Source of the DNA: Ligilactobacillus faecis
GTDB lineage: Bacteria; Bacillota; Bacilli; Lactobacillales; Lactobacillaceae
Length of the DNA stretch: 64,000 nucleotides
NCBI RefSeq assembly: GCF_029889745.1
Contig: NZ_CP123639.1
Coordinates: 934,501-998,500, forward strand
Direction of reading: 5' to 3'
Below the pieces are notes generated by a model. The model did no database searches, was not told where the DNA came from, and saw only the letters and a program-made list of their open reading frames with translations. Position 1 is the first letter of the stretch. Each line of letters opens with the position of its first letter. Positions 1 through 64,000 of this stretch are shown here, piece by piece. The translations under genes and the position numbers were made by a program.

Positions 1-3000
1 CCTTCATCGGCTGGATCTGGAAATAATCAAAGTGTGTATAATTTAGGCGATAGCTTATCGTTGTATTTAGAAGCAGGTGGAAGTCTAACAAAACCGACTT
101 CTGTTTATAAACCTGGGGTAAACCTAGATGCAGGTGGGATCTTAGAAGGAAAGCCCAATAATACAGCTACCGATCTTTCAGGTGGTTACTGGGTAGAAGA
201 ACCTAAAACAATATATAAAAAAGTTAAAGAGCCGATCGTGTACTTTACTATTCCAGATCAAATGGAAGTCACTAAAATTGCGGGCTCAAATAGGTTCTAT
301 GCTGTTAGGTCAGCTCAAGGGGAGGTCCCAGAGCCTAAAATATCTAGGAAGTACAATAGTGATAATCAGGAAGTTATTATTCTTGATTGGACTGGGACAG
401 GCTTTGAACTTGGACCTACTGACAGAGTGGGCATTAATGTACAGGTCCGTAGTGATGCGTTAAATGGTTTTGATACGAACAGAACGACTGAGACCTTATA
501 CGCTTACGAAGACAAAGCCAATAATAAGACTTTAGATCTATATACTGTAGCACAACTACAAGCGATGGGAGTTTCAACTGAAGGTTTACGTGCTTATGCT
601 CCTAACTTCTATAGTGATAGAAATACTAGCTGGGTTCAAGTTGGTGGTGATTTTAGTAACTCTGATCTATCTGATTCATCTAAGACAAAGATCGTGTTTA
701 ATGATGGCACGAGCGCTGATACTATACCGCTACTCTCAGGAACTAATAATGGCTATTTGCGGATCATTGCGCCTGTTGAAGTTAGACCAGTACCTTTGAT
801 CAAGGGGACTGCTGATGTTGGTTTATCTTCTAGTGGTTTGAGTTATCCAGCTCAAGATTTTATTGATGTTAATGGTAAGAAGACTGGTCTTCAAACACTT
901 CAAATGGGGATGGTCAATAATACCGCTGACCCATTAAAAGGTGTTATTTCAGTTATGAATCTCCCCCAAGTTGGAGTAGTTGATGGCAATAATCCTAATG
1001 CGACCCAAGATTTTACGCTAAATGTTAGTGGACCAGGGTCATTGGCAATTGATCCAACCAATAACTATGTCAATGACGCACATACAATGTATTATTCGAC
1101 GCAGTTAGCTACACTGAGTTCAGACGGTACAACGTTAACCTTTGAGGATGGATCGACATGGTCGCGTGGTCAAGCGCTCCCAAGTCAATTAAAGACTGCC
1201 GACCAAGTAACTGATTGGTCAACAGTCAAATCATTAGTATTATATGTGCCAGCATTGAGTGCAAGTAACAAGATCGTTTATCAATTTAACGCATATTCAC
1301 CGACAAGTGAGCATAATATGTCGAAGAAAGTTACTTTACGACAAGTCATGGGTTATGAAAATCAGCTCTCTTTAATCCCAGGGACAGTTACTGATACTTA
1401 TGCGACTTATGCTACTTTGAAGATCGTTGATCAAGATGGAAATCAGATCAACGGTTACAAAGATGTACAAGGTAAAGCTGCTTTAGATCCAAGCACTGGC
1501 GAGTATGTCATTGAAAATGGTGATCTTTTTGGTGAAGCGGGGAAAGCTTTAGTGCTTGATCCTCCCGAAACTATTACTGGATATAAATTCACACGAAACA
1601 CTTTCTCCCCAAGTACTCTTTTACAAGCCGATGGTTCTACTGTGGTGACAAGGGTCTATCAAGTCGATAAAGCGCGGTTACTTGAAGGATCGCTTAGTGG
1701 GACTGAGTTGGCGACTGCGACTGGTGATCCGCAAGCAAATACTGGAAGTAACTTCCAAGAAGATCCAACAGGGGTCAGCGCTATCAGCTTTAGTGTAACG
1801 GATGCACAATTAGCTCGTAAAGGATATCACTATACGATCACAGTAGTCGATCGTACGGGTAAACTACTGACAGATAAAGATGGACGTAGTGAATATGATA
1901 CTTTAGCTGATGCTTTAGTAGCTCAAGGAACATTTGATAGTACCAGTGATATCTCTGGTGCCACGCAAAACTTTATCGTTAATTATGTTGGTGATTTCCA
2001 AAAGGCTGTGATCATTAGTAAAAATGATCCTGCAAAAGAGATCCCAACAACGATAGCTGAGGCAGAAAATATCAGTCCTTTCTATAATGACGGGGTATCT
2101 GGGGGAACGATGTTTTATGGTGCAGATGGAAGGCCTGTTCTTTCAGATGCAACTACGTTAGCAAATGGATCTTTGGCGTTTAGACGTCAAAATTATCGCT
2201 ATACAGTCACTGCGCCAGACGGAAAAGAATATAGCAGTTTAGATGCGGCTTTGGCAGCTAAATTGACTTTTGATAACACTGAAAATACTGGTAATACTGA
2301 TACAGATATTCAAGTGTATGAGATCAAATATGTTGAAGATCTCCAAACTTTACGTGTGACTGTTATCGATGATCAAGGCACTAAAACTGATGCGGGATAT
2401 ACACCAGTTACATTAGTAGACAAGCAAGAGCTTGGAAATGGTTTATCAAATTCAGAAGTCAGTGCTTCGACTAAGAGTGATTATGAAAATATTATCGAAC
2501 GTTATAAAGCTGCTGGGTATGTTGTAGTCAGCCAAGATCCAGTACCTGATAACTACGATAATGATCCAACAGTCGATCAAACATTAGTGGTCCATTTACG
2601 GCATGATACAGAGGATAAGGCAGGATCTTCAGTAACATTAACAGAGAAGATCAATTATTTATATGCTAGTGGGATCCATAAAGGTGACGTTGCAGCGCCA
2701 ATGTACACTTCACAACCAATAACGTTCACTTCTGTCGATACGATCGATAAAGTAACTAAGGAAGTTATCAATACAGTTTGGAGCAGTCCTCAAATATTTG
2801 TTGAAGTTCAAAGTCCGACTGTCTCAGGCTATACACCAGACAAAGCAAAGATCGAAAGTATCAATGTAACGCATGAAACGCCAGAAAGTGATCTGAGCTT
2901 TACCGTTTACTATGCTCCTGAGCAACAAGTGCTCAATTATCAAGTGATAGATGATACTGAAAACAAAGAGCTTGTTCCAGTAACGTTGCTTGGGACAGGT

Positions 3001-6000
3001 GAATCAGAGGCAAATATTCCGTTAAGTATCTATCAACGCTATCAAAAGATCGCTGATGGTTATGAAAAACAGGGATATATTATTGAAAGTATGTCTGAGA
3101 TCCCAGACAAATATGATTCAGATTCATCTGTAGATCAGTTGGTGGTGATCCACCTTAGCCATGGTCGTTTAGAAGAAAACGGCGAGACGAAGACGATCAA
3201 ACAAACGATCAGATATGTCTATGGCAATGGACCAAAACAAGGTGAAGAAGCCGCCAGAACGTATGAAAAAGACTACGTCTTCACCTCAAGAAATACGTTA
3301 GATGCAGTAACGAAAGCAGTGCTGACTACTGTTTGGAGCGAGCCACAAACAACACTAGAAGTAACGAGCCCAACAATTGCAGGCTATGTCGCTGATAAGA
3401 CAAGTGTCGGCAGTCAAAGCTTGACGCATGAGTCGACTGACTTAAATGATGTCGTAACGTATACTGCTGGGACTCAAACAGTAAAAGTGCACTATGTGGA
3501 CGTTTACGGAGTCGAAAAAGGCACAGGTTACACCCCAACGTCAGGGACTGAGTTGACAGCTCAACTACAAACATTGACAGGTGAAGCAGACCAAAGTTAC
3601 ACCAATACGTTGTGGAACTACGGACAAGCTGGTTATGAGCTTGCAGAAGCACAGCCAGAAGCAAGTGCTGGGACTTTTGATGCTGATCCAAGTGTCGATC
3701 AAAACTACTATGTCTATTTGACACATACGCTAAGAGATGTAGAAGGCACACCAGTGAACGTCACAAGAGTAGTCAACTACGTTTACAGTAACGGAACTAA
3801 AGCAGGTCAAAGGGCAGCGGACAGCGTGACTGAGACGAAGACGTTTGTGCCAACTTATAAAGTAGATCAAGTAACTAAACAAAATGTTGGCGATCCAGTC
3901 TGGAATCCAGCCACAGATACGTTTGTGGCAGTGACAAGTCCAACGATCGCTGGTTATACCGCTGATAAAGCTGTGGTCGAAGCAGAGATGATCACTTCAG
4001 CTAGTCAAAACAGCGAAGTGACAGTTTACTACAGCACAAATCAACAAGTATTGACATATACAGTGATCGATGATGGTGATAATGGTAGAGTCTTAGAAAA
4101 CGAAGTGAGATTGGCAGTTGGAGCCAGCTCAAGTGTGATCGGTGCAAGTGTTCTCCAAGATTACCAACGGATCATCAATGGTTATGTTGATCAGGGCTAT
4201 GTGTTAGTGAGTCAAGATAGCTTACCAGCAACATTTGATGACAATGATGATGTTGATCAAAATGTAGTGATCCATTTAAACCATGGTCGTTTAGAAGAAA
4301 ACGGCGAGACGAAGACGATCAAACAGACGATCAGGTATGTCTATGGCAATGGACCAAAACAAGGTGAAGAAGCAGCCAGAACGTATGAAAAAGACTACGT
4401 CTTCACCTCAAGAAATACGTTAGATGCAGTAACGAAAGCTGTTCTCGATACGATCTGGAGTGCTGCCCAAACAACATCAGAAGTGACGAGTCCGACAGTC
4501 GCAGGCTATGTCGCTGATAAGACAAGTGTTGGCAGTCAAAGCTTGACGCATGAATCGACTGACTTAAATGATGTCGTAACGTATACTGCTGGGACTCAAA
4601 CAGTAAAAGTGCACTATGTGGACGTTTACGGAGTCGAAAAAGGTACAGGTTACACCCCGACCTCAGGGACTGAGTTGACAGCTCAACTACAAACATTGAC
4701 AGGTGAAGCAGACCAAAGTTACACCAATACGTTGTGGAACTACGAACAAGCTGGTTATGAGCTCGCAGAAGCACAGCCAGAAGCAAGTTCTGGAACTTTT
4801 GATACTGATCCAAGTGTCGATCAAAACTACTATGTCTACTTGACACATACGTTAAGAGACGTAGAAGGCACGCCAGTGAACGTCACAAGAGTAGTCAACT
4901 ACGTTTACAGTAACGGACCAAAAGCAGGTCAAAGAGCAGCTGATAGCGTGACTGAGACGAAGACGTTTGTGCCAACTTATAAAGTAGATCAAGTTACTAA
5001 ACAAAATGTTGGTGATCCAGTCTGGAATCCAGCCACAGATACGTTTGTGGCGGTGACAAGCCCAACGATCGCTGGTTATACAGCTGATAAAGCTATGGTC
5101 GAAGCTCAAACAGTCACCTCAGCTAGTCAAAACAGCGAAGTGACAGTCTACTACAACGCAAATCAACAAGTATTGACGTATACAGTGATTGATGATGGTG
5201 ATAATGGTAAAGTCTTAGAAAACAAAGTGAGATTAGCCGTTGGTGACAGCTCAAGTGTGATCGGCGCAAGTGTTCTCCAAGATTACCAACGGATCATCAA
5301 TGGTTATGTTGATCAGGGCTATGTGTTAGTGAGTCAAGATAGCTTACCAGCAACATTTGATGACAATGATGATGTTGATCAAAATGTAGTGATCCATTTA
5401 AACCATGGTCGTTTAGAAGAAAACGGCGAGACGAAGACGATCAAACAAACGATCAGTTATGTCTATGGTAATGGACCAAAACAAGGTGAAGAAGCAGCCA
5501 GAACGTATACAAAAGACTACGTCTTCACCTCAAGAAACACGTTAGATGCAGTAACTAAGGCTGTTATCGATACGATCTGGAGCGATCCACAAACAACACT
5601 AGAAGTAACGAGCCCAACAATTGCAGGCTATGTCGCTGATAAGACAAGTGTTGGTAGTCAAAGCTTGACGCATGAATCGACTGACTTAAATGATGTCGTA
5701 ACGTATACTGCTGGGATTCAAACAGTAAAAGTGCACTATGTGGACGTTTACGGAGTCGAAAAAGGTACAGGTTATACACCGACTTCAGGGACTGAGTTGA
5801 CAGCTCAACTACAAACATTGACAGGTGAAGCAGACCAAAGTTACACCAATACGTTGTGGAACTACGAACAAGCTGGTTATGAGCTTGCAGAAGCACAGCC
5901 AGAAGCAAGCGCTGGGACTTTTGATGCTGATCCAAGTGTCGATCAAAACTACTATGTCTACTTGACACATACGTTAAGAGATGTAGAAGGTACACCAGTG

Positions 6001-9000
6001 AACGTCACAAGAGTAGTCAACTACGTTTACAGTAACGGACCAAAAGCAGGTCAAAGAGCAGCTGATAGCGTAACTGAGACAAAGACGTTTGTGCCGACCT
6101 ATAAAGTAGATCAAGTGACAAAACAAAATGTTGGCGATCCAGTCTGGAATCCAGCCACAGATACGTTTGTGACGGTGACAAGTCCAACGATCGCTGGTTA
6201 TACAGCTGATAAAGCTGTGGTCGAAGCAGAGACAATCACCTCAGCTAGTCAAAACAGCGAAGTGACAGTCTACTACAGCGCAAATCAACAAGTATTGACG
6301 TATACAGTGATCGATGATGGTGATAATGGTAGAGTCTTAGAAAACAAAGTGAGATTAGCAGTGGGCGCAAGCTCAAGCGTGATCGGCGCAAGTGTTCTTC
6401 AAGATTACCAACGGATCATCAATGGTTATGTTGATCAGGGCTATGTGTTAGTGAGTCAAGATAACTTACCAGCAACATTTGATGACAATGATGATGTTGA
6501 TCAAAATGTAGTGATCCATTTAAACCATGGTCGTTTAGAAGAAAATGGCGAGACGAAGACGATCAAACAAACGATCAGATATGTCTATGGCAATGGACCA
6601 AAACAAGGTGAAGAAGCTGCCAGAACGTATGAAAAAGACTACGTCTTTACTTCAAGAAATACGTTAGATGCAGTAACGAAAGCAGTGCTGACTACTGTTT
6701 GGAGCGACCCACAAACAACACTAGAAGTAACGAGCCCAACAATCGCAGGCTATGTTGCTGATAAGACAAGTGTTGGTAGTCAAAGCTTGACGCATGAATC
6801 GACTGACTTAAATGATGTCGTAACGTATACTGCTGGGATTCAAACAGTAAAAGTGCACTATGTGGACGTTTACGGAGTCGAAAAAGGTACAGGTTATACA
6901 CCGACTTCAGGGACTGAGTTGACAGCTCAACTACAAACATTGACAGGTGAAGCAGACCAAAGTTACACCAATACGTTGTGGAACTACGAACAAGCTGGTT
7001 ATGAGCTTGCAGAAGCACAGCCAGAAGCAAGCGCTGGGACTTTTGATGCTGATCCAAGTGTCGATCAAAACTACTATGTCTACTTGACACATACGTTAAG
7101 AGATGTAGAAGGTACGCCAGTAAACGTCACAAGAGTAGTCAACTACGTTTACAGTAACGGACCAAAAGCGGGACAAAGAGCAGCCAACAGCGTAACTGAG
7201 ACAAAGACGTTTGTTTCGACCTATAAAGTAGATCAAGTGACTAAACAAAATGTTGGTGATCCGATCTGGAATCCAGACACAGATACGTTTGTGGCGGTGA
7301 CAAGTCCAACGATCGCTGGTTATACCGCTGATAAAGCTGTGGTCGAAGCAGAGACGATCACTTCAGCTAGTCAAAACAGCGAAGTGACAGTTTACTACAG
7401 CACAAATCAACAAGTATTGACATATACAGTGATCGATGATGGTGATAATGGTAAGATCTTAGAAAACAAAGTGAGATTGGCAGTTGGTGCCAGCTCAAGT
7501 GTGATCGGCGCAAGTGTTCTCCAAGATTACCAACGGATCATCAATGGTTACGTTGGTCAGGGCTATGTGTTAGTGAGTCAAGATAGATTACCAGCAACAT
7601 TTGATGACAATGATGATGTTGATCAAAATGTAGTAATCCATTTAAACCATGGTCGTTTAGAAGAAAATGGCGAGACGAAGACGATCAAACAAACGATCAG
7701 ATATGTCTATGGCAATGGACCAAAACAAGGTGAAGAAGCTGCTAGAACGTATACAAAAAACTACGTCTTCACTTCAAGAAATACGTTAGATGCAGTAACG
7801 AAAGCGGTGCTGACTACTGTTTGGAGCGATCCACAAACAACATCAGAAGTAACGAGCCCAACAGTTGCCGGCTATGTCGCTGATAAGACAAGTGTTGGCA
7901 GTCAAAGCTTGACGCATGAATCGACAGACTTAAATGATGTCGTAACGTATACTGCTGGGACTCAAACAGTAAAAGTGCACTATGTGGACGTTTACGGAGT
8001 CGAAAAAGGTACAGGCTACACCCCAACGTCAGGGACTGAGTTGACAGCGCAACTGCAAACATTGACAGGTGAAGCAGACCAAAGTTACACCAATACGTTG
8101 TGGAACTATGAACAAGCTGGTTATGAGCTCGTAGAAGCACAGCCAGAAGCAAGTACTGGGACTTTTGATGCTGATCCAAGTGTCGATCAAAACTACTATG
8201 TCTACTTGACACATACGTTAAGAGACGTAGAAGGTACGCCAGTGAACGTCACAAGAGTAGTCAACTACGTTTACAGTAACGGACCAAAAGCAGGTCAAAG
8301 AGCAGCTGATAGCGTGACTGAGACGAAGACGTTTGTACCAACTTATAAAGTAGATCAAGTTACTAAACAAAATGTTGGTGATCTGATCTGGAATCCAGCC
8401 ACAGATACGTTTGTGGCGGTGACAAGCCCAACGATCGCTGGTTATACAGCTGATAAAGCTGTGGTCGAAGCTCAAACAGTCACCTCAGCTAGTCAAAACA
8501 GCGAAGTGACAGTTTACTACAGCGCAAATCAACAAGTATTGACTTATACAGTGATCGATGATGGTGATAATGGTAAGATCTTAGAAAACAAAGAGAGATT
8601 AGCAGTGGGCGCAAGTTCAAGTGTGATCGGCGCAAGTGTTCTCCAAGATTATCAATGGATCATCAATGGTTACGTTGACAAGGGCTATGTATTAGTGAGT
8701 CAAGATAGATTACCAGCAACATTTGATGACAATGATGATGTTGATCAAAATGTAGTGATCCATTTGAAACACGGAGAAAAACCAGTTGGACCAAATGATC
8801 CACACGAACCGGAAACCCCAGTGAACCCTAACGATCCAGATCCAAACGGACCAAAATGGCCTACAAAGGATCAATACCGCAAAGACTACACCTCAACGAT
8901 CACTTATGTTGATGAACAAGGTAACAAAGTTGCTGAAGATAATATGCAAACATCTACATGGACTCGGACATTGATCATTGACACAGTGACAGGTGAAGTC

Positions 9001-12000
9001 AAGAACCCTAACGAAGCGTGGACAGCTGACAAGTCACAATATGATGCAGTCAAATCTCCAGTTATTGAAGGGTACTACGCTGATAAAGCAGTCGTAAATG
9101 CTAAAGACACAGTGCAAGAAAACTTGAGTGAACAAGTCGTTTACCGTCCATTAGGCAAGATCGTTCCGGTAGATCCAGATGGTAATCCGATCCCAGATGT
9201 ACCAAATCCACAGTATCCAAATGATCCGACTGATCCAAGTAAGACGACCCCAGATCAACCAGTACCAAATATTCCAGGAATGACGCCAGAAGTACCGACG
9301 ATCACTCCAGAAGATCCAGGGAAAGATACAAAAGTCGTTTACAACTATGATGATCAAAAAGCAACGATCAATTATATCGATGAAACGACAGGACAACAGT
9401 TAGGTTCAGATAGTGTTACAGGTAGAAATAACGCCAAGATCGAATATACGACGGTGGGCAAGATCAATGAGTTGACAAATAAAGGGTACGTGTTAGTAAG
9501 TGATGGTTTCCCAACAGATGCGACCTTTGATAATGATAAAAATGTCGATCAGATCTTTGAGGTTATCTTGAAACACGGAGAAAAACCAGTTGGACCAAAT
9601 GATCCACACGAACCAGAAACTCCAGTGAACCCTAACGATCCAGATCCAAATGGACCAAAATGGCCTACAAAGGATCGATACAGTAAGGAATACACCGCTA
9701 CGATCACATACGTTGATGAACAAGGCAACAAAGTTGCTGAAGATAATATGCAAACATCTACATGGACTCGGACATTGATCATTGACACAGTAACGGGAGA
9801 AATCAAGAACCCTAACGAAGCGTGGACAGCTGACAAGTCACAATATGATGCAGTCAAATCTCCAGTTATTGAAGGGTACTACGCTGATAAAGCAGTCGTA
9901 AATGCTAAAGACACAGTGCAAGAAAACTTGAGTGAACAAGTCGTTTACCGTCCATTAGGCAAGATCGTTCCGGTAGATCCAGATGGTAATCCGATCCCAG
10001 ATGTACCAAATCCACAGTATCCAAATGATCCGACTGATCCAAGTAAGACGACCCCAGATCAACCAGTACCAAATATTCCAGGAATGACGCCAGAAGTACC
10101 GACGATCACTCCAGAAGATCCAGGGAAAGATACAAAAGTCGTTTACAACTATGATGATCAAAAAGCAACGATCAATTATATCGATGAAACGACAGGACAA
10201 CAGTTAGGTTCAGATAGTGTTACAGGTAGAAATAACGCCAAGATCGAATATACGACGGTGGGCAAGATCAATGAGTTGACAAATAAAGGGTACGTGTTAG
10301 TAAGTGATGGTTTCCCAACAGATGCGACCTTTGATAATGATAAGAATGTCGATCAGATCTTTGAAGTTATCTTGAAACACGGAGAAAAGCCAGTTGGACC
10401 AAATGATCCACACGAACCAGAAACTCCAGTGAACCCTAACGATCCAGATCCAAACGGACCAAAATGGCCAGCTAAAGATCAATACCGCAAAGACTACACA
10501 TCAACGATCACTTATGTTGATGAACAAGGCAACAAAGTTGCTGATGACAATGTGCAAACATCAACATGGACGCGGACGTTGATCATTGACACAGTAACGG
10601 GAGAAATCAAGAACCCTAACGAAGCGTGGACAGCTGACAAGTCACAATATGATGCAGTCAAATCTCCAGTTGTTGAAGGGTACTATGTTGATAAAGCAGT
10701 TGTAAACGCTAAAGACACAGTGCAAGAAAACTTGAGTGAACAAGTCGTTTACCGTCCATTAGGCAAGATCGTTCCGGTAGATCCAGATGGTAATCCGATC
10801 CCAGATGTGCCAAATCCAAAATATCCAAATGATCCGACTGATCCAAGTAAGACGACCCCAGATCAACCAGTACCAAATATTCCAGGAATGACGCCAGAAG
10901 TACCGACGATCACTCCAGAAGATCCAGGGGAAGATACAAAAGTCGTTTACAACTATGATGATCAAAAAGCAACGATCAATTATATCGATGAAACGACAGG
11001 ACAACAGTTAGGTTCAGATAGTGTTACAGGTAGAAATAACGCCAAGATCGAATATACGACGGTGGCCAAGATCAATGAGTTGACAAGCAAAGGGTACGTG
11101 TTAGTAAGTGATGGTTTCCCAACAGATGCGACCTTTGATAATGATAAGAATGTCGATCAGATCTTTGAGGTTATCTTGAAACACGGTCGTTTAGAAGAAA
11201 ATGGTGAAACAAAGACGATCAAACAAACTATTAATTATGTCTATGGCAATGGTCCTCTGAAGGGTGGGCAAGTCGCACAGACATATGAAAAAGATTACGT
11301 CTTTACTTCAAGAAATACGTTGGATGCAGTAACTAAAGAGGTTTTGGCTACAACATGGAGTCCAGCGCAAACGACAGAAGCGGTTGAAAGTCCAACAGTT
11401 GCAGGATATGTGGCAGATAAAGCGACAGTTGGTGCAACTCAGCTCGACCATAATAGCGCAAACTTAAAAGATACGATCAATTACTATGTTGGGGAGCAAC
11501 TGGTGACGATCCACTATATTGACGTTAACGGTGCAAAGACCAAAAATACTGGATATACTCCAAGTGATGGAAAAGAGATCACAGACTTTATCCAACACTT
11601 AAGTGGTGAAGCCGGAACAAAATATAGTAATAGGCTTCAAGACTACGGTGCAAAAGGTTATGAATTAGTTTATGCACAGCCTGAGGCTAGTGAGGGAATG
11701 TTTGATGAAGATACGAACAAACAGCAAGACTACTATGTTTATCTAGAACATGGAACAAAAACAGTTACAGATATCCCAGTAACTGTTACTGATACGATCA
11801 ACTATGTTTACGGTAATGGTCCTCATAAAGGCGAGCCAGCGTTTCCATCTAGTGTGGTAGAAAAAGTCTTTACGCCGACATATGTGATCGATAAGGTAAC
11901 TGGTGAGACGATCGAAACTGTATGGAATGGTGATGGGACGATAGATCCAAGTGTTGTTCCGACTTTAGATGGATATACACCAGATAAACTAGTAGTGGCT

Positions 12001-12357
12001 GGGAGAGTATTGACACCAGATATGAAAGATCAAAGTCAGACAGTATACTATTACACTGCAGGTGAACCAAATGTCACAGAGCCAGCCAAGCCAAACTCCG
12101 TAACACCGACATCTGTTGGAGAGGGGAAAGAAAGTGACCAGAAAGTTCAGGTAAACCAAAGACAAATATCATCGGAAGGTTCAAAACAAGTTTTGGATCA
12201 AAACCAGATCGTGAATCGAGAAGTTGTAGGTGAATTACCACAAACTGGTGATGAAAACGATGAAGAGTCAATGTTACTAGGACTAGGATTGTTGAGTGGA
12301 GCAGCCTTGTTAGGCGCCACAGAACTAGGCCAAAGAAAACGAAGAAAAAGAAACTAG
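1..12357 (+). CDS. Giant mucus-binding-type LPxTG adhesin, 5' partial
   Basis: Cell-wall-anchored surface protein of at least 4118 residues, very likely an adhesin for mucus or host glycans. The frame is open to base 1, so the start and signal peptide lie outside the window. About the first 850 visible residues are non-repetitive. After that come alternating Muc_B2-like modules (YVYGNGPK...SPTIAGYxADK) and MucBP_2-like modules (YVDVYG...DPSVDQNYYVYLTH). Five units of 374 aa each hold two such pairs. Three units of 268 aa hold one Muc_B2-like module, a Pro/Asn/Asp-rich linker (PNDPDPNGPK) and one MucBP_2-like module. A last divergent copy precedes the tail. The C-terminus shows the sortase signal LPQTG, a hydrophobic stretch and a basic end (QRKRRKRN). 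The family assignment is from visible motifs; the ligand is inferred. Confidence 0.9.
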   Translation, partial: PSSAGSGNNQSVYNLGDSLSLYLEAGGSLTKPTSVYKPGVNLDAGGILEGKPNNTATDLSGGYWVEEPKTIYKKVKEPIVYFTIPDQMEVTKIAGSNRFYAVRSAQGEVPEPKISRKYNSDNQEVIILDWTGTGFELGPTDRVGINVQVRSDALNGFDTNRTTETLYAYEDKANNKTLDLYTVAQLQAMGVSTEGLRAYAPNFYSDRNTSWVQVGGDFSNSDLSDSSKTKIVFNDGTSADTIPLLSGTNNGYLRIIAPVEVRPVPLIKGTADVGLSSSGLSYPAQDFIDVNGKKTGLQTLQMGMVNNTADPLKGVISVMNLPQVGVVDGNNPNATQDFTLNVSGPGSLAIDPTNNYVNDAHTMYYSTQLATLSSDGTTLTFEDGSTWSRGQALPSQLKTADQVTDWSTVKSLVLYVPALSASNKIVYQFNAYSPTSEHNMSKKVTLRQVMGYENQLSLIPGTVTDTYATYATLKIVDQDGNQINGYKDVQGKAALDPSTGEYVIENGDLFGEAGKALVLDPPETITGYKFTRNTFSPSTLLQADGSTVVTRVYQVDKARLLEGSLSGTELATATGDPQANTGSNFQEDPTGVSAISFSVTDAQLARKGYHYTITVVDRTGKLLTDKDGRSEYDTLADALVAQGTFDSTSDISGATQNFIVNYVGDFQKAVIISKNDPAKEIPTTIAEAENISPFYNDGVSGGTMFYGADGRPVLSDATTLANGSLAFRRQNYRYTVTAPDGKEYSSLDAALAAKLTFDNTENTGNTDTDIQVYEIKYVEDLQTLRVTVIDDQGTKTDAGYTPVTLVDKQELGNGLSNSEVSASTKSDYENIIERYKAAGYVVVSQDPVPDNYDNDPTVDQTLVVHLRHDTEDKAGSSVTLTEKINYLYASGIHKGDVAAPMYTSQPITFTSVDTIDKVTKEVINTVWSSPQIFVEVQSPTVSGYTPDKAKIESINVTHETPESDLSFTVYYAPEQQVLNYQVIDDTENKELVPVTLLGTGESEANIPLSIYQRYQKIADGYEKQGYIIESMSEIPDKYDSDSSVDQLVVIHLSHGRLEENGETKTIKQTIRYVYGNGPKQGEEAARTYEKDYVFTSRNTLDAVTKAVLTTVWSEPQTTLEVTSPTIAGYVADKTSVGSQSLTHESTDLNDVVTYTAGTQTVKVHYVDVYGVEKGTGYTPTSGTELTAQLQTLTGEADQSYTNTLWNYGQAGYELAEAQPEASAGTFDADPSVDQNYYVYLTHTLRDVEGTPVNVTRVVNYVYSNGTKAGQRAADSVTETKTFVPTYKVDQVTKQNVGDPVWNPATDTFVAVTSPTIAGYTADKAVVEAEMITSASQNSEVTVYYSTNQQVLTYTVIDDGDNGRVLENEVRLAVGASSSVIGASVLQDYQRIINGYVDQGYVLVSQDSLPATFDDNDDVDQNVVIHLNHGRLEENGETKTIKQTIRYVYGNGPKQGEEAARTYEKDYVFTSRNTLDAVTKAVLDTIWSAAQTTSEVTSPTVAGYVADKTSVGSQSLTHESTDLNDVVTYTAGTQTVKVHYVDVYGVEKGTGYTPTSGTELTAQLQTLTGEADQSYTNTLWNYEQAGYELAEAQPEASSGTFDTDPSVDQNYYVYLTHTLRDVEGTPVNVTRVVNYVYSNGPKAGQRAADSVTETKTFVPTYKVDQVTKQNVGDPVWNPATDTFVAVTSPTIAGYTADKAMVEAQTVTSASQNSEVTVYYNANQQVLTYTVIDDGDNGKVLENKVRLAVGDSSSVIGASVLQDYQRIINGYVDQGYVLVSQDSLPATFDDNDDVDQNVVIHLNHGRLEENGETKTIKQTISYVYGNGPKQGEEAARTYTKDYVFTSRNTLDAVTKAVIDTIWSDPQTTLEVTSPTIAGYVADKTSVGSQSLTHESTDLNDVVTYTAGIQTVKVHYVDVYGVEKGTGYTPTSGTELTAQLQTLTGEADQSYTNTLWNYEQAGYELAEAQPEASAGTFDADPSVDQNYYVYLTHTLRDVEGTPVNVTRVVNYVYSNGPKAGQRAADSVTETKTFVPTYKVDQVTKQNVGDPVWNPATDTFVTVTSPTIAGYTADKAVVEAETITSASQNSEVTVYYSANQQVLTYTVIDDGDNGRVLENKVRLAVGASSSVIGASVLQDYQRIINGYVDQGYVLVSQDNLPATFDDNDDVDQNVVIHLNHGRLEENGETKTIKQTIRYVYGNGPKQGEEAARTYEKDYVFTSRNTLDAVTKAVLTTVWSDPQTTLEVTSPTIAGYVADKTSVGSQSLTHESTDLNDVVTYTAGIQTVKVHYVDVYGVEKGTGYTPTSGTELTAQLQTLTGEADQSYTNTLWNYEQAGYELAEAQPEASAGTFDADPSVDQNYYVYLTHTLRDVEGTPVNVTRVVNYVYSNGPKAGQRAANSVTETKTFVSTYKVDQVTKQNVGDPIWNPDTDTFVAVTSPTIAGYTADKAVVEAETITSASQNSEVTVYYSTNQQVLTYTVIDDGDNGKILENKVRLAVGASSSVIGASVLQDYQRIINGYVGQGYVLVSQDRLPATFDDNDDVDQNVVIHLNHGRLEENGETKTIKQTIRYVYGNGPKQGEEAARTYTKNYVFTSRNTLDAVTKAVLTTVWSDPQTTSEVTSPTVAGYVADKTSVGSQSLTHESTDLNDVVTYTAGTQTVKVHYVDVYGVEKGTGYTPTSGTELTAQLQTLTGEADQSYTNTLWNYEQAGYELVEAQPEASTGTFDADPSVDQNYYVYLTHTLRDVEGTPVNVTRVVNYVYSNGPKAGQRAADSVTETKTFVPTYKVDQVTKQNVGDLIWNPATDTFVAVTSPTIAGYTADKAVVEAQTVTSASQNSEVTVYYSANQQVLTYTVIDDGDNGKILENKERLAVGASSSVIGASVLQDYQWIINGYVDKGYVLVSQDRLPATFDDNDDVDQNVVIHLKHGEKPVGPNDPHEPETPVNPNDPDPNGPKWPTKDQYRKDYTSTITYVDEQGNKVAEDNMQTSTWTRTLIIDTVTGEVKNPNEAWTADKSQYDAVKSPVIEGYYADKAVVNAKDTVQENLSEQVVYRPLGKIVPVDPDGNPIPDVPNPQYPNDPTDPSKTTPDQPVPNIPGMTPEVPTITPEDPGKDTKVVYNYDDQKATINYIDETTGQQLGSDSVTGRNNAKIEYTTVGKINELTNKGYVLVSDGFPTDATFDNDKNVDQIFEVILKHGEKPVGPNDPHEPETPVNPNDPDPNGPKWPTKDRYSKEYTATITYVDEQGNKVAEDNMQTSTWTRTLIIDTVTGEIKNPNEAWTADKSQYDAVKSPVIEGYYADKAVVNAKDTVQENLSEQVVYRPLGKIVPVDPDGNPIPDVPNPQYPNDPTDPSKTTPDQPVPNIPGMTPEVPTITPEDPGKDTKVVYNYDDQKATINYIDETTGQQLGSDSVTGRNNAKIEYTTVGKINELTNKGYVLVSDGFPTDATFDNDKNVDQIFEVILKHGEKPVGPNDPHEPETPVNPNDPDPNGPKWPAKDQYRKDYTSTITYVDEQGNKVADDNVQTSTWTRTLIIDTVTGEIKNPNEAWTADKSQYDAVKSPVVEGYYVDKAVVNAKDTVQENLSEQVVYRPLGKIVPVDPDGNPIPDVPNPKYPNDPTDPSKTTPDQPVPNIPGMTPEVPTITPEDPGEDTKVVYNYDDQKATINYIDETTGQQLGSDSVTGRNNAKIEYTTVAKINELTSKGYVLVSDGFPTDATFDNDKNVDQIFEVILKHGRLEENGETKTIKQTINYVYGNGPLKGGQVAQTYEKDYVFTSRNTLDAVTKEVLATTWSPAQTTEAVESPTVAGYVADKATVGATQLDHNSANLKDTINYYVGEQLVTIHYIDVNGAKTKNTGYTPSDGKEITDFIQHLSGEAGTKYSNRLQDYGAKGYELVYAQPEASEGMFDEDTNKQQDYYVYLEHGTKTVTDIPVTVTDTINYVYGNGPHKGEPAFPSSVVEKVFTPTYVIDKVTGETIETVWNGDGTIDPSVVPTLDGYTPDKLVVAGRVLTPDMKDQSQTVYYYTAGEPNVTEPAKPNSVTPTSVGEGKESDQKVQVNQRQISSEGSKQVLDQNQIVNREVVGELPQTGDENDEESMLLGLGLLSGAALLGATELGQRKRRKRN
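3157..8766 (+). repeat. Five in-frame 1122-bp tandem repeats in the adhesin
   Basis: The landmark CCATGGTCGTTTAGAAG recurs at 3159, 4281, 5403, 6525 and 7647, exactly 1122 bp apart, and the equivalent position in the next module type is 8769. Each unit encodes 374 aa (two Muc_B2/MucBP_2 pairs). Units differ by scattered substitutions, with no change in length. Such long near-identical units are substrates for recombination and can collapse in short-read assemblies. Confidence 0.95.
8767..11178 (+). repeat. Three in-frame 804-bp tandem repeats in the adhesin
   Basis: The landmark AAACACGGAGAAAA occurs at 8767, 9571 and 10375, with the next equivalent codon at 11179, a spacing of exactly 804 bp (268 aa). 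Units one and two are almost identical over their central 600 bp. Unit three has more substitutions. Each carries a Pro-rich spacer that is absent from the 1122-bp units. Confidence 0.95.
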
Positions 12358-12456
12358 ATCAATAGGTCAGATTTAATATATTTAAAGGATGACGGGTGGG
12401 TTAGAGGAATTTATTAGTGATCTAGGAACATGTTATAAAAAGGACGTGAGATATTA

Positions 12457-15400
12457 GTGAAAAGGTATAAGTATGATCAATTACGTAAGGCTCAGCCAAA
12501 AAAACTTTATCACAAAATGTATAAGGCGGGTAAAAACTGGGTCGTTATGGGGTTAACCGTAGTTGGCTTTGGAATATTATTTCCATCTTTAGCTAAAGCG
12601 GATACACAAGAAGACGTTCAAAAAACAGAAAATGTCCATGATGATCCAAATGAAGAAATTAAGGAAGGTTCCTTGTCGATACAAGAAAATGATCAAATAA
12701 AGCAATTGGCACCTACTGAGGTGAAAGAAACAGATAAGCCAACTGTGACTTCAGATGATCCTACGAATGATCAACAAGTGGATATGTCTAACGATGCTGA
12801 AGCAGATAAGGGTGTGGTTGAGCAGCCAAGTAGTACCTCACAAGCTGAAGATCCAGTAGAGATGACTGTTGAACCAGTTGTTGTAAAAGCAACTATTAAT
12901 AATGACCAAAATACGGAAGCAATTGAAAATATTTCTACGGAAGCAATTGAAAGAGCACAAGCTGAAAGCCCTGATTATTCAACCCAAAATGCTACACAAG
13001 AGTCTACAGGGGATATTCAAGAACAAGTAGAAACATCTGTAGCAGCTCCAGATCAAGCACAGCAGCCATCTGAAGTTGCGCCAGAGACAGTAGAAAAAAC
13101 TACTCAAAATCAAGTTGCCTTTCGAGTTGCTAGTATGCGTGCCGCTACGCAATCTGTAGTTAACGATACTCCTGATGCAAAAATTGAACAAGAGATCCAA
13201 AAGTATATCAAATCAGGCGTGCTTACAAATGCAGATGTATCGACGACACCTATTTTGCCGAATCCAACACTCTTTGACGATGCAAGCTTGACAGCTCCAC
13301 GACCAATTAAGTCACAAACTAGAACGCTATCATATTATGCTCTCTATTATCCTTTTGTTAAACGTTTACAAGATGCGTATAGTAAAAAAGATTATAAAGA
13401 AGTAATGAATAATCTAGCTATAATGAGAGTTTTTTCGGAGCTTGGAAATCAGGAGCAAACTATTCCGATACAAGAAAGCTTTAAGTATAAGGCCGATACA
13501 GCATTAGCAAGATTCTTCCAATCTTTAGCAGTGATTATCAATGTCGATCAGGATGGCCATATAATCACAGAAACTAGTGGAAGATTAGGGACTGTTAATT
13601 CTATTCTTACAGGAAGTGGTGAGGCGTATCGAGTCGATAGTGGGGCAAAATATGCTCTAGGAGGATTTACTAACGCCGCTCAAGGACCGGCTAAGGCTAA
13701 GCTTGAAATTCAGTTAGGAAAAAATGGGACTGATGACTTATTGGGGTACGATAGTAGTAATGTAGAAACGATTCAGAACAATCCAGCTAAGAAGTTAGGC
13801 CAATATGATTATTTGACTACCGATTATTACCATGCAGATGCTGATCATAATTTAATCAAATATGATGATAATGATCCTAATAAGACGAAGTTTGCAGTTA
13901 CCGACATGTCCAACCCAAAGAACGCCAGCAATAATGATTACACGATAACATTGGTCGTCAATCGTTATGGAAAAGCTGGAGTTGAAAAAGCAACAGTGAC
14001 AACGAAATACGTAGATGAACAAGGGAACGCAGTTACACCAGACAAACAAGTGCAAGTACAAGGGAATGTAGGCGACAAGGTGAAAGTACCAGATGCGCCA
14101 ACAGTTCAAGGACATCATGTAGATAGCATCACTTTCAATGGGACAAAAGTCCAAGCAGGAAGTGAAGTAACACTGAAAGAAACAAATGAATTGACATATA
14201 CGTATGTGAAAGACGAAGAACCAGTGGTACCAGAAGCTAAAACGACAGTGAACTATCAAGCAGATGGCAAAGCAGTGAGCCCACAAGAAAAAGTCGAGCT
14301 AAGAGGACAAGTTGGCGATAAAGTAACAGTGCCGACGGCCCCAGTAGTATCAGGACATCATGTAGATAGCATCACTTTCAATGGGACAAAAGTCCAAGCA
14401 GGAAGTGAAGTAACACTGAAAGAAACAAATGAATTGACATATACGTATGTGAAAGATGAAGAACCAGTGGTACCAGAAGCTAAAACGACAGTGAACTATC
14501 AAGCAGATGGCAAAGCAGTGAGCCCACAAGAAAAAGTCGAGCTAAAAGGACAAGTTGGCGATAAAGTAACAGTGCCGACGGCCCCAGTAGTATCAGGACA
14601 TCATGTAGATAGCATTACTTTCAATGGGACAAAAGTCCAAGCAGGTAGTGAAGTAACACTGAAAGAAACAAATGAATTGACATATACGTATGTGAAAGAT
14701 GAAGAACCAGTGGTACCAGAAGCTAAAACGACAGTGAACTATCAAGCAGATGGCAAAGCAGTGAGCCCACAAGAAAAAGTCGAGCTAAAAGGACAAGTTG
14801 GCGATAAAGTAACAGTGCCGACGGCCCCAGTAGTATCAGGACATCATGTAGATAGCATTACTTTCAATGGGACAAAAGTCCAAGCAGGTAGTGAAGTAAC
14901 ACTGAAAGAAACAAATGAATTGACATATACGTATGTGAAAGATGAAGAACCAGTGGTACCAGAAGCTAAAACGACAGTGAACTATCAAGCAGATGGCAAA
15001 GCAGTGAGCCCACAAGAAAAAGTCGAGCTAAAAGGACAAGTTGGCGATAAAGTAACAGTGCCGACGGCCCCAGTAGTATCAGGACATCATGTAGATAGCA
15101 TCACTTTCAATGGGACAAAAGTCCAAGCAGGTAGTGAAGTAACACTGAAAGAAACAAATGAATTGACATATACGTATGTGAAAGATGAAGAACCAGTGGT
15201 ACCAGAAGCTAAAACGACAGTGAACTATCAAGCAGATGGCAAAGCAGTGAGCCCACAAGAAAAAGTCGAGCTAAAAGGACAAGTTGGCGATAAAGTAACA
15301 GTGCCGACGGCCCCAGTAGTATCAGGACATCATGTAGATAGCATCACTTTCAATGGGACAAAAGTCCAAGCAGGTAGTGAAGTAACACTGAAAGAAACAA

Positions 15401-18400
15401 ATGAATTGACATATACGTATGTGAAAGATGAAGAACCAGTGGTACCAGAAGCTAAAACGACAGTGAACTATCAAGCAGATGGCAAAGCAGTGAGCCCACA
15501 AGAAAAAGTCGAGCTAAAAGGACAAGTTGGCGATAAAGTAACAGTGCCGACGGCCCCAGTAGTATCAGGACATCATGTAGATAGCATTACTTTCAATGGG
15601 ACAAAAGTCCAAGCAGGTAGTGAAGTAACACTGAAAGAAACAAATGAATTGACATATACGTATGTGAAAGATGAAGAACCAGTGGTACCAGAAGCTAAAA
15701 CGACAGTGAACTATCAAGCAGATGGCAAAGCAGTGAGCCCACAAGAAAAAGTCGAGCTAAAAGGACAAGTTGGCGATAAAGTAACAGTGCCGACGGCCCC
15801 AGTAGTATCAGGACATCATGTAGATAGCATCACTTTCAATGGGACAAAAGTCCAAGCAGGAAGTGAAGTAACACTGAAAGAAACAAATGAATTGACATAT
15901 ACGTATGTGAAAGACGAAGAACCAGTGGTACCAGAAGCTAAAACGACAGTGAACTATCAAGCAGATGGCAAAGCAGTGAGCCCACAAGAAAAAGTCGAGC
16001 TAAGAGGACAAGTTGGCGATAAAGTAACAGTGCCGACGGCCCCAGTAGTATCAGGACATCATGTAGATAGCATCACTTTCAATGGGACAAAAGTCCAAGC
16101 AGGAAGTGAAGTAACACTGAAAGAAACAAATGAATTGACATATACGTATGTGAAAGATGAAGAACCAGTGGTACCAGAAGCTAAAACGACAGTGAACTAT
16201 CAAGCAGATGGCAAAGCAGTGAGCCCACAAGAAAAAGTCGAGCTAAAAGGACAAGTTGGCGATAAAGTAACAGTGCCGACGGCCCCAGTAGTATCAGGAC
16301 ATCATGTAGATAGCATTACTTTCAATGGGACAAAAGTCCAAGCAGGTAGTGAAGTAACACTGAAAGAAACAAATGAATTGACATATACGTATGTGAAAGA
16401 TGAAGAACCAGTGGTACCAGAAGCTAAAACGACAGTGAACTATCAAGCAGATGGCAAAGCAGTGAGCCCACAAGAAAAAGTCGAGCTAAAAGGACAAGTT
16501 GGCGATAAAGTAACAGTGCCGACGGCCCCAGTAGTATCAGGTCATCATGTAGATAGCATTACTTTCAATGGGACAAAAGTCCAAGCAGGAAGTGAAGTAA
16601 CACTGAAAGAAACAAATGAATTGACATATACGTATGTGAAAGATGAAGAACCAGTGGTACCAGAAGCTAAAACGACAGTGAACTATCAAGCAGATGGCAA
16701 AGCAGTGAGCCCACAAGAAAAAGTCGAGCTAAAAGGACAAGTTGGCGATAAAGTAACAGTGCCGACGGCCCCAGTAGTATCAGGACATCATGTAGATAGC
16801 ATCACTTTCAATGGGACAAAAGTCCAAGCAGGTAGTGAAGTAACACTGAAAGAAACAAATGAATTGACATATACGTATGTGAAAGATGAAGAACCAGTGG
16901 TACCAGAAGCTAAAACGACAGTGAACTATCAAGCAGATGGCAAAGCAGTGAGCCCACAAGAAAAAGTCGAGCTAAAAGGACAAGTTGGCGATAAAGTAAC
17001 AGTGCCGACGGCCCCAGTAGTATCAGGACATCATGTAGATAGCATCACTTTCAATGGGACAAAAGTCCAAGCAGGTAGTGAAGTAACACTGAAAGAAACA
17101 AATGAATTGACATATACGTATGTGAAAGATGAAGAACCAGTGGTACCAGAAGCTAAAACGACAGTGAACTATCAAGCAGATGGCAAAGCAGTGAGCCCAC
17201 AAGAAAAAGTCGAGCTAAAAGGACAAGTTGGCGATAAAGTAACAGTGCCGACGGCCCCAGTAGTATCAGGACATCATGTAGATAGCATTACTTTCAATGG
17301 GACAAAAGTCCAAGCAGGTAGTGAAGTAACACTGAAAGAAACAAATGAATTGACATATACGTATGTGAAAGATGAAGAACCAGTGGTACCAGAAGCTAAA
17401 ACGACAGTGAACTATCAAGCAGATGGCAAAGCAGTGAGCCCACAAGAAAAAGTCGAGCTAAAAGGACAAGTTGGCGATAAAGTAACAGTGCCGACGGCCC
17501 CAGTAGTATCAGGACATCATGTAGATAGCATCACTTTCAATGGGACAAAAGTCCAAGCAGGAAGTGAAGTAACACTGAAAGAAACAAATGAATTGACATA
17601 TACGTATGTGAAAGACGAAGAACCAGTGGTACCAGAAGCTAAAACGACAGTGAACTATCAAGCAGATGGCAAAGCAGTGAGCCCACAAGAAAAAGTCGAG
17701 CTAAAAGGACAAGTCGGTGATAAGGTAACAGTACCAGAAGCCCCAACAGTTCAAGGTCATCATGTAGATAGCATCACTTTCAATGGGACAAGAATTCAAG
17801 TAGGTAGTGAAGTAACACTGAAAGAAACGAACGAATTGACATATACGTATGTGAAAGACGAAGAACCAGTGGTACCAGAAGCTAAAACGACAGTGAACTA
17901 TCAAGCAGATGGCAAAGCAGTGAGCCCACAAGAAAAAGTCGAGCTAAAAGGACAAGTCGGTGATAAGGTAACAGTACCAGAAGCCCCAACAGTTCAAGGA
18001 CATCATGTAGATAGCATCACTTTCAATGGGACAAAAGTCCAAGCAGGAAGTGAAGTAACACTGGAAGAAACGAATGAACTGACATATACGTATGTGAAAG
18101 ACGAAGAACCAGTGGTACCAGAAGCTAAAACGACAGTAAACTATCAAGCAGATGGCAAAGCAGTGAGCCCACAAGAAAAAGTCGAGCTAAAAGGACAAGT
18201 TGGCGATAAAGTAACAGTGCCGACGGCCCCAGAAGTATCAGGACATCATGTAGATAGCATCACTTTCAATGGGACAAAAGTCCAAGCAGGAAGTGAAGTA
18301 ACACTGAAAGAAACGAACGAATTGACATATACGTATGTGAAAGATGAAGAACCAGTGGTACCAGAAGCTAAAACGACAGTGAACTATCAAGCAGATGACG

Positions 18401-18675
18401 GTGAAAATCTAGCTAATGAGACCAATGGGACTGTGAATACTGTTTCGAAGGCCACAGATGATACTATGAATAGTCATTCTCAAAAAGTAATTAAGGCTGA
18501 TGCACAAAATTCGCTAAGTGGCGAATTCGCTAAATCAAGTGCTGAACAAAATGACTTACCACAAACGGGAGACAAAGTGGAAGATATGAAAGCAGGTCTT
18601 CTAGGGACATTGCTTGTGGCTCTTGGCGGTTTTCTCGGGGGAAGCGTAGGAAAACGAAAGAATAAGAGTAAGTAA
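12457..18675 (+). CDS. KxYKxGKxW-signal LPxTG adhesin with 18 MucBP-like repeats
   Basis: Second sortase-anchored surface protein (2072 aa), starting at GTG 12457 behind AAAAAGGACG. The N-terminus carries the KxYKxGKxW-type signal (KMYKAGKNW) followed by a hydrophobic segment and AKAD as a possible cleavage region. Residues about 50-230 are acidic and Ser/Thr/Gln-rich. Residues about 230-510 form a non-repetitive region (possible binding head) that I do not recognise. Then come eighteen 81-aa MucBP-like repeats (YVDEQGNAVTP in the first, NYQADGKAVSPQEK later). The tail has LPQTGD, a hydrophobic helix and KRKNKSK. It lies 99 bp after the first adhesin with no evident terminator between them, so cotranscription is possible. 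KxYKxGKxW proteins are often exported by the accessory SecA2/Asp system, but no such genes are in the window. Confidence 0.92.
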   Translation: MKRYKYDQLRKAQPKKLYHKMYKAGKNWVVMGLTVVGFGILFPSLAKADTQEDVQKTENVHDDPNEEIKEGSLSIQENDQIKQLAPTEVKETDKPTVTSDDPTNDQQVDMSNDAEADKGVVEQPSSTSQAEDPVEMTVEPVVVKATINNDQNTEAIENISTEAIERAQAESPDYSTQNATQESTGDIQEQVETSVAAPDQAQQPSEVAPETVEKTTQNQVAFRVASMRAATQSVVNDTPDAKIEQEIQKYIKSGVLTNADVSTTPILPNPTLFDDASLTAPRPIKSQTRTLSYYALYYPFVKRLQDAYSKKDYKEVMNNLAIMRVFSELGNQEQTIPIQESFKYKADTALARFFQSLAVIINVDQDGHIITETSGRLGTVNSILTGSGEAYRVDSGAKYALGGFTNAAQGPAKAKLEIQLGKNGTDDLLGYDSSNVETIQNNPAKKLGQYDYLTTDYYHADADHNLIKYDDNDPNKTKFAVTDMSNPKNASNNDYTITLVVNRYGKAGVEKATVTTKYVDEQGNAVTPDKQVQVQGNVGDKVKVPDAPTVQGHHVDSITFNGTKVQAGSEVTLKETNELTYTYVKDEEPVVPEAKTTVNYQADGKAVSPQEKVELRGQVGDKVTVPTAPVVSGHHVDSITFNGTKVQAGSEVTLKETNELTYTYVKDEEPVVPEAKTTVNYQADGKAVSPQEKVELKGQVGDKVTVPTAPVVSGHHVDSITFNGTKVQAGSEVTLKETNELTYTYVKDEEPVVPEAKTTVNYQADGKAVSPQEKVELKGQVGDKVTVPTAPVVSGHHVDSITFNGTKVQAGSEVTLKETNELTYTYVKDEEPVVPEAKTTVNYQADGKAVSPQEKVELKGQVGDKVTVPTAPVVSGHHVDSITFNGTKVQAGSEVTLKETNELTYTYVKDEEPVVPEAKTTVNYQADGKAVSPQEKVELKGQVGDKVTVPTAPVVSGHHVDSITFNGTKVQAGSEVTLKETNELTYTYVKDEEPVVPEAKTTVNYQADGKAVSPQEKVELKGQVGDKVTVPTAPVVSGHHVDSITFNGTKVQAGSEVTLKETNELTYTYVKDEEPVVPEAKTTVNYQADGKAVSPQEKVELKGQVGDKVTVPTAPVVSGHHVDSITFNGTKVQAGSEVTLKETNELTYTYVKDEEPVVPEAKTTVNYQADGKAVSPQEKVELRGQVGDKVTVPTAPVVSGHHVDSITFNGTKVQAGSEVTLKETNELTYTYVKDEEPVVPEAKTTVNYQADGKAVSPQEKVELKGQVGDKVTVPTAPVVSGHHVDSITFNGTKVQAGSEVTLKETNELTYTYVKDEEPVVPEAKTTVNYQADGKAVSPQEKVELKGQVGDKVTVPTAPVVSGHHVDSITFNGTKVQAGSEVTLKETNELTYTYVKDEEPVVPEAKTTVNYQADGKAVSPQEKVELKGQVGDKVTVPTAPVVSGHHVDSITFNGTKVQAGSEVTLKETNELTYTYVKDEEPVVPEAKTTVNYQADGKAVSPQEKVELKGQVGDKVTVPTAPVVSGHHVDSITFNGTKVQAGSEVTLKETNELTYTYVKDEEPVVPEAKTTVNYQADGKAVSPQEKVELKGQVGDKVTVPTAPVVSGHHVDSITFNGTKVQAGSEVTLKETNELTYTYVKDEEPVVPEAKTTVNYQADGKAVSPQEKVELKGQVGDKVTVPTAPVVSGHHVDSITFNGTKVQAGSEVTLKETNELTYTYVKDEEPVVPEAKTTVNYQADGKAVSPQEKVELKGQVGDKVTVPEAPTVQGHHVDSITFNGTRIQVGSEVTLKETNELTYTYVKDEEPVVPEAKTTVNYQADGKAVSPQEKVELKGQVGDKVTVPEAPTVQGHHVDSITFNGTKVQAGSEVTLEETNELTYTYVKDEEPVVPEAKTTVNYQADGKAVSPQEKVELKGQVGDKVTVPTAPEVSGHHVDSITFNGTKVQAGSEVTLKETNELTYTYVKDEEPVVPEAKTTVNYQADDGENLANETNGTVNTVSKATDDTMNSHSQKVIKADAQNSLSGEFAKSSAEQNDLPQTGDKVEDMKAGLLGTLLVALGGFLGGSVGKRKNKSK
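13996..18369 (+). repeat. Eighteen 243-bp (81-aa) tandem repeats
   Basis: Unit boundaries at the Lys codon of the KTTVNYQADG motif recur at 14239, 14482 and so on to 18370. That gives 17 exact 243-bp steps, preceded by one divergent unit at 13996. Silent markers (GAC or GAT in KDEEP, ATC or ATT in DSITF, GGA or GGT in QAGSE, AGA or AAA in ELxGQ) repeat with a 7-unit period. The last three units drift away from the central consensus. Confidence 0.96.
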
Positions 18676-18700
18676 TGTAGCGTAGTGACTAAAAAATTTT

Positions 18701-18745
18701 AGAAGTTCCATGGAGATAGTTTCGAGCTATCTTCATGGAACTTCT
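18701..18745 (+). terminator. Rho-independent terminator after the second adhesin
   Basis: Long stem: AGAAGTTCCATG pairs with CATGGAACTTCT and AGATAG with CTATCT around a TTTCGAG loop, followed by a T-rich TTGTATCTTTT. It lies 25 bp beyond the stop codon. Confidence 0.85.
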
Positions 18746-18917
18746 TGTATCTTTTCCGACTCTTTGTCAACCACTGTGTAAAATTAAATTTAGATTTAGT
18801 GTTTAAAATGGTTGGCAAGGAATTTTTGATCGCTAAGTTCAGATCATAGTGGTTCAAATTTTCAATGAGTATTTATAAAATTGATATATATATAATGCAG
18901 AGCATAACTATTTTTTG

Positions 18918-18946
18918 TGGTAACGTTTTCTTGGGGGTGTTATACT
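18918..18946 (+). promoter_or_regulatory. Possible cre-like site and -10 ahead of the nitroreductase
   Basis: TGGTAACGTTTTCT (18918-18931) resembles a CcpA cre box with two mismatches, and TATACT (18941-18946) could be a -10 element. The rest of the 18746-18978 gap shows nothing I can name. Confidence 0.25.
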
Positions 18947-18978
18947 TAGCATAACTTCTAAATGAGAGGATGTTAGTG

Positions 18979-19626
18979 ATGGATTTTACTGAACTTGTCC
19001 AAAAAAGACACTCGACACGTGATTTTACTGCTAAAGCTATTTCACAGACACAGCTTGATCAGATCATAAAAGATGCCTTAACAACACCATCTTGGGTCAA
19101 TTCTCAACCTTGGCGTGTCTATGTTGCTACAGGTAAAACTTTAGAATTGATCAGAGAAAAACACCGTGAGTTGGTCGAGAAGGGAGTTTCTGGGCAACCA
19201 GAATATCCTGTTTTGAGTCGAAATAAATGGGATCAACGCTCACAAACTAATATGGCTGCCTGGACAACTGAATTTAAGCAACGCTTCAAACCAGGCGAGG
19301 TTGATTTTTATCAAAGCCAAGTTGAGCTCTTTAACGCTCAGGCAATTATTTATATCACCTTACCTAAAGGATCATCACTTTGGTCGATCCATGATATCGG
19401 TGCTTTTACTCAAACTTTAGTTTTGAGTGCGACTTATCAAGGGATAGACTCGATCACTGCTTATGAATTGGTCAAATTTCCAGCAAGTGTGAAAGCGATC
19501 ATGGAGATCCCGACCAATGAAACTTTAGCGATCGGTGTAGCTTTAGGGTATAGTTCAACTGATCCTTTAAATAGCTTTAGCCCCAATAAGCTTGCCTTAG
19601 AACAAGTAGTTACTTATAAAGATTAG
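18979..19626 (+). CDS. Nitroreductase family protein
   Basis: FMN-dependent NAD(P)H nitroreductase-like enzyme, 215 aa, cytosolic. The N-terminal FTELVQKRHSTRDF and the SWVNSQPWRVYV segment are characteristic FMN/phosphate-binding regions of the family. The C-terminal AIGVALGYSSTDPLNSF matches the usual closing motif (GYxxxDxxxN). The start at ATG 18979 is preferred because AGAGG (18965-18969) sits 9 bp upstream; the upstream ATG at 18970 would leave no room for ribosome binding. Substrate unknown. Single gene followed by a DeoR-type regulator in the same direction. Confidence 0.88.
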   Translation: MDFTELVQKRHSTRDFTAKAISQTQLDQIIKDALTTPSWVNSQPWRVYVATGKTLELIREKHRELVEKGVSGQPEYPVLSRNKWDQRSQTNMAAWTTEFKQRFKPGEVDFYQSQVELFNAQAIIYITLPKGSSLWSIHDIGAFTQTLVLSATYQGIDSITAYELVKFPASVKAIMEIPTNETLAIGVALGYSSTDPLNSFSPNKLALEQVVTYKD

Positions 19627-19703
19627 CTATGATCAGATAGGAAGGCTTTTAGCTACTAAGTGTGCTATATTGAGGTAAGAAAAATAAATTAAGGGGCAAT
19701 TTG

Positions 19704-20459
19704 ATGTTAAAAAAAGAGCGTTTATTAAAGATCACGGCTTTAGTCGAGCAACAAGAGATCGTCACTGTCAATGAATTGATCAAGCTGTTAGGTGTCTCTG
19801 ATATGACGATCAGGCGCGATCTCGATGAGTTAGCCAAAAGTGGTAAGCTCGTACGTCTTCATGGAGGCGCGCAAAGGATCATGCGGATAGAGGAGCATGA
19901 ACTTTCACGCATTCAAAAACGCGAACTCCATTTAGCTGAAAAAGAAACTGTTGCTAAGGCTGCTGCTAAATTGATCAAGCCAAATGAGACGCTCTATATC
20001 GGAGCAGGAACGACACTTGAACTGATCGTTTCTTACGTTGAAGATCCGAGTACGCTTAGAGTCGTGACAAATAGCTTGCCTGTCTTTGAAGCTTGGCAAA
20101 AGACTCCAGCAGAATTGATCTTAGTCGGGGGGCATTACCGTCAGCGTTCAGGTGAGTTTATCGGGAGTCTGACTGTCAAAATGTTAGAAGATCTTAAGTT
20201 TAGCAAAGCTTTTGTCGGTGTAAACGGCGTTAAAAACGAGAGCATGATGGCCGCTAATGCTGAAGAAGGTCAGGCTGAGGCATTAGGCTTAAACAATGCT
20301 AAAGAAAAGATCGTTGTGATGGATAAGTATAAGTTCAATCGCGATGATTTTTATCGCTTCTATAGTTTATATAATGTCGACCTTCTCATAACTAACCAAG
20401 ATCTTGCGAAGGACACATTAGAACATTACGAGCGCTATACCAAGATCATCCAAGCATAA
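19704..20459 (+). CDS. DeoR/GlpR family transcriptional regulator
   Basis: 251-aa sugar-phosphate-responsive repressor type. The N-terminal helix-turn-helix (VTVNELIKLLGVSDMTIRRD, residues about 20-40) includes the hallmark TIRRDLDEL, followed by LVRLHGGAQ. The C-terminal sugar-phosphate-isomerase-like sensor has YIGAGTTLE and TNSLPVFEAW. ATG 19704 follows AAGGGG (19691-19696) at 7 bp. It lies 103 bp upstream of acetate kinase in the same direction, so control of that gene is plausible but only inferred. Confidence 0.9.
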   Translation: MLKKERLLKITALVEQQEIVTVNELIKLLGVSDMTIRRDLDELAKSGKLVRLHGGAQRIMRIEEHELSRIQKRELHLAEKETVAKAAAKLIKPNETLYIGAGTTLELIVSYVEDPSTLRVVTNSLPVFEAWQKTPAELILVGGHYRQRSGEFIGSLTVKMLEDLKFSKAFVGVNGVKNESMMAANAEEGQAEALGLNNAKEKIVVMDKYKFNRDDFYRFYSLYNVDLLITNQDLAKDTLEHYERYTKIIQA

Positions 20460-20562
20460 AATGAGTTAGCTAGTTGAGACATTGTAATTATGTTGCCAAT
20501 TGCTTGTACCAACTAATTAAGCTAAGATAGAACTAACTTAATATATCTTGAAGGGAAAACTT

Positions 20563-21762
20563 ATGGAAAAGATAATGATCATCAACTCTGGTAGTTCGAG
20601 TTTAAAATTTAAATTATTTGATAATGAAGACCGCCAAGTTTTAGCAAGTGGGATACTCGAACGGATCGGTCTGAGTGGCTCACGTTTGAAATTAAAATAT
20701 GGACCAGACAAGAAATATGAACTGACACAAGATATCACTAATCATTTACAAGCGATCGAATTATTGCTTAAAGTTTTAAAAGAGTTAGACATTGTGACTG
20801 ATCTCAGCGAGATCAAAGGGGTCGGACACCGTGTCGTAGCTGGAGGTGAGTATTTTAGCCGACCAGTCGTGATCGATAACGATGTGATCAAAAAGATCAA
20901 AGAGTTAGCTGAACTGGCACCTTTGCATAATCCAGCTAATTTGAATGGGATCAAGGCTTTTCGAAAGTATTTGCCCCAAGCAACAGCGGTGGCGGTTTTT
21001 GATACGGCCTTTCACCAAACACTTCCAGAGGAGAACTATCTTTATAGTACGCCGTATGAATGGTATGAAGATTTTGGTGTCCGACGTTATGGGGCACATG
21101 GGATCAGCCATGAATATGTGGCCAACGAAGCGGCTAAGCTGATGGGACGCCCTTTGACCGAGCTCAAATTGATCACCTGCCACCTTGGTGCGGGTGCTTC
21201 GATCACCGCTGTCAAAAATGGTCGTTCTTTTGATACATCGATGGGTTTTACTCCATTGAGTGGCCTTCAAATGGCGACACGCGCAGGCGATGTTGATATC
21301 TCATTAGCCAATTATATGATGAAAAAACTAGAACTCAGCTCGATGTCTGAGATGGTCTATTTGTTAAATGAAAAATCAGGCTTCTTAGGTGTTTCCGGTG
21401 TTTCGGCAGATATGCGCGATGTCGAAGAGGCGGCTGAAACAGGGAATAAACGTGCTCAATTAGCGATCAAACTCTTTTACCACAATATTTTGCGCTATGT
21501 CGGGCAATATATCACCGAAATGGGAGGTGTCGATGGGATCGTCTTTACCGGTGGTATCGGTGAAAATTCACCTGAGACAAGTGAAGAGATCATGAAAAAA
21601 TTGTCTTATTTAGGTGTCACGCTTAATGAAACTGAAAATAAGAAACGCGGGCAAAAAACGATCATCTCTGGTCCAGATTCTGCGATCACTGTGATGCGGA
21701 TCCCGACCGATGAAGAATATATAATCGCTCAAAATGTTTGGGAGAAGATAACTGCTAATTAA
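20563..21762 (+). CDS. ackA: Acetate kinase
   Basis: Converts acetyl phosphate plus ADP to acetate plus ATP. It is the energy-yielding end step of the phosphoketolase or pyruvate-oxidase route in lactobacilli. 399 aa, the usual length. The N-terminal NSGSSSLKF phosphate motif, GVGHRVVAGGE, FDTAFHQTLPE and the GGIGENSP adenine-site motif are all present. ATG 20563 is chosen because GAAGGGA (20550-20556) is 6 bp upstream; the TTG at 20548 lies in the ribosome site itself. An IS607-type element begins immediately downstream. Confidence 0.96.
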   Translation: MEKIMIINSGSSSLKFKLFDNEDRQVLASGILERIGLSGSRLKLKYGPDKKYELTQDITNHLQAIELLLKVLKELDIVTDLSEIKGVGHRVVAGGEYFSRPVVIDNDVIKKIKELAELAPLHNPANLNGIKAFRKYLPQATAVAVFDTAFHQTLPEENYLYSTPYEWYEDFGVRRYGAHGISHEYVANEAAKLMGRPLTELKLITCHLGAGASITAVKNGRSFDTSMGFTPLSGLQMATRAGDVDISLANYMMKKLELSSMSEMVYLLNEKSGFLGVSGVSADMRDVEEAAETGNKRAQLAIKLFYHNILRYVGQYITEMGGVDGIVFTGGIGENSPETSEEIMKKLSYLGVTLNETENKKRGQKTIISGPDSAITVMRIPTDEEYIIAQNVWEKITAN

Positions 21763-21819
21763 AATATAATCAAATGCGATATAATATCTACAAGAAAGAT
21801 AAAATGTGAGGTAGATATT

Positions 21820-22487
21820 ATGGCGATATTAAAACCAAAAGAAATGGCTGAAAGATTGACGTTACTGTTTTGACCCTCCAACGCTGGGATAATAATGGGA
21901 TTTTAAAATCTTATCGTACTCCCACTAATCGAAGATATTACACAGAAGAACAATACTTAAAATACATCGGTCGATCAACCAGTAATGATCGTAAGAATGT
22001 TGCTTATGCTAGAGTCTCAACATATGGGCAGAAAGATGATTTAAAAAATCAAATTGCTTTTATTAGACAATATGCTAATGCAAAAGGCATTATTCTTGAT
22101 GAAACATTTACTGATATTGGCAGCGGGCTTGATTATAACCGTAAAAAATGGAATCAATTACTGAAAGAAGTAATGGATAATCAAGTCGATGCGATCTTTA
22201 TTACCTATAAAGATAGATTTATCCGCTTTGGTTATGAATGGTTTGAAAGATTATGTAAGATGCACAATACAGAAATTGTAGTGTTAAATAACATTGAAAC
22301 TAGTCCTACTCAAGAAATGATCGACGATATGATAAGCATTGTACATGTATTTTCTTGTCGCTTATATGGTTTACGTAAATATAAAAGTAAATTAAAAAAT
22401 GACAAGTCTTTGAAAGCTGGCGAAAATAATGATTCGAGTTCAAAAAGTAAGGCTTTATCCAAACAAGACCATGAAAAAGGTGATTGA
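21820..22487 (+). pseudogene. tnpA: IS607-family serine recombinase TnpA, frameshifted
   Basis: The start ATG 21820 follows GTGAGG. The first codons read MAILKPKEMAERL, a MerR-like DNA-binding start, then the frame breaks near 21855 at TTGACGTTACTG. Restoring one A (TTGAACGTT) would give NVTVLTLQRWDNNGILK and join the long downstream frame. That part contains the serine recombinase domain with the catalytic Ser in YARVSTYGQKDDLKNQ and the DNA-invertase-like core. The loss of one base early in the gene should abolish normal TnpA unless a downstream start is used. An assembly error is possible. Confidence 0.8.
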
Positions 22488-23583
22488 TGATTTGTGTGAT
22501 TATCGCAGATATTGTTGGAATCAAGGTTTAGCTTTATGGAATGATATATACGATAGCTCGTTGATTTTAGACGACAAGTTGCTTAGACCTAGTGAACGCA
22601 AAGTTCGTGATGAATTAGTAGCTGATAAAGAAGATTGGCAGTATCAATTATCAGCTCGTTGTTTACAATTAGCGATCTCTGATCTAGGTAAGGCTTGGAA
22701 AAATTTCTTTGATAGATCCCAACCTGATTGGGGCAAACCAAAATTTAAGTCCAAGAAAGCTCCTAGACAAGGCTTTAAAACTGATCGAGCTAAGATCGTT
22801 AATGGTAAGCTGAGACTTGATAAACCACTTGGAGTCAAAACTTGGTACGACATCAGATTTAAAGGGGCTAAGTCTTTAGAAGGTGATTTAAGAGTCGTTT
22901 CAATTTACCGTGAAAATGATAGATACTGGGCTAGTCTACCTTTTGAAGCAGAGATAAAAAAGAAGATCAAGACGGGTAAGAACTCAGCCGTTGACGTCAA
23001 TATCGGACATCTAAACTACACAGACGGTAAGTTCAATACTTTGCCAAGTAATTTGAAACGACTTTATAAACGCATTAAGTATTATCAAAGAAAATTAGCT
23101 AAAAAACGTGTTGTGAATGGTACAAAAGCTACTCAAACGAGTAATTACGTTAATACGAGAGCCAAGTTACAACGTGATTATCGTAAAGTGGCTAGTATCC
23201 AACATGACATTATCCAAAAAGTTACCACTGAGTTAGTGACTAATTACGATCAGGTCGTAATTGAAGATCTAGATGTCAAGAAAATGCAGATGACACATGT
23301 TGCCTCTAAAAGACTTCAACGTTCATTGTTTGGCTACTTTAGACAAGCATTAACTTATAAGTGCAACTGGTATGGTAAAAAAGTAGTTTTGGCTGATAAA
23401 TATTATCCAAGCACGCAACGTTGTTCTAAGTGTGGCTTCGTTAAGACAGGTGCAGATAAAGTCGGTCTCAATGGTAATGAAAAGCACAGAACTAAGCATA
23501 ACGAGTATATTTGTTATGAATGTGGTGCGATCATGGATCGAGATGAAAATGCAGTAGCTAATCTTTTAGCTTTATTAAATTAA
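22429..23583 (+). CDS. tnpB: TnpB, RNA-guided RuvC-like endonuclease of IS607/IS605 elements
   Basis: 384 aa, typical TnpB size. TnpB proteins cut DNA guided by an omega RNA made from the element's right end and help the transposon persist. The visible parts are an N-terminal helical region (VRLYPNKT...YRRYCWNQGL) and a RuvC core. Its acidic residues are Asp in SAVDVNIGHLNYTDG (RuvC-I), Glu in VVIEDLDVKKM (RuvC-II) and Asp in MDRDENAVANLL (RuvC-III). The zinc ribbon has CSKCGF and CYECG. All key residues appear intact although tnpA is broken. It overlaps tnpA by 59 bp in another frame. Confidence 0.9.
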   Translation: MIRVQKVRLYPNKTMKKVIDDLCDYRRYCWNQGLALWNDIYDSSLILDDKLLRPSERKVRDELVADKEDWQYQLSARCLQLAISDLGKAWKNFFDRSQPDWGKPKFKSKKAPRQGFKTDRAKIVNGKLRLDKPLGVKTWYDIRFKGAKSLEGDLRVVSIYRENDRYWASLPFEAEIKKKIKTGKNSAVDVNIGHLNYTDGKFNTLPSNLKRLYKRIKYYQRKLAKKRVVNGTKATQTSNYVNTRAKLQRDYRKVASIQHDIIQKVTTELVTNYDQVVIEDLDVKKMQMTHVASKRLQRSLFGYFRQALTYKCNWYGKKVVLADKYYPSTQRCSKCGFVKTGADKVGLNGNEKHRTKHNEYICYECGAIMDRDENAVANLLALLN

Positions 23584-23700
23584 AAAGATAACGGGGTGGG
23601 CTACACCCTAAAGCTATCAGAGCTAGTCAATGTCATTACCCTCTAGTTAGGATATGGGAATACTAGCATTGACGGTAGTAAATAAAATTTAGGAAAGGAA
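23584..23700 (+). ncRNA. Candidate omega RNA (reRNA) at the TnpB 3' end
   Basis: Directly after the tnpB stop the DNA can fold into GGGTG-GGCTA-CACCC. A longer bipartite stem follows, with CTAGTCAATG facing CATTGACGGTAG and enclosing an inner CCC/GGG stem. TnpB guide scaffolds are known to cover the 3' end of tnpB and the element's right end, with the guide lying in flanking DNA. The location and structure fit; the RNA ends are not determined, and the 5' end may lie inside tnpB. Confidence 0.5.
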
Positions 23701-23873
23701 AAGCTATATTTCTTTCTCAAATGTAATCATCAGACACGTTTGATTATATTTGTTCACATTTTATATAGCAGATCTTAGACGAGAAAGCCTAGTAAGCCTT
23801 TTTGGCTGATAAAGTGAGCAGTTAGTGTTAAAATTATATCTAAACTTAAAATTTTATTAAGGTGGTAATTATT

Positions 23874-24395
23874 ATGCAAACTGCAAAAAGAGGTTTCGAC
23901 TGGTTTAGTCTAGTTGTCGGGATCATCTTAGTGATCGCCGGGATCGCTTCTTTTATGCGACCAGATGCAACTTTGAAATTTGTTTCGATCTGCTTAGGGA
24001 TCGGGCTCTTAGTGAAAGGTATTTACGAATTGTGGTTCCGTCAAGGGATCAACAACTGGTTTGGTGAAAAATCAGGCTGGCTCTTATTTATGGGGATCAT
24101 TGATATCATTTTAGGACTCTTATTTATTTTCCGTGCTGCAAGTGGTGTGGTCGTGATCGCCTATATCTTTGCGTTCTGGTTCATCTTTGATTCGATCGCT
24201 GAGATCGCAACAGCTAATTATTTCAAACGTTTAAACCGCGGTTATTATGTAGCGATGCTTATCTTGAACATCTTAGCTTTATTAGTTGGGTTCATCTTAC
24301 TCTTTAACCCCTTGATCGCAGCTTCAACGTTAGTGTTGATCATCTCATTTTATTTATTGTTGATCGGCTTTATCAAGATCATTCAAGCATTTTAA
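23874..24395 (+). CDS. HdeD/DUF308-like integral membrane protein
   Basis: 173-aa protein made almost wholly of hydrophobic helices (about six), e.g. WFSLVVGIILVIAGIASF and IAYIFAFWFIFDSIAEIA. Repeated Gly-rich helix pairs resemble the HdeD/DUF308 family, members of which are linked to acid stress in enterobacteria. The role here is unknown. ATG 23874 follows AAGGTGG (23859-23865) by about 8 bp. Monocistronic, with its own terminator just downstream. Confidence 0.8.
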   Translation: MQTAKRGFDWFSLVVGIILVIAGIASFMRPDATLKFVSICLGIGLLVKGIYELWFRQGINNWFGEKSGWLLFMGIIDIILGLLFIFRAASGVVVIAYIFAFWFIFDSIAEIATANYFKRLNRGYYVAMLILNILALLVGFILLFNPLIAASTLVLIISFYLLLIGFIKIIQAF

Positions 24396-24400
24396 AAAAA

Positions 24401-24434
24401 GCGAGTTGGAAGTTTCTTCCAGCTCGTTTTTCTT
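24401..24434 (+). terminator. Terminator after the DUF308-like gene
   Basis: GAGTTGGAAG pairs with CTTCCAGCTC across a TTT loop, preceded by A7 and followed by GTTTTTCTT. Confidence 0.85.
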
Positions 24435-24449
24435 AAGGGGGAATTCCAT

Positions 24450-25008
24450 ATGCGCAAAGTAATTTTATATATCGCGCAAAGTGTCGATGGCTATATCGCA
24501 GATGCAAAGGGGCAAGTTGCTTGGCTCAAAGGGCAAGTGGCAGATCTTGAGCTGCCAGATACGTACACTTCATTTATCCAAAATGTCGATACGATCATCA
24601 TGGAGCAAAAGACATATCACCAGATCACAACTGAACTAGCCAAAGATATGTGGCCTTATCCAGAGCAACAAAGTTATATCGTCACCCATCGACCAAAAGC
24701 CCCAACCGACAAGTTGCTCTTTACTGACAAAGATCCTGTGAGTTTAGTCACAGAACTCAAAAAAACAGCCAGGCAAAGATATTTGGATCTGTGGTGGAGC
24801 GAATTTGATCGCTCAGTTAGTCGAACATGATCTGATCGATGTTTACCAACTGACTTTGATCCCAACATTACTTGGACAAGGGATCAGACTATTTTCAGAG
24901 AATAGAGAGCCAAAAGAGCTGTGCTTACTGCGGACTGTTAGCCAAAATGGGGTCGTTGAATTGACTTATGAAAGAAAGAGAAATGTTACCACAAAAGATC
25001 GAAGTTAG
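24450..25008 (+). pseudogene. RibD C-terminal/dihydrofolate-reductase-like protein, frameshifted
   Basis: The N-terminal part (MRKVILYIAQSVDGYIAD, with WPYPEQQSYIVTHR) matches small RibD_C/YyaP-type reductases found in Gram-positive bacteria. At the A7 run near 24759-24765 the frame slips. With six A's the reading continues as KKQPGKDIWICGGANLIAQ and on through LIDVYQLTLIPTLLGQGI, the expected family C-terminus with its GGA motif. One extra A therefore splits the gene into 24450-24830 and a tail in frame with 24805-25008. A homopolymer sequencing error, phase variation or true decay are all possible. The tail overlaps the start of the UvrA-like gene. Confidence 0.8.
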
Positions 25009-27484
25009 AGGAGCTCGCGTGCATAATTTAAAAAATATCGATATCCCGTTGCACCAATTTGTTGTGATTTCGGGGCTATCTGGCTCAGGTAAGAGTTCTT
25101 TAGCTCACGGGATCTTGTATGAAGAAGGTTCGAGGCGGTATTTAGAAGCACTTTCGACGTATACGCGGCGTCGCTTAAAGACTGGAGCAAAAGCTAAAGT
25201 CACAAGCGTCAAGCGTATTCCGTCAGCGTTAGCTTTGCGTCAAAGACCAAGTATCCCATCTGAGCGGGCAACGGTCGGTACGATGAGTGAGTTGTTCAAT
25301 GTGATCCGTTTGATCTTTTCTCGCCTAGGATGCCCACTTTGTCCTAATGGGCACCGCTTAACACCTGATCTAGCGATCTCAGAGGCGATGAGTCGTTCAG
25401 GTGAAGAGCTCGGAAAGATCACTTGCCCGACTTGTGGTGTTGTATTTTATGCTTTTAGTGCTGAAGATTTTGCGTTCAATTCGACGGGTGCCTGTCAAAC
25501 ATGCCAAGGAACAGGCAAGATCCGTCAGCTAGATGAAAGCAAATTGATCGCAGATGAAACGTTGAGTTTAGCAGATGGTGCGATCGCTTCTTGGCGCTTA
25601 CCAGGAAGAAATTTTATGGCGTATGTGGCTGAACGTGCGGGTGTTAGGATCGATGTGCCCTATAAAGAACTCAGCCCTAAAGAAAAAGACTTTGTTTTGA
25701 ATGGGTCAAAGAAAAAATATACCGTCGATTTCAAAAGTAGTACAGGGCGCGTCTTTCATGATTTTCAAGCGCTCTATGAGAATGCCAAAGATGCTGTATT
25801 AGATTCGGTCAAAACAAGTAAGAGTGAACGTTCGCAAAAGAAACTGGCTGAATTTTTCCATTATTCAACGTGTCCAACGTGTCACGGGACGCGGTTACGC
25901 CCTGAATTGTTGACGCAATTGACTGGTGGGCTAAATATCGCGCAAGTCAGTGCGCTGACATTAGGTGAACTCAAGGCGTGGAAAAAGCAAGTTTTAGCCA
26001 CTTTACCACCGACGATGCACACTTTAGGACAAGCACTATTTACTGAATTTGATGATGATCTTTTGCCTTTGCTCGAATTGGGACTAGATTATTTAACGTT
26101 AGAACGCAATGGTAATAGTTTATCGACTGGCGAACTTCAGCGGTTATAGTTAGCGCGCACATTACGTACTGAAACAACAGGTGTTTTATATATTTTAGAT
26201 GAGCCCTCGATCGGGTTACACCCTGATAACGTCAAAGGTCTCTTACATGTTTTGCGAGAGCTTGTCGCTCAAGGTAACTCACTAGTCGTCGTTGATCATA
26301 ACGTTGAGATCATCAAGGCAGCTGATTATTTGATCGAGATCGGACCTGGTTCAGGTGCACTCGGAGGACAGATCATCGGCAAAGGAACGCCGGCTCAGCT
26401 TGCACAAGAAAAAGCTTCTTTGATCGGACCTTATTTAAACGGAACTGCTAAATTGTTAGCCCGCACGCCACAAGAAAAAGCTACCGAAAAGATCAGTTTG
26501 ACTGTACACGAACACTATAATCTGACCGATGTAGAGGTCACGTTAAATGTCGGACAGTTGACGGCCGTCACGGGTTTTTCAGGAGCTGGCAAAACAAGTT
26601 TGATCTTAGATAGTTTAGTGCCAGCTCTTAAAGCTAAAGCAAAAGGGCAAGCTTTACCGACTTATGTCACCAAAATAGAGACGACGTTAAAAGATGTCGT
26701 TAGTGTTGATGCAACTCCGATCGGGAAAAATACTCGTTCGACAGTTGCGACATATACGACGCTGATGGATGATCTGCGTAAGCTTTTTGCCAGTCAAAAA
26801 AGCGCAAAAGAAAAGGGTTATACTGCAAGTTTCTTTTCGTATAATAATAAGCAAGGTGCTTGTGAACGCTGTGGGGGAACTGGAGTCGTCAATTTAGATA
26901 TCCAGTATTTACCTGATATGGAACAAGTTTGTCCACAATGCCAAGGAGAACGCTATCAAGATAAGATCAAAGCGATCAAATGGCAGGGTTATTCGATCGT
27001 CGATCTATTGGCTTTAGATGTTGCGCAAGCGCTTGAAGTTTTCCAAGAACTGCCACACTTTAAGCGTGAATTAGAGCTTTTAGCAGAAGTGGGTCTAGGC
27101 TATCTTCATTTAGGTGAGAGCACGCCTAGCCTTTCTGGCGGGGAAGCGCAACGCCTAAAGCTCGTCAAACATTTGCGTAAAAAACAAAAGCACACGCTCT
27201 TTGTTTTTGATGAACCAACGATCGGCTTACATCCACTTGATGTCAAAGTTTTAGTTACCGTGATGCAGCGCTTGCTCGATCAAGCAGCGACGATCATTAC
27301 GATCACGCATGATCTCGATCTGATCGTCAATGCTGATCAGATCTTAGATATGGGACCTAAAGGTGGTAAAAATGGGGGGCAAGCTATCGTAAATGGAACT
27401 CTAAAAGAAGTTTTAGCTAAAAATAAGGGGATCACGACGAAGTACTTGAAAAAATATTGCCAAGAGTTTGGCCTAGCAGACTAA
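24968..27484 (+). pseudogene. UvrA-like ABC ATPase (UvrA paralogue) with internal amber stop
   Basis: In-frame UvrA paralogue of about 838 codons interrupted by one TAG at 26147-26149. Domain I has Walker A GLSGSGKSS, UvrA-type zinc modules (CPLCPNGH, CQTCQGTGK, CPTCHGTR) and the signature LSTGELQRL, immediately followed by the stop where QLARTL is expected (CAG to TAG). Reading resumes with LARTLRTETTGVLYILDEPSIGLHP. Domain II has GFSGAGKTS, CERCGGTG, LSGGEAQRLKL and LFVFDEPTIGLHP. It is shorter than housekeeping UvrA (about 940 aa) and starts with IEVRGARVHNLKNID, like UvrA2-type paralogues with proposed protective or drug-tolerance roles. The start could be ATG 24968 or 24983. Confidence 0.85.
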
Positions 27485-27514
27485 AAAAGCAGAGCATACC
27501 GGCTCTGCTTTTTT
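27483..27514. terminator. Bidirectional terminator between uvrA-like and lysR-type genes
   Basis: AAAAAAGCAGAGC pairs with GCTCTGCTTTTTT around a short loop. It serves the plus-strand UvrA-like gene and the convergent minus-strand LysR gene, whose stop falls in the stem. Confidence 0.88.
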
Positions 27515-28391
27515 AGTCTGCAAGAGAGGCACTGAGGCGTTTGATGAAGAGCTCAGCGACTTTGGAGCGAACGATATTTTTCTTCCAGATCACGCTTGTG
27601 GTCTCTGTCAACTGCGGTGTCAACGGGCGAAAAGTCAATTCACTTTGATTTGAATTATCGATCAGATCATCAAAGGTGATCATATAAGCTTGTCCTTGTT
27701 TGACCATCAGTTGGGCGTTGAAGACAAGAGTATAAGTTCCGATGATCTGAATTTTTTTTTCAAGGTTGCCCCACCATTTTTGAAAGCGATGTTCTTCGAT
27801 CGCTTGCTCGGAAAAAAGCAATGGTAGCCCTAAAAGATCAGAGGGCGCGATCGTTTCTTTTTGAGCTAGCGGATCGTCTTTTCTTAAGACTAAGCCCCAA
27901 CGTTCTGTTTCAGGTAATTGTAAGTGGTGATAGTTATCTAACGCGCGATCAGCCATCAAAACGGCAAAATCGATCGTGCCTCGTTTCAACGCAGCTTCCA
28001 TCTCCGCTGCGTTCCCACTGACTAAGCGTAATTTGATATCGGGGTAGTCGTGGATCATTTGACTAAGAACAGTCATGATCCGTTGCATCCCCCCACTTTC
28101 CCCAGCGCCAAGTGCCAGTGTCCCACTGATGACTTGGTCGGCTTTTAGAGAGGTCGTAGTTTGGTCAGCGAGTTGGACGATCTCTTTAGCCCGGGCTTGG
28201 AGATATTCACCAGCTTCAGTCAACGTGATCTGGCGGTGTCCGCGGATAAATAAAGTGACACCTAACTCAGCTTCGAGTTCAGCTAATTGGCGTGAAAGCG
28301 TCGGCTGAGAAACTAGGAGTTCTTGAGCCGCTCTAGTGATATTTTGATACTGGGCCACAGCCAGAAAATAACGTAAGACGCGTAATTCCAT
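27513..28391 (-). CDS. LysR family transcriptional regulator
   Basis: 292 aa. The N-terminal winged helix-turn-helix is classic: LRVLRYFLAVAQYQNITRAA followed by LLVSQPTLSRQLAELE. The remainder is a periplasmic-binding-like co-inducer domain. A very good ribosome site (AGGAGG in the reverse complement just before 28391) supports the ATG start. It follows the histidine phosphatase by only 17 bp, so the two are probably cotranscribed. Its target and inducer cannot be told from sequence. Confidence 0.92.
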   Translation of the reverse strand: MELRVLRYFLAVAQYQNITRAAQELLVSQPTLSRQLAELEAELGVTLFIRGHRQITLTEAGEYLQARAKEIVQLADQTTTSLKADQVISGTLALGAGESGGMQRIMTVLSQMIHDYPDIKLRLVSGNAAEMEAALKRGTIDFAVLMADRALDNYHHLQLPETERWGLVLRKDDPLAQKETIAPSDLLGLPLLFSEQAIEEHRFQKWWGNLEKKIQIIGTYTLVFNAQLMVKQGQAYMITFDDLIDNSNQSELTFRPLTPQLTETTSVIWKKNIVRSKVAELFIKRLSASLAD

Positions 28392-28408
28392 GAGGACCTC
28401 CTTTTGTA

Positions 28409-29080
28409 TCAGTACGTCTCATCAGGTAAATAATGATTGTAATAAGCGATCTTGATCTGTCCCTCAGAAGAGACGTCTAAGCGCGTGACCGAACCGTTTT
28501 TAGGACCGACTGTCACATCGATCTCAGGTGCAAAGTGTTGGGTGATACTGCGGATCATCGTCGCATGGGCGACAAGTAAGATCTTGTCATCAGGGCGAGC
28601 AAGCTCATGCAGATATTCAAACCCATGCTTAAGGCGCGTCCAGTATTCAGCGTTATCTTCGGCATCGTGGAATGGATCGGCTGCTTTAGTAAAGTCGCGG
28701 GCTTTTGCAAGTGAATACTTAGTGATGAGCTCGTTGAACGTTTTACAACCATGGTCTGCGCCGATCATGAGCCAGGCTTGACTTGTATCGCTACCTTCAA
28801 AATAGCCAAAGTTTTGTTCCCGAAATTCAGCAAGTGCTTTTGGTGCAAGCGTCGCAGCTGCTGTTTTATTTTCAGCTAAAATATAGCGACAAGTTCGCGC
28901 TGCCCGAGTCGTATCACTATGAAAAGCGTGCGTAAAGGCGAGCTGGGCTAATCTTTTGCCAGCATCGTGGCCATCTTTGACACCTTTGGGAGTGAGCGGT
29001 GAATCAGACCACCCTTGGATCTTGTTATAGCGGTTCAAATACGTTTGTCCGTGGCGGACTAAATAGATCGAATAAGCCAT
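28409..29080 (-). CDS. Histidine phosphatase (phosphoglycerate mutase-like) family protein
   Basis: 223 aa, cytosolic. The catalytic LVRHGQTYLN near the N-terminus carries the phospho-accepting His; the Arg in DTTRAARTC and the second His in LLVAHATMIR are in place. The length and lack of extra motifs fit a broad-specificity phosphatase rather than the glycolytic mutase. The start ATG follows AGGGGG. It heads a probable two-gene unit with the downstream LysR regulator. Confidence 0.88.
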   Translation of the reverse strand: MAYSIYLVRHGQTYLNRYNKIQGWSDSPLTPKGVKDGHDAGKRLAQLAFTHAFHSDTTRAARTCRYILAENKTAAATLAPKALAEFREQNFGYFEGSDTSQAWLMIGADHGCKTFNELITKYSLAKARDFTKAADPFHDAEDNAEYWTRLKHGFEYLHELARPDDKILLVAHATMIRSITQHFAPEIDVTVGPKNGSVTRLDVSSEGQIKIAYYNHYLPDETY

Positions 29081-29121
29081 GTTTTTACCCCCTAAATTTT
29101 CCTTAATTATAGCATGTTAGT

Positions 29122-29154
29122 AAAAAAAGAAGACCGCTAACGATCTTCTTTTTT
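29122..29154 (-). terminator. Terminator after the antiporter gene
   Basis: AAAAAAGAAGA with CG on one side pairs with CG and TCTTCTTTTTT on the other across a CTAA loop. Read on the minus strand it ends the antiporter transcript immediately after its stop. Confidence 0.75.
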
Positions 29155-31024
29155 AAAAGTTATCATATTCATTTAACTTGCTGATCTGCTTTCTGATGTC
29201 GTTTACGACTTCTTTATTGGCTGAGAAGAGCAGATGATCGCCAACTTGGATCTGCGTATTCCCGTTGACTGGGATCGAGCGCCTGTTTCTAAAGATCCGG
29301 CTGACCGTGATCTCTTTGATAAATGGCAATTTGCGCAATTCAAGACCAGCAAATTTCTCATTGCGCACGACAACTTCGTAGAGTCGCGAATCACCGGTGA
29401 TCAGATCAAGTGTCGATGGTGATTCGATGATCGCCCGCATCATTCCGACTGTCGTGGCAAAAGAAGTAAAGAATTCAACACCTGCATCAGATAAACGCTT
29501 ATCCATTTCAGTCATACTATCGGGATCGCTATTTTGGATCCGCGTGATGACACGGGCCACGCCGTATTCTTTGGCAGCTAAAGCAAGTTGATAGTTGATC
29601 TCAACATTTGAGTGCCCTAAAACTAAAATATCAGTATCAAAGACTTGTTGCTTGATCAAAGCTGGAATAGAAAGATCATTGACAAGATGGACGTTATTTT
29701 TATATTTATACGTCTGATAGTTTTTCGGCCAATCAGTATACAGCGCGATGTCATACCAATCGTCATTCAACTGCTCGGCGGCGTTGACTGTGATCAAGTT
29801 GACGCCAATAAAATGAACTTGGCTCTTTTGTAAGTCTTCTGGTTCAGGTCGATGTAGTTTATTAAAGCAAAGGGGGCCAAGCAAACAACTCAAGACAGCA
29901 GCTAAAATAAAAGCGCCAGACTGTTCATTGCTGATAACTTCTAAATTTTGGGCCACTGTTAAAGTTGCCAACACGAGCGTGATCGTCGTTTGTACAAGAA
30001 ATGTCCCCGCCAAAGCATTGATCTGCTTAAAGCGCAACCGCAAGCCTAAATAAGCAGGCCCTTTAGCTAACAGGTAAGCTAAGAAGAAAAGTGGGATCAA
30101 GATCAAAGTCTTTGGTGAAGCTAACAGATCCCAAATGTTGATCTTAGCACCTGTCAAAATGAAAAAGAAGGGGATAAAAAGGCCATAACCGATCGCATCG
30201 AGTTTTTCGCGCGTACTTTCAGCCGGTTGGAGCAATTTGATCACGATCCCGGCGATAAAGGCACCTAAAATATTTTCGGCCCCAACGGTCTCAGCTAAGA
30301 TCACAAGTGTCATGATCACAAGAAAGGCTAGCCGAATGTCGACTTGGGTCGTAGCCTTGTTGATCTGATCAAGTGAAGTAAAAAAGCTTCGGAAACGGCG
30401 AAAGATGAGCGCGCCTGCAATAAAGACCAAAAAGATCAGCCAAACACTATTTCCACGCCCCGAGACAAATGAACTATAGATCGTCAAGCATAAAAGCGGG
30501 ACGACTTCGCCTAAGACCGAGATCAAAAGAAGTGTTTGTCCTAAAGGTTTATTCAATAATTCATTTTCTTTCAAAACAGCGATCACGACTCCCAACGCGA
30601 TCGTTGAAAAGAGGATAAAGGCAAGCGGGATATTTGAAAATAACCCGAGAAATTTAAACGCTAAAGCCAGTAAAAAGGCCATACCTAAACTTGCACCATA
30701 GGCGACCAAGGCGACCTTGACTGGCGAATAGGTCGGGGCCTTGGCAGCCTTTTTTTGTGCTAACGGTGATAAAGTCGTCTCTTTTTTATTGAAGAGCGAA
30801 AAATCGATCTCCATACCACTTAAAAAGAGTAAAAAGATCACACCAAACGTAGAAAGATAATTGAGTAAAGTATCGGTGTGGATCACATTTAAGCCGCTTG
30901 GACCAAGTAAGATCCCCAATAACACTTCTGCCACAGCTGTTGGTAAAAGTGTGACGTTAAAACGATTTAAGACCATGGGGGTCAAAAAAGCGGCAAAGAT
31001 AACGATCAAAAGTGAGATCGACAT
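29153..31024 (-). CDS. CPA2-type monovalent cation:proton antiporter with TrkA-N and TrkA-C domains
   Basis: About 623 aa. The N-terminal 380 residues form 12 or so membrane helices with GILLGPSGLNVIH, LFLSGMEIDF and GAFIAGIVI, typical of the Kef/NapA class. Residues about 405-525 resemble a RCK/TrkA-N nucleotide-binding domain (VHFIGVNLITVN, DTDILVLGHSN). The end, with VVVRNEKFAGLELRKLPF and IQVGDHLLFSA, is a TrkA-C domain. Probable role: K+ or Na+/H+ exchange in pH or osmotic homeostasis, gated by a bound ligand. ATG 31024 is preferred over TTG 31027, with AAGGGGTGA upstream. Divergent from the helicase gene. Confidence 0.9.
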   Translation of the reverse strand: MSISLLIVIFAAFLTPMVLNRFNVTLLPTAVAEVLLGILLGPSGLNVIHTDTLLNYLSTFGVIFLLFLSGMEIDFSLFNKKETTLSPLAQKKAAKAPTYSPVKVALVAYGASLGMAFLLALAFKFLGLFSNIPLAFILFSTIALGVVIAVLKENELLNKPLGQTLLLISVLGEVVPLLCLTIYSSFVSGRGNSVWLIFLVFIAGALIFRRFRSFFTSLDQINKATTQVDIRLAFLVIMTLVILAETVGAENILGAFIAGIVIKLLQPAESTREKLDAIGYGLFIPFFFILTGAKINIWDLLASPKTLILIPLFFLAYLLAKGPAYLGLRLRFKQINALAGTFLVQTTITLVLATLTVAQNLEVISNEQSGAFILAAVLSCLLGPLCFNKLHRPEPEDLQKSQVHFIGVNLITVNAAEQLNDDWYDIALYTDWPKNYQTYKYKNNVHLVNDLSIPALIKQQVFDTDILVLGHSNVEINYQLALAAKEYGVARVITRIQNSDPDSMTEMDKRLSDAGVEFFTSFATTVGMMRAIIESPSTLDLITGDSRLYEVVVRNEKFAGLELRKLPFIKEITVSRIFRNRRSIPVNGNTQIQVGDHLLFSANKEVVNDIRKQISKLNEYDNF

Positions 31025-31115
31025 CAATTGGTCACCCCTTTAGTAAAATAATCAACGTAAATTATACACAACTTATGTGCTAAAAAAAACTCTTCTTTTG
31101 GCTGAAGCCTTTAGA

Positions 31116-31150
31116 TTGTTCTAAATTCAAAAGATGTGCTACAATATAAT
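31116..31150 (+). promoter_or_regulatory. Promoter for the HelD-like helicase gene
   Basis: TTGTTC (31116-31121), 18 bp, TACAAT (31140-31145), with a second TATAAT at 31145-31150. The promoter covers the upstream ATG at 31136, which argues for the start at 31181. Confidence 0.6.
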
Positions 31151-31180
31151 ACCGAAAATTTGAGGAAGGCAGTGAAACAG

Positions 31181-33481
31181 ATGAGTGAAAGTATCAAACA
31201 ACAAGAGCAACGGCGGATGGATGACGTTGTTCAAAAAATCCAAACTGCTGAGAAAAAAGCACAGCATAATATTCGGACTGCCAAACGAGATACCCAAGCG
31301 ATCCAAGACGATTTCAAAAATAATTTGCGGATCAAGACCGGAACTTACTCGGGAATGATGGAGACGGCGCTGACGGTCCGCCAACAACAGCAACAATTAG
31401 CCGAACGAGAAAATAATCGGACGCAAGCGGTCAAGCGCCTCGACATTTTAGAAAAAATGGAAAAGAAACCTTATTTTGCTAGAGTCGATCTGACTGAACA
31501 AGATGAACAAAAAACCGAAAAGATCTATATCGGCTTAGCGTCATTTTCTGATAAAAATGATCACTTTTTAGTGTATGATTGGCGGGCCCCGATCTCAAGC
31601 GTTTACTATGACGGCGGACTTGGCAAAGTCAAATATATGACGCCAGTTGGCGAACGCGAAGTCAACTTAGAATTAAAACGTCAATTTATGGTCGAAGATG
31701 GCCAGATCATCACTTTGTTTGATACCGATGAGACAGTGGGCGATCAGATGTTATTAGAAGTTTTAGATGAAGGCTCAGATACGAAGATGAAAAGTATCGT
31801 GACGACGATCCAAAAAGAACAAAACAAGATCATCCGCGATACCGATTCAGACTTGTTATTTGTCCAAGGAGCAGCGGGTTCTGGGAAAACGTCTGCAGTC
31901 TTGCAACGGATCGCCTTTTTGCTTTACCGTTATCGGGGCAATTTGAATTCGGGCCAAGTCATCTTGTTTTCGCCAAACCAATTATTCAATGACTATATCG
32001 ACCAAGTTCTACCAGAATTAGGCGAACAAAATATGGTCCAAATGACGTATCATCAGTTTACGAATCGGCGTTTGCCAAAGATCAGAGTCGAAACGTTAAA
32101 AGAACGCTTTGAAGAAGAAAGCACTGGGAGCGCTAAAGTTGTCAAAGCTCTAAAAGATAGTTTGCCGTTTTTCCACGCTACGACCCGTTACAGTGAGCGG
32201 TTAGAGAAAAAAGGGATGCGGTTTAAAAATATCATGCACCACGGCGAGATCTTTTTCTCGAAAAAAGAGATCAAAGAGATCTATTATAGCTTCAATGAAA
32301 ACTATCATTTAGGCAACCGGCTACAAGCGACTAAAGAAGCGTTGATCAAACGCTTGAATAGCAAAGTCGGCCAGTTGGCTAAAACTGATGAAGTTCAAAA
32401 AGCGGTGCAAGGGCTCTCCCAACAACAACTAAATGAGCTCTATGGGGATGAGCCGCGGAATTTTGAAAATGGCGATAAAGAATTGCTCTTTTTAGCGCGT
32501 CGTTATGTGATGCAAGATCTAAAGGCAGTTCAAACTGCGATCTTGCGCAACCGCTTTTTGAACATCAACGCGCAATACGTGCATTTCTTGCGCAGTGTGC
32601 CGAGCTTTGTTGACTTGAGTGCTTTTGGGATGGATGAAGCTAAATGGCAAGAAGGGATCGAAAAGACCGTTTTGCTTTTAAAAGAACGACGTTTGTCGAT
32701 CACAGATGTGACGCCTTACCTATATTTGTATGACCGGATCACTGGGAAAAAAGGCGAATTAGAGATCAAGCAGATCTTTATCGATGAGATCCAAGACTAT
32801 ACGGCTTATCAGTTGGCATATTTAAAGACTGAGTTCCCGCGCGCTAAATTTACGATGTTAGGGGATCTGAACCAAGCGATCTTTACTAAAGAAAATAGTC
32901 ATTCGCTTTTACGTGAGTTGGAGACGCTCTTTAAGAAAGATAAGATCAAAGTCGTGCAGTTGACGACGTCTTATCGTTCGACACAACAGATCACAGATTT
33001 TACTAAAGAAGTTTTAGTCAACGGCGAAAAAGTGACTGCGTTTGAACGCAATGGTAAAAAACCAACGATCACAGTCGATCAAGATGAAGTAGCATTATTA
33101 GACGATGTCAAAAAACAACTTGCACAAAATGATGAGAACAAACTAACGACTGCGATCATCGCTAAAAGTTTAGCTGAATGTGAGGACCTTTTTGAAAAGC
33201 TCAAAGCTAAAGGTGTCAAGACGACGCTTATCCGGACAGAGAACCAACGCCTTGTGCCAGGAACTTTGATCATCCCATCGTATTTGGCTAAAGGTTTGGA
33301 ATTTGATGCCGTCATCATGTGGAACGCTGATGCCAAGCATTACCATGACGAAAGCGAACGCCAACTCGTGTATACGATCTGTTCGCGGGCGATGCACCAG
33401 CTCGACATTTTTGCTAAAAAAGAGCTCTCGCCGTTGTTTGCGACGGTCTCACCAAGTTTGTATCAGTTAAACGAGCGCTAA
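31181..33481 (+). CDS. HelD-like UvrD/Rep superfamily helicase
   Basis: 766 aa from ATG 31181 (MSESIKQQEQRR), preceded by GAGGAAGG. An N-terminal coiled coil of about 100 residues (KIQTAEKKAQHN, RQQQQQLAEREN) precedes a superfamily 1 helicase core. Walker A is VQGAAGSGKTSAVLQRIA, motif II is IFIDEIQDYTAYQ, and TMLGDLNQAIF and LTTSYRST follow. The C-terminal motif includes KGLEFDAVIMWNA. The coiled coil plus split helicase matches HelD of Gram-positive bacteria, which removes and recycles stalled RNA polymerase. A housekeeping role in transcription is inferred by family. Confidence 0.88.
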   Translation: MSESIKQQEQRRMDDVVQKIQTAEKKAQHNIRTAKRDTQAIQDDFKNNLRIKTGTYSGMMETALTVRQQQQQLAERENNRTQAVKRLDILEKMEKKPYFARVDLTEQDEQKTEKIYIGLASFSDKNDHFLVYDWRAPISSVYYDGGLGKVKYMTPVGEREVNLELKRQFMVEDGQIITLFDTDETVGDQMLLEVLDEGSDTKMKSIVTTIQKEQNKIIRDTDSDLLFVQGAAGSGKTSAVLQRIAFLLYRYRGNLNSGQVILFSPNQLFNDYIDQVLPELGEQNMVQMTYHQFTNRRLPKIRVETLKERFEEESTGSAKVVKALKDSLPFFHATTRYSERLEKKGMRFKNIMHHGEIFFSKKEIKEIYYSFNENYHLGNRLQATKEALIKRLNSKVGQLAKTDEVQKAVQGLSQQQLNELYGDEPRNFENGDKELLFLARRYVMQDLKAVQTAILRNRFLNINAQYVHFLRSVPSFVDLSAFGMDEAKWQEGIEKTVLLLKERRLSITDVTPYLYLYDRITGKKGELEIKQIFIDEIQDYTAYQLAYLKTEFPRAKFTMLGDLNQAIFTKENSHSLLRELETLFKKDKIKVVQLTTSYRSTQQITDFTKEVLVNGEKVTAFERNGKKPTITVDQDEVALLDDVKKQLAQNDENKLTTAIIAKSLAECEDLFEKLKAKGVKTTLIRTENQRLVPGTLIIPSYLAKGLEFDAVIMWNADAKHYHDESERQLVYTICSRAMHQLDIFAKKELSPLFATVSPSLYQLNER

Positions 33482-33504
33482 TAAAAAATGTCTCTATAAC
33501 GGAG

Positions 33505-33594
33505 AAGTGAACCCCCTAAGTTGGAAAAAGGATCTAACTTAGGGGGTTCACTTTAGAGTGATCACAGAATTTTTTTATTTCTGTATCCACTCTA
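33505..33594. terminator. Two consecutive long hairpins after the helicase gene
   Basis: First hairpin: an 18-bp perfect stem, AAGTGAACCCCCTAAGTT (33505-33522) with its complement at 33536-33553. Second: TAGAGTG (33554-33560) with CACTCTA (33588-33594), and inside it ACAGAA with TTCTGT around a T/A-rich loop. They may act as a terminator pair or be a small palindromic repeat element. Confidence 0.55.
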
Positions 33595-33635
33595 GGGGAA
33601 TCATATCAAAAATTAGCAAGTGTCTCTTTTTTACT

Positions 33636-34577
33636 CTATTCTTTAACTTGTTCAACGTCTTCTAGATCGTCAAAATAGTCAGCGATCTGCTTGATCTCAG
33701 CTGGTCCAGTTGTACAACAACCGCCAATGATATCTGCTCCCGCTAGATGCCAGCGTTTGAGCGCTCGGGCAAAGTCAAAACTTTTATCGACTTTAGTCCA
33801 TGTCTTAGTCGTAGGATCATAAGTTGCTCCTAAGTTAGGATAAATAATGATCTGTTTTTTTGTATTTTTTCGCATCACTTTGAGTGCTTTATCAACTAGT
33901 TTTGGGGCGATACAGTTGATCCCGACCGCAAAAACTTGACGATATTTTGAAACTTCTTTGATCGCTTTAGCAAGCGAAGTACCATCACTTAATGTCTCTT
34001 CATCAAGCAAAGTAAATGAGACATAAACCGGCATATCACTTGCATTCTCTTCTAACCAACGCAGTAGTGCCAATGGCTCTGAAAGTTTAGGTTGTGTTTC
34101 AAGTGCGATACAATCTGGTTCTTGCTTTAAGATCGTCTCTAAACGTGGTAAATGAAAATCTAGGTACTGGGCTTCATTTAACAAATATTCCCCGCGATAT
34201 TCATTGCCATCAGCTAAATAAGCACCATATGGTCCAATCGTTCCAGCAACTAAGAGATCTTTTTTCCCTGTCTCTTGCTCATGATCGTCACGGGCTTTTT
34301 TAGCAGCTAAAACGGCGATACTGATCAAAGTCTCAGCTTGTTTTTTAGAATAGCCGATTTTTTGGAAAGCTTGTACATTAGCTTGATATGTATTTGTCAA
34401 AACAAGTTGCGCTCCGCTTTGAAAATACGCTTTGTGAACGTCATAGACTGCTTGAATATTATCGATCAACGCTTTGGCAGTCCATAAGGCATCATTTGTA
34501 TCAACGCCTCTCGCTTCTAATTCATTTGACATTGCTCCATCTAAAACGTGGAGTTCTGGAAATACTTTATCAGTCAT
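33636..34577 (-). CDS. mmuM: Homocysteine S-methyltransferase
   Basis: Transfers a methyl group from S-methylmethionine (or SAM) to homocysteine, giving methionine. 313 aa. The visible signatures are HVLDGAMSNELEARG at the N-terminus, TNTYQAN, and the zinc-binding cysteines in AVGINCIAP and IIGGCCTTGP. The ATG at 34577 is chosen because AAAGGGGCG in the reverse complement lies at the right distance; the upstream ATG at 34595 overlaps this ribosome site. It is divergent from an amino acid permease, the usual mmuM/mmuP partnership, which supports S-methylmethionine salvage. Confidence 0.93.
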   Translation of the reverse strand: MTDKVFPELHVLDGAMSNELEARGVDTNDALWTAKALIDNIQAVYDVHKAYFQSGAQLVLTNTYQANVQAFQKIGYSKKQAETLISIAVLAAKKARDDHEQETGKKDLLVAGTIGPYGAYLADGNEYRGEYLLNEAQYLDFHLPRLETILKQEPDCIALETQPKLSEPLALLRWLEENASDMPVYVSFTLLDEETLSDGTSLAKAIKEVSKYRQVFAVGINCIAPKLVDKALKVMRKNTKKQIIIYPNLGATYDPTTKTWTKVDKSFDFARALKRWHLAGADIIGGCCTTGPAEIKQIADYFDDLEDVEQVKE

Positions 34578-34672
34578 CTCAAACGCCCCTTTCATTAAAA
34601 TAGGTGTAGTGCTTATATTTTAACATGTTTTTAATTCTTTTGTAATCTTAAAAATATAAAGGAAGATTTATT

Positions 34673-34747
34673 TTGAAAATATTAGACCTCTCAAAACCTG
34701 TTTATGAATTAGTCAGCCTTTATCCTGAATATGAAAAATCCAAATAG
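34673..34747 (+). pseudogene. 24-codon remnant resembling the start of a DUF1858-type protein
   Basis: Behind AAGGAAG (34659-34665) a TTG opens a short frame reading KILDLSKPVYELVSLYPEYE before a TAG. The motif [DLSKxVYELVxxYPE] is the way DUF1858-domain proteins of lactobacilli begin. Nothing recognisable follows, so it looks like a truncated gene or a small leader ORF in the mmuM-mmuP gap. Confidence 0.4.
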
Positions 34748-34825
34748 CCACTTTATTTATCTATTAGTTTTGGTATAATTCTAAATAATATTTAATTATC
34801 TAACCTTTTTTTAAGGGGGCAACTT

Positions 34826-36196
34826 ATGGCTAAAAACACTCATCTTGAGCGCAAAATGGAAGCGCGCCATATCCAGATGATCTCGCTTGGTGGTGTGATC
34901 GGGACCGGACTATTTTTAAGTTCAGGTTATACGATCCATGAAGCGGGACCTGTCGGCACGATCATCGCATACTTTATTGGCGCATTACTGGTCTTTTCAG
35001 TCATGCTTTGTCTAGGGGAGCTCAGTGTTGCGATGCCTTACACCGGCGCTTTTCACGTTTATGCTAAACGCTATATTGGCCCAGCAACTGGTTTTTTAGT
35101 GGCCATCTTGTATTGGCTGACGTGGACGATCGCCTTAGGTTCTGAATTTACCGCAGCCGGCTTGATAATGCAAAATTGGTTCCCAAATATTCCAGTTTGG
35201 ATTTTTAGTTTATGCTTTATCGTGTTGATCTTTTTGACTAATTTCTTTTCAGTCAGAATCTTTGCGGAAAGTGAATTTTGGTTTTCACTGATCAAAGTTT
35301 TAGCGATCGTACTCTTTATCATTTTAGGCACACTTGCTATCGTTGGAATCTTACCTTATAACGGTCTACACAGGGTGATCGGTCTTAGCGATCTGACTAA
35401 AAACGGCTGGTTTCCAAACGGTTTTAGTGGCGTCTTTACGACGATGTTGACAGTCAATTTTGCTTTTTCTGGGACCGAGTTGATTGGGATCACAGCCGGT
35501 GAAGCAAAAGATCCCCAAAAGACGATCCCAAAAGCGATTCACACAACACTTTTACGTTTAGTGATCTTTTTTATCGGTAGTATTGTTGTGATGTCGGCTC
35601 TTATTCCTTATAAAGTAGCCGGTGTGACGCAAAGTCCGTTTGTTTATGTTTTAAAACAGATCGGTCTACCTTATGTAGCTGACATTATGAACTTTGTCGT
35701 TTTAACAGCGATCATTTCAGCAGCTAATTCAGGCTTATACGCTTCAACGCGGATGCTATGGTCACTTGGAAATGAAGGTACGATCCCTAAGGTCTTCAAG
35801 CAAACATCAACGCATGGTGTGCCGGTGATCGCACTTTGTACAAGTATGCTAGGTGGGATCTTGGCGTTACTTTCAAGCGTGATCGCTGCTGATACCGTCT
35901 ATCTTGTGTTAGTTTCGATCTCTGGTCTAGCCGTTGTGATCGTTTGGATGGCGATCGCCTTAGCTCAGATCAGATTTCGCAAAACTTTCTTAGCAGAAGG
36001 TCATTCGCTAGATGAATTGAAATATCGCACCCCACTCTTTCCATTTGTGCCGTGGTTTGCTTTTATTTTAAGCGGACTGTCATGCCTTCTCATTTGGTTT
36101 GATGAGACCCAACGCGTGGCACTTTATTACACGATCCCATTTGTCTTGTGTTGTTATCTTGGACATTATTTATTTACTAGATCAAAACAAAGTTAA
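34826..36196 (+). CDS. mmuP: Amino acid permease (APC family), probable S-methylmethionine transporter
   Basis: 456 aa with about 12 membrane helices. The family entry signature [20 protein letters not shown] is at residues 14-33, followed by [15 protein letters not shown] and the helix-6 segment [20 protein letters not shown]. These are typical of the LysP/MmuP branch of the amino acid-polyamine-organocation superfamily. The ribosome site AAGGGGG lies 8 bp before ATG 34826. Its position back to back with mmuM is the main reason for proposing S-methylmethionine as substrate; the substrate is not provable from motifs alone. Confidence 0.85.
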
Positions 36197-36202
36197 AAAA
36201 TT

Positions 36203-37344
36203 GAGGCTGTGACATAAGTAGTCCCTACTAAGAGAAAAGTATCTCAGAAATCGAAAATTTGATTTCTGAGATACTTCTTCTTTGTGTATTTTATTTATCT
36301 TGGTCACTACTGTGGCTAATTTGTTGATATTCATTGCCAAAACTACAATGCTCATTTCCTTTGCGACCTCCTCTAACTGAGAAACGATTGAATTCTAAAA
36401 AAGCCTTCAATCTTCCCAAAACAGGTTCAACATCAATTTTTCGCCGTGCTTTAAAATATTCTCAGTCATTATTGACCATGATCTTCCTCACATACCGACT
36501 TTTAGTTAAGGTTTGGGAATCTATCAAATGATCATCATCAAATTTTTCGGCAGTATACACTTTAAAATCTCTGGTAAAGCCGTACTTATCAGTTCTTTTA
36601 GAATTGCTTGAAAAGTTGAATCTGACACCATTATAAATAATAATCATATTTTTCATTATAAGACCAATTTATAACTTTAGCTTCGTGAAGCTCGCCTAAA
36701 AGTTCGACAACTTTTTGACGATTGAGTTCATCAAAACGAACGACATTTTTCTTCCATAAAGAGAATACTTATTAGTATCCGCAAAGATCTTCGTACCATC
36801 AATGAAAGAAATGTCGTTGATTAGATTATGTTTTTTTAGAAAAGCTGTCAACTTAGTTAAACTTTCTTGCGTTAAAGTGGCTAGCTCATCAGAGATCTGA
36901 AAACGACAAATAGTTCGATAAGAAGTTGATCAGCGATCAACCAACCAGCAGGCTTATTTTTGCGAGAAAATCTCTCAATTTTTCGACTACTAAAGATACC
37001 ATAGCTATAAGCAAGTAAAGTGAGCTTCAGCATAGCCCCTAGATCATATTCACGAGGGTGTCCCAATTGATAGTCATACTTGAGTTCTAAACTTTCAACA
37101 AGTTCATGATGTAAAGAGCTGGGTGATTTTTTCAGGAAGATATTCTAAAGAGGTGTTCAAAGTAGTCTGATTAATGTTATAACGTTCGTATGTCGTTTTA
37201 TCTTATTCTTTCGGGGGTAAGTAACTATAAGGTAGCCGGGCGTGGCTACCTTTTTTCTTTGATTATAATTCAAAAGCTGGATATATGAGACACGAAGGTC
37301 TTCATAATATCCAGCTTTATTTTATAGGCTTATGTCACAGCCTC
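36203..37344 (-). mobile_element. Decayed IS1182-like insertion sequence
   Basis: Perfect 16-bp terminal inverted repeats: GAGGCTGTGACATAAG at 36203-36218 and its complement at 37329-37344. Inside, the minus strand holds broken transposase frames and strong hairpins next to both ends (36229-36275 and 37270-37315). The total of 1142 bp is shorter than intact members (about 1.5-1.9 kb), implying deletion as well as point decay. No clear target duplication is visible. Confidence 0.85.
36440..37210 (-). pseudogene. Fragmented IS1182-family transposase
   Basis: Minus-strand pieces in several frames. Near 37190 there is KTTYERYNINQTTL and SLEYLPEKI. At 37066-36881 GHPREYDLGAMLKLTLLAYS and FSSRKIERFSRKN appear, the conserved IS1182 N-terminal region. 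Near 36820-36750 comes FIDGTKIFADTNKYSL, with the expected catalytic Asp context. Near 36656-36462 the C-terminal half shows YGFTRDFKVYTAEK. Multiple frameshifts and stops make it nonfunctional. Confidence 0.8.
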
Positions 37345-37353
37345 TATTAGTAT

Positions 37354-37917
37354 TTACCCCAGCTCAGCGAGTTTAGCTTTTAGCAAGGGGGTCAGTTGTT
37401 CAGTCAATTCGCGATATGCCTTTTTAGAATAATGTAGATCGTCTGCTTGGAGCAGTACTTTTGGATCTTGATCTTTAGTGTAGTCGAACCAATCTAAAAC
37501 AGGTACTGAAAATTCTTCTGCTACAGCTAAAGTTTCTTTGGCATATTGTTCGACTTTATCTAACGGACGTAAGTTTTGGCGCGTCGGACCAGTTAAACCT
37601 GGGGTGATCAAAAGCCCCTTATTAGGCCCGATCGAACTCAACATATAAGCTAAATTGTTGTGATAGTTAGCTAAAAAGACTTCTTTACTTGAGACGTCAT
37701 TTGTTCCAAAGAAGATCACGACAAGATCTGGTGCTTCGGACAAGACATCGTTTCGGAGGCGTTTGCAAGCGTTACGTGATTGGTCGCCTGGTACGCCACG
37801 GTTGATAAATTCGACATCTGGGAATTTGTCGTGCAAAAGTTCCGTGAAGATCCCAGTTGGGTGTCCCTCAAAGACGCCAGCAGTCAAGCTGTCGCCAAAT
37901 AATACTACTTTAGTCAT
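37354..37917 (-). CDS. SGNH/GDSL-type hydrolase
   Basis: 187 aa, no signal peptide, so probably cytosolic. The four SGNH blocks are visible: FGDSLTAG with the nucleophile Ser, NRGVPGDQSRN (Gly), FFGTNDVS (Asn), and DDLHYSKKAYREL with the catalytic Asp and His near the C-terminus. Members cleave esters of lipids or carbohydrates; the actual substrate is unknown. Divergent from coaA, and its stop lies 10 bp from the right end of the decayed IS, so the insertion may have removed the original downstream region. Confidence 0.9.
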   Translation of the reverse strand: MTKVVLFGDSLTAGVFEGHPTGIFTELLHDKFPDVEFINRGVPGDQSRNACKRLRNDVLSEAPDLVVIFFGTNDVSSKEVFLANYHNNLAYMLSSIGPNKGLLITPGLTGPTRQNLRPLDKVEQYAKETLAVAEEFSVPVLDWFDYTKDQDPKVLLQADDLHYSKKAYRELTEQLTPLLKAKLAELG

Positions 37918-38009
37918 GTTTACGCTTCCTTTTTTTCAATATCACGCTAAGAGACGTGCTATAATTATTTATTATAAGTTAGAAAACGCTACATAAGGAA
38001 ATAATAAGC

Positions 38010-38930
38010 ATGGAAAATCAAATAAACTACTATAAGATCTCACGCAAAGAATGGAGTGGTTTTTATAAAGATCAAGTAGCTCCTTTGACTGAAGCTGAGT
38101 TAGAGAAGATCAAATCATTAAACGACCGGATCTCTTTGGCAGACGTCTCAGATATTTATCTGCCCTTAGTTCATCTGCTCCATTTATTTTTCAAGACTCA
38201 TCAACAACAACAAGACGATCAAGCGAAATTTTTAGGTATCAGGCCCCATAAAGTTCCGTTCATTTTAGGGATCGCCGGTTCAGTCGCTGTCGGTAAAAGT
38301 ACGACGGCACGTTTGTTGAAGGTGCTTTTGAGCGCTCATTTTCCCGCTAAAAAAGTCGACTTGATCACAACGGATGGTTTTTTATACCCGAATGCGACCT
38401 TAAAGAAAAAGCGCTTGATGAAGCGCAAAGGTTTTCCCGAAAGTTATGACATGGAGCGCTTGATCAACTTTATCAACGATGTCAAAAATAATCTTCCCGC
38501 CAAAGCGCCGGTTTATTCGCATAAGATCTACGATATCGTACCTGGTGAATACGAAACGATCGCCTCGCCTGATATTTTGATCGTTGAAGGGATCAACGTT
38601 TTGCAACTGCCAAGCAAACAGCAGATCTATGTCAGTGATTTCTTTGACTTTTCGATCTACGTCGACGCTAAAGAAGAGCATATCAAGCGCTGGTATTTAG
38701 AGCGCTTTGGGATGTTGCTCGATACAGCTTTCAAAGATCCAACGAATTATTATTATCCGTATGCTTTAGGTGATCGTGCTAAAGCCTTTGCGATGGCAGA
38801 AGCCGTGTGGGATGAGATCGACCACCCTAATTTACACGACTATATCTTACCGACTAAAAAGCGGGCCGATCTGATCATCGTAAAAGGTAAAGACCATTTG
38901 ATTGATGAATTATTGTTGCGCAAATATTAA
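38010..38930 (+). CDS. coaA: Type I pantothenate kinase
   Basis: Phosphorylates pantothenate, the first and rate-limiting step of coenzyme A synthesis. 306 aa, normal for bacterial type I enzymes. The P-loop is GIAGSVAVGKSTTARLL (about residues 91-107). Other typical segments are LITTDGFLYPN, KKGFPESYD-like RKGFPESYDMERL, and IVEGINVLQLP. Start ATG 38010 behind AAGGAAA. It is a chromosomal housekeeping gene, followed by guaA on the same strand. Confidence 0.96.
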   Translation: MENQINYYKISRKEWSGFYKDQVAPLTEAELEKIKSLNDRISLADVSDIYLPLVHLLHLFFKTHQQQQDDQAKFLGIRPHKVPFILGIAGSVAVGKSTTARLLKVLLSAHFPAKKVDLITTDGFLYPNATLKKKRLMKRKGFPESYDMERLINFINDVKNNLPAKAPVYSHKIYDIVPGEYETIASPDILIVEGINVLQLPSKQQIYVSDFFDFSIYVDAKEEHIKRWYLERFGMLLDTAFKDPTNYYYPYALGDRAKAFAMAEAVWDEIDHPNLHDYILPTKKRADLIIVKGKDHLIDELLLRKY

Positions 38931-38997
38931 GCGGAGTGTTTATTCGGTTTCTAGCTAAAATCTAATTAATTTCATGAAAAATGTACGTGAAAAACGA

Positions 38998-39026
38998 TTG
39001 ACCCAACTCGGTTCAATGAGTACAAT
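38998..39026 (+). promoter_or_regulatory. Promoter of guaA
   Basis: TTGACC (38998-39003), 17 bp, TACAAT (39021-39026), about 40 bp upstream of the guaA start. No xpt-type purine riboswitch or other structured leader is apparent. Confidence 0.7.
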
Positions 39027-39068
39027 GTAAGATAATATAATGAAAAAATTTATGATGAGGTGAATATC

Positions 39069-40622
39069 TTGGCTAATGTTGATATGCAGGCTTTTGACAA
39101 GATCATTGTATTGGATTTTGGAAGTCAGTATAACCAATTGATCACACGCCGTATCCGTGAGTTCGGCATTTATTCTGAATTGCTCTCCCACAAGATCACA
39201 GCTGAAGAGATCAAAGAAATGGCACCTAAAGGTATCATTTTCTCTGGTGGTCCAAACAGTGTCTACGATGAAGGTGCCTTCAAAGTTGACCCTGAGATCT
39301 TTAACTTAGGTATCCCTGTTTTAGGTATTTGCTACGGGATGCAACTGATGACGCATACGCTTGGTGGTAAAGTTGAAGCTGCTGATAACAAAGAATACGG
39401 TAAGGCTCAGATCACAGTGACTGATAAAGATACTGTGATGTTCAAAGGTCTTCCTAAAGAACAAACAGTCTGGATGAGCCACGGTGACCTCGTCACAGAA
39501 GTGCCAGCTGGCTTTGAAGTGACTGCTACAAGTGCTAACTGCCCGATCTCAGCGATGGCTAATGTCGCTAAAAACTTCTATGCTTTACAATTCCACCCAG
39601 AAGTGCGCAACACTGAATACGGTAATGATATTTTACGTCACTTTGCGTTTGACGTTTGTGGCGCAGTCGCTAACTGGTCGATGGCTGACTTTATCGACAT
39701 GCAAGTGGCTAAGATCCGTGAAAAAGTTGGGGATCGTAAAGTCTTACTTGGACTTTCAGGTGGGGTCGATTCTTCTGTCGTTGGTGTTTTATTACACAAA
39801 GCGATCGGAGACCAATTGACTTCGATCTTTGTTGACCATGGCTTGTTGCGGAAAGGTGAAGCCGAACAAGTAATGGAAAGTTTAGGGGGCAAATTTGGCC
39901 TAAACATCATCAAAGTCGATGCTAAAGAACGTTTTATGGATAAATTAGCCGGTGTTTCTGATCCAGAACAAAAACGCAAGATCATCGGAAATGAATTTAT
40001 CCGTGTCTTTGACGATGAAGCTACTAAGCTCAAAGGGATCGATTTCTTAGCTCAAGGTACGCTTTATACTGACGTGATCGAATCTGGAACAGATACGGCC
40101 CAAACGATCAAGTCACACCACAACGTTGGTGGTCTGCCAGAAGACATGCAATTTGAATTGATCGAACCTTTGAACACACTTTTCAAAGATGAAGTGCGTG
40201 AATTAGGTGAAAAATTAGGTATGCCACATGAACTTGTGTGGCGCCAACCATTCCCAGGTCCTGGTCTTGGGATCCGTGTTATCGGTGAGATCACGGAAGA
40301 AAAACTTCAGATCGTGCGAGACTCTGACCTTATCTTGCGCGAAGAGATCGCTAAACATGGCCTTGATAAAGAGATCTGGCAATACTTCACAGTTTTACCA
40401 GGGATCCGTTCTGTTGGGGTCATGGGTGATGGTCGGACATACGATTATACAGTCGGGATCCGGGCGGTGACTTCGATCGACGGGATGACAGCTGACTTTG
40501 CTAAGATCCCATGGGATGTCTTGCAAGAGATCTCAGTGCGGATCGTTAACGAAGTGGACCACGTCAACCGCGTCGTCTACGATATCACTTCGAAGCCACC
40601 GGCAACGATCGAATGGGAATAA
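39069..40622 (+). CDS. guaA: GMP synthase (glutamine-hydrolysing)
   Basis: Converts XMP to GMP using glutamine and ATP. 517 aa with the class I amidotransferase domain first: [18 protein letters not shown], the nucleophile Cys in GICYGMQLM, and the His in QFHPEV. The ATP pyrophosphatase domain has [11 protein letters not shown]. The C-terminus ends with [12 protein letters not shown] 39069 is preferred because GAGGTGA (39057-39063) is 5 bp upstream and MANVD is a typical start in lactobacilli. The last 15 bp serve as the attachment site of the adjoining mobile element, and the coding end is unchanged by the insertion. Confidence 0.97.
40608..40622 (+). other. attL, guaA-side attachment core
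   Basis: ATCGAATGGGAATAA covers the last codons and stop of guaA. An identical 15-mer recurs at 51543. Confidence 0.88.
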
Positions 40623-40711
40623 AAACATAATATAACTTGATGAGGGAAAGCCTATATTTCGGGCTTTTGATGAAGGAAGTCCTACTTAAAAAACGGTAAA
40701 ATAACATGGTT

Positions 40712-40732
40712 GTTTGCCAAAAGTTTGCCAAA
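40712..40732 (+). repeat. Left-end GTTTGCCAA iterons (possible integrase arm sites)
   Basis: Two direct GTTTGCCAA copies with an 11-bp period, 90 bp inside attL. The same pair occurs 56 bp inside attR. Confidence 0.6.
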
Positions 40733-40738
40733 AAGACT

Positions 40739-40770
40739 CAATATGAAGAAATTCATATTGGGCCTTTTTT
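40739..40770 (+). terminator. Terminator at the left end of the element
   Basis: CAATATGAA pairs with TTCATATTG across GAAA, followed by GGCCTTTTTT. It shields the element from guaA read-through. A weaker AAAGCC/GGGCTTT hairpin lies at 40647-40667. Confidence 0.8.
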
Positions 40771-40827
40771 GTGTACCAAGAAATAGAATATAATAAAACA
40801 TATAACTTAATTAAGGAGTTGGAGTAA

Positions 40828-42775
40828 ATGGCAGTAGAACCAAAAGTAATGGAGCATGTACGCTCTGTTCTCGAACAGTTTGATAATAAGTACATAACTG
40901 CTGAGGGCGTTTTAAAGCGGAATAGTGTTATTGAGGACTTAGATAAGTATGAGCATGATTTAATGACAGCCTTGTTATCTGATGAATTAATTCATAACTC
41001 TTATACTGAAAAGATTGCAGATGTTGAAGTGTTTAAAGTTAATCAATTTATTGAAATGCTTGAATTTAAGAGTTATTGGGAAGATAGCTATACCAAATAT
41101 TCAAATAAAATAGGTTTAACAGCAGGTGGGAAGTTTATTGATGAGTCAGCTGATGTAGTTTTAGATTTTCCGTTTAAAGATACTGTTTTAAAGGCAGGCA
41201 TGAGTAAAGAAGATTTGGAAAATTCAGCTGATGCTGATGAACCATTTTTAAATGAAGTGATTGCTAAGCCTGAGATTGATGAATTATTTGAACCGAAAAT
41301 TTTGGTAAATGCTAAAAAATTTGATGGTTCGGGGGGGGGCGAACATTACCTACATATCTAATGATGATAATTTAGTTATAAAAGGAAATAATTTAATTGC
41401 ACTACATAGCTTGAAAAAACGTTATGCGGGTAAAGTAAAGCTGATTTACTTAGATCCCCCATATTATTTTGATACAACTAAACCAAGTGATGCTTTTATG
41501 TATAATTCTAATTTTAAATTATCTAGTTGGTTAACATTTATGATGAATAGGTTGGAAATAGCTAGGGAGTTACTTTCAGATGATGGAGCTATATTGTTAT
41601 CTATTAGTGAAAATGGACAAGCATATTTAAAATTGTTAATGGATAGTACTTTCGGAAAAGAAAACTTTGTTGAAACTTTTATATGGAGAAATACTGATAA
41701 CGCAGATTCTATAAGTAAAAAAAGTCGTTCAGGTGTTGAGTATGTTCATGCATATGAAAAAATAAAAGATTTATCAAAAAGATGGATTGGTAAGGATACA
41801 GAGAATGGTGATGCCCCGTTACTTAATAATGGAAATGGTATTACTAAGAAATTTTTTGTTCCAGGAAGTGTCCATTTTAATATAGCTGATGGAATTTATA
41901 CAGCTGGAGTCTATGGAAATGTAGAGGTACTAGAAGATTTAGAAGTTAAAAATGGAAAAAATGCTAATACTTTAGTAATGAATGGTCGCTTTAAGTGGTC
42001 GCAGGAAACTATAAAAAAAGAGATAGAAAATGGTACATACTTCATTGTTAAATCTGATAAATTTTCTATTAGATTTCAACGTAAAAATGCAAATCCTATG
42101 GCTCCTGAAAAGTTTATTGAAGAAAGATATTTATCGAAAATATTTGGTGTTGGTACTAATGAGGATGCTACTTCACATTTGAAGAGCTTGGGTATAGATT
42201 TTACCAACCCTAAACCGGAGTCGTTACTTGCATTTTTTATAAGAGCAATAACAGATGAGAACGATATTGTTTTGGACTTTTTTATGGGTTCAGCAACCAC
42301 TCAAGCAGTAGCTATGAAGATGAATCGCCAATTTATCGGTATTGAACAAATGGATTATATTAATACAGTATCGGTCCCCAGGTTACAAAAGGTAATTGAG
42401 GGAGAACAAGGTGGCATTTCTAAAGATGTCAATTGGCAAGGTGGCAGTTCATTCGTTTATGCTGAATTGATGGAGAAAAATCAAGGGTATTTGAAAGATT
42501 TACAAGAAGCGCAAACAGTTCCTGAACTTATGTCAGTATATGGACGAATGAAAGAAAGTGCTGATATTGATTTCAGACTTGACCTTGATAAGTTTGAAAA
42601 GGAAATAGAACAATTTACTGGCTTGGACGATAGACGAAGAGAGTTTGTTAGAATTTTAGATAAAAATCAACTTTACTATAACTATGCCAATATTGATGAT
42701 GAAAATGTAAGAGATTTGCTTTCAGATTCTGACTACCACTTTAATAAGTCATTTTATGGCGAGGATGGTGAGTAG
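40828..42775 (+). CDS. mod: Type III DNA methyltransferase (Mod), out of frame at a G9 tract
   Basis: N6-adenine methyltransferase and recognition subunit of a type III restriction-modification system, about 648 codons if read through. ATG 40828 follows AAGGAGTTGGAG. The first 170 codons run to a run of nine G (41331-41339), after which the present frame ends at TAA 41359-41361. With one G fewer (or two more) the frame joins GGANITYISNDDNLVIKGNN. The catalytic part then follows: LIYLDPPYYFDTTKP (motif IV, DPPY), the central recognition region, and DFFMGSATTQAVAM plus FIGIEQMDY (motif I region), the beta-class order of type III Mod. As assembled the product is a 177-aa fragment (OFF). Two bp separate it from res. 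Confidence 0.88.
41331..41339 (+). repeat. G9 homopolymer in mod, likely phase-variation tract
   Basis: Nine consecutive G in an AT-rich gene, encoding Ser-Gly-Gly. The downstream frame is restored with 8 or 11 G, so slippage would switch the gene between ON and OFF. Confidence 0.85.
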
Positions 42776-42777
42776 TT

Positions 42778-45402
42778 ATGGCTAAGAAGAAACAATCTAA
42801 AGGATTACCTTTGTTAGAGGAGATTAATAAGTTTCAACAAACAAGTTTACTTGAAGCAGATGAAGCACTTGACTATAAAGTTGGCGACTATATTAGTGAT
42901 AATTTAAAGCATGAATTGAGACCTTATCAGGCACAAGCTTTATATGCACTTAACTATACACAAACTAGGGACAAGAAATATAATCAATTATTATTTAATA
43001 TGGCTACAGGTTCGGGTAAAACTGATACTATGGCTTCGGTAATTCTCTATATGTATGTTGAGTATGGCTATCAAAATTTTGTTTTTGTGGCAAATACTAA
43101 TGCGGTGGTATCAAAGACTAGAGAAAATTTTTTAAATGATAACTCCCCTAAGTACCTTTTTAATACTCCGATTAGTATTGACGGACAAAGAGTTGAAATT
43201 CGAGCTGTAAATAGATTTCCGGTAGTTCAAAAGCCGGGAATTATATACTTAAAGCTTACAACAATCCAGTCCTTAGCTAATGAATTGGGGAGTTCTAGAG
43301 AAAATGGCTTAACATATGAAGAGTTAAAGAAAAATAAGCTTGTAGTATTAGCTGATGAGGCACACCACTTTAATGCAAGCACAAAGTCTCAAAAAGTAGA
43401 AGAAAAATCATGGGAAATTTTACTTGATAAAGTTAGAAATTCAAATTCAGATAATCGACAATTTGAATTTACAGCTACCATAGATATTGATAAGGAACTT
43501 GTTTATGAAAAGTACAAAGATAAAATTGTGTATAAGTACGATTTAGATAAGTTCATGAATGATGGTTATTCAAAGAATGTCTACCGTTTGGAAGCTCAAA
43601 ATGAAGATAGTGTGAAAATGCTCAATGCTGTTTTATTGAGTCAATATCGCAAGCGGATTGCGCAAAAGGTAGGGGTTGAAAATTTCAAGCCTGTTATTTT
43701 GTTTAAATCAAACCGAGTTGCTAACTCAATACAAGCTAAAGACGATTTTTTAGAAATGATTGCCGAATTAAATGCTGAAAAACTGGCAAACTTTTTAGCT
43801 GAACAAAATAATATCAATCATAGTACGACTTTAAAGAAGGCTTATAACTATTGGATGAAGCAAGATTTTGCAGAAACAGTGGTTGAATTAAAGCGAGACT
43901 TTAAACCTTTGACAACCATTAATGTTAATGATACAGCTAAAGAAGGTGTTCTTGGTGATAAGAATGACTTTAATAACTTGAATACCTTGGAAGATATAAA
44001 TAACCCTCTTAGAACAGTTTTTGCAGTTGCTAAACTTACTGAAGGTTGGGACGTTTTAAATCTGTATGATATTGTGAGAATTGGTGAACAACCTGTAACT
44101 GCTAATCAGACCAATAGCGAAGCGCAGTTAATTGGTCGGGGAGCTAGATACAATCCGTTTGTATACAAAGGAGAAAGGTCTTATACTCGTCGTTTTGACC
44201 GAAGCAATCCAGACCTAGAATTATTGGAATCACTTTTTTATCACACTATTAATGATGTGAAGTATATCAATAATTTACTCAAGTCCTTTGATAAGATGAA
44301 TTTGGTATCCGAAAGTGATAATGACAATGACTATAGTGTTTATACTGCCACAGTTAAGGATAGCTTTAAGCAGTCTAAAGCTTATAAGTTTGGAAAACTA
44401 TATCATAATCAGTTAGAAGCTGTTCCTGAATCGGCTTATAACAACTTGGGAAGTTACGGATTTAACCGCAATACAATCACGATCGATATGAATGATAGTA
44501 TTTTAGAACATGCTAAAAATCAGGAAAGTAAGATTAATGAAGCAAGCAGTCGTGAAGAAATTATTGCTGATTTTTCAAAAGTTAGGGATTTACGATTACT
44601 AAAGAAAGCAATGTCCAGGGATAAATTCTTTAGATTTGCCGAATTATCTAAGTGGCTTCCTAGCTTGAAGTCCTTAGATGAGTTTATGACATCTAGAGAT
44701 TGGCTTGGGAATCTGCGAATAAATGCGATAGTACCATATAACAGGCTGGATTCTCAACAAAATAATAGCTTTAGATTATTAGTTGTTGTTCAAGCGTTAG
44801 CCCAAGTTAAGAGTTCTATTAAGAGAAATTATTTAAAGAAACGAGGAACTAATAGATTTGATTCAGTTCCGTTGAAAGATATAGTAATTGATTATACTAA
44901 GCGTGTGTCTAATAGTAGTACAGGTGTGCAAGCTTTAATTAAGCCAGAACCTATGGATAAAGATGACTGGTTTGTGTATGACCAAGCTATTGTAGACGGG
45001 TTAGAAAAAAACTTAATTGAAATGATTAGAGGGTTGGTTACTGAATTAAAAAAGGAATACAAAGAGGTATTCTTGATTCGTAATGAAGAAACTATCAATA
45101 AGCTTAAGATATACGATTTTGATAATGATGGTAGTAAAGATATTTTACATTATGAAGGCTTTATGCCAGATTTCCTGCTTTATCTAGATAACGGTCAAGT
45201 AACCTATCAATTATTCATTGAGCCAAAAGGGGACCAGTTATTAGAAAGAGATAGTTGGAAAGAAAAATTACTAAAGAAAATTAATCCCGAAAATATTGAG
45301 CTTATCGGTGAAAATGATGATGTGCGATTATATGGGGTGAAATTCTTTAGGTTCGGTAATGGTCGTGAAATTGAAACAGAAATAACAGAAATATTAGAGT
45401 AA
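42778..45402 (+). CDS. res: Type III restriction endonuclease subunit (Res)
   Basis: 874-aa helicase-nuclease that works only in complex with Mod. The superfamily 2 helicase core has MATGSGKTDTMASV (Walker A), VLADEAHHFNAS (DEAH box), FTATIDIDK (motif III-like) and LTEGWDV with QLIGRGARYNP (motif VI). The C-terminal PD-(D/E)xK nuclease is visible as MPDFLLYLDNG and QLFIEPKGD. ATG 42778 starts 2 bp after mod, so translation is likely coupled. When mod is OFF, Res should be inactive, since type III cutting needs Mod for DNA recognition. Confidence 0.92.
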   Translation: MAKKKQSKGLPLLEEINKFQQTSLLEADEALDYKVGDYISDNLKHELRPYQAQALYALNYTQTRDKKYNQLLFNMATGSGKTDTMASVILYMYVEYGYQNFVFVANTNAVVSKTRENFLNDNSPKYLFNTPISIDGQRVEIRAVNRFPVVQKPGIIYLKLTTIQSLANELGSSRENGLTYEELKKNKLVVLADEAHHFNASTKSQKVEEKSWEILLDKVRNSNSDNRQFEFTATIDIDKELVYEKYKDKIVYKYDLDKFMNDGYSKNVYRLEAQNEDSVKMLNAVLLSQYRKRIAQKVGVENFKPVILFKSNRVANSIQAKDDFLEMIAELNAEKLANFLAEQNNINHSTTLKKAYNYWMKQDFAETVVELKRDFKPLTTINVNDTAKEGVLGDKNDFNNLNTLEDINNPLRTVFAVAKLTEGWDVLNLYDIVRIGEQPVTANQTNSEAQLIGRGARYNPFVYKGERSYTRRFDRSNPDLELLESLFYHTINDVKYINNLLKSFDKMNLVSESDNDNDYSVYTATVKDSFKQSKAYKFGKLYHNQLEAVPESAYNNLGSYGFNRNTITIDMNDSILEHAKNQESKINEASSREEIIADFSKVRDLRLLKKAMSRDKFFRFAELSKWLPSLKSLDEFMTSRDWLGNLRINAIVPYNRLDSQQNNSFRLLVVVQALAQVKSSIKRNYLKKRGTNRFDSVPLKDIVIDYTKRVSNSSTGVQALIKPEPMDKDDWFVYDQAIVDGLEKNLIEMIRGLVTELKKEYKEVFLIRNEETINKLKIYDFDNDGSKDILHYEGFMPDFLLYLDNGQVTYQLFIEPKGDQLLERDSWKEKLLKKINPENIELIGENDDVRLYGVKFFRFGNGREIETEITEILE

Positions 45403-45460
45403 GTGAAGGCGTTGGGGAAAAACTATTTTTTAGTTCGACCTACGAAAAACAGACCTATCA

Positions 45461-45512
45461 AAAAAAGCGCTAGAAATCAACGTTTTAAGACGTAATTTCT
45501 AACGCTTTTTAA
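45461..45512. terminator. Terminator between res and the convergent unknown gene
   Basis: AAAAAAGCG(C)TAGAAAT pairs with ATTTCTAACGCTTTTT around a loop of about 20 nt. It is usable in both directions. Confidence 0.8.
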
Positions 45513-45541
45513 ATTTGAGACTTTTTTCTAGTCCCATTTTG

Positions 45542-46570
45542 CTAATTTAAAAAGTGATCTTCACTCAATTTTTGAATACTTTCATCTAATCTTTTTTTAA
45601 TATAATCGGCTTCGTCATAGACCCTATTAGCGACTTCAGCATTCCTAATTCCTCCACCATATAATTTTTTTTGCCTAAGGGCCTCTTTTTGTCTAACTTC
45701 GGCATTACCAATGCTCCCTTTAACATTAATTCCACCAATAACTTTAAAATATAAATCATTAAAAGCGTCTTTATATAATTCTAATAATTCTCGATTATAT
45801 TTATCGTTTTTTTCTTTAGTATCAATGGCGTTCTCAAATTCACTTTCAATCCTATGAGAAATATAATCATTACGAGCTGTATCATTTTTAATAATTATAT
45901 CGATAATTTCGTTATAGACACTATCAAGCAAGTCAGGAGAAGCATTTTTATTAAGTACTTTAATTTCATCAATAATTTTTAATTTTTCTTCCTGGTTTCG
46001 TTTATTATTATTTTTTCTAATTCTATCAGTTTTAACTATGTCTACCAAAATATTTTTGTATCCAGTCAATGATGGTTTCTTTAAAGATGAACTTTTTTTA
46101 GCAGTTAAATTTGGAATTTCATTTCTATAATATTTAATAAGAGAGTTGAGGAGACTTTCGTGAATATAAATTTCATTATCATTTTTATATGTTTTAATAT
46201 GTTTTTCAGAACCGTTAAGTTGATGAGCTTTTTTTAGAATAACATCACGACTCTTTTTATTTTTAAAACCTATTGGGTCATCGAAAATAGGATGGATAAT
46301 TTTTCCATCGTCATCATACTTTTCAGCACCATTAACTTTGTTTACAACTTTATTCAGTGAATACCATTTTTCTTTTGTGTTTGGATTTTGAAGGATTCCA
46401 TAAACGTTTGCACGAGGATCCTCAGTATAAGTATTTTGGGGAATACCATTAATGACTTCGACAGCCGTTTTACTCTCAATAATTGTGGCTCCCTGTAGTT
46501 CCGGTGGGATAAAAACAGGAGTAGGTTCGTATGGGATTACTTCATTGTATTTAAAATATATCTTTTTCAC
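45542..46570 (-). CDS. Unrecognised 342-aa protein, element cargo
   Basis: I do not recognise this gene. It is hydrophilic, has no signal peptide or membrane helix, and is rich in Asn and Lys. The N-terminal half (KKIYFKYNEVIPYEPTPVF, then NVYGILQNPNTKEKWYSLNK) looks globular. The second half is helical and charged, with possible coiled coils (NNNKRNQEEKLKIIDEIKVL, RQKEALRQKKLYGGG). A repeated GNAEVRQKE / RNAEVANRV motif occurs near the C-terminus. It is convergent with the R-M genes and separate from the mobility module, the position of a defence or stability cargo gene. The ATG at 46570 follows AGAGGGAA in the reverse complement. Confidence 0.75.
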   Translation of the reverse strand: MKKIYFKYNEVIPYEPTPVFIPPELQGATIIESKTAVEVINGIPQNTYTEDPRANVYGILQNPNTKEKWYSLNKVVNKVNGAEKYDDDGKIIHPIFDDPIGFKNKKSRDVILKKAHQLNGSEKHIKTYKNDNEIYIHESLLNSLIKYYRNEIPNLTAKKSSSLKKPSLTGYKNILVDIVKTDRIRKNNNKRNQEEKLKIIDEIKVLNKNASPDLLDSVYNEIIDIIIKNDTARNDYISHRIESEFENAIDTKEKNDKYNRELLELYKDAFNDLYFKVIGGINVKGSIGNAEVRQKEALRQKKLYGGGIRNAEVANRVYDEADYIKKRLDESIQKLSEDHFLN

Positions 46571-46743
46571 GTAAAATTCCCTCTTTTAATTATTGTCAAT
46601 AATTATTTTACCAGTGTGGTGAAAAAAATATAAATAAATTGTAAAGAATTTAACTTTTTTTAGTAATTAAAAAAAAGCTTTTATATCAGTGATAATAAAG
46701 GGTCCACGAAATTAACTTTACAAAGACTACTATAAAAATTGCG

Positions 46744-46823
46744 TATACTTTAAGTGTTGAAAGGATACCGAAGTAACTTTCGACACTAGTAAAGTAACTC
46801 AGGTATTGGTGGTTTACCCACCA
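46744..46823 (+). promoter_or_regulatory. Promoter region and leader hairpin of the mobility operon
   Basis: TATACT (46744-46749) is a likely -10, without a well-spaced -35. Downstream are two AAGTAACT direct repeats (about 46771 and 46792) and a GGTGG-TTTAC-CCACC hairpin just before the ribosome site, suggesting controlled expression of the transfer genes. Confidence 0.4.
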
Positions 46824-46836
46824 GAAAGGATTTTTA

Positions 46837-47169
46837 ATGAAAGTTAATACTTTTACAGGTGGCTATATGCCACAAACTTACACGGCACAATTTGGGAATG
46901 AATCTCCACGTATTTTGATTGGCTCAGGTCCGGAAGCAAGAATCAAATTTGACCCGGAAACCAAACGACCAGTAGAGACCGGTGAAGTAGATAGTAAGCG
47001 GGTAATGCTGTATTATCCAGGACTGGGAGTTCAAGCGGTTAAGCTACCTGCTGATTTTGAATTACCTAAGGGCTTAGATGATTTAGCGGAAGTAGTGCTC
47101 GAATCTCCGGAAGCTTGTATCGTAAATCGCGAAATCTACGTTCGGGCCAAGAATATAAAAGCCCGTTAG
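46837..47169 (+). CDS. Small protein at the head of the mobility operon
   Basis: 110 aa, soluble, not securely assigned. It begins KVNTFTGGYMPQTYTAQFG and contains RILIGSGPEARIKFDPETKR and YPGLGVQAVKLP. In Tn916-type and related elements a short protein (DUF961/YdcP-type) occupies this place ahead of the FtsK-like coupling protein, so a transfer-accessory role is possible. ATG 46837 follows GAAAGGA at 6 bp. Confidence 0.65.
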   Translation: MKVNTFTGGYMPQTYTAQFGNESPRILIGSGPEARIKFDPETKRPVETGEVDSKRVMLYYPGLGVQAVKLPADFELPKGLDDLAEVVLESPEACIVNREIYVRAKNIKAR

Positions 47170-47277
47170 AGTATAGGTATTTGAAAATTGAATGTGTGGC
47201 AGGATGCCGGGACAGAGGTGGGTTAATAATACAAGGAGGCGGTTATTATTCTATCAAACCGCAATAGCCATGAACCT

Positions 47278-48372
47278 ATGGATATAGATATTCTAGCATA
47301 TCTTGAAGCAGTACTCATGTATACCGCGTTTACCAATGCTGACCAAAACAGGGAGTATTCTATTGAACAAGTTGAAGAAGGCTTTGTTTTCATACCAATC
47401 TACCCTATAACCTATGTAATAGATGAATCGTTCTATAACAAGCTATTTACAATTCTTAATCTAGCCTTGACGCCTATGTATACTCTAATTCGCCCTTTAA
47501 CAATGCAAGTGGTTACATTAGAAGGAAGAGACCCGTCAAGGTCAAGGGGATTGTTAATACCAGCACGTAAAGGTAAACCATCACGATTAAAAGGTACTCT
47601 AAAGGAATTAGTAAACCAATCGAAAGAAAAAGACGGTATAGCAATTATGAACCTTATCACGTGGGATTACATTAGGAGCCCCCATGCCTGTATCACCGGT
47701 GTGAGTGGTTCCGGGAAATCGTATTTCCTGAAGTACCTATTCATGATTTGTTCAACTATTGGTGACACAGTTGCGATTGACCCTAAAGGTAGTGATTTAG
47801 CAAGGTTAGCTAAAAAGCGAGGGACGGAAGATATTGTTATACCACCGTTTGTTAATGGTGAAGATGGAAAAAATGGTATTGGTGGTAGATTCCTACAAGA
47901 TGTGATCAATACTTTAAAGCGGGTGGAATCCATAATGTATGAACGTCAAAGTAAGCTATATCAAACAACCAGTAGAGTTTCAACAGATTATCGTGAATTA
48001 GGTATAGAGCCCATTTTTGTATTCATTGATGAATTATCAGCATTAATGACAGGGGCAAGTAAGCAAGTGAAACAAGATTTCCAAGATACTTTAACTAGGT
48101 TAGTAGTACTAGGTCGTGAAGCAGGAATTTATCTGATTTTGTCCATGCAGTCGGCAAGAGCGGAGTATTTACCAACTATTGTTAGAGATTCGATTTCTTT
48201 ACGTGTTCAGCTTGGACGAATTAATTCAGAAAATACACGCTTTTTGTTTCCTGAGCTATCAGAAATGCCTATGGTACCTATTGGTGGTAAAGGTTCGGGG
48301 ATACTTTCAATCGCAGGAGACCCACGTTATGCAGGAATTGAACCAGTTTTGACACCGACAATTTTAGATTAA
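47278..48372 (+). CDS. FtsK/TcpA-like coupling ATPase
   Basis: DNA-pumping or coupling ATPase that would deliver the nicked element to a conjugation machine. Walker A is GVSGSGKSYFLKYLF (near residue 140), Walker B is FVFIDELSALM, and LVVLGREAGIYLILSMQSA follows, typical of the FtsK-SpoIIIE/TcpA group. The length (364 aa) is shorter than Tn916 Orf21 and lacks long N-terminal membrane helices. ATG 47278 has no ribosome site. A strong AAGGAGG (47233-47239) instead fits ATT codons at 47245 or 47248, in frame, giving an N-terminus of LSNRNSHEPMDID. The true start may therefore be a rare ATT. Confidence 0.87.
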   Translation: MDIDILAYLEAVLMYTAFTNADQNREYSIEQVEEGFVFIPIYPITYVIDESFYNKLFTILNLALTPMYTLIRPLTMQVVTLEGRDPSRSRGLLIPARKGKPSRLKGTLKELVNQSKEKDGIAIMNLITWDYIRSPHACITGVSGSGKSYFLKYLFMICSTIGDTVAIDPKGSDLARLAKKRGTEDIVIPPFVNGEDGKNGIGGRFLQDVINTLKRVESIMYERQSKLYQTTSRVSTDYRELGIEPIFVFIDELSALMTGASKQVKQDFQDTLTRLVVLGREAGIYLILSMQSARAEYLPTIVRDSISLRVQLGRINSENTRFLFPELSEMPMVPIGGKGSGILSIAGDPRYAGIEPVLTPTILD

Positions 48373-48386
48373 GAGAGGTAGCGTAA

Positions 48387-48986
48387 ATGTTCTATTTTAA
48401 AAAGTTTTGGATTATTCCGGAATTGTTTTTGTTGATGTTGTGGACTATATGTAAGTATGTAGGCCCATATTTTATAAAATTTATCATTAATGCATTATGG
48501 AGTGCGAGTGCTAGCGGTAAATTATCATTAAATCCTACTAATTTAATAGCAAAAATGCAAAGCTTAAATGTTAGTTTAGCGGTTTTAGAAAGTAAAGTGC
48601 TTCATATCATTATTTTAATTGCGGTATTAGTACTGTTGTGGCTAGTAATCGACCTATTTAGTGGCCAATTAGTAAGAGATATTAAGTTAGTTCCAATTAT
48701 AAAATTTCTTGTTCGTGATGTAAATCAGGATAGCTTAAATGTAGTGATGGCGGAAGAAAATAAGGCTAATGAATGGATTAGAAGAAGCAGAATTATTAAA
48801 TGGAAGAAAAAGTTGGTATTCATTATGCCGATTGTAGCTAATGGTACGGTTATGAAGATAATTAAGCAAAGATGTGAACAAGATTTATTAGGTTGCCTAT
48901 CAGAAAGTTTTAAAACAGTTAATTGGACGCCGATTGCACTAAAAAAGGGAGGGCTTGTGAAATGGGTTATCGTGAAACAAAAATGA
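48387..48986 (+). CDS. Membrane protein of the mobility module
   Basis: 199 aa, not recognised by family. Two hydrophobic segments: an N-terminal one (FWIIPELFLLMLWTICKYVG) and a second near residues 72-92 (HIIILIAVLVLLWLVIDLF). The rest is basic and soluble (NEWIRRSRIIKWKKK). Starts 14 bp after the coupling ATPase behind AGAGAGG. It may anchor the ATPase at the membrane, which would fit an ATPase lacking its own helices; this is inference. Confidence 0.75.
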   Translation: MFYFKKFWIIPELFLLMLWTICKYVGPYFIKFIINALWSASASGKLSLNPTNLIAKMQSLNVSLAVLESKVLHIIILIAVLVLLWLVIDLFSGQLVRDIKLVPIIKFLVRDVNQDSLNVVMAEENKANEWIRRSRIIKWKKKLVFIMPIVANGTVMKIIKQRCEQDLLGCLSESFKTVNWTPIALKKGGLVKWVIVKQK

Positions 48987-49180
48987 GTAAGTACTTTATC
49001 AAGAAGGCTGAAAAAATTAGAGTTACTCGGATTAGATACACCGAAAATTATATTGAAAGAGAACATACAATGGCTCGTATTAGCTTAATTACTGGAGTTT
49101 TATATTTGTTCGGTGGCAGTTTAAGTCAAGCTAAACGTCAATTTGAAGTGTGGAGCTATCTCCGCTCAAGGAAGAATTAA
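48962..49180 (+). CDS. Small basic protein overlapping the membrane gene
   Basis: 72 aa from ATG 48962 (MGYRETKMSKYFIKKAEKIR), with GGGAGG about 9 bp upstream, inside the 3' end of the previous gene (25-bp overlap). Strongly basic, with one moderately hydrophobic stretch (ISLITGVLYLFGGSLS). Function unknown. The overlap implies translational coupling in the mobility operon. Confidence 0.6.
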   Translation: MGYRETKMSKYFIKKAEKIRVTRIRYTENYIEREHTMARISLITGVLYLFGGSLSQAKRQFEVWSYLRSRKN

Positions 49181-49187
49181 TAATTGA

Positions 49188-49251
49188 GCACTCCTAAAGG
49201 TGAAGACTGCTTTGCGTCAGCAAAGAGCAGAGTCTTCACCTTTTGGAGTGC
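49188..49251 (+). repeat. 64-nt imperfect stem-loop upstream of the replication origin
   Basis: GCACTCC pairs with GGAGTGC, AAAGGTGAAGACT with AGTCTTCACCTTT, and CTTTG with CAAAG at the tip. It is followed by the short palindrome GAACCGCTTGCGGTTC (49261-49276). It could be a Rep-binding or single-strand origin structure, or a terminator for the preceding operon. Confidence 0.6.
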
Positions 49252-49291
49252 AAACGAGGAGAACCGCTTGCGGTTCGGGCTGTAGGCCTTT

Positions 49292-49327
49292 GATGTAATG
49301 GGGGTTACTACGACCCCCCATTACATC
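49292..49327 (+). other. Rolling-circle double-strand origin with pMV158-type nick site
   Basis: A hairpin (GATGTAATGGGGG with CCCCCATTACATC) exposes TACTACGAC at 49306-49314 in its loop. This is the known nick sequence of the pMV158/pLS1 plasmid family, cut as TACTACG/AC, i.e. between 49312 and 49313. It lies 34 bp upstream of the matching rep gene. It may also act as the origin of transfer. Confidence 0.85.
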
Positions 49328-49360
49328 AGTAATCAATAATCAAGCAGAGCAGGTGATGAA

Positions 49361-49942
49361 ATGAAGGTGAAGCAAAAGGAAGTAAGGTCATCAAAATGGG
49401 CATTTCTTGTATATGAAGAAAGTGCGCCGAAAGACTTTATTGAAAAGTTAAACAGTAAGCATGTACCTTATATTTTGAGTCCGTTACACAACTTAGATGT
49501 TAATTCAGAAACAGGGGAATTAAAAAAAGCTCATTGGCACGGGTGCTTATTCTTTGAATCGTTGAAAAGTCAATCACAAGTTTCTGAATTACTTGCAGAT
49601 TTGAATGGTCCTAAATATGTTGAAGTAGTTCACTCCCCTAAAGGTATGTATGATTACTTTGTCCATGCTGAAAATCCTGACAAAACCCCATATAAAGTAG
49701 AAGATATTAAGTCAGGTTGCGGATTTGATTTAGTGAAATTCATGCGTGAACAAGGTGAAGATGAATTTGTAGCTAAAGTTATTGATGTAATTGAGGAAAA
49801 TGATTTTTATGAATTTCGTGAGCTTGTTTCATACGCAAGAAAAGAAGATATGGAACTATTAAAACTTATTATTAGTAGAGCTTATTTTTTCGTAAAATAT
49901 TTAGATTCAAGAAGAAATGCGATGAGAGATAATGAAAAATAG
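49361..49942 (+). CDS. rep: Rolling-circle replication initiator/relaxase, RepB (Rep_2) family
   Basis: 193 aa, close to RepB of pMV158 (about 210 aa). HUH endonuclease: the metal-binding motif is KKAHWHGCLFFES and the catalytic Tyr lies in GMYDYFVHAENPDKTPY. The N-terminus RSSKWAFLVYEESAP and LSPLHNLDVN fit the family. The protein would nick at the TACTACGAC hairpin upstream and start rolling-circle replication of the excised circle, and could double as relaxase for mobilization. No helicase domain is present, so a host helicase such as PcrA would be needed. ATG 49361 has a modest AGGTGAT site. Confidence 0.88.
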   Translation: MKVKQKEVRSSKWAFLVYEESAPKDFIEKLNSKHVPYILSPLHNLDVNSETGELKKAHWHGCLFFESLKSQSQVSELLADLNGPKYVEVVHSPKGMYDYFVHAENPDKTPYKVEDIKSGCGFDLVKFMREQGEDEFVAKVIDVIEENDFYEFRELVSYARKEDMELLKLIISRAYFFVKYLDSRRNAMRDNEK

Positions 49943-50041
49943 CTGTTGTTCAACCGGCCAAAGTAAAACGACAGCTATAGTGATAGTAAAATTGGGGAAG
50001 TAACTAAACTATCATGTTCATTATCTAATAAAGAAAGGATA

Positions 50042-50254
50042 ATGGCAACTATGGATAAACAAATGATAAATTTTGAAGACCTGGTAAAAATGGGTTTTCC
50101 TGCTAATCAGGCAAGAAATATTATTCGGGAAGCTAAGGGAATACTTGTATCACGAGGATATGGGTTTTATAATGGTAAACGAGTAGGGCTTGTCCCATCA
50201 TCAGTTGTTGCGGAAATTATTGGCTTACCATCAATAGATGAAGGGGCAGATTGA
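50042..50254 (+). CDS. DUF3173-like small protein, excisionase candidate
   Basis: 70 aa (67 if started at ATG 50051). NFEDLVKMGFPANQARNIIR and GYGFYNGKRVGLVPSSVVAE match the DUF3173 pattern found just upstream of tyrosine integrases in Gram-positive ICEs and IMEs, where a helix-turn-helix excisionase-like role is proposed. AAAGGA sits at 50034-50039, closer than ideal to 50042. Its stop overlaps the integrase start. Confidence 0.75.
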   Translation: MATMDKQMINFEDLVKMGFPANQARNIIREAKGILVSRGYGFYNGKRVGLVPSSVVAEIIGLPSIDEGAD

Positions 50255-51462
50255 TGATGAAAAAGACAAGATATGCTAATGTTTACCAAGATAGTAAAGG
50301 AAATTTTTTCTACCAAGTGTTTCTTGGTCGTGATGAACATGGAAAGCAAAAATTTAAAAAGGGTAGGAAGGACACAAAAGGTAATCCATTTTCCTCTGCT
50401 AGGTCAGCATATATTGAAGCTGTAAAAATTAAGAATAACTATTTTGAGAGTAGCGGTAAGGTAATTTATCGCATGACCTACAAGACCTTTATGCTGAAGA
50501 AGTATATTCCTAAGTATAAGGGAGATGTTGAGGAAAGTACTTTTTTATCGCATTCTAAAGCTTTTGATTATGCAATTAATCGTTTAGGTGATAAGTTACT
50601 TGAAGATATTACAGTACTTGACTGTGAGGAGTATCGTACCTGGCTACTAACAGAAAGTGGATTTTCTAAAAGTTACTGTAGCATGGTTTATATTTCATTT
50701 CGCCAGTCATTAGAATACGCTGTTTCAGTAGGTATTTTAGATGTAAATGTTTCAAGGAAAACAAAGTCAATTCCTAAGGGAAAAGCAGTAGTTGCTTATT
50801 GGGATAAAAAGCAATTTGAAAAGGTTATTTCAAAATTTTGTATTGATGATTACCATGAATATTTTTGTTTCATGATGATTTGGTTTTACTTTATGACTGG
50901 TGTTCGAGTTAGTGAAGCGTTGGCTTTGAAATGGTCTGATATTGATTTGAAAAATGCTAAAGTGCGAGTTCACCACACGTTGGAATACAAAAATAAACAA
51001 AATTATACCATTAAGCCATATACTAAAACAGCTAGCGGAAAGCGAGTTATTTCGCTAGATTCTGATACAGTTAATTTTCTGAGAAAATGGAAAAAGGTTC
51101 AAAGAGAACACGGGGTTAGAAATTTTGTTATTTCTTATGATGATACTCCAACCAGTCGATCGGTGGTTAATAAAATTGTTAAGAGGTATGCCAAATTAGC
51201 AGGAGTACCGGAAATTGAAGCTAAGGGGCTTAGACATAGCCATGTTTCATACTTAATCAATGAATTTAACGCAGATGTGTTGACTGTATCGAGACGTTTA
51301 GGACACTCCGGACCAGACATTACTCTAAAACATTACAGCCATTTATGGAATAGAAATGATGATAGCCTAGCTGAGTTGATGACGGGTAACATAAAGGTTA
51401 AATTTTCTAGAAAAAGACAAGCAAGTTTTAACGGTAATCAGGTATTTAAAGTCAATAAATAG
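50254..51462 (+). CDS. int: Tyrosine-family site-specific integrase
   Basis: 402 aa from ATG 50254, with AAGGGG (50241-50246) 7 bp upstream. The N-terminus has an AP2-like arm-binding region (YQDSKGNFFYQVFLGRDEHG), followed by a SAM-like core-binding domain. The catalytic domain carries Arg in MTGVRVSEALALKW, the HxxR of KGLRHSHVSYL, the His of LGHSGPD and the nucleophile Tyr in LKHYSHLW. It catalyses integration and excision between guaA and the circular element. The gene lies 81 bp from attR, the usual position. Confidence 0.93.
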   Translation: MMKKTRYANVYQDSKGNFFYQVFLGRDEHGKQKFKKGRKDTKGNPFSSARSAYIEAVKIKNNYFESSGKVIYRMTYKTFMLKKYIPKYKGDVEESTFLSHSKAFDYAINRLGDKLLEDITVLDCEEYRTWLLTESGFSKSYCSMVYISFRQSLEYAVSVGILDVNVSRKTKSIPKGKAVVAYWDKKQFEKVISKFCIDDYHEYFCFMMIWFYFMTGVRVSEALALKWSDIDLKNAKVRVHHTLEYKNKQNYTIKPYTKTASGKRVISLDSDTVNFLRKWKKVQREHGVRNFVISYDDTPTSRSVVNKIVKRYAKLAGVPEIEAKGLRHSHVSYLINEFNADVLTVSRRLGHSGPDITLKHYSHLWNRNDDSLAELMTGNIKVKFSRKRQASFNGNQVFKVNK

Positions 51463-51465
51463 CCT

Positions 51466-51486
51466 GTTTGCCAAGTGTTTGCCAAA
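51466..51486 (+). repeat. Right-end GTTTGCCAA iterons (possible integrase arm sites)
   Basis: Two direct GTTTGCCAA copies at 11-bp spacing immediately after the integrase stop, matching the left-end pair in orientation and period. Confidence 0.6.
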
Positions 51487-51542
51487 CAAAGTAAAGTAAG
51501 TAAGAAACATTGATATGATAAGATTTTTAGAACTAAAATTGT

Positions 51543-51557
51543 ATCGAATGGGAATAA
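51543..51557 (+). other. attR, right attachment core
   Basis: ATCGAATGGGAATAA, identical to the end of guaA at 40608-40622. Confidence 0.88.
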
Positions 51558-51651
51558 TGAACTAATTAATTTGGCGACGGAATGCCTGTTTAACAGCAAA
51601 GAATAACGAGGTAGTCTATCAAAAATCATTGATGAAGTCTAGTGCAAGAAT

Positions 51652-51679
51652 TTTTTGTGCTAGGCTTTTATTGTATAAT
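51652..51679 (+). promoter_or_regulatory. Possible promoter of the Type ISP gene
   Basis: TTTTTG (51652-51657), 16 bp, TATAAT (51674-51679), about 70 bp before the ATG. The element overlaps a hairpin (TAGTGC with GTGCTA). Confidence 0.4.
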
Positions 51680-51747
51680 ATTGATATTATTTGTCGCAAT
51701 TTACATAATTTATTGTCAAGATGACAATTTGAAAGGGTACGTAAAAT

Positions 51748-54700
51748 ATGAGTACATTTAACGAATTAGTAAATCAAATAGATAATAATATAACAAATCA
51801 AAGAGATAGGGGCACAGCTTTTGAAAAGTTGGCAGTTGCTTATCTAAAGAACGAACCGGCGTTTAAAAATAAATATTCTGATGTTTGGATGTTAAGTGAA
51901 GTACCAATAGAATATAATATTTCTAAACAAGATACCGGTGTTGATATTGTCGCTAAAGATCGTGTCACGGGAAAACTTACCGCAGTTCAAGCTAAGTACT
52001 ATAAAGGAAAAGTAGGAAAAGACACTATTAACTCTTTTATTGCTGAAAGTTGTAAAGATTACTACGCTGATGGAATGATTATTTCATCAACTGATGATTG
52101 GAATAAAAATGCTAAAAAAGCAACTGAAGAATTATCAAAAGATATTTCAATCATTGGATTATCACAACTTCAAAATGCAAATTTTGATTGGCAACTATTT
52201 GACTTTGATTCCCAAAATGAAAATTTAAGTTGTGAGCCTAAAGAATTACGAGATTATCAAAAGGAAGCGATTGAAAAATCCTTAGCGTATTTTAAAGAAA
52301 ATACACGTGGGAAGCTTGTCATGGCTCCAGGGACAGGGAAAACCTTTACAAGTTTGAAGATTGCCGAAGCACTAATGACAGAAACAGACACGGATAATTT
52401 TAATGTCTTATACTTAGTTCCAAGTATTCAGTTACTTTCGCAAACACTATTTAACTGGAATTCTGATAAGTCGGATGATATTTCAATGGTTTCATTTTCC
52501 GTTGTATCTGATAAAAAGGCAACGAAAAAGAAAACAGGTGTAGATGACTTAAGTGCTAAAGATGTTGGTTTTCCTGCTACAACTAACGTAGATGAACTAT
52601 TGGAGAATTATACTAATGTTCGAAATCAGGCACAAAAGACGATGGCGGTGGTATTTTCAACATACCAATCCATTGATGTTATTTCTAAAGCACAAAATCA
52701 AGGATATCCTAAATTTGACTTGATTATTGCTGATGAAGCCCACCGTACTACTGGGGCAAGTCAGATGGGAGACGCTAGTGTATTTACTAAAGTTCACGAT
52801 AATAGCATTGTGAAGGGAAAGTTACGTCTTTACCAGACAGCAACACCAAAAGTTTATGGTCCAGAAGCTAAGAAGAAAGCAGATGATAATAGTATGGTTA
52901 TTTCATCGATGGACGATGAAGCAAAGTATGGTGTAGAAATATTTCGTTTAGGTTTTGGAGATGCTGTTTCACGAGGATATCTAACGGATTATAAAGTATC
53001 AGTACTTGCGGTTAGTGAAAATTACATTAACAAAAATATGCAGGCGGTTATGGCTTCTAGCACTAGCGAACTCGATACGAATGATATTGGTAAAATTATT
53101 GGCGTGTGGAATGCTATGGTTAAAAGAAATGGTATTACTGGCGAAATTACGGGAGCACCAATGAAACGTGCAATTGCCTTTACCGATACGATTGCTCATT
53201 CAAAACAAATTGCCGAAGAGTTTAATTATGTAATAAACGATTATCTTGGAGCACAAGCAGATGATAGTTTCTCTGTTGATGTTCACCATGTTGACGGTGG
53301 ATTAAATGCGCTTCAAAAGAAAGCTCAGCTTGATTGGCTTGCTAGTGATATGGAAGATAATGAAGCTAGGGTATTGTCTAATGTTCGTTTTTTAACAGAG
53401 GGTATTGATGTTCCTAACTTAGATGCTGTTATTTTCTTATCACCTAAGAAATCACAAGTTGATATTGTTCAAGCCGTTGGGCGAATTATGCGTAAATTTG
53501 AAGGTAAGGAATATGGTTATATTATTTTACCAGTAGTGATTGATACTAACTCAGATCCCGTGGCTGTTCTTGACAATAATGATAGGTATAAAGAAGTCTG
53601 GCAAGTACTAAATGCTTTACGGTCAACTGACGAACGTTTTGAAGCTGAGATCAATAAACTTGAACTTAATAAAAAGAAGAGTGGCAGAATTAATGTTATT
53701 GGGACTAACACATCACCTAATGAAGCCGTTACAGAAGATAATGGTAAGAATATTGAAAATGGTGAAGGTAATCAACCGGTTCAACTTGAATTAGATTTAG
53801 ATGAGATGTCAGATTTGGAACAAGCGTTTTATGGACGAATTGTTAAGAAGGTGGGTGATCGCCGTTATCTTGAAGATTGGTCTAAAGATGTTGCTGAAAT
53901 TGCTAAGCGTCATATTACTAAAATTAACGATTTGATTGATAGTAGAGAAGAAGCAAAAACAGCTTTTAATATATTCTTAACTAGTTTACAGCACAATATT
54001 AATTCATCAGTCGATAGAAAGCAAGCAATTGAAATGTTGGCTCAACATCTTATTACGCAACCTGTCTTTGAAGTTCTTTTTGAGGGTTACAGTTTTGTTA
54101 AGGATAACCCAGTATCTCACGCTATGAATGATGTGGTTGACGAATTTTCTAAGTATGGCTTTGATAAAGAACAAAAAGAATTGGCACCATTCTATAAATC
54201 TGTAAAATTAAGAGCTTCTGGAATTGACAATGCTGAAGCCAAGCAAAAGATTATTGTTACACTTTATGATAAGTTCTTTAGAACTGGTTTTAAAGAGACT
54301 ACTGAGCAGTTAGGAATTGTTTTCACCCCGGTTGAAGTAGTTGATTTTATCATTAATTCAGTTGACTATGCTTTAAATAAATATTTTGGTAAACGTCTTT
54401 CAAGCAAAAATGTGCATGTTTTAGACCCATTTACTGGAACGGGTACCTTTATAACAAGAACCCTTCAATATCTAAAAAGACAGATGGATGGAGGAGAAAT
54501 TACGTTTGAAGATATCCTCTACAAGTATAATCACGAGTTACATGCTAATGAAATTATTTTATTGAGCTACTATATTGCGTCGATTAATATTGAATCTGTT
54601 TTTGATGAAGTAAATGGTCCTAACCATGGATATCAACCTTTCGAAGGTATTGTCTTAGCAGATACATTTGAGAGTACAGAGCGTGAAGGTTCATTTGTGG

Positions 54701-56463
54701 ATGAGCTACTAGGGGAAAATAATGAACGGTTAAAAAAACAACAAGAAAAGCCAATTACAGTAATATTTGGCAATCCACCATATTCTGCAAAACAAGATAA
54801 TGAGGATAAGAACTATTCAAGGGCTAAATACCCTAAACTTGATAATTCATTGAAGAAAACATGGATTGATACATCGTCAGCGATAAATAAAAATGGATTG
54901 ATGGATTCGTATATAAAAGCGATAAGATGGTCTGCAGATAGATTATCAAACGATGGAATTATTAGTTTCATTACAAACAGTTCATACATTGATGGTGTGG
55001 CAATGGACGGAATGAGAAAAAGTTTATTGAACGAATTCTCAGATATTTATGTTATTGATTTAAAAGGTCAAATTAGGAGACGATCAAAAAAGCAAATTGC
55101 AAATGAGGGTGGAAATATCTTTGATATTATGACAGGTGTTGCAATAATTTTATTGGTTAAAGATAGTAGTAAAGGCAAAGGAAAAGGAAATTTACATTAT
55201 TTTGATATTGGAAATGGTCTAACTAAAAAAGATAAACTTGAAAAGTTAACGAAATTAGGAAGTATTGCCAATATTGAAAATGTTGCGGAACTTATTGAAC
55301 CAAATGAAAAAGGGGATTGGATAAATCAAAGAAATTCAAATTTTGAAACACTCCTAAAATTAGGGGACAAAAAAAGTAAGGATGGACTATTTATAGATTA
55401 TACTGGTGGAATTACTACAGGTAGGGATGATTGGTCTTGGGGATTCTCAGAAACAGCAGTTTATTCAAAAATAAATACGCTTGTGAATTACTATAATGAA
55501 CATTTAGGGGATACTAGTGTATATGATGAAGATAATACCTCTATTTCTTGGACACGTTCTTTAAAACAAAGGTTTGAGAAGAAAGAAAAAATATCCTTTA
55601 AAGACTACAGAATTTACACAGGAATGTATCGTCCATTTGTTAAAAAGCATGTCTACTACTCACAAGAGCTAGTAGACAGGCAATACCGTATGGCTAAGGT
55701 ATTGCCTGTCTCAGATAGTGATAACATTATGATTTCATTGTCAAATAAAACAGAAGGTAAGGATTTAACCCTACTTGCTTTAAATGTTTTACCGGATAGA
55801 AATTTATTTGCAGGTGGTTCGCAAAACTTACCTAAATATTTATATGATGGCTTAGGCAAGTATTCATCTGTTCGTCAAGAACAGCTAAAAAAATTGGTGG
55901 GATTAGACGAAGAAGATGTATTGGCTTATATCTACGGTTTGTTAAGTTCTAGTGATTATGAAAATTTATACGCTTTAGATTTGGCGAAAAGTTTTCCTCG
56001 TATTCCTAACGTTAAAAATAAAAAAGCTTTTATTGATATTGGAAAGAAATTAATGGACTTACATCTTAATTATGAAGAAGTTCCGGTATTTAAAGGGGTT
56101 TCTATTGAAAAGAAGTCTAATCCAGACTATAGAGTTAAGAAGATGAAGTTTGCTAGAGTGAGGAATCCAGAAACTGGTAAACTTGAAAACGATCGTTCTA
56201 CAATTATTTTTAACACTGATATAACAATTAAAGATATTCCTGAAAAGTCGTATGAGTATATTGTTAATGGTCGTTCTGCTATTGAATGGATTATGGACCA
56301 ATATCAAATTAAGGATAAAACAAAGTCAGGAGTCATTGACGATCCTAATGATTTTAGTGATGATCCCAAGTATATTTTTAAGCTCTTGCTTCGAATTATA
56401 AATGTCTCGGTTCAAACTGTTGACTTGGTCAATAGTTTGCCTAAGCTTGAGGAAGTAGAGTAA
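51748..56463 (+). CDS. Type ISP restriction-modification enzyme (single polypeptide)
   Basis: 1571 aa, the size of LlaGI/LlaBIII-type enzymes, which combine nuclease, translocase, methyltransferase and target recognition in one chain. Residues about 20-110: Mrr-like PD-(D/E)xK nuclease with Asp in DTGVDIVAKD and AVQAKYY. About 170-620: superfamily 2 helicase with KLVMAPGTGKTFTS, LIIADEAHRTTGA and QAVGRIMRKF. About 880-1100: N6-adenine methyltransferase with VLDPFTGTGTFITR (motif I) and VIFGNPPYSAK (NPPY). The C-terminal 400 residues should hold the target recognition domain. ATG 51748 follows GAAAGGG. All motifs look intact. Ile codons are ATT-rich, suggesting acquisition. Confidence 0.93.
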   Translation: MSTFNELVNQIDNNITNQRDRGTAFEKLAVAYLKNEPAFKNKYSDVWMLSEVPIEYNISKQDTGVDIVAKDRVTGKLTAVQAKYYKGKVGKDTINSFIAESCKDYYADGMIISSTDDWNKNAKKATEELSKDISIIGLSQLQNANFDWQLFDFDSQNENLSCEPKELRDYQKEAIEKSLAYFKENTRGKLVMAPGTGKTFTSLKIAEALMTETDTDNFNVLYLVPSIQLLSQTLFNWNSDKSDDISMVSFSVVSDKKATKKKTGVDDLSAKDVGFPATTNVDELLENYTNVRNQAQKTMAVVFSTYQSIDVISKAQNQGYPKFDLIIADEAHRTTGASQMGDASVFTKVHDNSIVKGKLRLYQTATPKVYGPEAKKKADDNSMVISSMDDEAKYGVEIFRLGFGDAVSRGYLTDYKVSVLAVSENYINKNMQAVMASSTSELDTNDIGKIIGVWNAMVKRNGITGEITGAPMKRAIAFTDTIAHSKQIAEEFNYVINDYLGAQADDSFSVDVHHVDGGLNALQKKAQLDWLASDMEDNEARVLSNVRFLTEGIDVPNLDAVIFLSPKKSQVDIVQAVGRIMRKFEGKEYGYIILPVVIDTNSDPVAVLDNNDRYKEVWQVLNALRSTDERFEAEINKLELNKKKSGRINVIGTNTSPNEAVTEDNGKNIENGEGNQPVQLELDLDEMSDLEQAFYGRIVKKVGDRRYLEDWSKDVAEIAKRHITKINDLIDSREEAKTAFNIFLTSLQHNINSSVDRKQAIEMLAQHLITQPVFEVLFEGYSFVKDNPVSHAMNDVVDEFSKYGFDKEQKELAPFYKSVKLRASGIDNAEAKQKIIVTLYDKFFRTGFKETTEQLGIVFTPVEVVDFIINSVDYALNKYFGKRLSSKNVHVLDPFTGTGTFITRTLQYLKRQMDGGEITFEDILYKYNHELHANEIILLSYYIASINIESVFDEVNGPNHGYQPFEGIVLADTFESTEREGSFVDELLGENNERLKKQQEKPITVIFGNPPYSAKQDNEDKNYSRAKYPKLDNSLKKTWIDTSSAINKNGLMDSYIKAIRWSADRLSNDGIISFITNSSYIDGVAMDGMRKSLLNEFSDIYVIDLKGQIRRRSKKQIANEGGNIFDIMTGVAIILLVKDSSKGKGKGNLHYFDIGNGLTKKDKLEKLTKLGSIANIENVAELIEPNEKGDWINQRNSNFETLLKLGDKKSKDGLFIDYTGGITTGRDDWSWGFSETAVYSKINTLVNYYNEHLGDTSVYDEDNTSISWTRSLKQRFEKKEKISFKDYRIYTGMYRPFVKKHVYYSQELVDRQYRMAKVLPVSDSDNIMISLSNKTEGKDLTLLALNVLPDRNLFAGGSQNLPKYLYDGLGKYSSVRQEQLKKLVGLDEEDVLAYIYGLLSSSDYENLYALDLAKSFPRIPNVKNKKAFIDIGKKLMDLHLNYEEVPVFKGVSIEKKSNPDYRVKKMKFARVRNPETGKLENDRSTIIFNTDITIKDIPEKSYEYIVNGRSAIEWIMDQYQIKDKTKSGVIDDPNDFSDDPKYIFKLLLRIINVSVQTVDLVNSLPKLEEVE

Positions 56464-56618
56464 ATAAGAAAATGAGTGGTCACTAAAAAGATGCTGACGT
56501 GAATTGACGAGTTGGACAAAAATAAATGTAGATAGCCCATTTAATAAAAGAGTAAATTTTGCCTTTCAGTTATTATGATCAACTGTAAAATCAAAAAATT
56601 AATATTATAGATAAACAA

Positions 56619-56662
56619 AATATCTTCAAGATCCGAACAAAGGAATCTTGAAGATATTTTTT
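56619..56662 (+). terminator. Strong terminator downstream of the Type ISP gene
   Basis: AATATCTTCAAGAT (56619-56632) pairs with ATCTTGAAGATATT (56645-56658), followed by TTTT. It lies 156 bp after the stop, and could be the former chromosomal terminator of guaA. The rest of 56464-56761 shows no other recognisable feature. Confidence 0.8.
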
Positions 56663-56761
56663 ACATACGTTGCACACACTCTTTTTTTTCTCAAAGTGAT
56701 GTTGTTTGCTGGTAAAGCGAGATTATGTTTTAATTTTTATATATAAAAAGGAGATGAAGTT

Positions 56762-57640
56762 ATGGATAAGGTAAAAGTAGTGGCGAAGACTCTTCTACTA
56801 ACGATGGTGTTATTAGTGGTCGCAACGCTTCCGCTCCAAATAGCCATCATCATTACGAGTTTGATCTCGATGTTTGATGTAAGCCACATCACGCTTTATC
56901 AGCCGTTGGCGTTAGCGCTTGGCTTGATGGGTGAAGGGTTCGTCTTGTTTGTTTTGCGCCAAGAATTCAAAGGCGATAAAGCGCGCTTGCAGCAGGTGAT
57001 GCCGTTTGACCAAAAAGGCGCTTTGATCCGTTATGGGACAGGTTATGTCTTAGGGACGATCACTTTTGCCTTGCTTTGGGGCATAGCCGTCTTAGGTAAA
57101 GCTTTTCGCGTGACCGTTACTTGGGAAAATAGTGCTTGGTTTTTCTTTGTCTTATTTTTAGTCGGTTTTGGGATCCAAGGCATGGTCGAAGAAGTTATTT
57201 TTCGAGGTTATCTGCAAGGAAAACTGACCAAAGAGATTTCGCAAAGTGGGGCGATCTTGACCTCAGCTTTAGCGTTTGCGGTGGCGCACTTAGGTAATGG
57301 CGGGATCTCGTTTTTAGGCTTTCTCAATTTGACTTTATTTGGGCTCTTGATGAGTCTCTTTCGGATCTATACTGGCGATCTTTGGCTTGCAGGTGCTTTT
57401 CATAGCGCGTGGAATTTTGCTGAAGGTCCACTCTTTGGAACACCTGTTTCTGGAATCGTTGGCACAAATGTTGTTTTGGGTTCACAGTCGGTGGCAGCTC
57501 ATCCGCTATTGAATGGTGGAAACTTTGGGATCGAAGCCAGCCTGTTGACTTTCGGCGGGTTCATTTTGTTAATAGCGTTCACCTATTACTTAGGGCAAAA
57601 TTATGCTAAAAAATCTAATCGGATCGAAAAAATAATTTAG
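56762..57640 (+). CDS. CPBP family intramembrane metalloprotease
   Basis: 292 aa with about eight membrane helices. The CPBP (Abi/CAAX protease-like) motifs are present: EEVIFRGYLQ (EExxxR), AHLGNGG (His) and FHSAWNFAEG (HxxxN/D). In lactobacilli such proteins are often linked to bacteriocin self-immunity, but no bacteriocin genes are nearby. ATG 56762 follows AAGGAGATG, an excellent ribosome site. Resident codon use (ATC-rich). Confidence 0.88.
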   Translation: MDKVKVVAKTLLLTMVLLVVATLPLQIAIIITSLISMFDVSHITLYQPLALALGLMGEGFVLFVLRQEFKGDKARLQQVMPFDQKGALIRYGTGYVLGTITFALLWGIAVLGKAFRVTVTWENSAWFFFVLFLVGFGIQGMVEEVIFRGYLQGKLTKEISQSGAILTSALAFAVAHLGNGGISFLGFLNLTLFGLLMSLFRIYTGDLWLAGAFHSAWNFAEGPLFGTPVSGIVGTNVVLGSQSVAAHPLLNGGNFGIEASLLTFGGFILLIAFTYYLGQNYAKKSNRIEKII

Positions 57641-57652
57641 AGGCGATAGCAA

Positions 57653-58020
57653 ATGAAAGCTTATGCATTAACTAAAAAAGATAGTCGTGGTCTAGAGGCG
57701 CTTGAATTGATCGAAGCACCTGTGCCACGACCACAAGCAGATGAAGTGTTATTAAAGCTTTTCATCCAGCTAAGATCATCGACTATAAGCAAGAAGACGT
57801 GACAAAAGCTGTTCTTGAATATACGGACGGTCAAGGTGTCGCTCTGATCATAAATACAGTGGGAAGCAAAGAAGCTAAGCTTGATCTTACAGAACGGTTA
57901 GCTTACAACGGTGAACTTGTGTGTTTAGTCGAAGTGCCTAAAGTCGATGACCCAGCGTGGTTATTTGAAAATGGGCTCTCCCTTAGTGCGTTGAATTTAG
58001 GGGGCGCCCACGGTCGTTGA
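57653..58020 (+). pseudogene. Zinc-type alcohol dehydrogenase/quinone reductase, internally deleted and truncated
   Basis: Begins MKAYALTKKDSRGLEALELI and EAPVPRPQADEVLLKL, the standard MDR-superfamily start. At about 57761 it jumps out of frame to a segment from the cofactor domain (HPAKIIDYKQEDVTKAV, TDGQGVALIINTVGS), which ends at GGAHGR and TGA. About 100-150 codons of the middle are missing, as is the C-terminus. It starts 12 bp after the CPBP gene, so it was once cotranscribed. Confidence 0.8.
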
Positions 58021-58047
58021 GAGCTTTTTATTTATAGTTTATAATTA

Positions 58048-58623
58048 TTACATTTTTAATTCTTTTATAGCTCCAAATCGCATTTTAAAGAAGAAGTATG
58101 CCATTTCTTTAGCAGAATATTTAGGATTTTTTATCCAATATTGAATTATCCCGATTAATGCAGAAATACTGTAATAAGATAGCAATTCTTGTTCATTTTT
58201 AGGAATGTTTAAATACATATATGGATGCGACTTAGCTTCAAGATTGATTAAGTAGTTCATTAATTTATTGGCAAAGTCTAAATTTGCATTTGGTCCCATT
58301 AAAACCTGAAGAATGGAAAAGTTTTTTTGAAATACTTCTAAGAAGTATATTAATACTCTTAATTTTGGTTCAGTTTCCTGTGTTTGATTAGTTAATTGAA
58401 TATTAGCAATCATATGTGCATGTGGAATATCTAATTTATGGAGAAAATCTTGTTCAATTTTTTCTAATATATCCCATTTATCATTGTAATGGCGATAAAT
58501 AGTCACACGGTTAATATCTGCAGTCTGTGCTATCTGCTTTGTAGTTATCTGATTAATGTCATTTGTCTGTAAAAGCGTTAATAAAGCTTTTTCAATTTTC
58601 GTAGTTGTCTTAATATGTTTCAT
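58048..58623 (-). CDS. TetR family transcriptional regulator
   Basis: 191 aa. The N-terminal HTH has ITTKQIAQTADINRVTIYRH followed by YNDKWDILEKIEQ, typical TetR layout. The C-terminal ligand domain is divergent, with a segment like that in the TetR_C-type regulators paired with YhgE/Pip membrane proteins. It is divergent from the YhgE-like gene across a 90-bp gap with an inverted repeat, so it probably represses that operon and itself. Confidence 0.88.
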   Translation of the reverse strand: MKHIKTTTKIEKALLTLLQTNDINQITTKQIAQTADINRVTIYRHYNDKWDILEKIEQDFLHKLDIPHAHMIANIQLTNQTQETEPKLRVLIYFLEVFQKNFSILQVLMGPNANLDFANKLMNYLINLEAKSHPYMYLNIPKNEQELLSYYSISALIGIIQYWIKNPKYSAKEMAYFFFKMRFGAIKELKM

Positions 58624-58638
58624 AAATGCAACACCTTG

Positions 58639-58688
58639 TTACTTTTTGTAGTTTTATTATAGCATTGCAATTCCTACAATGTTAGTAA
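58639..58688. promoter_or_regulatory. Candidate TetR operator in the divergent promoter region
   Basis: Inverted half-sites TTACTTTTTGTAG (58639-58651) and CTACAATGTTAGTAA (58674-58688) flank a TATAAT-like element on the minus strand. Confidence 0.45.
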
Positions 58689-58713
58689 TCTAAATGTTGA
58701 AAGGGATGTCTTT

Positions 58714-59853
58714 ATGTTAAAATTTCTAAAAAATAAATTTGTATGGTTACCCATTTTAGTAGCATTATTTATTGGAGCATATTTTTCAATCACTGCAATT
58801 CCATCAACTCATATGAAAGTTAATGATTTACCAATTGCTATTGTTAATGAAGATAAAGGCCAAACTGGAGAAAATTTAACTAAACAAATTACAAACGCCA
58901 AAAGATCTTCTAACTCTTCCATGAGTATAAAATGGACAGTTTTTAATTCTGAAAAAGAGTTATTAAAAGAAATGAATAAGGAACAATATTACGGTGCAAT
59001 TGTTATACCGAAAAATTTTTCTTCTAATCTTCAAAGTTTAATGACACCAACTGCTAAAAAAGCAGAATTAAAAATCATCACTAATCAAGGAATGGGGACG
59101 GCTGTTACCAATCAAGTAACTACAGCATTGACTGAAATGTCTAATCAGTTAAATCAAACCTTGAGTAAGCAGTTACTTGAAAATGTATCTAAACGAATGC
59201 CTACAATTCCTGCAGAAATATCTTCAAACTTGGCAAGTCCATTAATTATAAAGAAAGAAACCGTAAATAAAACTGGAGATTTAGCAAATGGTGGGGCTCA
59301 CTTTTTCCAATCAGTTTGGTTAGGATGTCTTGGTACTTCAATGTTGCTTGGGTTTGCATTTTCAAAGGTAAAGTTCAAATCACTTAAAGAAAAATTTGGT
59401 GCACTAACAGTTCAATTAATATCTGCTGTTGTTTCTTCATTTGTAATTGGATATGGAGTAATTTATCTACAATCAACAATTCTTGATGTAACAATTCCTA
59501 ATTTTAACTTGCTTGGTTTGTTCTTATCGTTATGTGCATTTTCATTCATTATTTTTATCAATGGTGTTGAATCATGGGTTGGTTTGATCTCCATTCCAGT
59601 TTTCATGTTACTCTTATTCTTTGCAGCCCCATTATTAACAGCTATTCCAGAATCTTTGAACAGTTTCTATAGCACACTTTCAGATTGGCTACCAATGTCA
59701 TACATGTATAGAGGCGTAAAGAGTATTATGTATTTTAATAATACCCCATCATACTCTGTAATTATGGGCTTAATATACACTATTATTTGTGGATTCATTT
59801 TAGTAATTTCAGCACAATTTAAACCAAATAAAAAGAAAGAAGGAAATGAATAA
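58714..59853 (+). CDS. YhgE/Pip-like (ABC-2 type) membrane protein
   Basis: 379 aa. One N-terminal helix (VWLPILVALFIGAYFSITAI) is followed by an extracytoplasmic domain with LPIAIVNEDKGQTGENL, the hallmark of YhgE/Pip and ABC-2 permeases. Five or six C-terminal helices follow (e.g. FLSLCAFSFIIFINGVESWV). No ATPase gene is adjacent. Probably exports or senses a small compound, under control of the divergent TetR regulator. ATG follows GAAAGGGATG. It ends overlapping the next start by 1 bp. Confidence 0.85.
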   Translation: MLKFLKNKFVWLPILVALFIGAYFSITAIPSTHMKVNDLPIAIVNEDKGQTGENLTKQITNAKRSSNSSMSIKWTVFNSEKELLKEMNKEQYYGAIVIPKNFSSNLQSLMTPTAKKAELKIITNQGMGTAVTNQVTTALTEMSNQLNQTLSKQLLENVSKRMPTIPAEISSNLASPLIIKKETVNKTGDLANGGAHFFQSVWLGCLGTSMLLGFAFSKVKFKSLKEKFGALTVQLISAVVSSFVIGYGVIYLQSTILDVTIPNFNLLGLFLSLCAFSFIIFINGVESWVGLISIPVFMLLLFFAAPLLTAIPESLNSFYSTLSDWLPMSYMYRGVKSIMYFNNTPSYSVIMGLIYTIICGFILVISAQFKPNKKKEGNE

Positions 59854-60488
59854 TGAAATTGTTTACACTAGGTGCCACAGGACGCACGGGACAAGAAGTG
59901 GTCAAGCAGGCAACAGAATTAGGATATGATATTGTTGCTTATGTCCGCTCACCAGAAAAAATGAAAATACAAAAGAATGTTGAAATTGTTCAAGGTGAGC
60001 TTAACGATGATAAAAAAATGGAGCAGGCAATGACATCCTGTAATGCAGTCTTAGTAACATTAGGAAATCCTGTAAAGGATAGTTCCGCTGATTTGTTTGG
60101 AAGCTTAATGCCAAGATTAGTAAAAATTATGGGCAAAGCAAAAGTGAAACGAATAGTTAGCTTATCTAGTATGGGGACTGGTGAGACAATTCTTAATGTC
60201 TCATATCCCTATAAAATTGGCGTTAAGACTTTCTTAAAAGGAAATCAAGCCGATCATGAAAAAGGTGAAAAATATCTAGCAGAATCTAATTTAGATTGGA
60301 CTTTGGTCTATCCAGGCCCATTATTTGATGGTCTCAAGACTAAAGATCCACTTGTAAAAGACGCTGCTTCTGGTTATAAAATGCCGGGTGCACCTAAAAC
60401 TAATAGAGCAGATGTTGCTGCTGTAATGCTTGATCAATTAAATAAAAAAGATAGTTATAGAAAGAAATTAGTCATGTGTTCAAAGTAG
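59853..60488 (+). CDS. NAD(P)H-binding NmrA/SDR-like oxidoreductase
   Basis: 211 aa. The Rossmann start KLFTLGATGRTGQEVVKQA gives the GxTGxxG dinucleotide-binding loop. Further signatures are AYVRSPEKM, VQGELND and LVTLGNP, then SLSSMGTGE and WTLVYPGPLFDG, like atypical SDR family 5 proteins. Substrate unknown. Translationally coupled to the upstream membrane gene (TAATG) and followed 10 bp later by the sirtuin gene. Confidence 0.87.
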   Translation: MKLFTLGATGRTGQEVVKQATELGYDIVAYVRSPEKMKIQKNVEIVQGELNDDKKMEQAMTSCNAVLVTLGNPVKDSSADLFGSLMPRLVKIMGKAKVKRIVSLSSMGTGETILNVSYPYKIGVKTFLKGNQADHEKGEKYLAESNLDWTLVYPGPLFDGLKTKDPLVKDAASGYKMPGAPKTNRADVAAVMLDQLNKKDSYRKKLVMCSK

Positions 60489-60498
60489 GAGGACTAGT

Positions 60499-61194
60499 AT
60501 GACAGAAATTCAGGAATTAAAAGAGATGTTGTTAGCGAGTCAATCAACTATAGTTATTACGGGAGCAGGAATCTCGAATAGCTCCGGTATTGCCGACATG
60601 GAAAAAATGAATGTTACTACAACTCTTGAAACATCATTAGAACCACTCGTTCGGATGCATCCTGAACACTCTTATAAATTGTTACGTGAATCTTTTTTAA
60701 AAGCTATGTTTGAAAAAGGACCTAGTCTTTCCCATCGTAAACTAACTGAACTAGAGGAAGAAGGATTAGTAGATGGTATTATTACCACTAATATTGACCA
60801 CTTGCATTCTTTAGCAGGCTCTCAAAATGTTGCAGAAATACAAGGCTCATATGCAATTAATCGCTGCAGTAAATGCAAGGTACATGAAGATGGAGTTGAT
60901 ATTTGGAATAAAGGAAAAGCTCCTCGCTGTTCAATATGTAATGGTATTATGCTTTCATTCCCTGTATATTCTCATGTAGGAGTTTATGAACCAGCAATGA
61001 AGAGGGCAAATCAATGGATCTCACAAGCTGATTTAGTACTGGTAGTTGGTTCAAAAGGTAATTATGGTTCTTATCTTAATAACTTATCCTCATCTGCAAA
61101 GATTATACAAATAAATCCCCATCCGACTCAATTTGATAGTATTGCTGTTTTAAATATAAGAGAAAAAGCTGATACCGTATTTAGTCAATTATAA
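60499..61194 (+). CDS. Sirtuin (Sir2-like) with Gln in place of the catalytic His
   Basis: 231 aa NAD-dependent Sir2-fold protein. NAD site: VITGAGISNSSGI, TTNIDHLHSLAG and VVGSKG are present. The zinc ribbon is intact (RCSKCK and PRCSICNG). Departures from deacetylases: PDFR/TFR is replaced by ADMEK, and the catalytic HG is EIQGSY, i.e. Gln for His. Class M sirtuins (SirTM), which ADP-ribosylate proteins, are known to have Gln at this position, so a transferase role is possible. Their usual partners (macrodomain protein, GcvH-L, LplA2) are absent here. AGGAGG precedes ATG 60499. Last gene of the TetR-controlled cluster. Confidence 0.85.
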   Translation: MTEIQELKEMLLASQSTIVITGAGISNSSGIADMEKMNVTTTLETSLEPLVRMHPEHSYKLLRESFLKAMFEKGPSLSHRKLTELEEEGLVDGIITTNIDHLHSLAGSQNVAEIQGSYAINRCSKCKVHEDGVDIWNKGKAPRCSICNGIMLSFPVYSHVGVYEPAMKRANQWISQADLVLVVGSKGNYGSYLNNLSSSAKIIQINPHPTQFDSIAVLNIREKADTVFSQL

Positions 61195-61324
61195 AAAAAG
61201 ATTTACATGAAAACAGTAATAAATTCAATTCCTGTAGTGCTAGTCGTAAAAAGTCTAATAAACGGTATGATTTAGATATCAAGAAAATATAAAGTGCATT
61301 TTATCATAAGTGAAAAAGAGTTAT

Positions 61325-61354
61325 AAGGTAATGTGGTAGGCATTACCTTTTTTT
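61325..61354 (+). terminator. Terminator after the sirtuin gene
   Basis: AAGGTAATG pairs with CATTACCTT around GTGGTAGG, followed by T5. The 130 bp before it show no recognisable gene. Confidence 0.82.
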
Positions 61355-61358
61355 ATTT

Positions 61359-61440
61359 AAAGTGAGATGATTAAGATTATCGTCGCAAAAAAAGTGAGAC
61401 GATTAGCGTAATCGTTGCAAAACGATTGCGACGATGATAC
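61359..61440 (+). promoter_or_regulatory. 32-bp tandem repeats with palindromes, probable operator array
   Basis: Two 32-bp direct repeats (61359-61390, 61391-61422) each start AAAGTGAGA and end GCAAAA. The second contains the perfect palindrome ACGATTA-GCG-TAATCGT, the first a near-perfect variant. A third partial copy (ACGATTGCGACGATGATACG) runs towards the gene start. The 32-bp period is about three helical turns, consistent with cooperative binding by the downstream regulator. Confidence 0.65.
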
Positions 61441-61467
61441 GATTTGGACAAGAGAGGGGTGGGCCTA

Positions 61468-62712
61468 ATGAAAGAGACAAAGACACTCGAATATAAAGAA
61501 AAGATCACCAATACTTTTCTTAAAACAGTCAGCGCTTATGCTAATTACGAAACAGGGGTCATCAAATTTGGGATCACAGATAGTGGTGAAGTGGTCGGAA
61601 TCACAGATCCTAAAGAAACTTGTTTGAATATCGAAAATAAGATCAATGATAGCATTGATCCTCGGCCTAATTTTGAGTTAACGCTCGAAGCGCATAACGT
61701 TATTGCTTTAAAAGTATTTGAGGGGTTAGAAAAACCGTATTTATATAAAGGCAAAGCCTATAAACGAAATGATACAGCTACGATCGAAGTTTCGCGGGGC
61801 GAGCTCAATCGGTTGACGTTACAAGGTATGGAAAAAACTTTTGATGAGCAGCTAACATCGACTAAAGAACTACATTTCACAGCGCTTGAAAAAGAATTAC
61901 AAGATAAACTGGGGATCAAAAAACTCACGCCTGATATTTTAAAGACGCTAGATCTTCTTTCACCTGCTGGGTATAATCACGCTGCAGAGTTACTTGCCGA
62001 TGAAAATGACTTTCCTGAGGTCGATCTAGTCCGATTTGGTAAGAGCATCGATGAGATCATGGAACGAAAAACGTTTAGACAGTGCTCACTCTTGCTTCAG
62101 TTTAGAGGTGCGCTTAAGCAGTATCGAAAGTATTATGAATACGAACAAATAAGCGGAACAACAAGAAAGAAGGCCCAGTTGATCCCAGAAGTTGCGTTTC
62201 GTGAAGCACTTGCCAATGCACTTGTCCATCGTGCTTGGGATGTTTCAGCTAATATTTTGATCTCAATGTATGCAGATCGGATCGAGCTCCGTTCACCTGG
62301 TGGTTTACCTTTTGGAGTCACAAAAGATGAGTACTTGCGGGGGTATATCTCTGTCCCGCGCAACCCGATCATTGCTAATCTCTTTTTTAGATTGAAATAT
62401 ATCGAAATGTTTGGGACTGGTATCTTACGGATCAAAAATGCGTATGTGGATGAGTTTGTACAACCAAGTTTTCAAGTACTGCCAAACGCTGTGATGATCA
62501 CGTTACCAGTTTTGCATGCGAAAACAGAGCTTTCCAAAGATGAATTATTAGTGTTAGAGCAGTTTGAGACGGGGGAGCTTTTATCTAAGCGGGAACTAGT
62601 CACTTTGACTGGTTTGAGCAGTAGTAAGCTTAGTCGCTTGCTAGCTAAATTAGTGAGTGACCACCGTTTGACCCGCATTGGTGCTGGACGAGCTACTAAG
62701 TATCAAAGGTAA
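61468..62712 (+). CDS. AlbA_2/Schlafen-type ATP-binding regulator with winged HTH
   Basis: 414 aa from ATG 61468, with GAGAGGGG upstream (the TTG at 61444 precedes it). The N-terminal AlbA_2 (divergent AAA_4) domain has TKTLEYKEKITNTFLKTVSA and GVIKFGITDSGEVVG. The middle has a GHKL-like C-terminal domain with EALANALVHRAWD and MYADRIELRSPGGLPFG. The end is a winged helix (LLSKRELVTLTGLSSSKLSR). Such proteins are described as putative transcriptional regulators with an ATP-binding fold. The repeat array directly upstream suggests autoregulation. Confidence 0.87.
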   Translation: MKETKTLEYKEKITNTFLKTVSAYANYETGVIKFGITDSGEVVGITDPKETCLNIENKINDSIDPRPNFELTLEAHNVIALKVFEGLEKPYLYKGKAYKRNDTATIEVSRGELNRLTLQGMEKTFDEQLTSTKELHFTALEKELQDKLGIKKLTPDILKTLDLLSPAGYNHAAELLADENDFPEVDLVRFGKSIDEIMERKTFRQCSLLLQFRGALKQYRKYYEYEQISGTTRKKAQLIPEVAFREALANALVHRAWDVSANILISMYADRIELRSPGGLPFGVTKDEYLRGYISVPRNPIIANLFFRLKYIEMFGTGILRIKNAYVDEFVQPSFQVLPNAVMITLPVLHAKTELSKDELLVLEQFETGELLSKRELVTLTGLSSSKLSRLLAKLVSDHRLTRIGAGRATKYQR

Positions 62713-62728
62713 ATTTACAATAAAAAAT

Positions 62729-62758
62729 AAACCATCCGTACAATTTAGCGGATAGTTT
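62729..62758. terminator. Bidirectional terminator downstream of the AlbA_2 gene
   Basis: AAACCATCCG (62729-62738) pairs with CGGATAGTTT (62749-62758). On the minus strand it is followed by a T-rich tract (ATTTTTTATTG), on the plus strand by weaker T content. Confidence 0.65.
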
Positions 62759-62843
62759 AAATAAAAGAAGCTAATATTTTAGAATCTGAAAAGCGCCATT
62801 GCAGACGCCAGAGTCCAGGTGCGGCATTCATTAAAAACAACAT
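62757..62843 (-). CDS. Candidate 28-aa peptide gene
   Basis: Minus-strand ORF starting ATG 62843, reading MLFLMNAAPGLWRLQWRF and ending ILASFI. Support is positional. In the reverse complement there is a promoter TTGCTT-17 bp-TATAAT (plus-strand span about 62881-62909), then AGAGGTGAG just before the ATG, and a terminator hairpin at the stop. The peptide is hydrophobic with basic residues in the middle and has no known family that I recognise. It could be a membrane-active or signalling peptide, or a leader. No gene follows it. Confidence 0.45.
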   Translation of the reverse strand: MLFLMNAAPGLWRLQWRFSDSKILASFI

Positions 62844-62943
62844 AGCTCTCACCTCTACGTAGCTCTAATTTACAAGCTAATTATAATTTTTGAGTTTAGT
62901 CAAAGCAACTACTGAGCAATAGGTTTAGAAAATCAAATATCAT

Positions 62944-62973
62944 AAAAAGTCGTTCTTTGGGGCGACTTTTTTT
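62944..62973 (+). terminator. Hairpin with T-tract upstream of the ABC operon
   Basis: AAAAAGTCG pairs with CGACTTTTT across TTCTTTGGGG, then more T. It insulates the ABC genes from upstream transcription. Confidence 0.75.
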
Positions 62974-63001
62974 GTGACATTTGTCATGAAATAGTATGAC
63001 A
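62972..63001 (+). promoter_or_regulatory. Promoter with overlapping inverted repeats for the ABC operon
   Basis: TTGTGA (62972-62977), 17 bp, TATGAC (62995-63000). Over it lie TGACA-TT-TGTCA (62975-62986) and TGTCAT-8 bp-ATGACA (62982-63001). A repressor such as a GntR/YtrA-type protein could bind here; none is in view. Confidence 0.5.
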
Positions 63002-63059
63002 CTCACGCCTAGGAAGGGCTAGCTTCTTTGTTTAGACTAAAGGAAAGGATGTGAAAGAG

Positions 63060-63950
63060 ATGAAAAGAGTAGTCAAAGTTAAAAATGTTGCCAAAGCGTA
63101 CGATAACAAATTTGTTTTAAAACAAGTTGGATTTGAGATCAAAAAAGGTGAGTTGGTAGCTCTTTTAGGTAAAAATGGTGCGGGAAAGTCAACTTTGTTG
63201 AATGTTTTGTTACAATTGACACCTAAAGATCAAGGCGAGATCGAGATCTTAGGTGAAAAGAGCTTAAAAACTGAGGCACTTGGAGTGATGTTTCAAGAAG
63301 ATTTTGTCCTTGAACGAGTAACTGTCAAGGAGATCATCGAGTTGTGGCGAAGTTATTATCCTAAAAGTAAAAGTTATGCCGAATTAATAAAGATCGCAGG
63401 ATTGGTTGAGAAATCAAATGTATTAATAACTAAACTCTCAGGTGGTCAAAGGCGGCGTCTGTATTTTGCGTTATGTTTAGCAGGTGATCCAGATCTGATC
63501 ATCTTAGATGAACCGACGGTCGGCATGGATTTGGAGAGCCGCCAAGCATTTTGGCATCAGATCAAAAAGCTGCAAGCCGCTGGTAAAACGTTTTTGATAA
63601 CAAGCCATTATTTAGAAGAGTTGCAAAATATCGCACAACGTTTTTTGATCTTACAGGATGGATGTATAACTTTTGCTGGAACTTTGCAGGACTTGCAACA
63701 GAAATATCAAAAAGTGACGGTGCGCTTTAGAAGCTCATTAAAACCAAGTTTTTTTAGAAAATTAGCTGGGGTCGTGCAGCTACAGTCCGAGGTTGGGAAT
63801 TATACTTTACAGACGACTAAATTGAACGAATTTCTTAAACAATTAACACCTTATTTGGCAGAACTTGAAGATTTAAATATCGAACAAGGTACGTTAAATG
63901 AGCTCTTTTTAGAGATCACTGGAGGGAATAGCGATGTTTTATCAAAGTAA
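63060..63950 (+). CDS. ABC transporter ATP-binding protein
   Basis: 296 aa from ATG 63060 (AAAGGAAAGGA about 10 bp upstream; GTG 63051 is too close to it). Walker A LLGKNGAGKSTLLNVL, signature LSGGQRRRLYFALCL, Walker B LIILDEPTVGMD and the switch His in LITSHYLEEL are all present. The C-terminal 80 residues resemble the extensions of ABC-2-type export ATPases. The next gene, which overlaps by 17 bp, encodes its presumed permease. Substrate unknown; drug, bacteriocin or lipid export are typical options. Confidence 0.92.
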   Translation: MKRVVKVKNVAKAYDNKFVLKQVGFEIKKGELVALLGKNGAGKSTLLNVLLQLTPKDQGEIEILGEKSLKTEALGVMFQEDFVLERVTVKEIIELWRSYYPKSKSYAELIKIAGLVEKSNVLITKLSGGQRRRLYFALCLAGDPDLIILDEPTVGMDLESRQAFWHQIKKLQAAGKTFLITSHYLEELQNIAQRFLILQDGCITFAGTLQDLQQKYQKVTVRFRSSLKPSFFRKLAGVVQLQSEVGNYTLQTTKLNEFLKQLTPYLAELEDLNIEQGTLNELFLEITGGNSDVLSK

Positions 63951-64000
63951 ACTCAATTTTAAGCGGATCATTTTAAGAAATCCAAATTTTTTCTTCTTTG
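63934..64000 (+). CDS. ABC-2-type permease, 3' partial
   Basis: ATG 63934 behind GGAGGG opens a frame reading FYQSKLNFKRIILRNPNFFF to the window edge. It overlaps the ATPase gene by 17 bp in another frame, the usual coupled layout. The N-terminus looks like the cytoplasmic lead-in of an ABC-2 permease, but only 22 codons are visible. Confidence 0.65.
   Translation, partial: MFYQSKLNFKRIILRNPNFFFF

Follow-up and report, generated by a model that had tools for sequence, protein, structure and literature searches.

Phase-variable type III methylation is known chiefly from pathogens; a single Gram-positive case has been worked out in detail, and the slippage mechanism behind such switches is already established. 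In type III systems, the restriction subunit Res requires the methyltransferase subunit Mod, as established for EcoP1I and EcoP15I. The S. suis methyltransferase ModS, with its GAGCA(n) repeat, is the first type III phasevarion of a Gram-positive organism (PMC8125046). Among mobile elements, the combination of a PF01719 protein, a TcpA protein and an integrase marks a recognised class of non-canonical integrative and mobilizable elements (IMEs), and the 3' end of guaA is a known site of IME integration (PMC5704250). The locus described here, in which a G tract interrupts a type III mod gene next to guaA, comes from Ligilactobacillus faecis. The window is the whole 64-kb stretch of DNA that was analysed, and its relevant features are the following.

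40608..40622, + strand: attL core, the 3' end of guaA, ATCGAATGGGAATAA (repeat search)
40737..40762, + strand: hairpin resembling a terminator, with a T tail, in the guaA-mod interval (consensus match alone)
40828..41361, + strand: 5' part of mod with PF12564, the OFF-state 177-aa stub (ORF reading, domain match)
41309..42775, + strand: downstream frame of mod, a 488-aa ORF with an internal ATG, holding the beta-class methyltransferase, the target recognition domain (TRD) and the C-terminal domain (ORF reading, domain and PADLOC matches)
41331..41339, + strand: G9 tract at codon 168 of mod, putative contingency (slippage) site at its OFF length in the present assembly
41453..41464, + strand: catalytic motif IV, DPPY (translation)
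41687..42211, + strand: TRD region (11-18% identity to relatives, against 58-91% in the flanks)
42275..42301, + strand: SAM-binding motif I, DFFMGSATT (translation)
42778..45402, + strand: res, intact, 874 aa (74% identity to L. salivarius res)
45542..46570, - strand: 342-aa ORF between res and the transfer genes (ORF reading)
47278..48372, + strand: FtsK/TcpA-like coupling protein (domain search)
49361..49942, + strand: PF01719 rolling-circle Rep/relaxase-like protein (domain search)
50042..50254, + strand: small DUF3173 ORF adjoining the integrase, in a putative excisionase-like position (domain search)
50251..51462, + strand: tyrosine integrase, PF00589 (domain search)
51543..51557, + strand: attR core, an exact 15-bp copy of the guaA end (repeat search)

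The interrupted mod gene and its element

Direct reading of the + strand places nine uninterrupted G at 41331-41339, within a mod gene whose GC content is 0.32. The upstream ORF (40828-41361) stops 22 bp past the tract. The distance from the ATG at 40828 to the last stop of mod at 42775 is 1948 nt (3 x 649 + 1), one base over a multiple of three, and therefore the loss of one G or the gain of two restores a single frame; with 8 or 11 G the gene reads as one continuous frame. The length of this simple repeat, which lies within the ORF, determines the frame, the defining property of type III mods that are phase-variable through simple sequence repeats (SSRs). Beyond this frame break, neither mod nor res carries a further lesion.

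The identity of the cassette is supported by domain and motif content. PF12564 matches the N-terminal part of mod and N6_N4_Mtase (PF01555) its downstream part, PADLOC classifies Mod as MTase_III (E=2.4e-132) and Res as REase_III (E=3.5e-208), and the gene after mod has a ResIII match (SF2 helicase domain, E=2.3e-27). Based on the order DPPY, TRD, DFFMGSATT in the translation, Mod is assigned to the beta class. The N-terminal and methyltransferase domains, the motif order and the adjacent helicase-bearing res are together those of a beta-class type III system. Motif I reads GSATT instead of GSGTT, as it does in most L. salivarius homologues. A sequence search of solved structures returned 6k0w, EcoP15I (4zcf) and Mbo45V (7dsu) as relatives of Mod, with the best match beginning past the tract. 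The predicted structure of the L. murinus Mod has a mean pLDDT of 51, too low for assigning the tract to a loop. The window genome also harbors a second intact type III mod-res (L138:2230-6891; G000:C1:1270729-1275390) that lacks a repeat. The original prediction had described nine G in an AT-rich gene, a frame ending 22 bp past them, and frames that 8 or 11 G would join into a complete beta-class Mod beside an intact res; the position of the run and the GC content, the 1948-nt span, and the domains, motif order and open 874-aa res all agree with that description.

Runs of this kind are rare in the genome. The longest other G-run in the window is 6, and only two sites in the 2.38 Mb genome reach G8 or longer on either strand, the second of which is on a 3 kb plasmid. 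When the codons of the in-frame mod were shuffled, a G8 run was reached in 36 of 20,000 shuffles; a dinucleotide shuffle of the whole window is a weaker test that covers runs of seven.

Between the two guaA-end repeats lie mod, res, the 342-aa ORF, the FtsK-like gene, the PF01719 Rep gene, the DUF3173 ORF and the tyrosine integrase. IMEs are marked by an integrase and by direct repeats at an established insertion site (here the guaA ends at 40608 and 51543), and a relaxase-type PF01719 protein with an FtsK-domain coupling protein but without mating-pair genes of its own is the composition of the non-canonical class. No mating-channel family matched among the scanned ORFs of the element, three of which are without assignment, and the 342-aa ORF (45542-46570, - strand) has no match in Pfam or PADLOC. 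As judged from gene content, mod-res is probably the cargo of an integrative and likely mobilizable element at the guaA 3' end, and the 15-bp guaA-end repeats, the integrase and the FtsK-like and Rep genes back the earlier claim that mod is part of a mobile element. The stretches of L. murinus and L. salivarius resemble this one in mod-res only, not in the genes of the element itself, and the cassette has therefore moved between different vehicles. Immediately to the right of attR, at 51748-56463, is a gene for a 1571-aa single-polypeptide restriction enzyme-methyltransferase (PADLOC REase_MTase_I, type ISP-like). A right end of the element beyond this gene was ruled out, since the guaA end recurs only once, at 51543, ahead of this gene.

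Tract lengths and recognition domains in homologues

The closest relatives in the plasmid collection are L. salivarius megaplasmids, in which each cassette consists of three tandem mods and one res (L070:4014-12560, L071:2698-11286, L072:3742-12223 and L073:2912-11500). Poly-G is present in 12 of 12 L. salivarius mods, at the same linker immediately 5' of NLVIKGNNLIAL. The tracts of ZLS006 are 8/8/8, with three intact mods; those of IBB3154 are 10/8/7 (off/on/off); those of UCC118 and CECT 5713 are both 9/9/10, with all three mods off. UCC118 and CECT 5713 are near-identical at the locus and therefore count as one observation, leaving three independent strain states. Frame analysis of these mods revealed that each G8 copy is open and that each copy of another length (7, 9 or 10) is split. 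Outside the mods, no G or C runs of at least 6 were detected in 82 kb of the four L. salivarius megaplasmid stretches. The regions 5' of the arrays contain a half-length hsdS and an N6 methylase, with a site-specific integrase in three of the four stretches.

In pairs that include an OFF copy, dN/dS 3' of the tract is 0.04-0.08 and there are no other stops, and the OFF copies were therefore functional through most of their history. Purifying selection on OFF copies fits reversible slippage, not decay, and dN/dS and frame matching led to the rejection of a pseudogene explanation for the split L. salivarius mods. The original prediction of a probably phase-variable mod proposed homologue tract lengths as a check. 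The L. salivarius linker holds 7, 8, 9 or 10 G rather than a fixed non-repeat sequence, and the prediction is backed by this frame-matched variation together with the purifying selection. Strain-to-strain variation in length with matching intact and split genes is thus a finding from L. salivarius homologues rather than from within the window species, which is represented by one genome in a single assembly.

Other homologues mark the same linker as a hot spot for repeats of different kinds. The L. murinus homologue has GGGGGGAG where the window has nine G, an interrupted stretch of 8 nt that is in frame. The most direct reading is that the window has a hypermutable tract whose in-frame length would be 8 (mod 3). 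A second, distant L. murinus mod (L140:4764-10264; G017:C31), with a 295-aa ORF between mod and res, carries (CAGAG)12.8 in the equivalent linker, in frame; the unit is the same as that of the S. suis modS GAGCA(n) repeat, which was shown to switch (PMC8125046). A more distant mod in another genus (G388) has an out-of-frame G11 slightly 5' of the linker. This mod, which contains a long N stretch, and its res (L142:1396-9071; G388:C9) lie directly behind guaA, and no integrase was seen in their vicinity. The mod at L143:125-4781 (G339:C12) is split at an A7 in the linker and has an in-frame G8 near its N-terminus; its A AAA AAA could also permit -1 frameshifting. A long repeat in the linker is absent from other homologues, including Bacteroidetes ones and the second type III system of the window genome. 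Across 398 Lactobacillaceae genomes, 4 of 21 matches (E < 1e-80) are in genes that bear such a tract, a proportion similar to the published figure of 17.4% for REBASE type III mods (PMC7394358). Viral contigs yielded one distant relative and no tract, and a loose AATGC...G7 pattern search of the 398 family genomes returned mostly unrelated matches.

Long G tracts also occur elsewhere in the genus. In another Ligilactobacillus species, a G8 (L120:1501-1508; G018:C3) lies in a C5-cytosine methyltransferase-like gene that is split into two frames around it. Tracts of G9-G11 are found at L109 and L131, 5' of ORFs like those of surface proteins, at L116, where a membrane-protein gene changes frame, and at L111, with no large ORF close by; these four are possible further contingency loci.

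The specificity region varies sharply between conserved flanks. The window Mod has 11-18% identity to its relatives in the TRD, compared with 80-91% in the N-terminal and 70-79% in the C-terminal parts; overall, TRDs are 11-23% identical between alleles and 92-99% within them, with flanks at 58-99%. In L. salivarius, four TRD alleles are distributed over three slots, with identities of 92-99% within alleles versus 12-23% between them. The allele in ZLS slot 1 is that of UCC slot 2 and IBB slot 2, ZLS slot 2 corresponds to UCC slot 3, ZLS slot 3 to IBB slot 3, and UCC slot 1 to IBB slot 1. Independent tracts in three mods allow up to eight ON/OFF combinations in addition to reassorted specificities. 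With moderate confidence, the window mod can be viewed as a single-copy, element-borne relative of the L. salivarius array, in which three poly-G-switched mods with different TRDs that change slots share one common res. A given cell would then be in one of eight states of methylation and restriction, and the whole would constitute a combinatorial defence and epigenetic cassette moving among lactobacilli on plasmids and integrative elements.

Interpretation of the nine-G state

Very probably, the mod tract switches the gene on and off reversibly through slippage during copying. In the proposed mechanism, the G-run would gain or lose single Gs at replication. With 8 (or 11) G, the ribosome would read a full Mod of about 648 aa, which would methylate an adenine motif specified by the TRD and also license Res to cut unmethylated DNA. 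With 9 G, the assembled state, reading would end 22 bp past the tract, and in the absence of full Mod both modification and restriction would be off. Taken as a whole, a slipped-strand contingency site in a type III mod, giving full Mod at G8 or G11 and the loss of modification and restriction at G9, in a cassette carried by a guaA element, is the account held with high confidence. It implies that slippage would take place in the window species and that the OFF state would mean loss of methylation and restriction; switching may further alter gene expression through a regulon, and the OFF state may benefit transfer by protecting a naive recipient.

The G9 in the assembly may be real, may reflect a mixture of lengths or may be wrong by one base. 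It is unlikely that mod is constitutively expressed from a stable G8 and that the ninth G arose from an error in sequencing or polishing. Consensus errors most commonly concern a single base of a homopolymer, every intact close relative is in frame with eight bases, and G-tract lengths in Bifidobacterium differed from the deposited sequence (PMC9187656). Such an error, however, leaves unexplained why the three independent states of L. salivarius cover 7, 8, 9 and 10 G, with several lengths within a single assembly, and even with a miscalled base the tract would be a hypermutable G8. A one-base insertion that inactivated mod for good, in a cassette now decaying, would account for the broken frame of the window mod, and family relatives in clear decay do exist, such as G261:C4:2891 with its three stops. 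This is nevertheless very improbable: mod and res have no other lesion, the N-terminal part and the segment just past the tract are conserved relative to L. murinus (dN/dS of 0.064 and 0.067, respectively), and the alternation of intact and split genes matches the frame across strains.

The remaining alternatives concern what a G9 gene would produce. Transcriptional slippage is possible on long homopolymers, and the downstream mod frame is intact, which would allow RNA polymerase slippage or ribosomal frameshifting to yield some full Mod at G9 with the tract tuning its level. A role of this kind is considered quite unlikely, given that the ribosomal shift required is +1 (one base skipped) rather than the common -1 and that the L. 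salivarius lengths occupy all three frames, a pattern not favoured by recoding tuned to one length. A -1 ribosomal frameshift on the window mod is ruled out, as the frames require +1. At G9 (mod 3), the one length class that puts it in frame, the ATG at 41309 could instead yield an N-truncated Mod, and OFF might therefore not equal zero activity. Extended to a switch of three states, with full Mod at G8, an N-truncated Mod of altered activity at G9 and none at G7 or G10, the idea draws on the downstream-frame ATG, which lies just 5' of the tract both in the window and in the L. salivarius genes with G9, where ORFs of 470-500 aa retain all methyltransferase motifs. It is doubtful, since the ATG falls out of conserved Val-Asn-Ala codons that are also found in tract-free homologues, and by sequence reading no good ribosome-binding site precedes the ATG at 41309.

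Significance and comparison with known systems

A poly-G switch in a type III mod of lactobacilli is unreported in the searchable literature, consistent with the original prediction that such switches are little described in these bacteria; an earlier listing of the UCC118 mods is possible. The host genus, the element cargo and, above all, the tandem three-switch array look new in the searchable literature, which offers partial coverage and holds no description of such an array. Switch-like mods now extend to commensal and probiotic-related lactobacilli, including UCC118, the sequenced L. salivarius reference strain, whose deposited sequence has three of three mods out of frame. If slippage switching is correct, a culture of one genotype would contain cells that differ in phage resistance, transformability and perhaps gene expression. 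The locus also suggests that switches travel as the cargo of integrative elements and that split mod genes in sequence records are switches rather than broken genes.

The window element resembles the non-canonical IMEs in its PF01719 Rep, FtsK-like coupling protein, tyrosine integrase and 3' guaA site, but differs in that its cargo is a probably phase-variable type III restriction-modification (RM) system and in that its mobilization is a prediction (PMC5704250). Poly-G slippage in a Gram-positive gut commensal has a counterpart in the pilus G-tracts of Bifidobacterium breve, which act on surface pili whereas the tract in the window would act on RM (PMC9187656). The NgoAV hsdS gene of N. gonorrhoeae likewise has a G(n) tract within an RM gene; NgoAV hsdS, however, encodes a type I specificity subunit whose truncation alters specificity, in contrast with the predicted on/off control of a type III Mod (PMC7394358). 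The modA genes of Haemophilus and Neisseria, H. pylori modH and other SSR-bearing type III mods share with the window an out-of-frame repeat that turns Mod off and TRD alleles that exchange within a conserved frame; they differ from it in host, here commensal lactobacilli, and in vehicle, and the L. salivarius relatives have three tandem, putatively switchable mods with one res. Similarity to S. suis ModS includes a type III mod, a repeat of strain-variable length in the 5' part of the ORF, and conserved N- and C-terminal regions around a variable TRD, whereas the window mod has poly-G in place of a pentamer, is borne by a guaA element and is known here from its sequence (PMC8125046).
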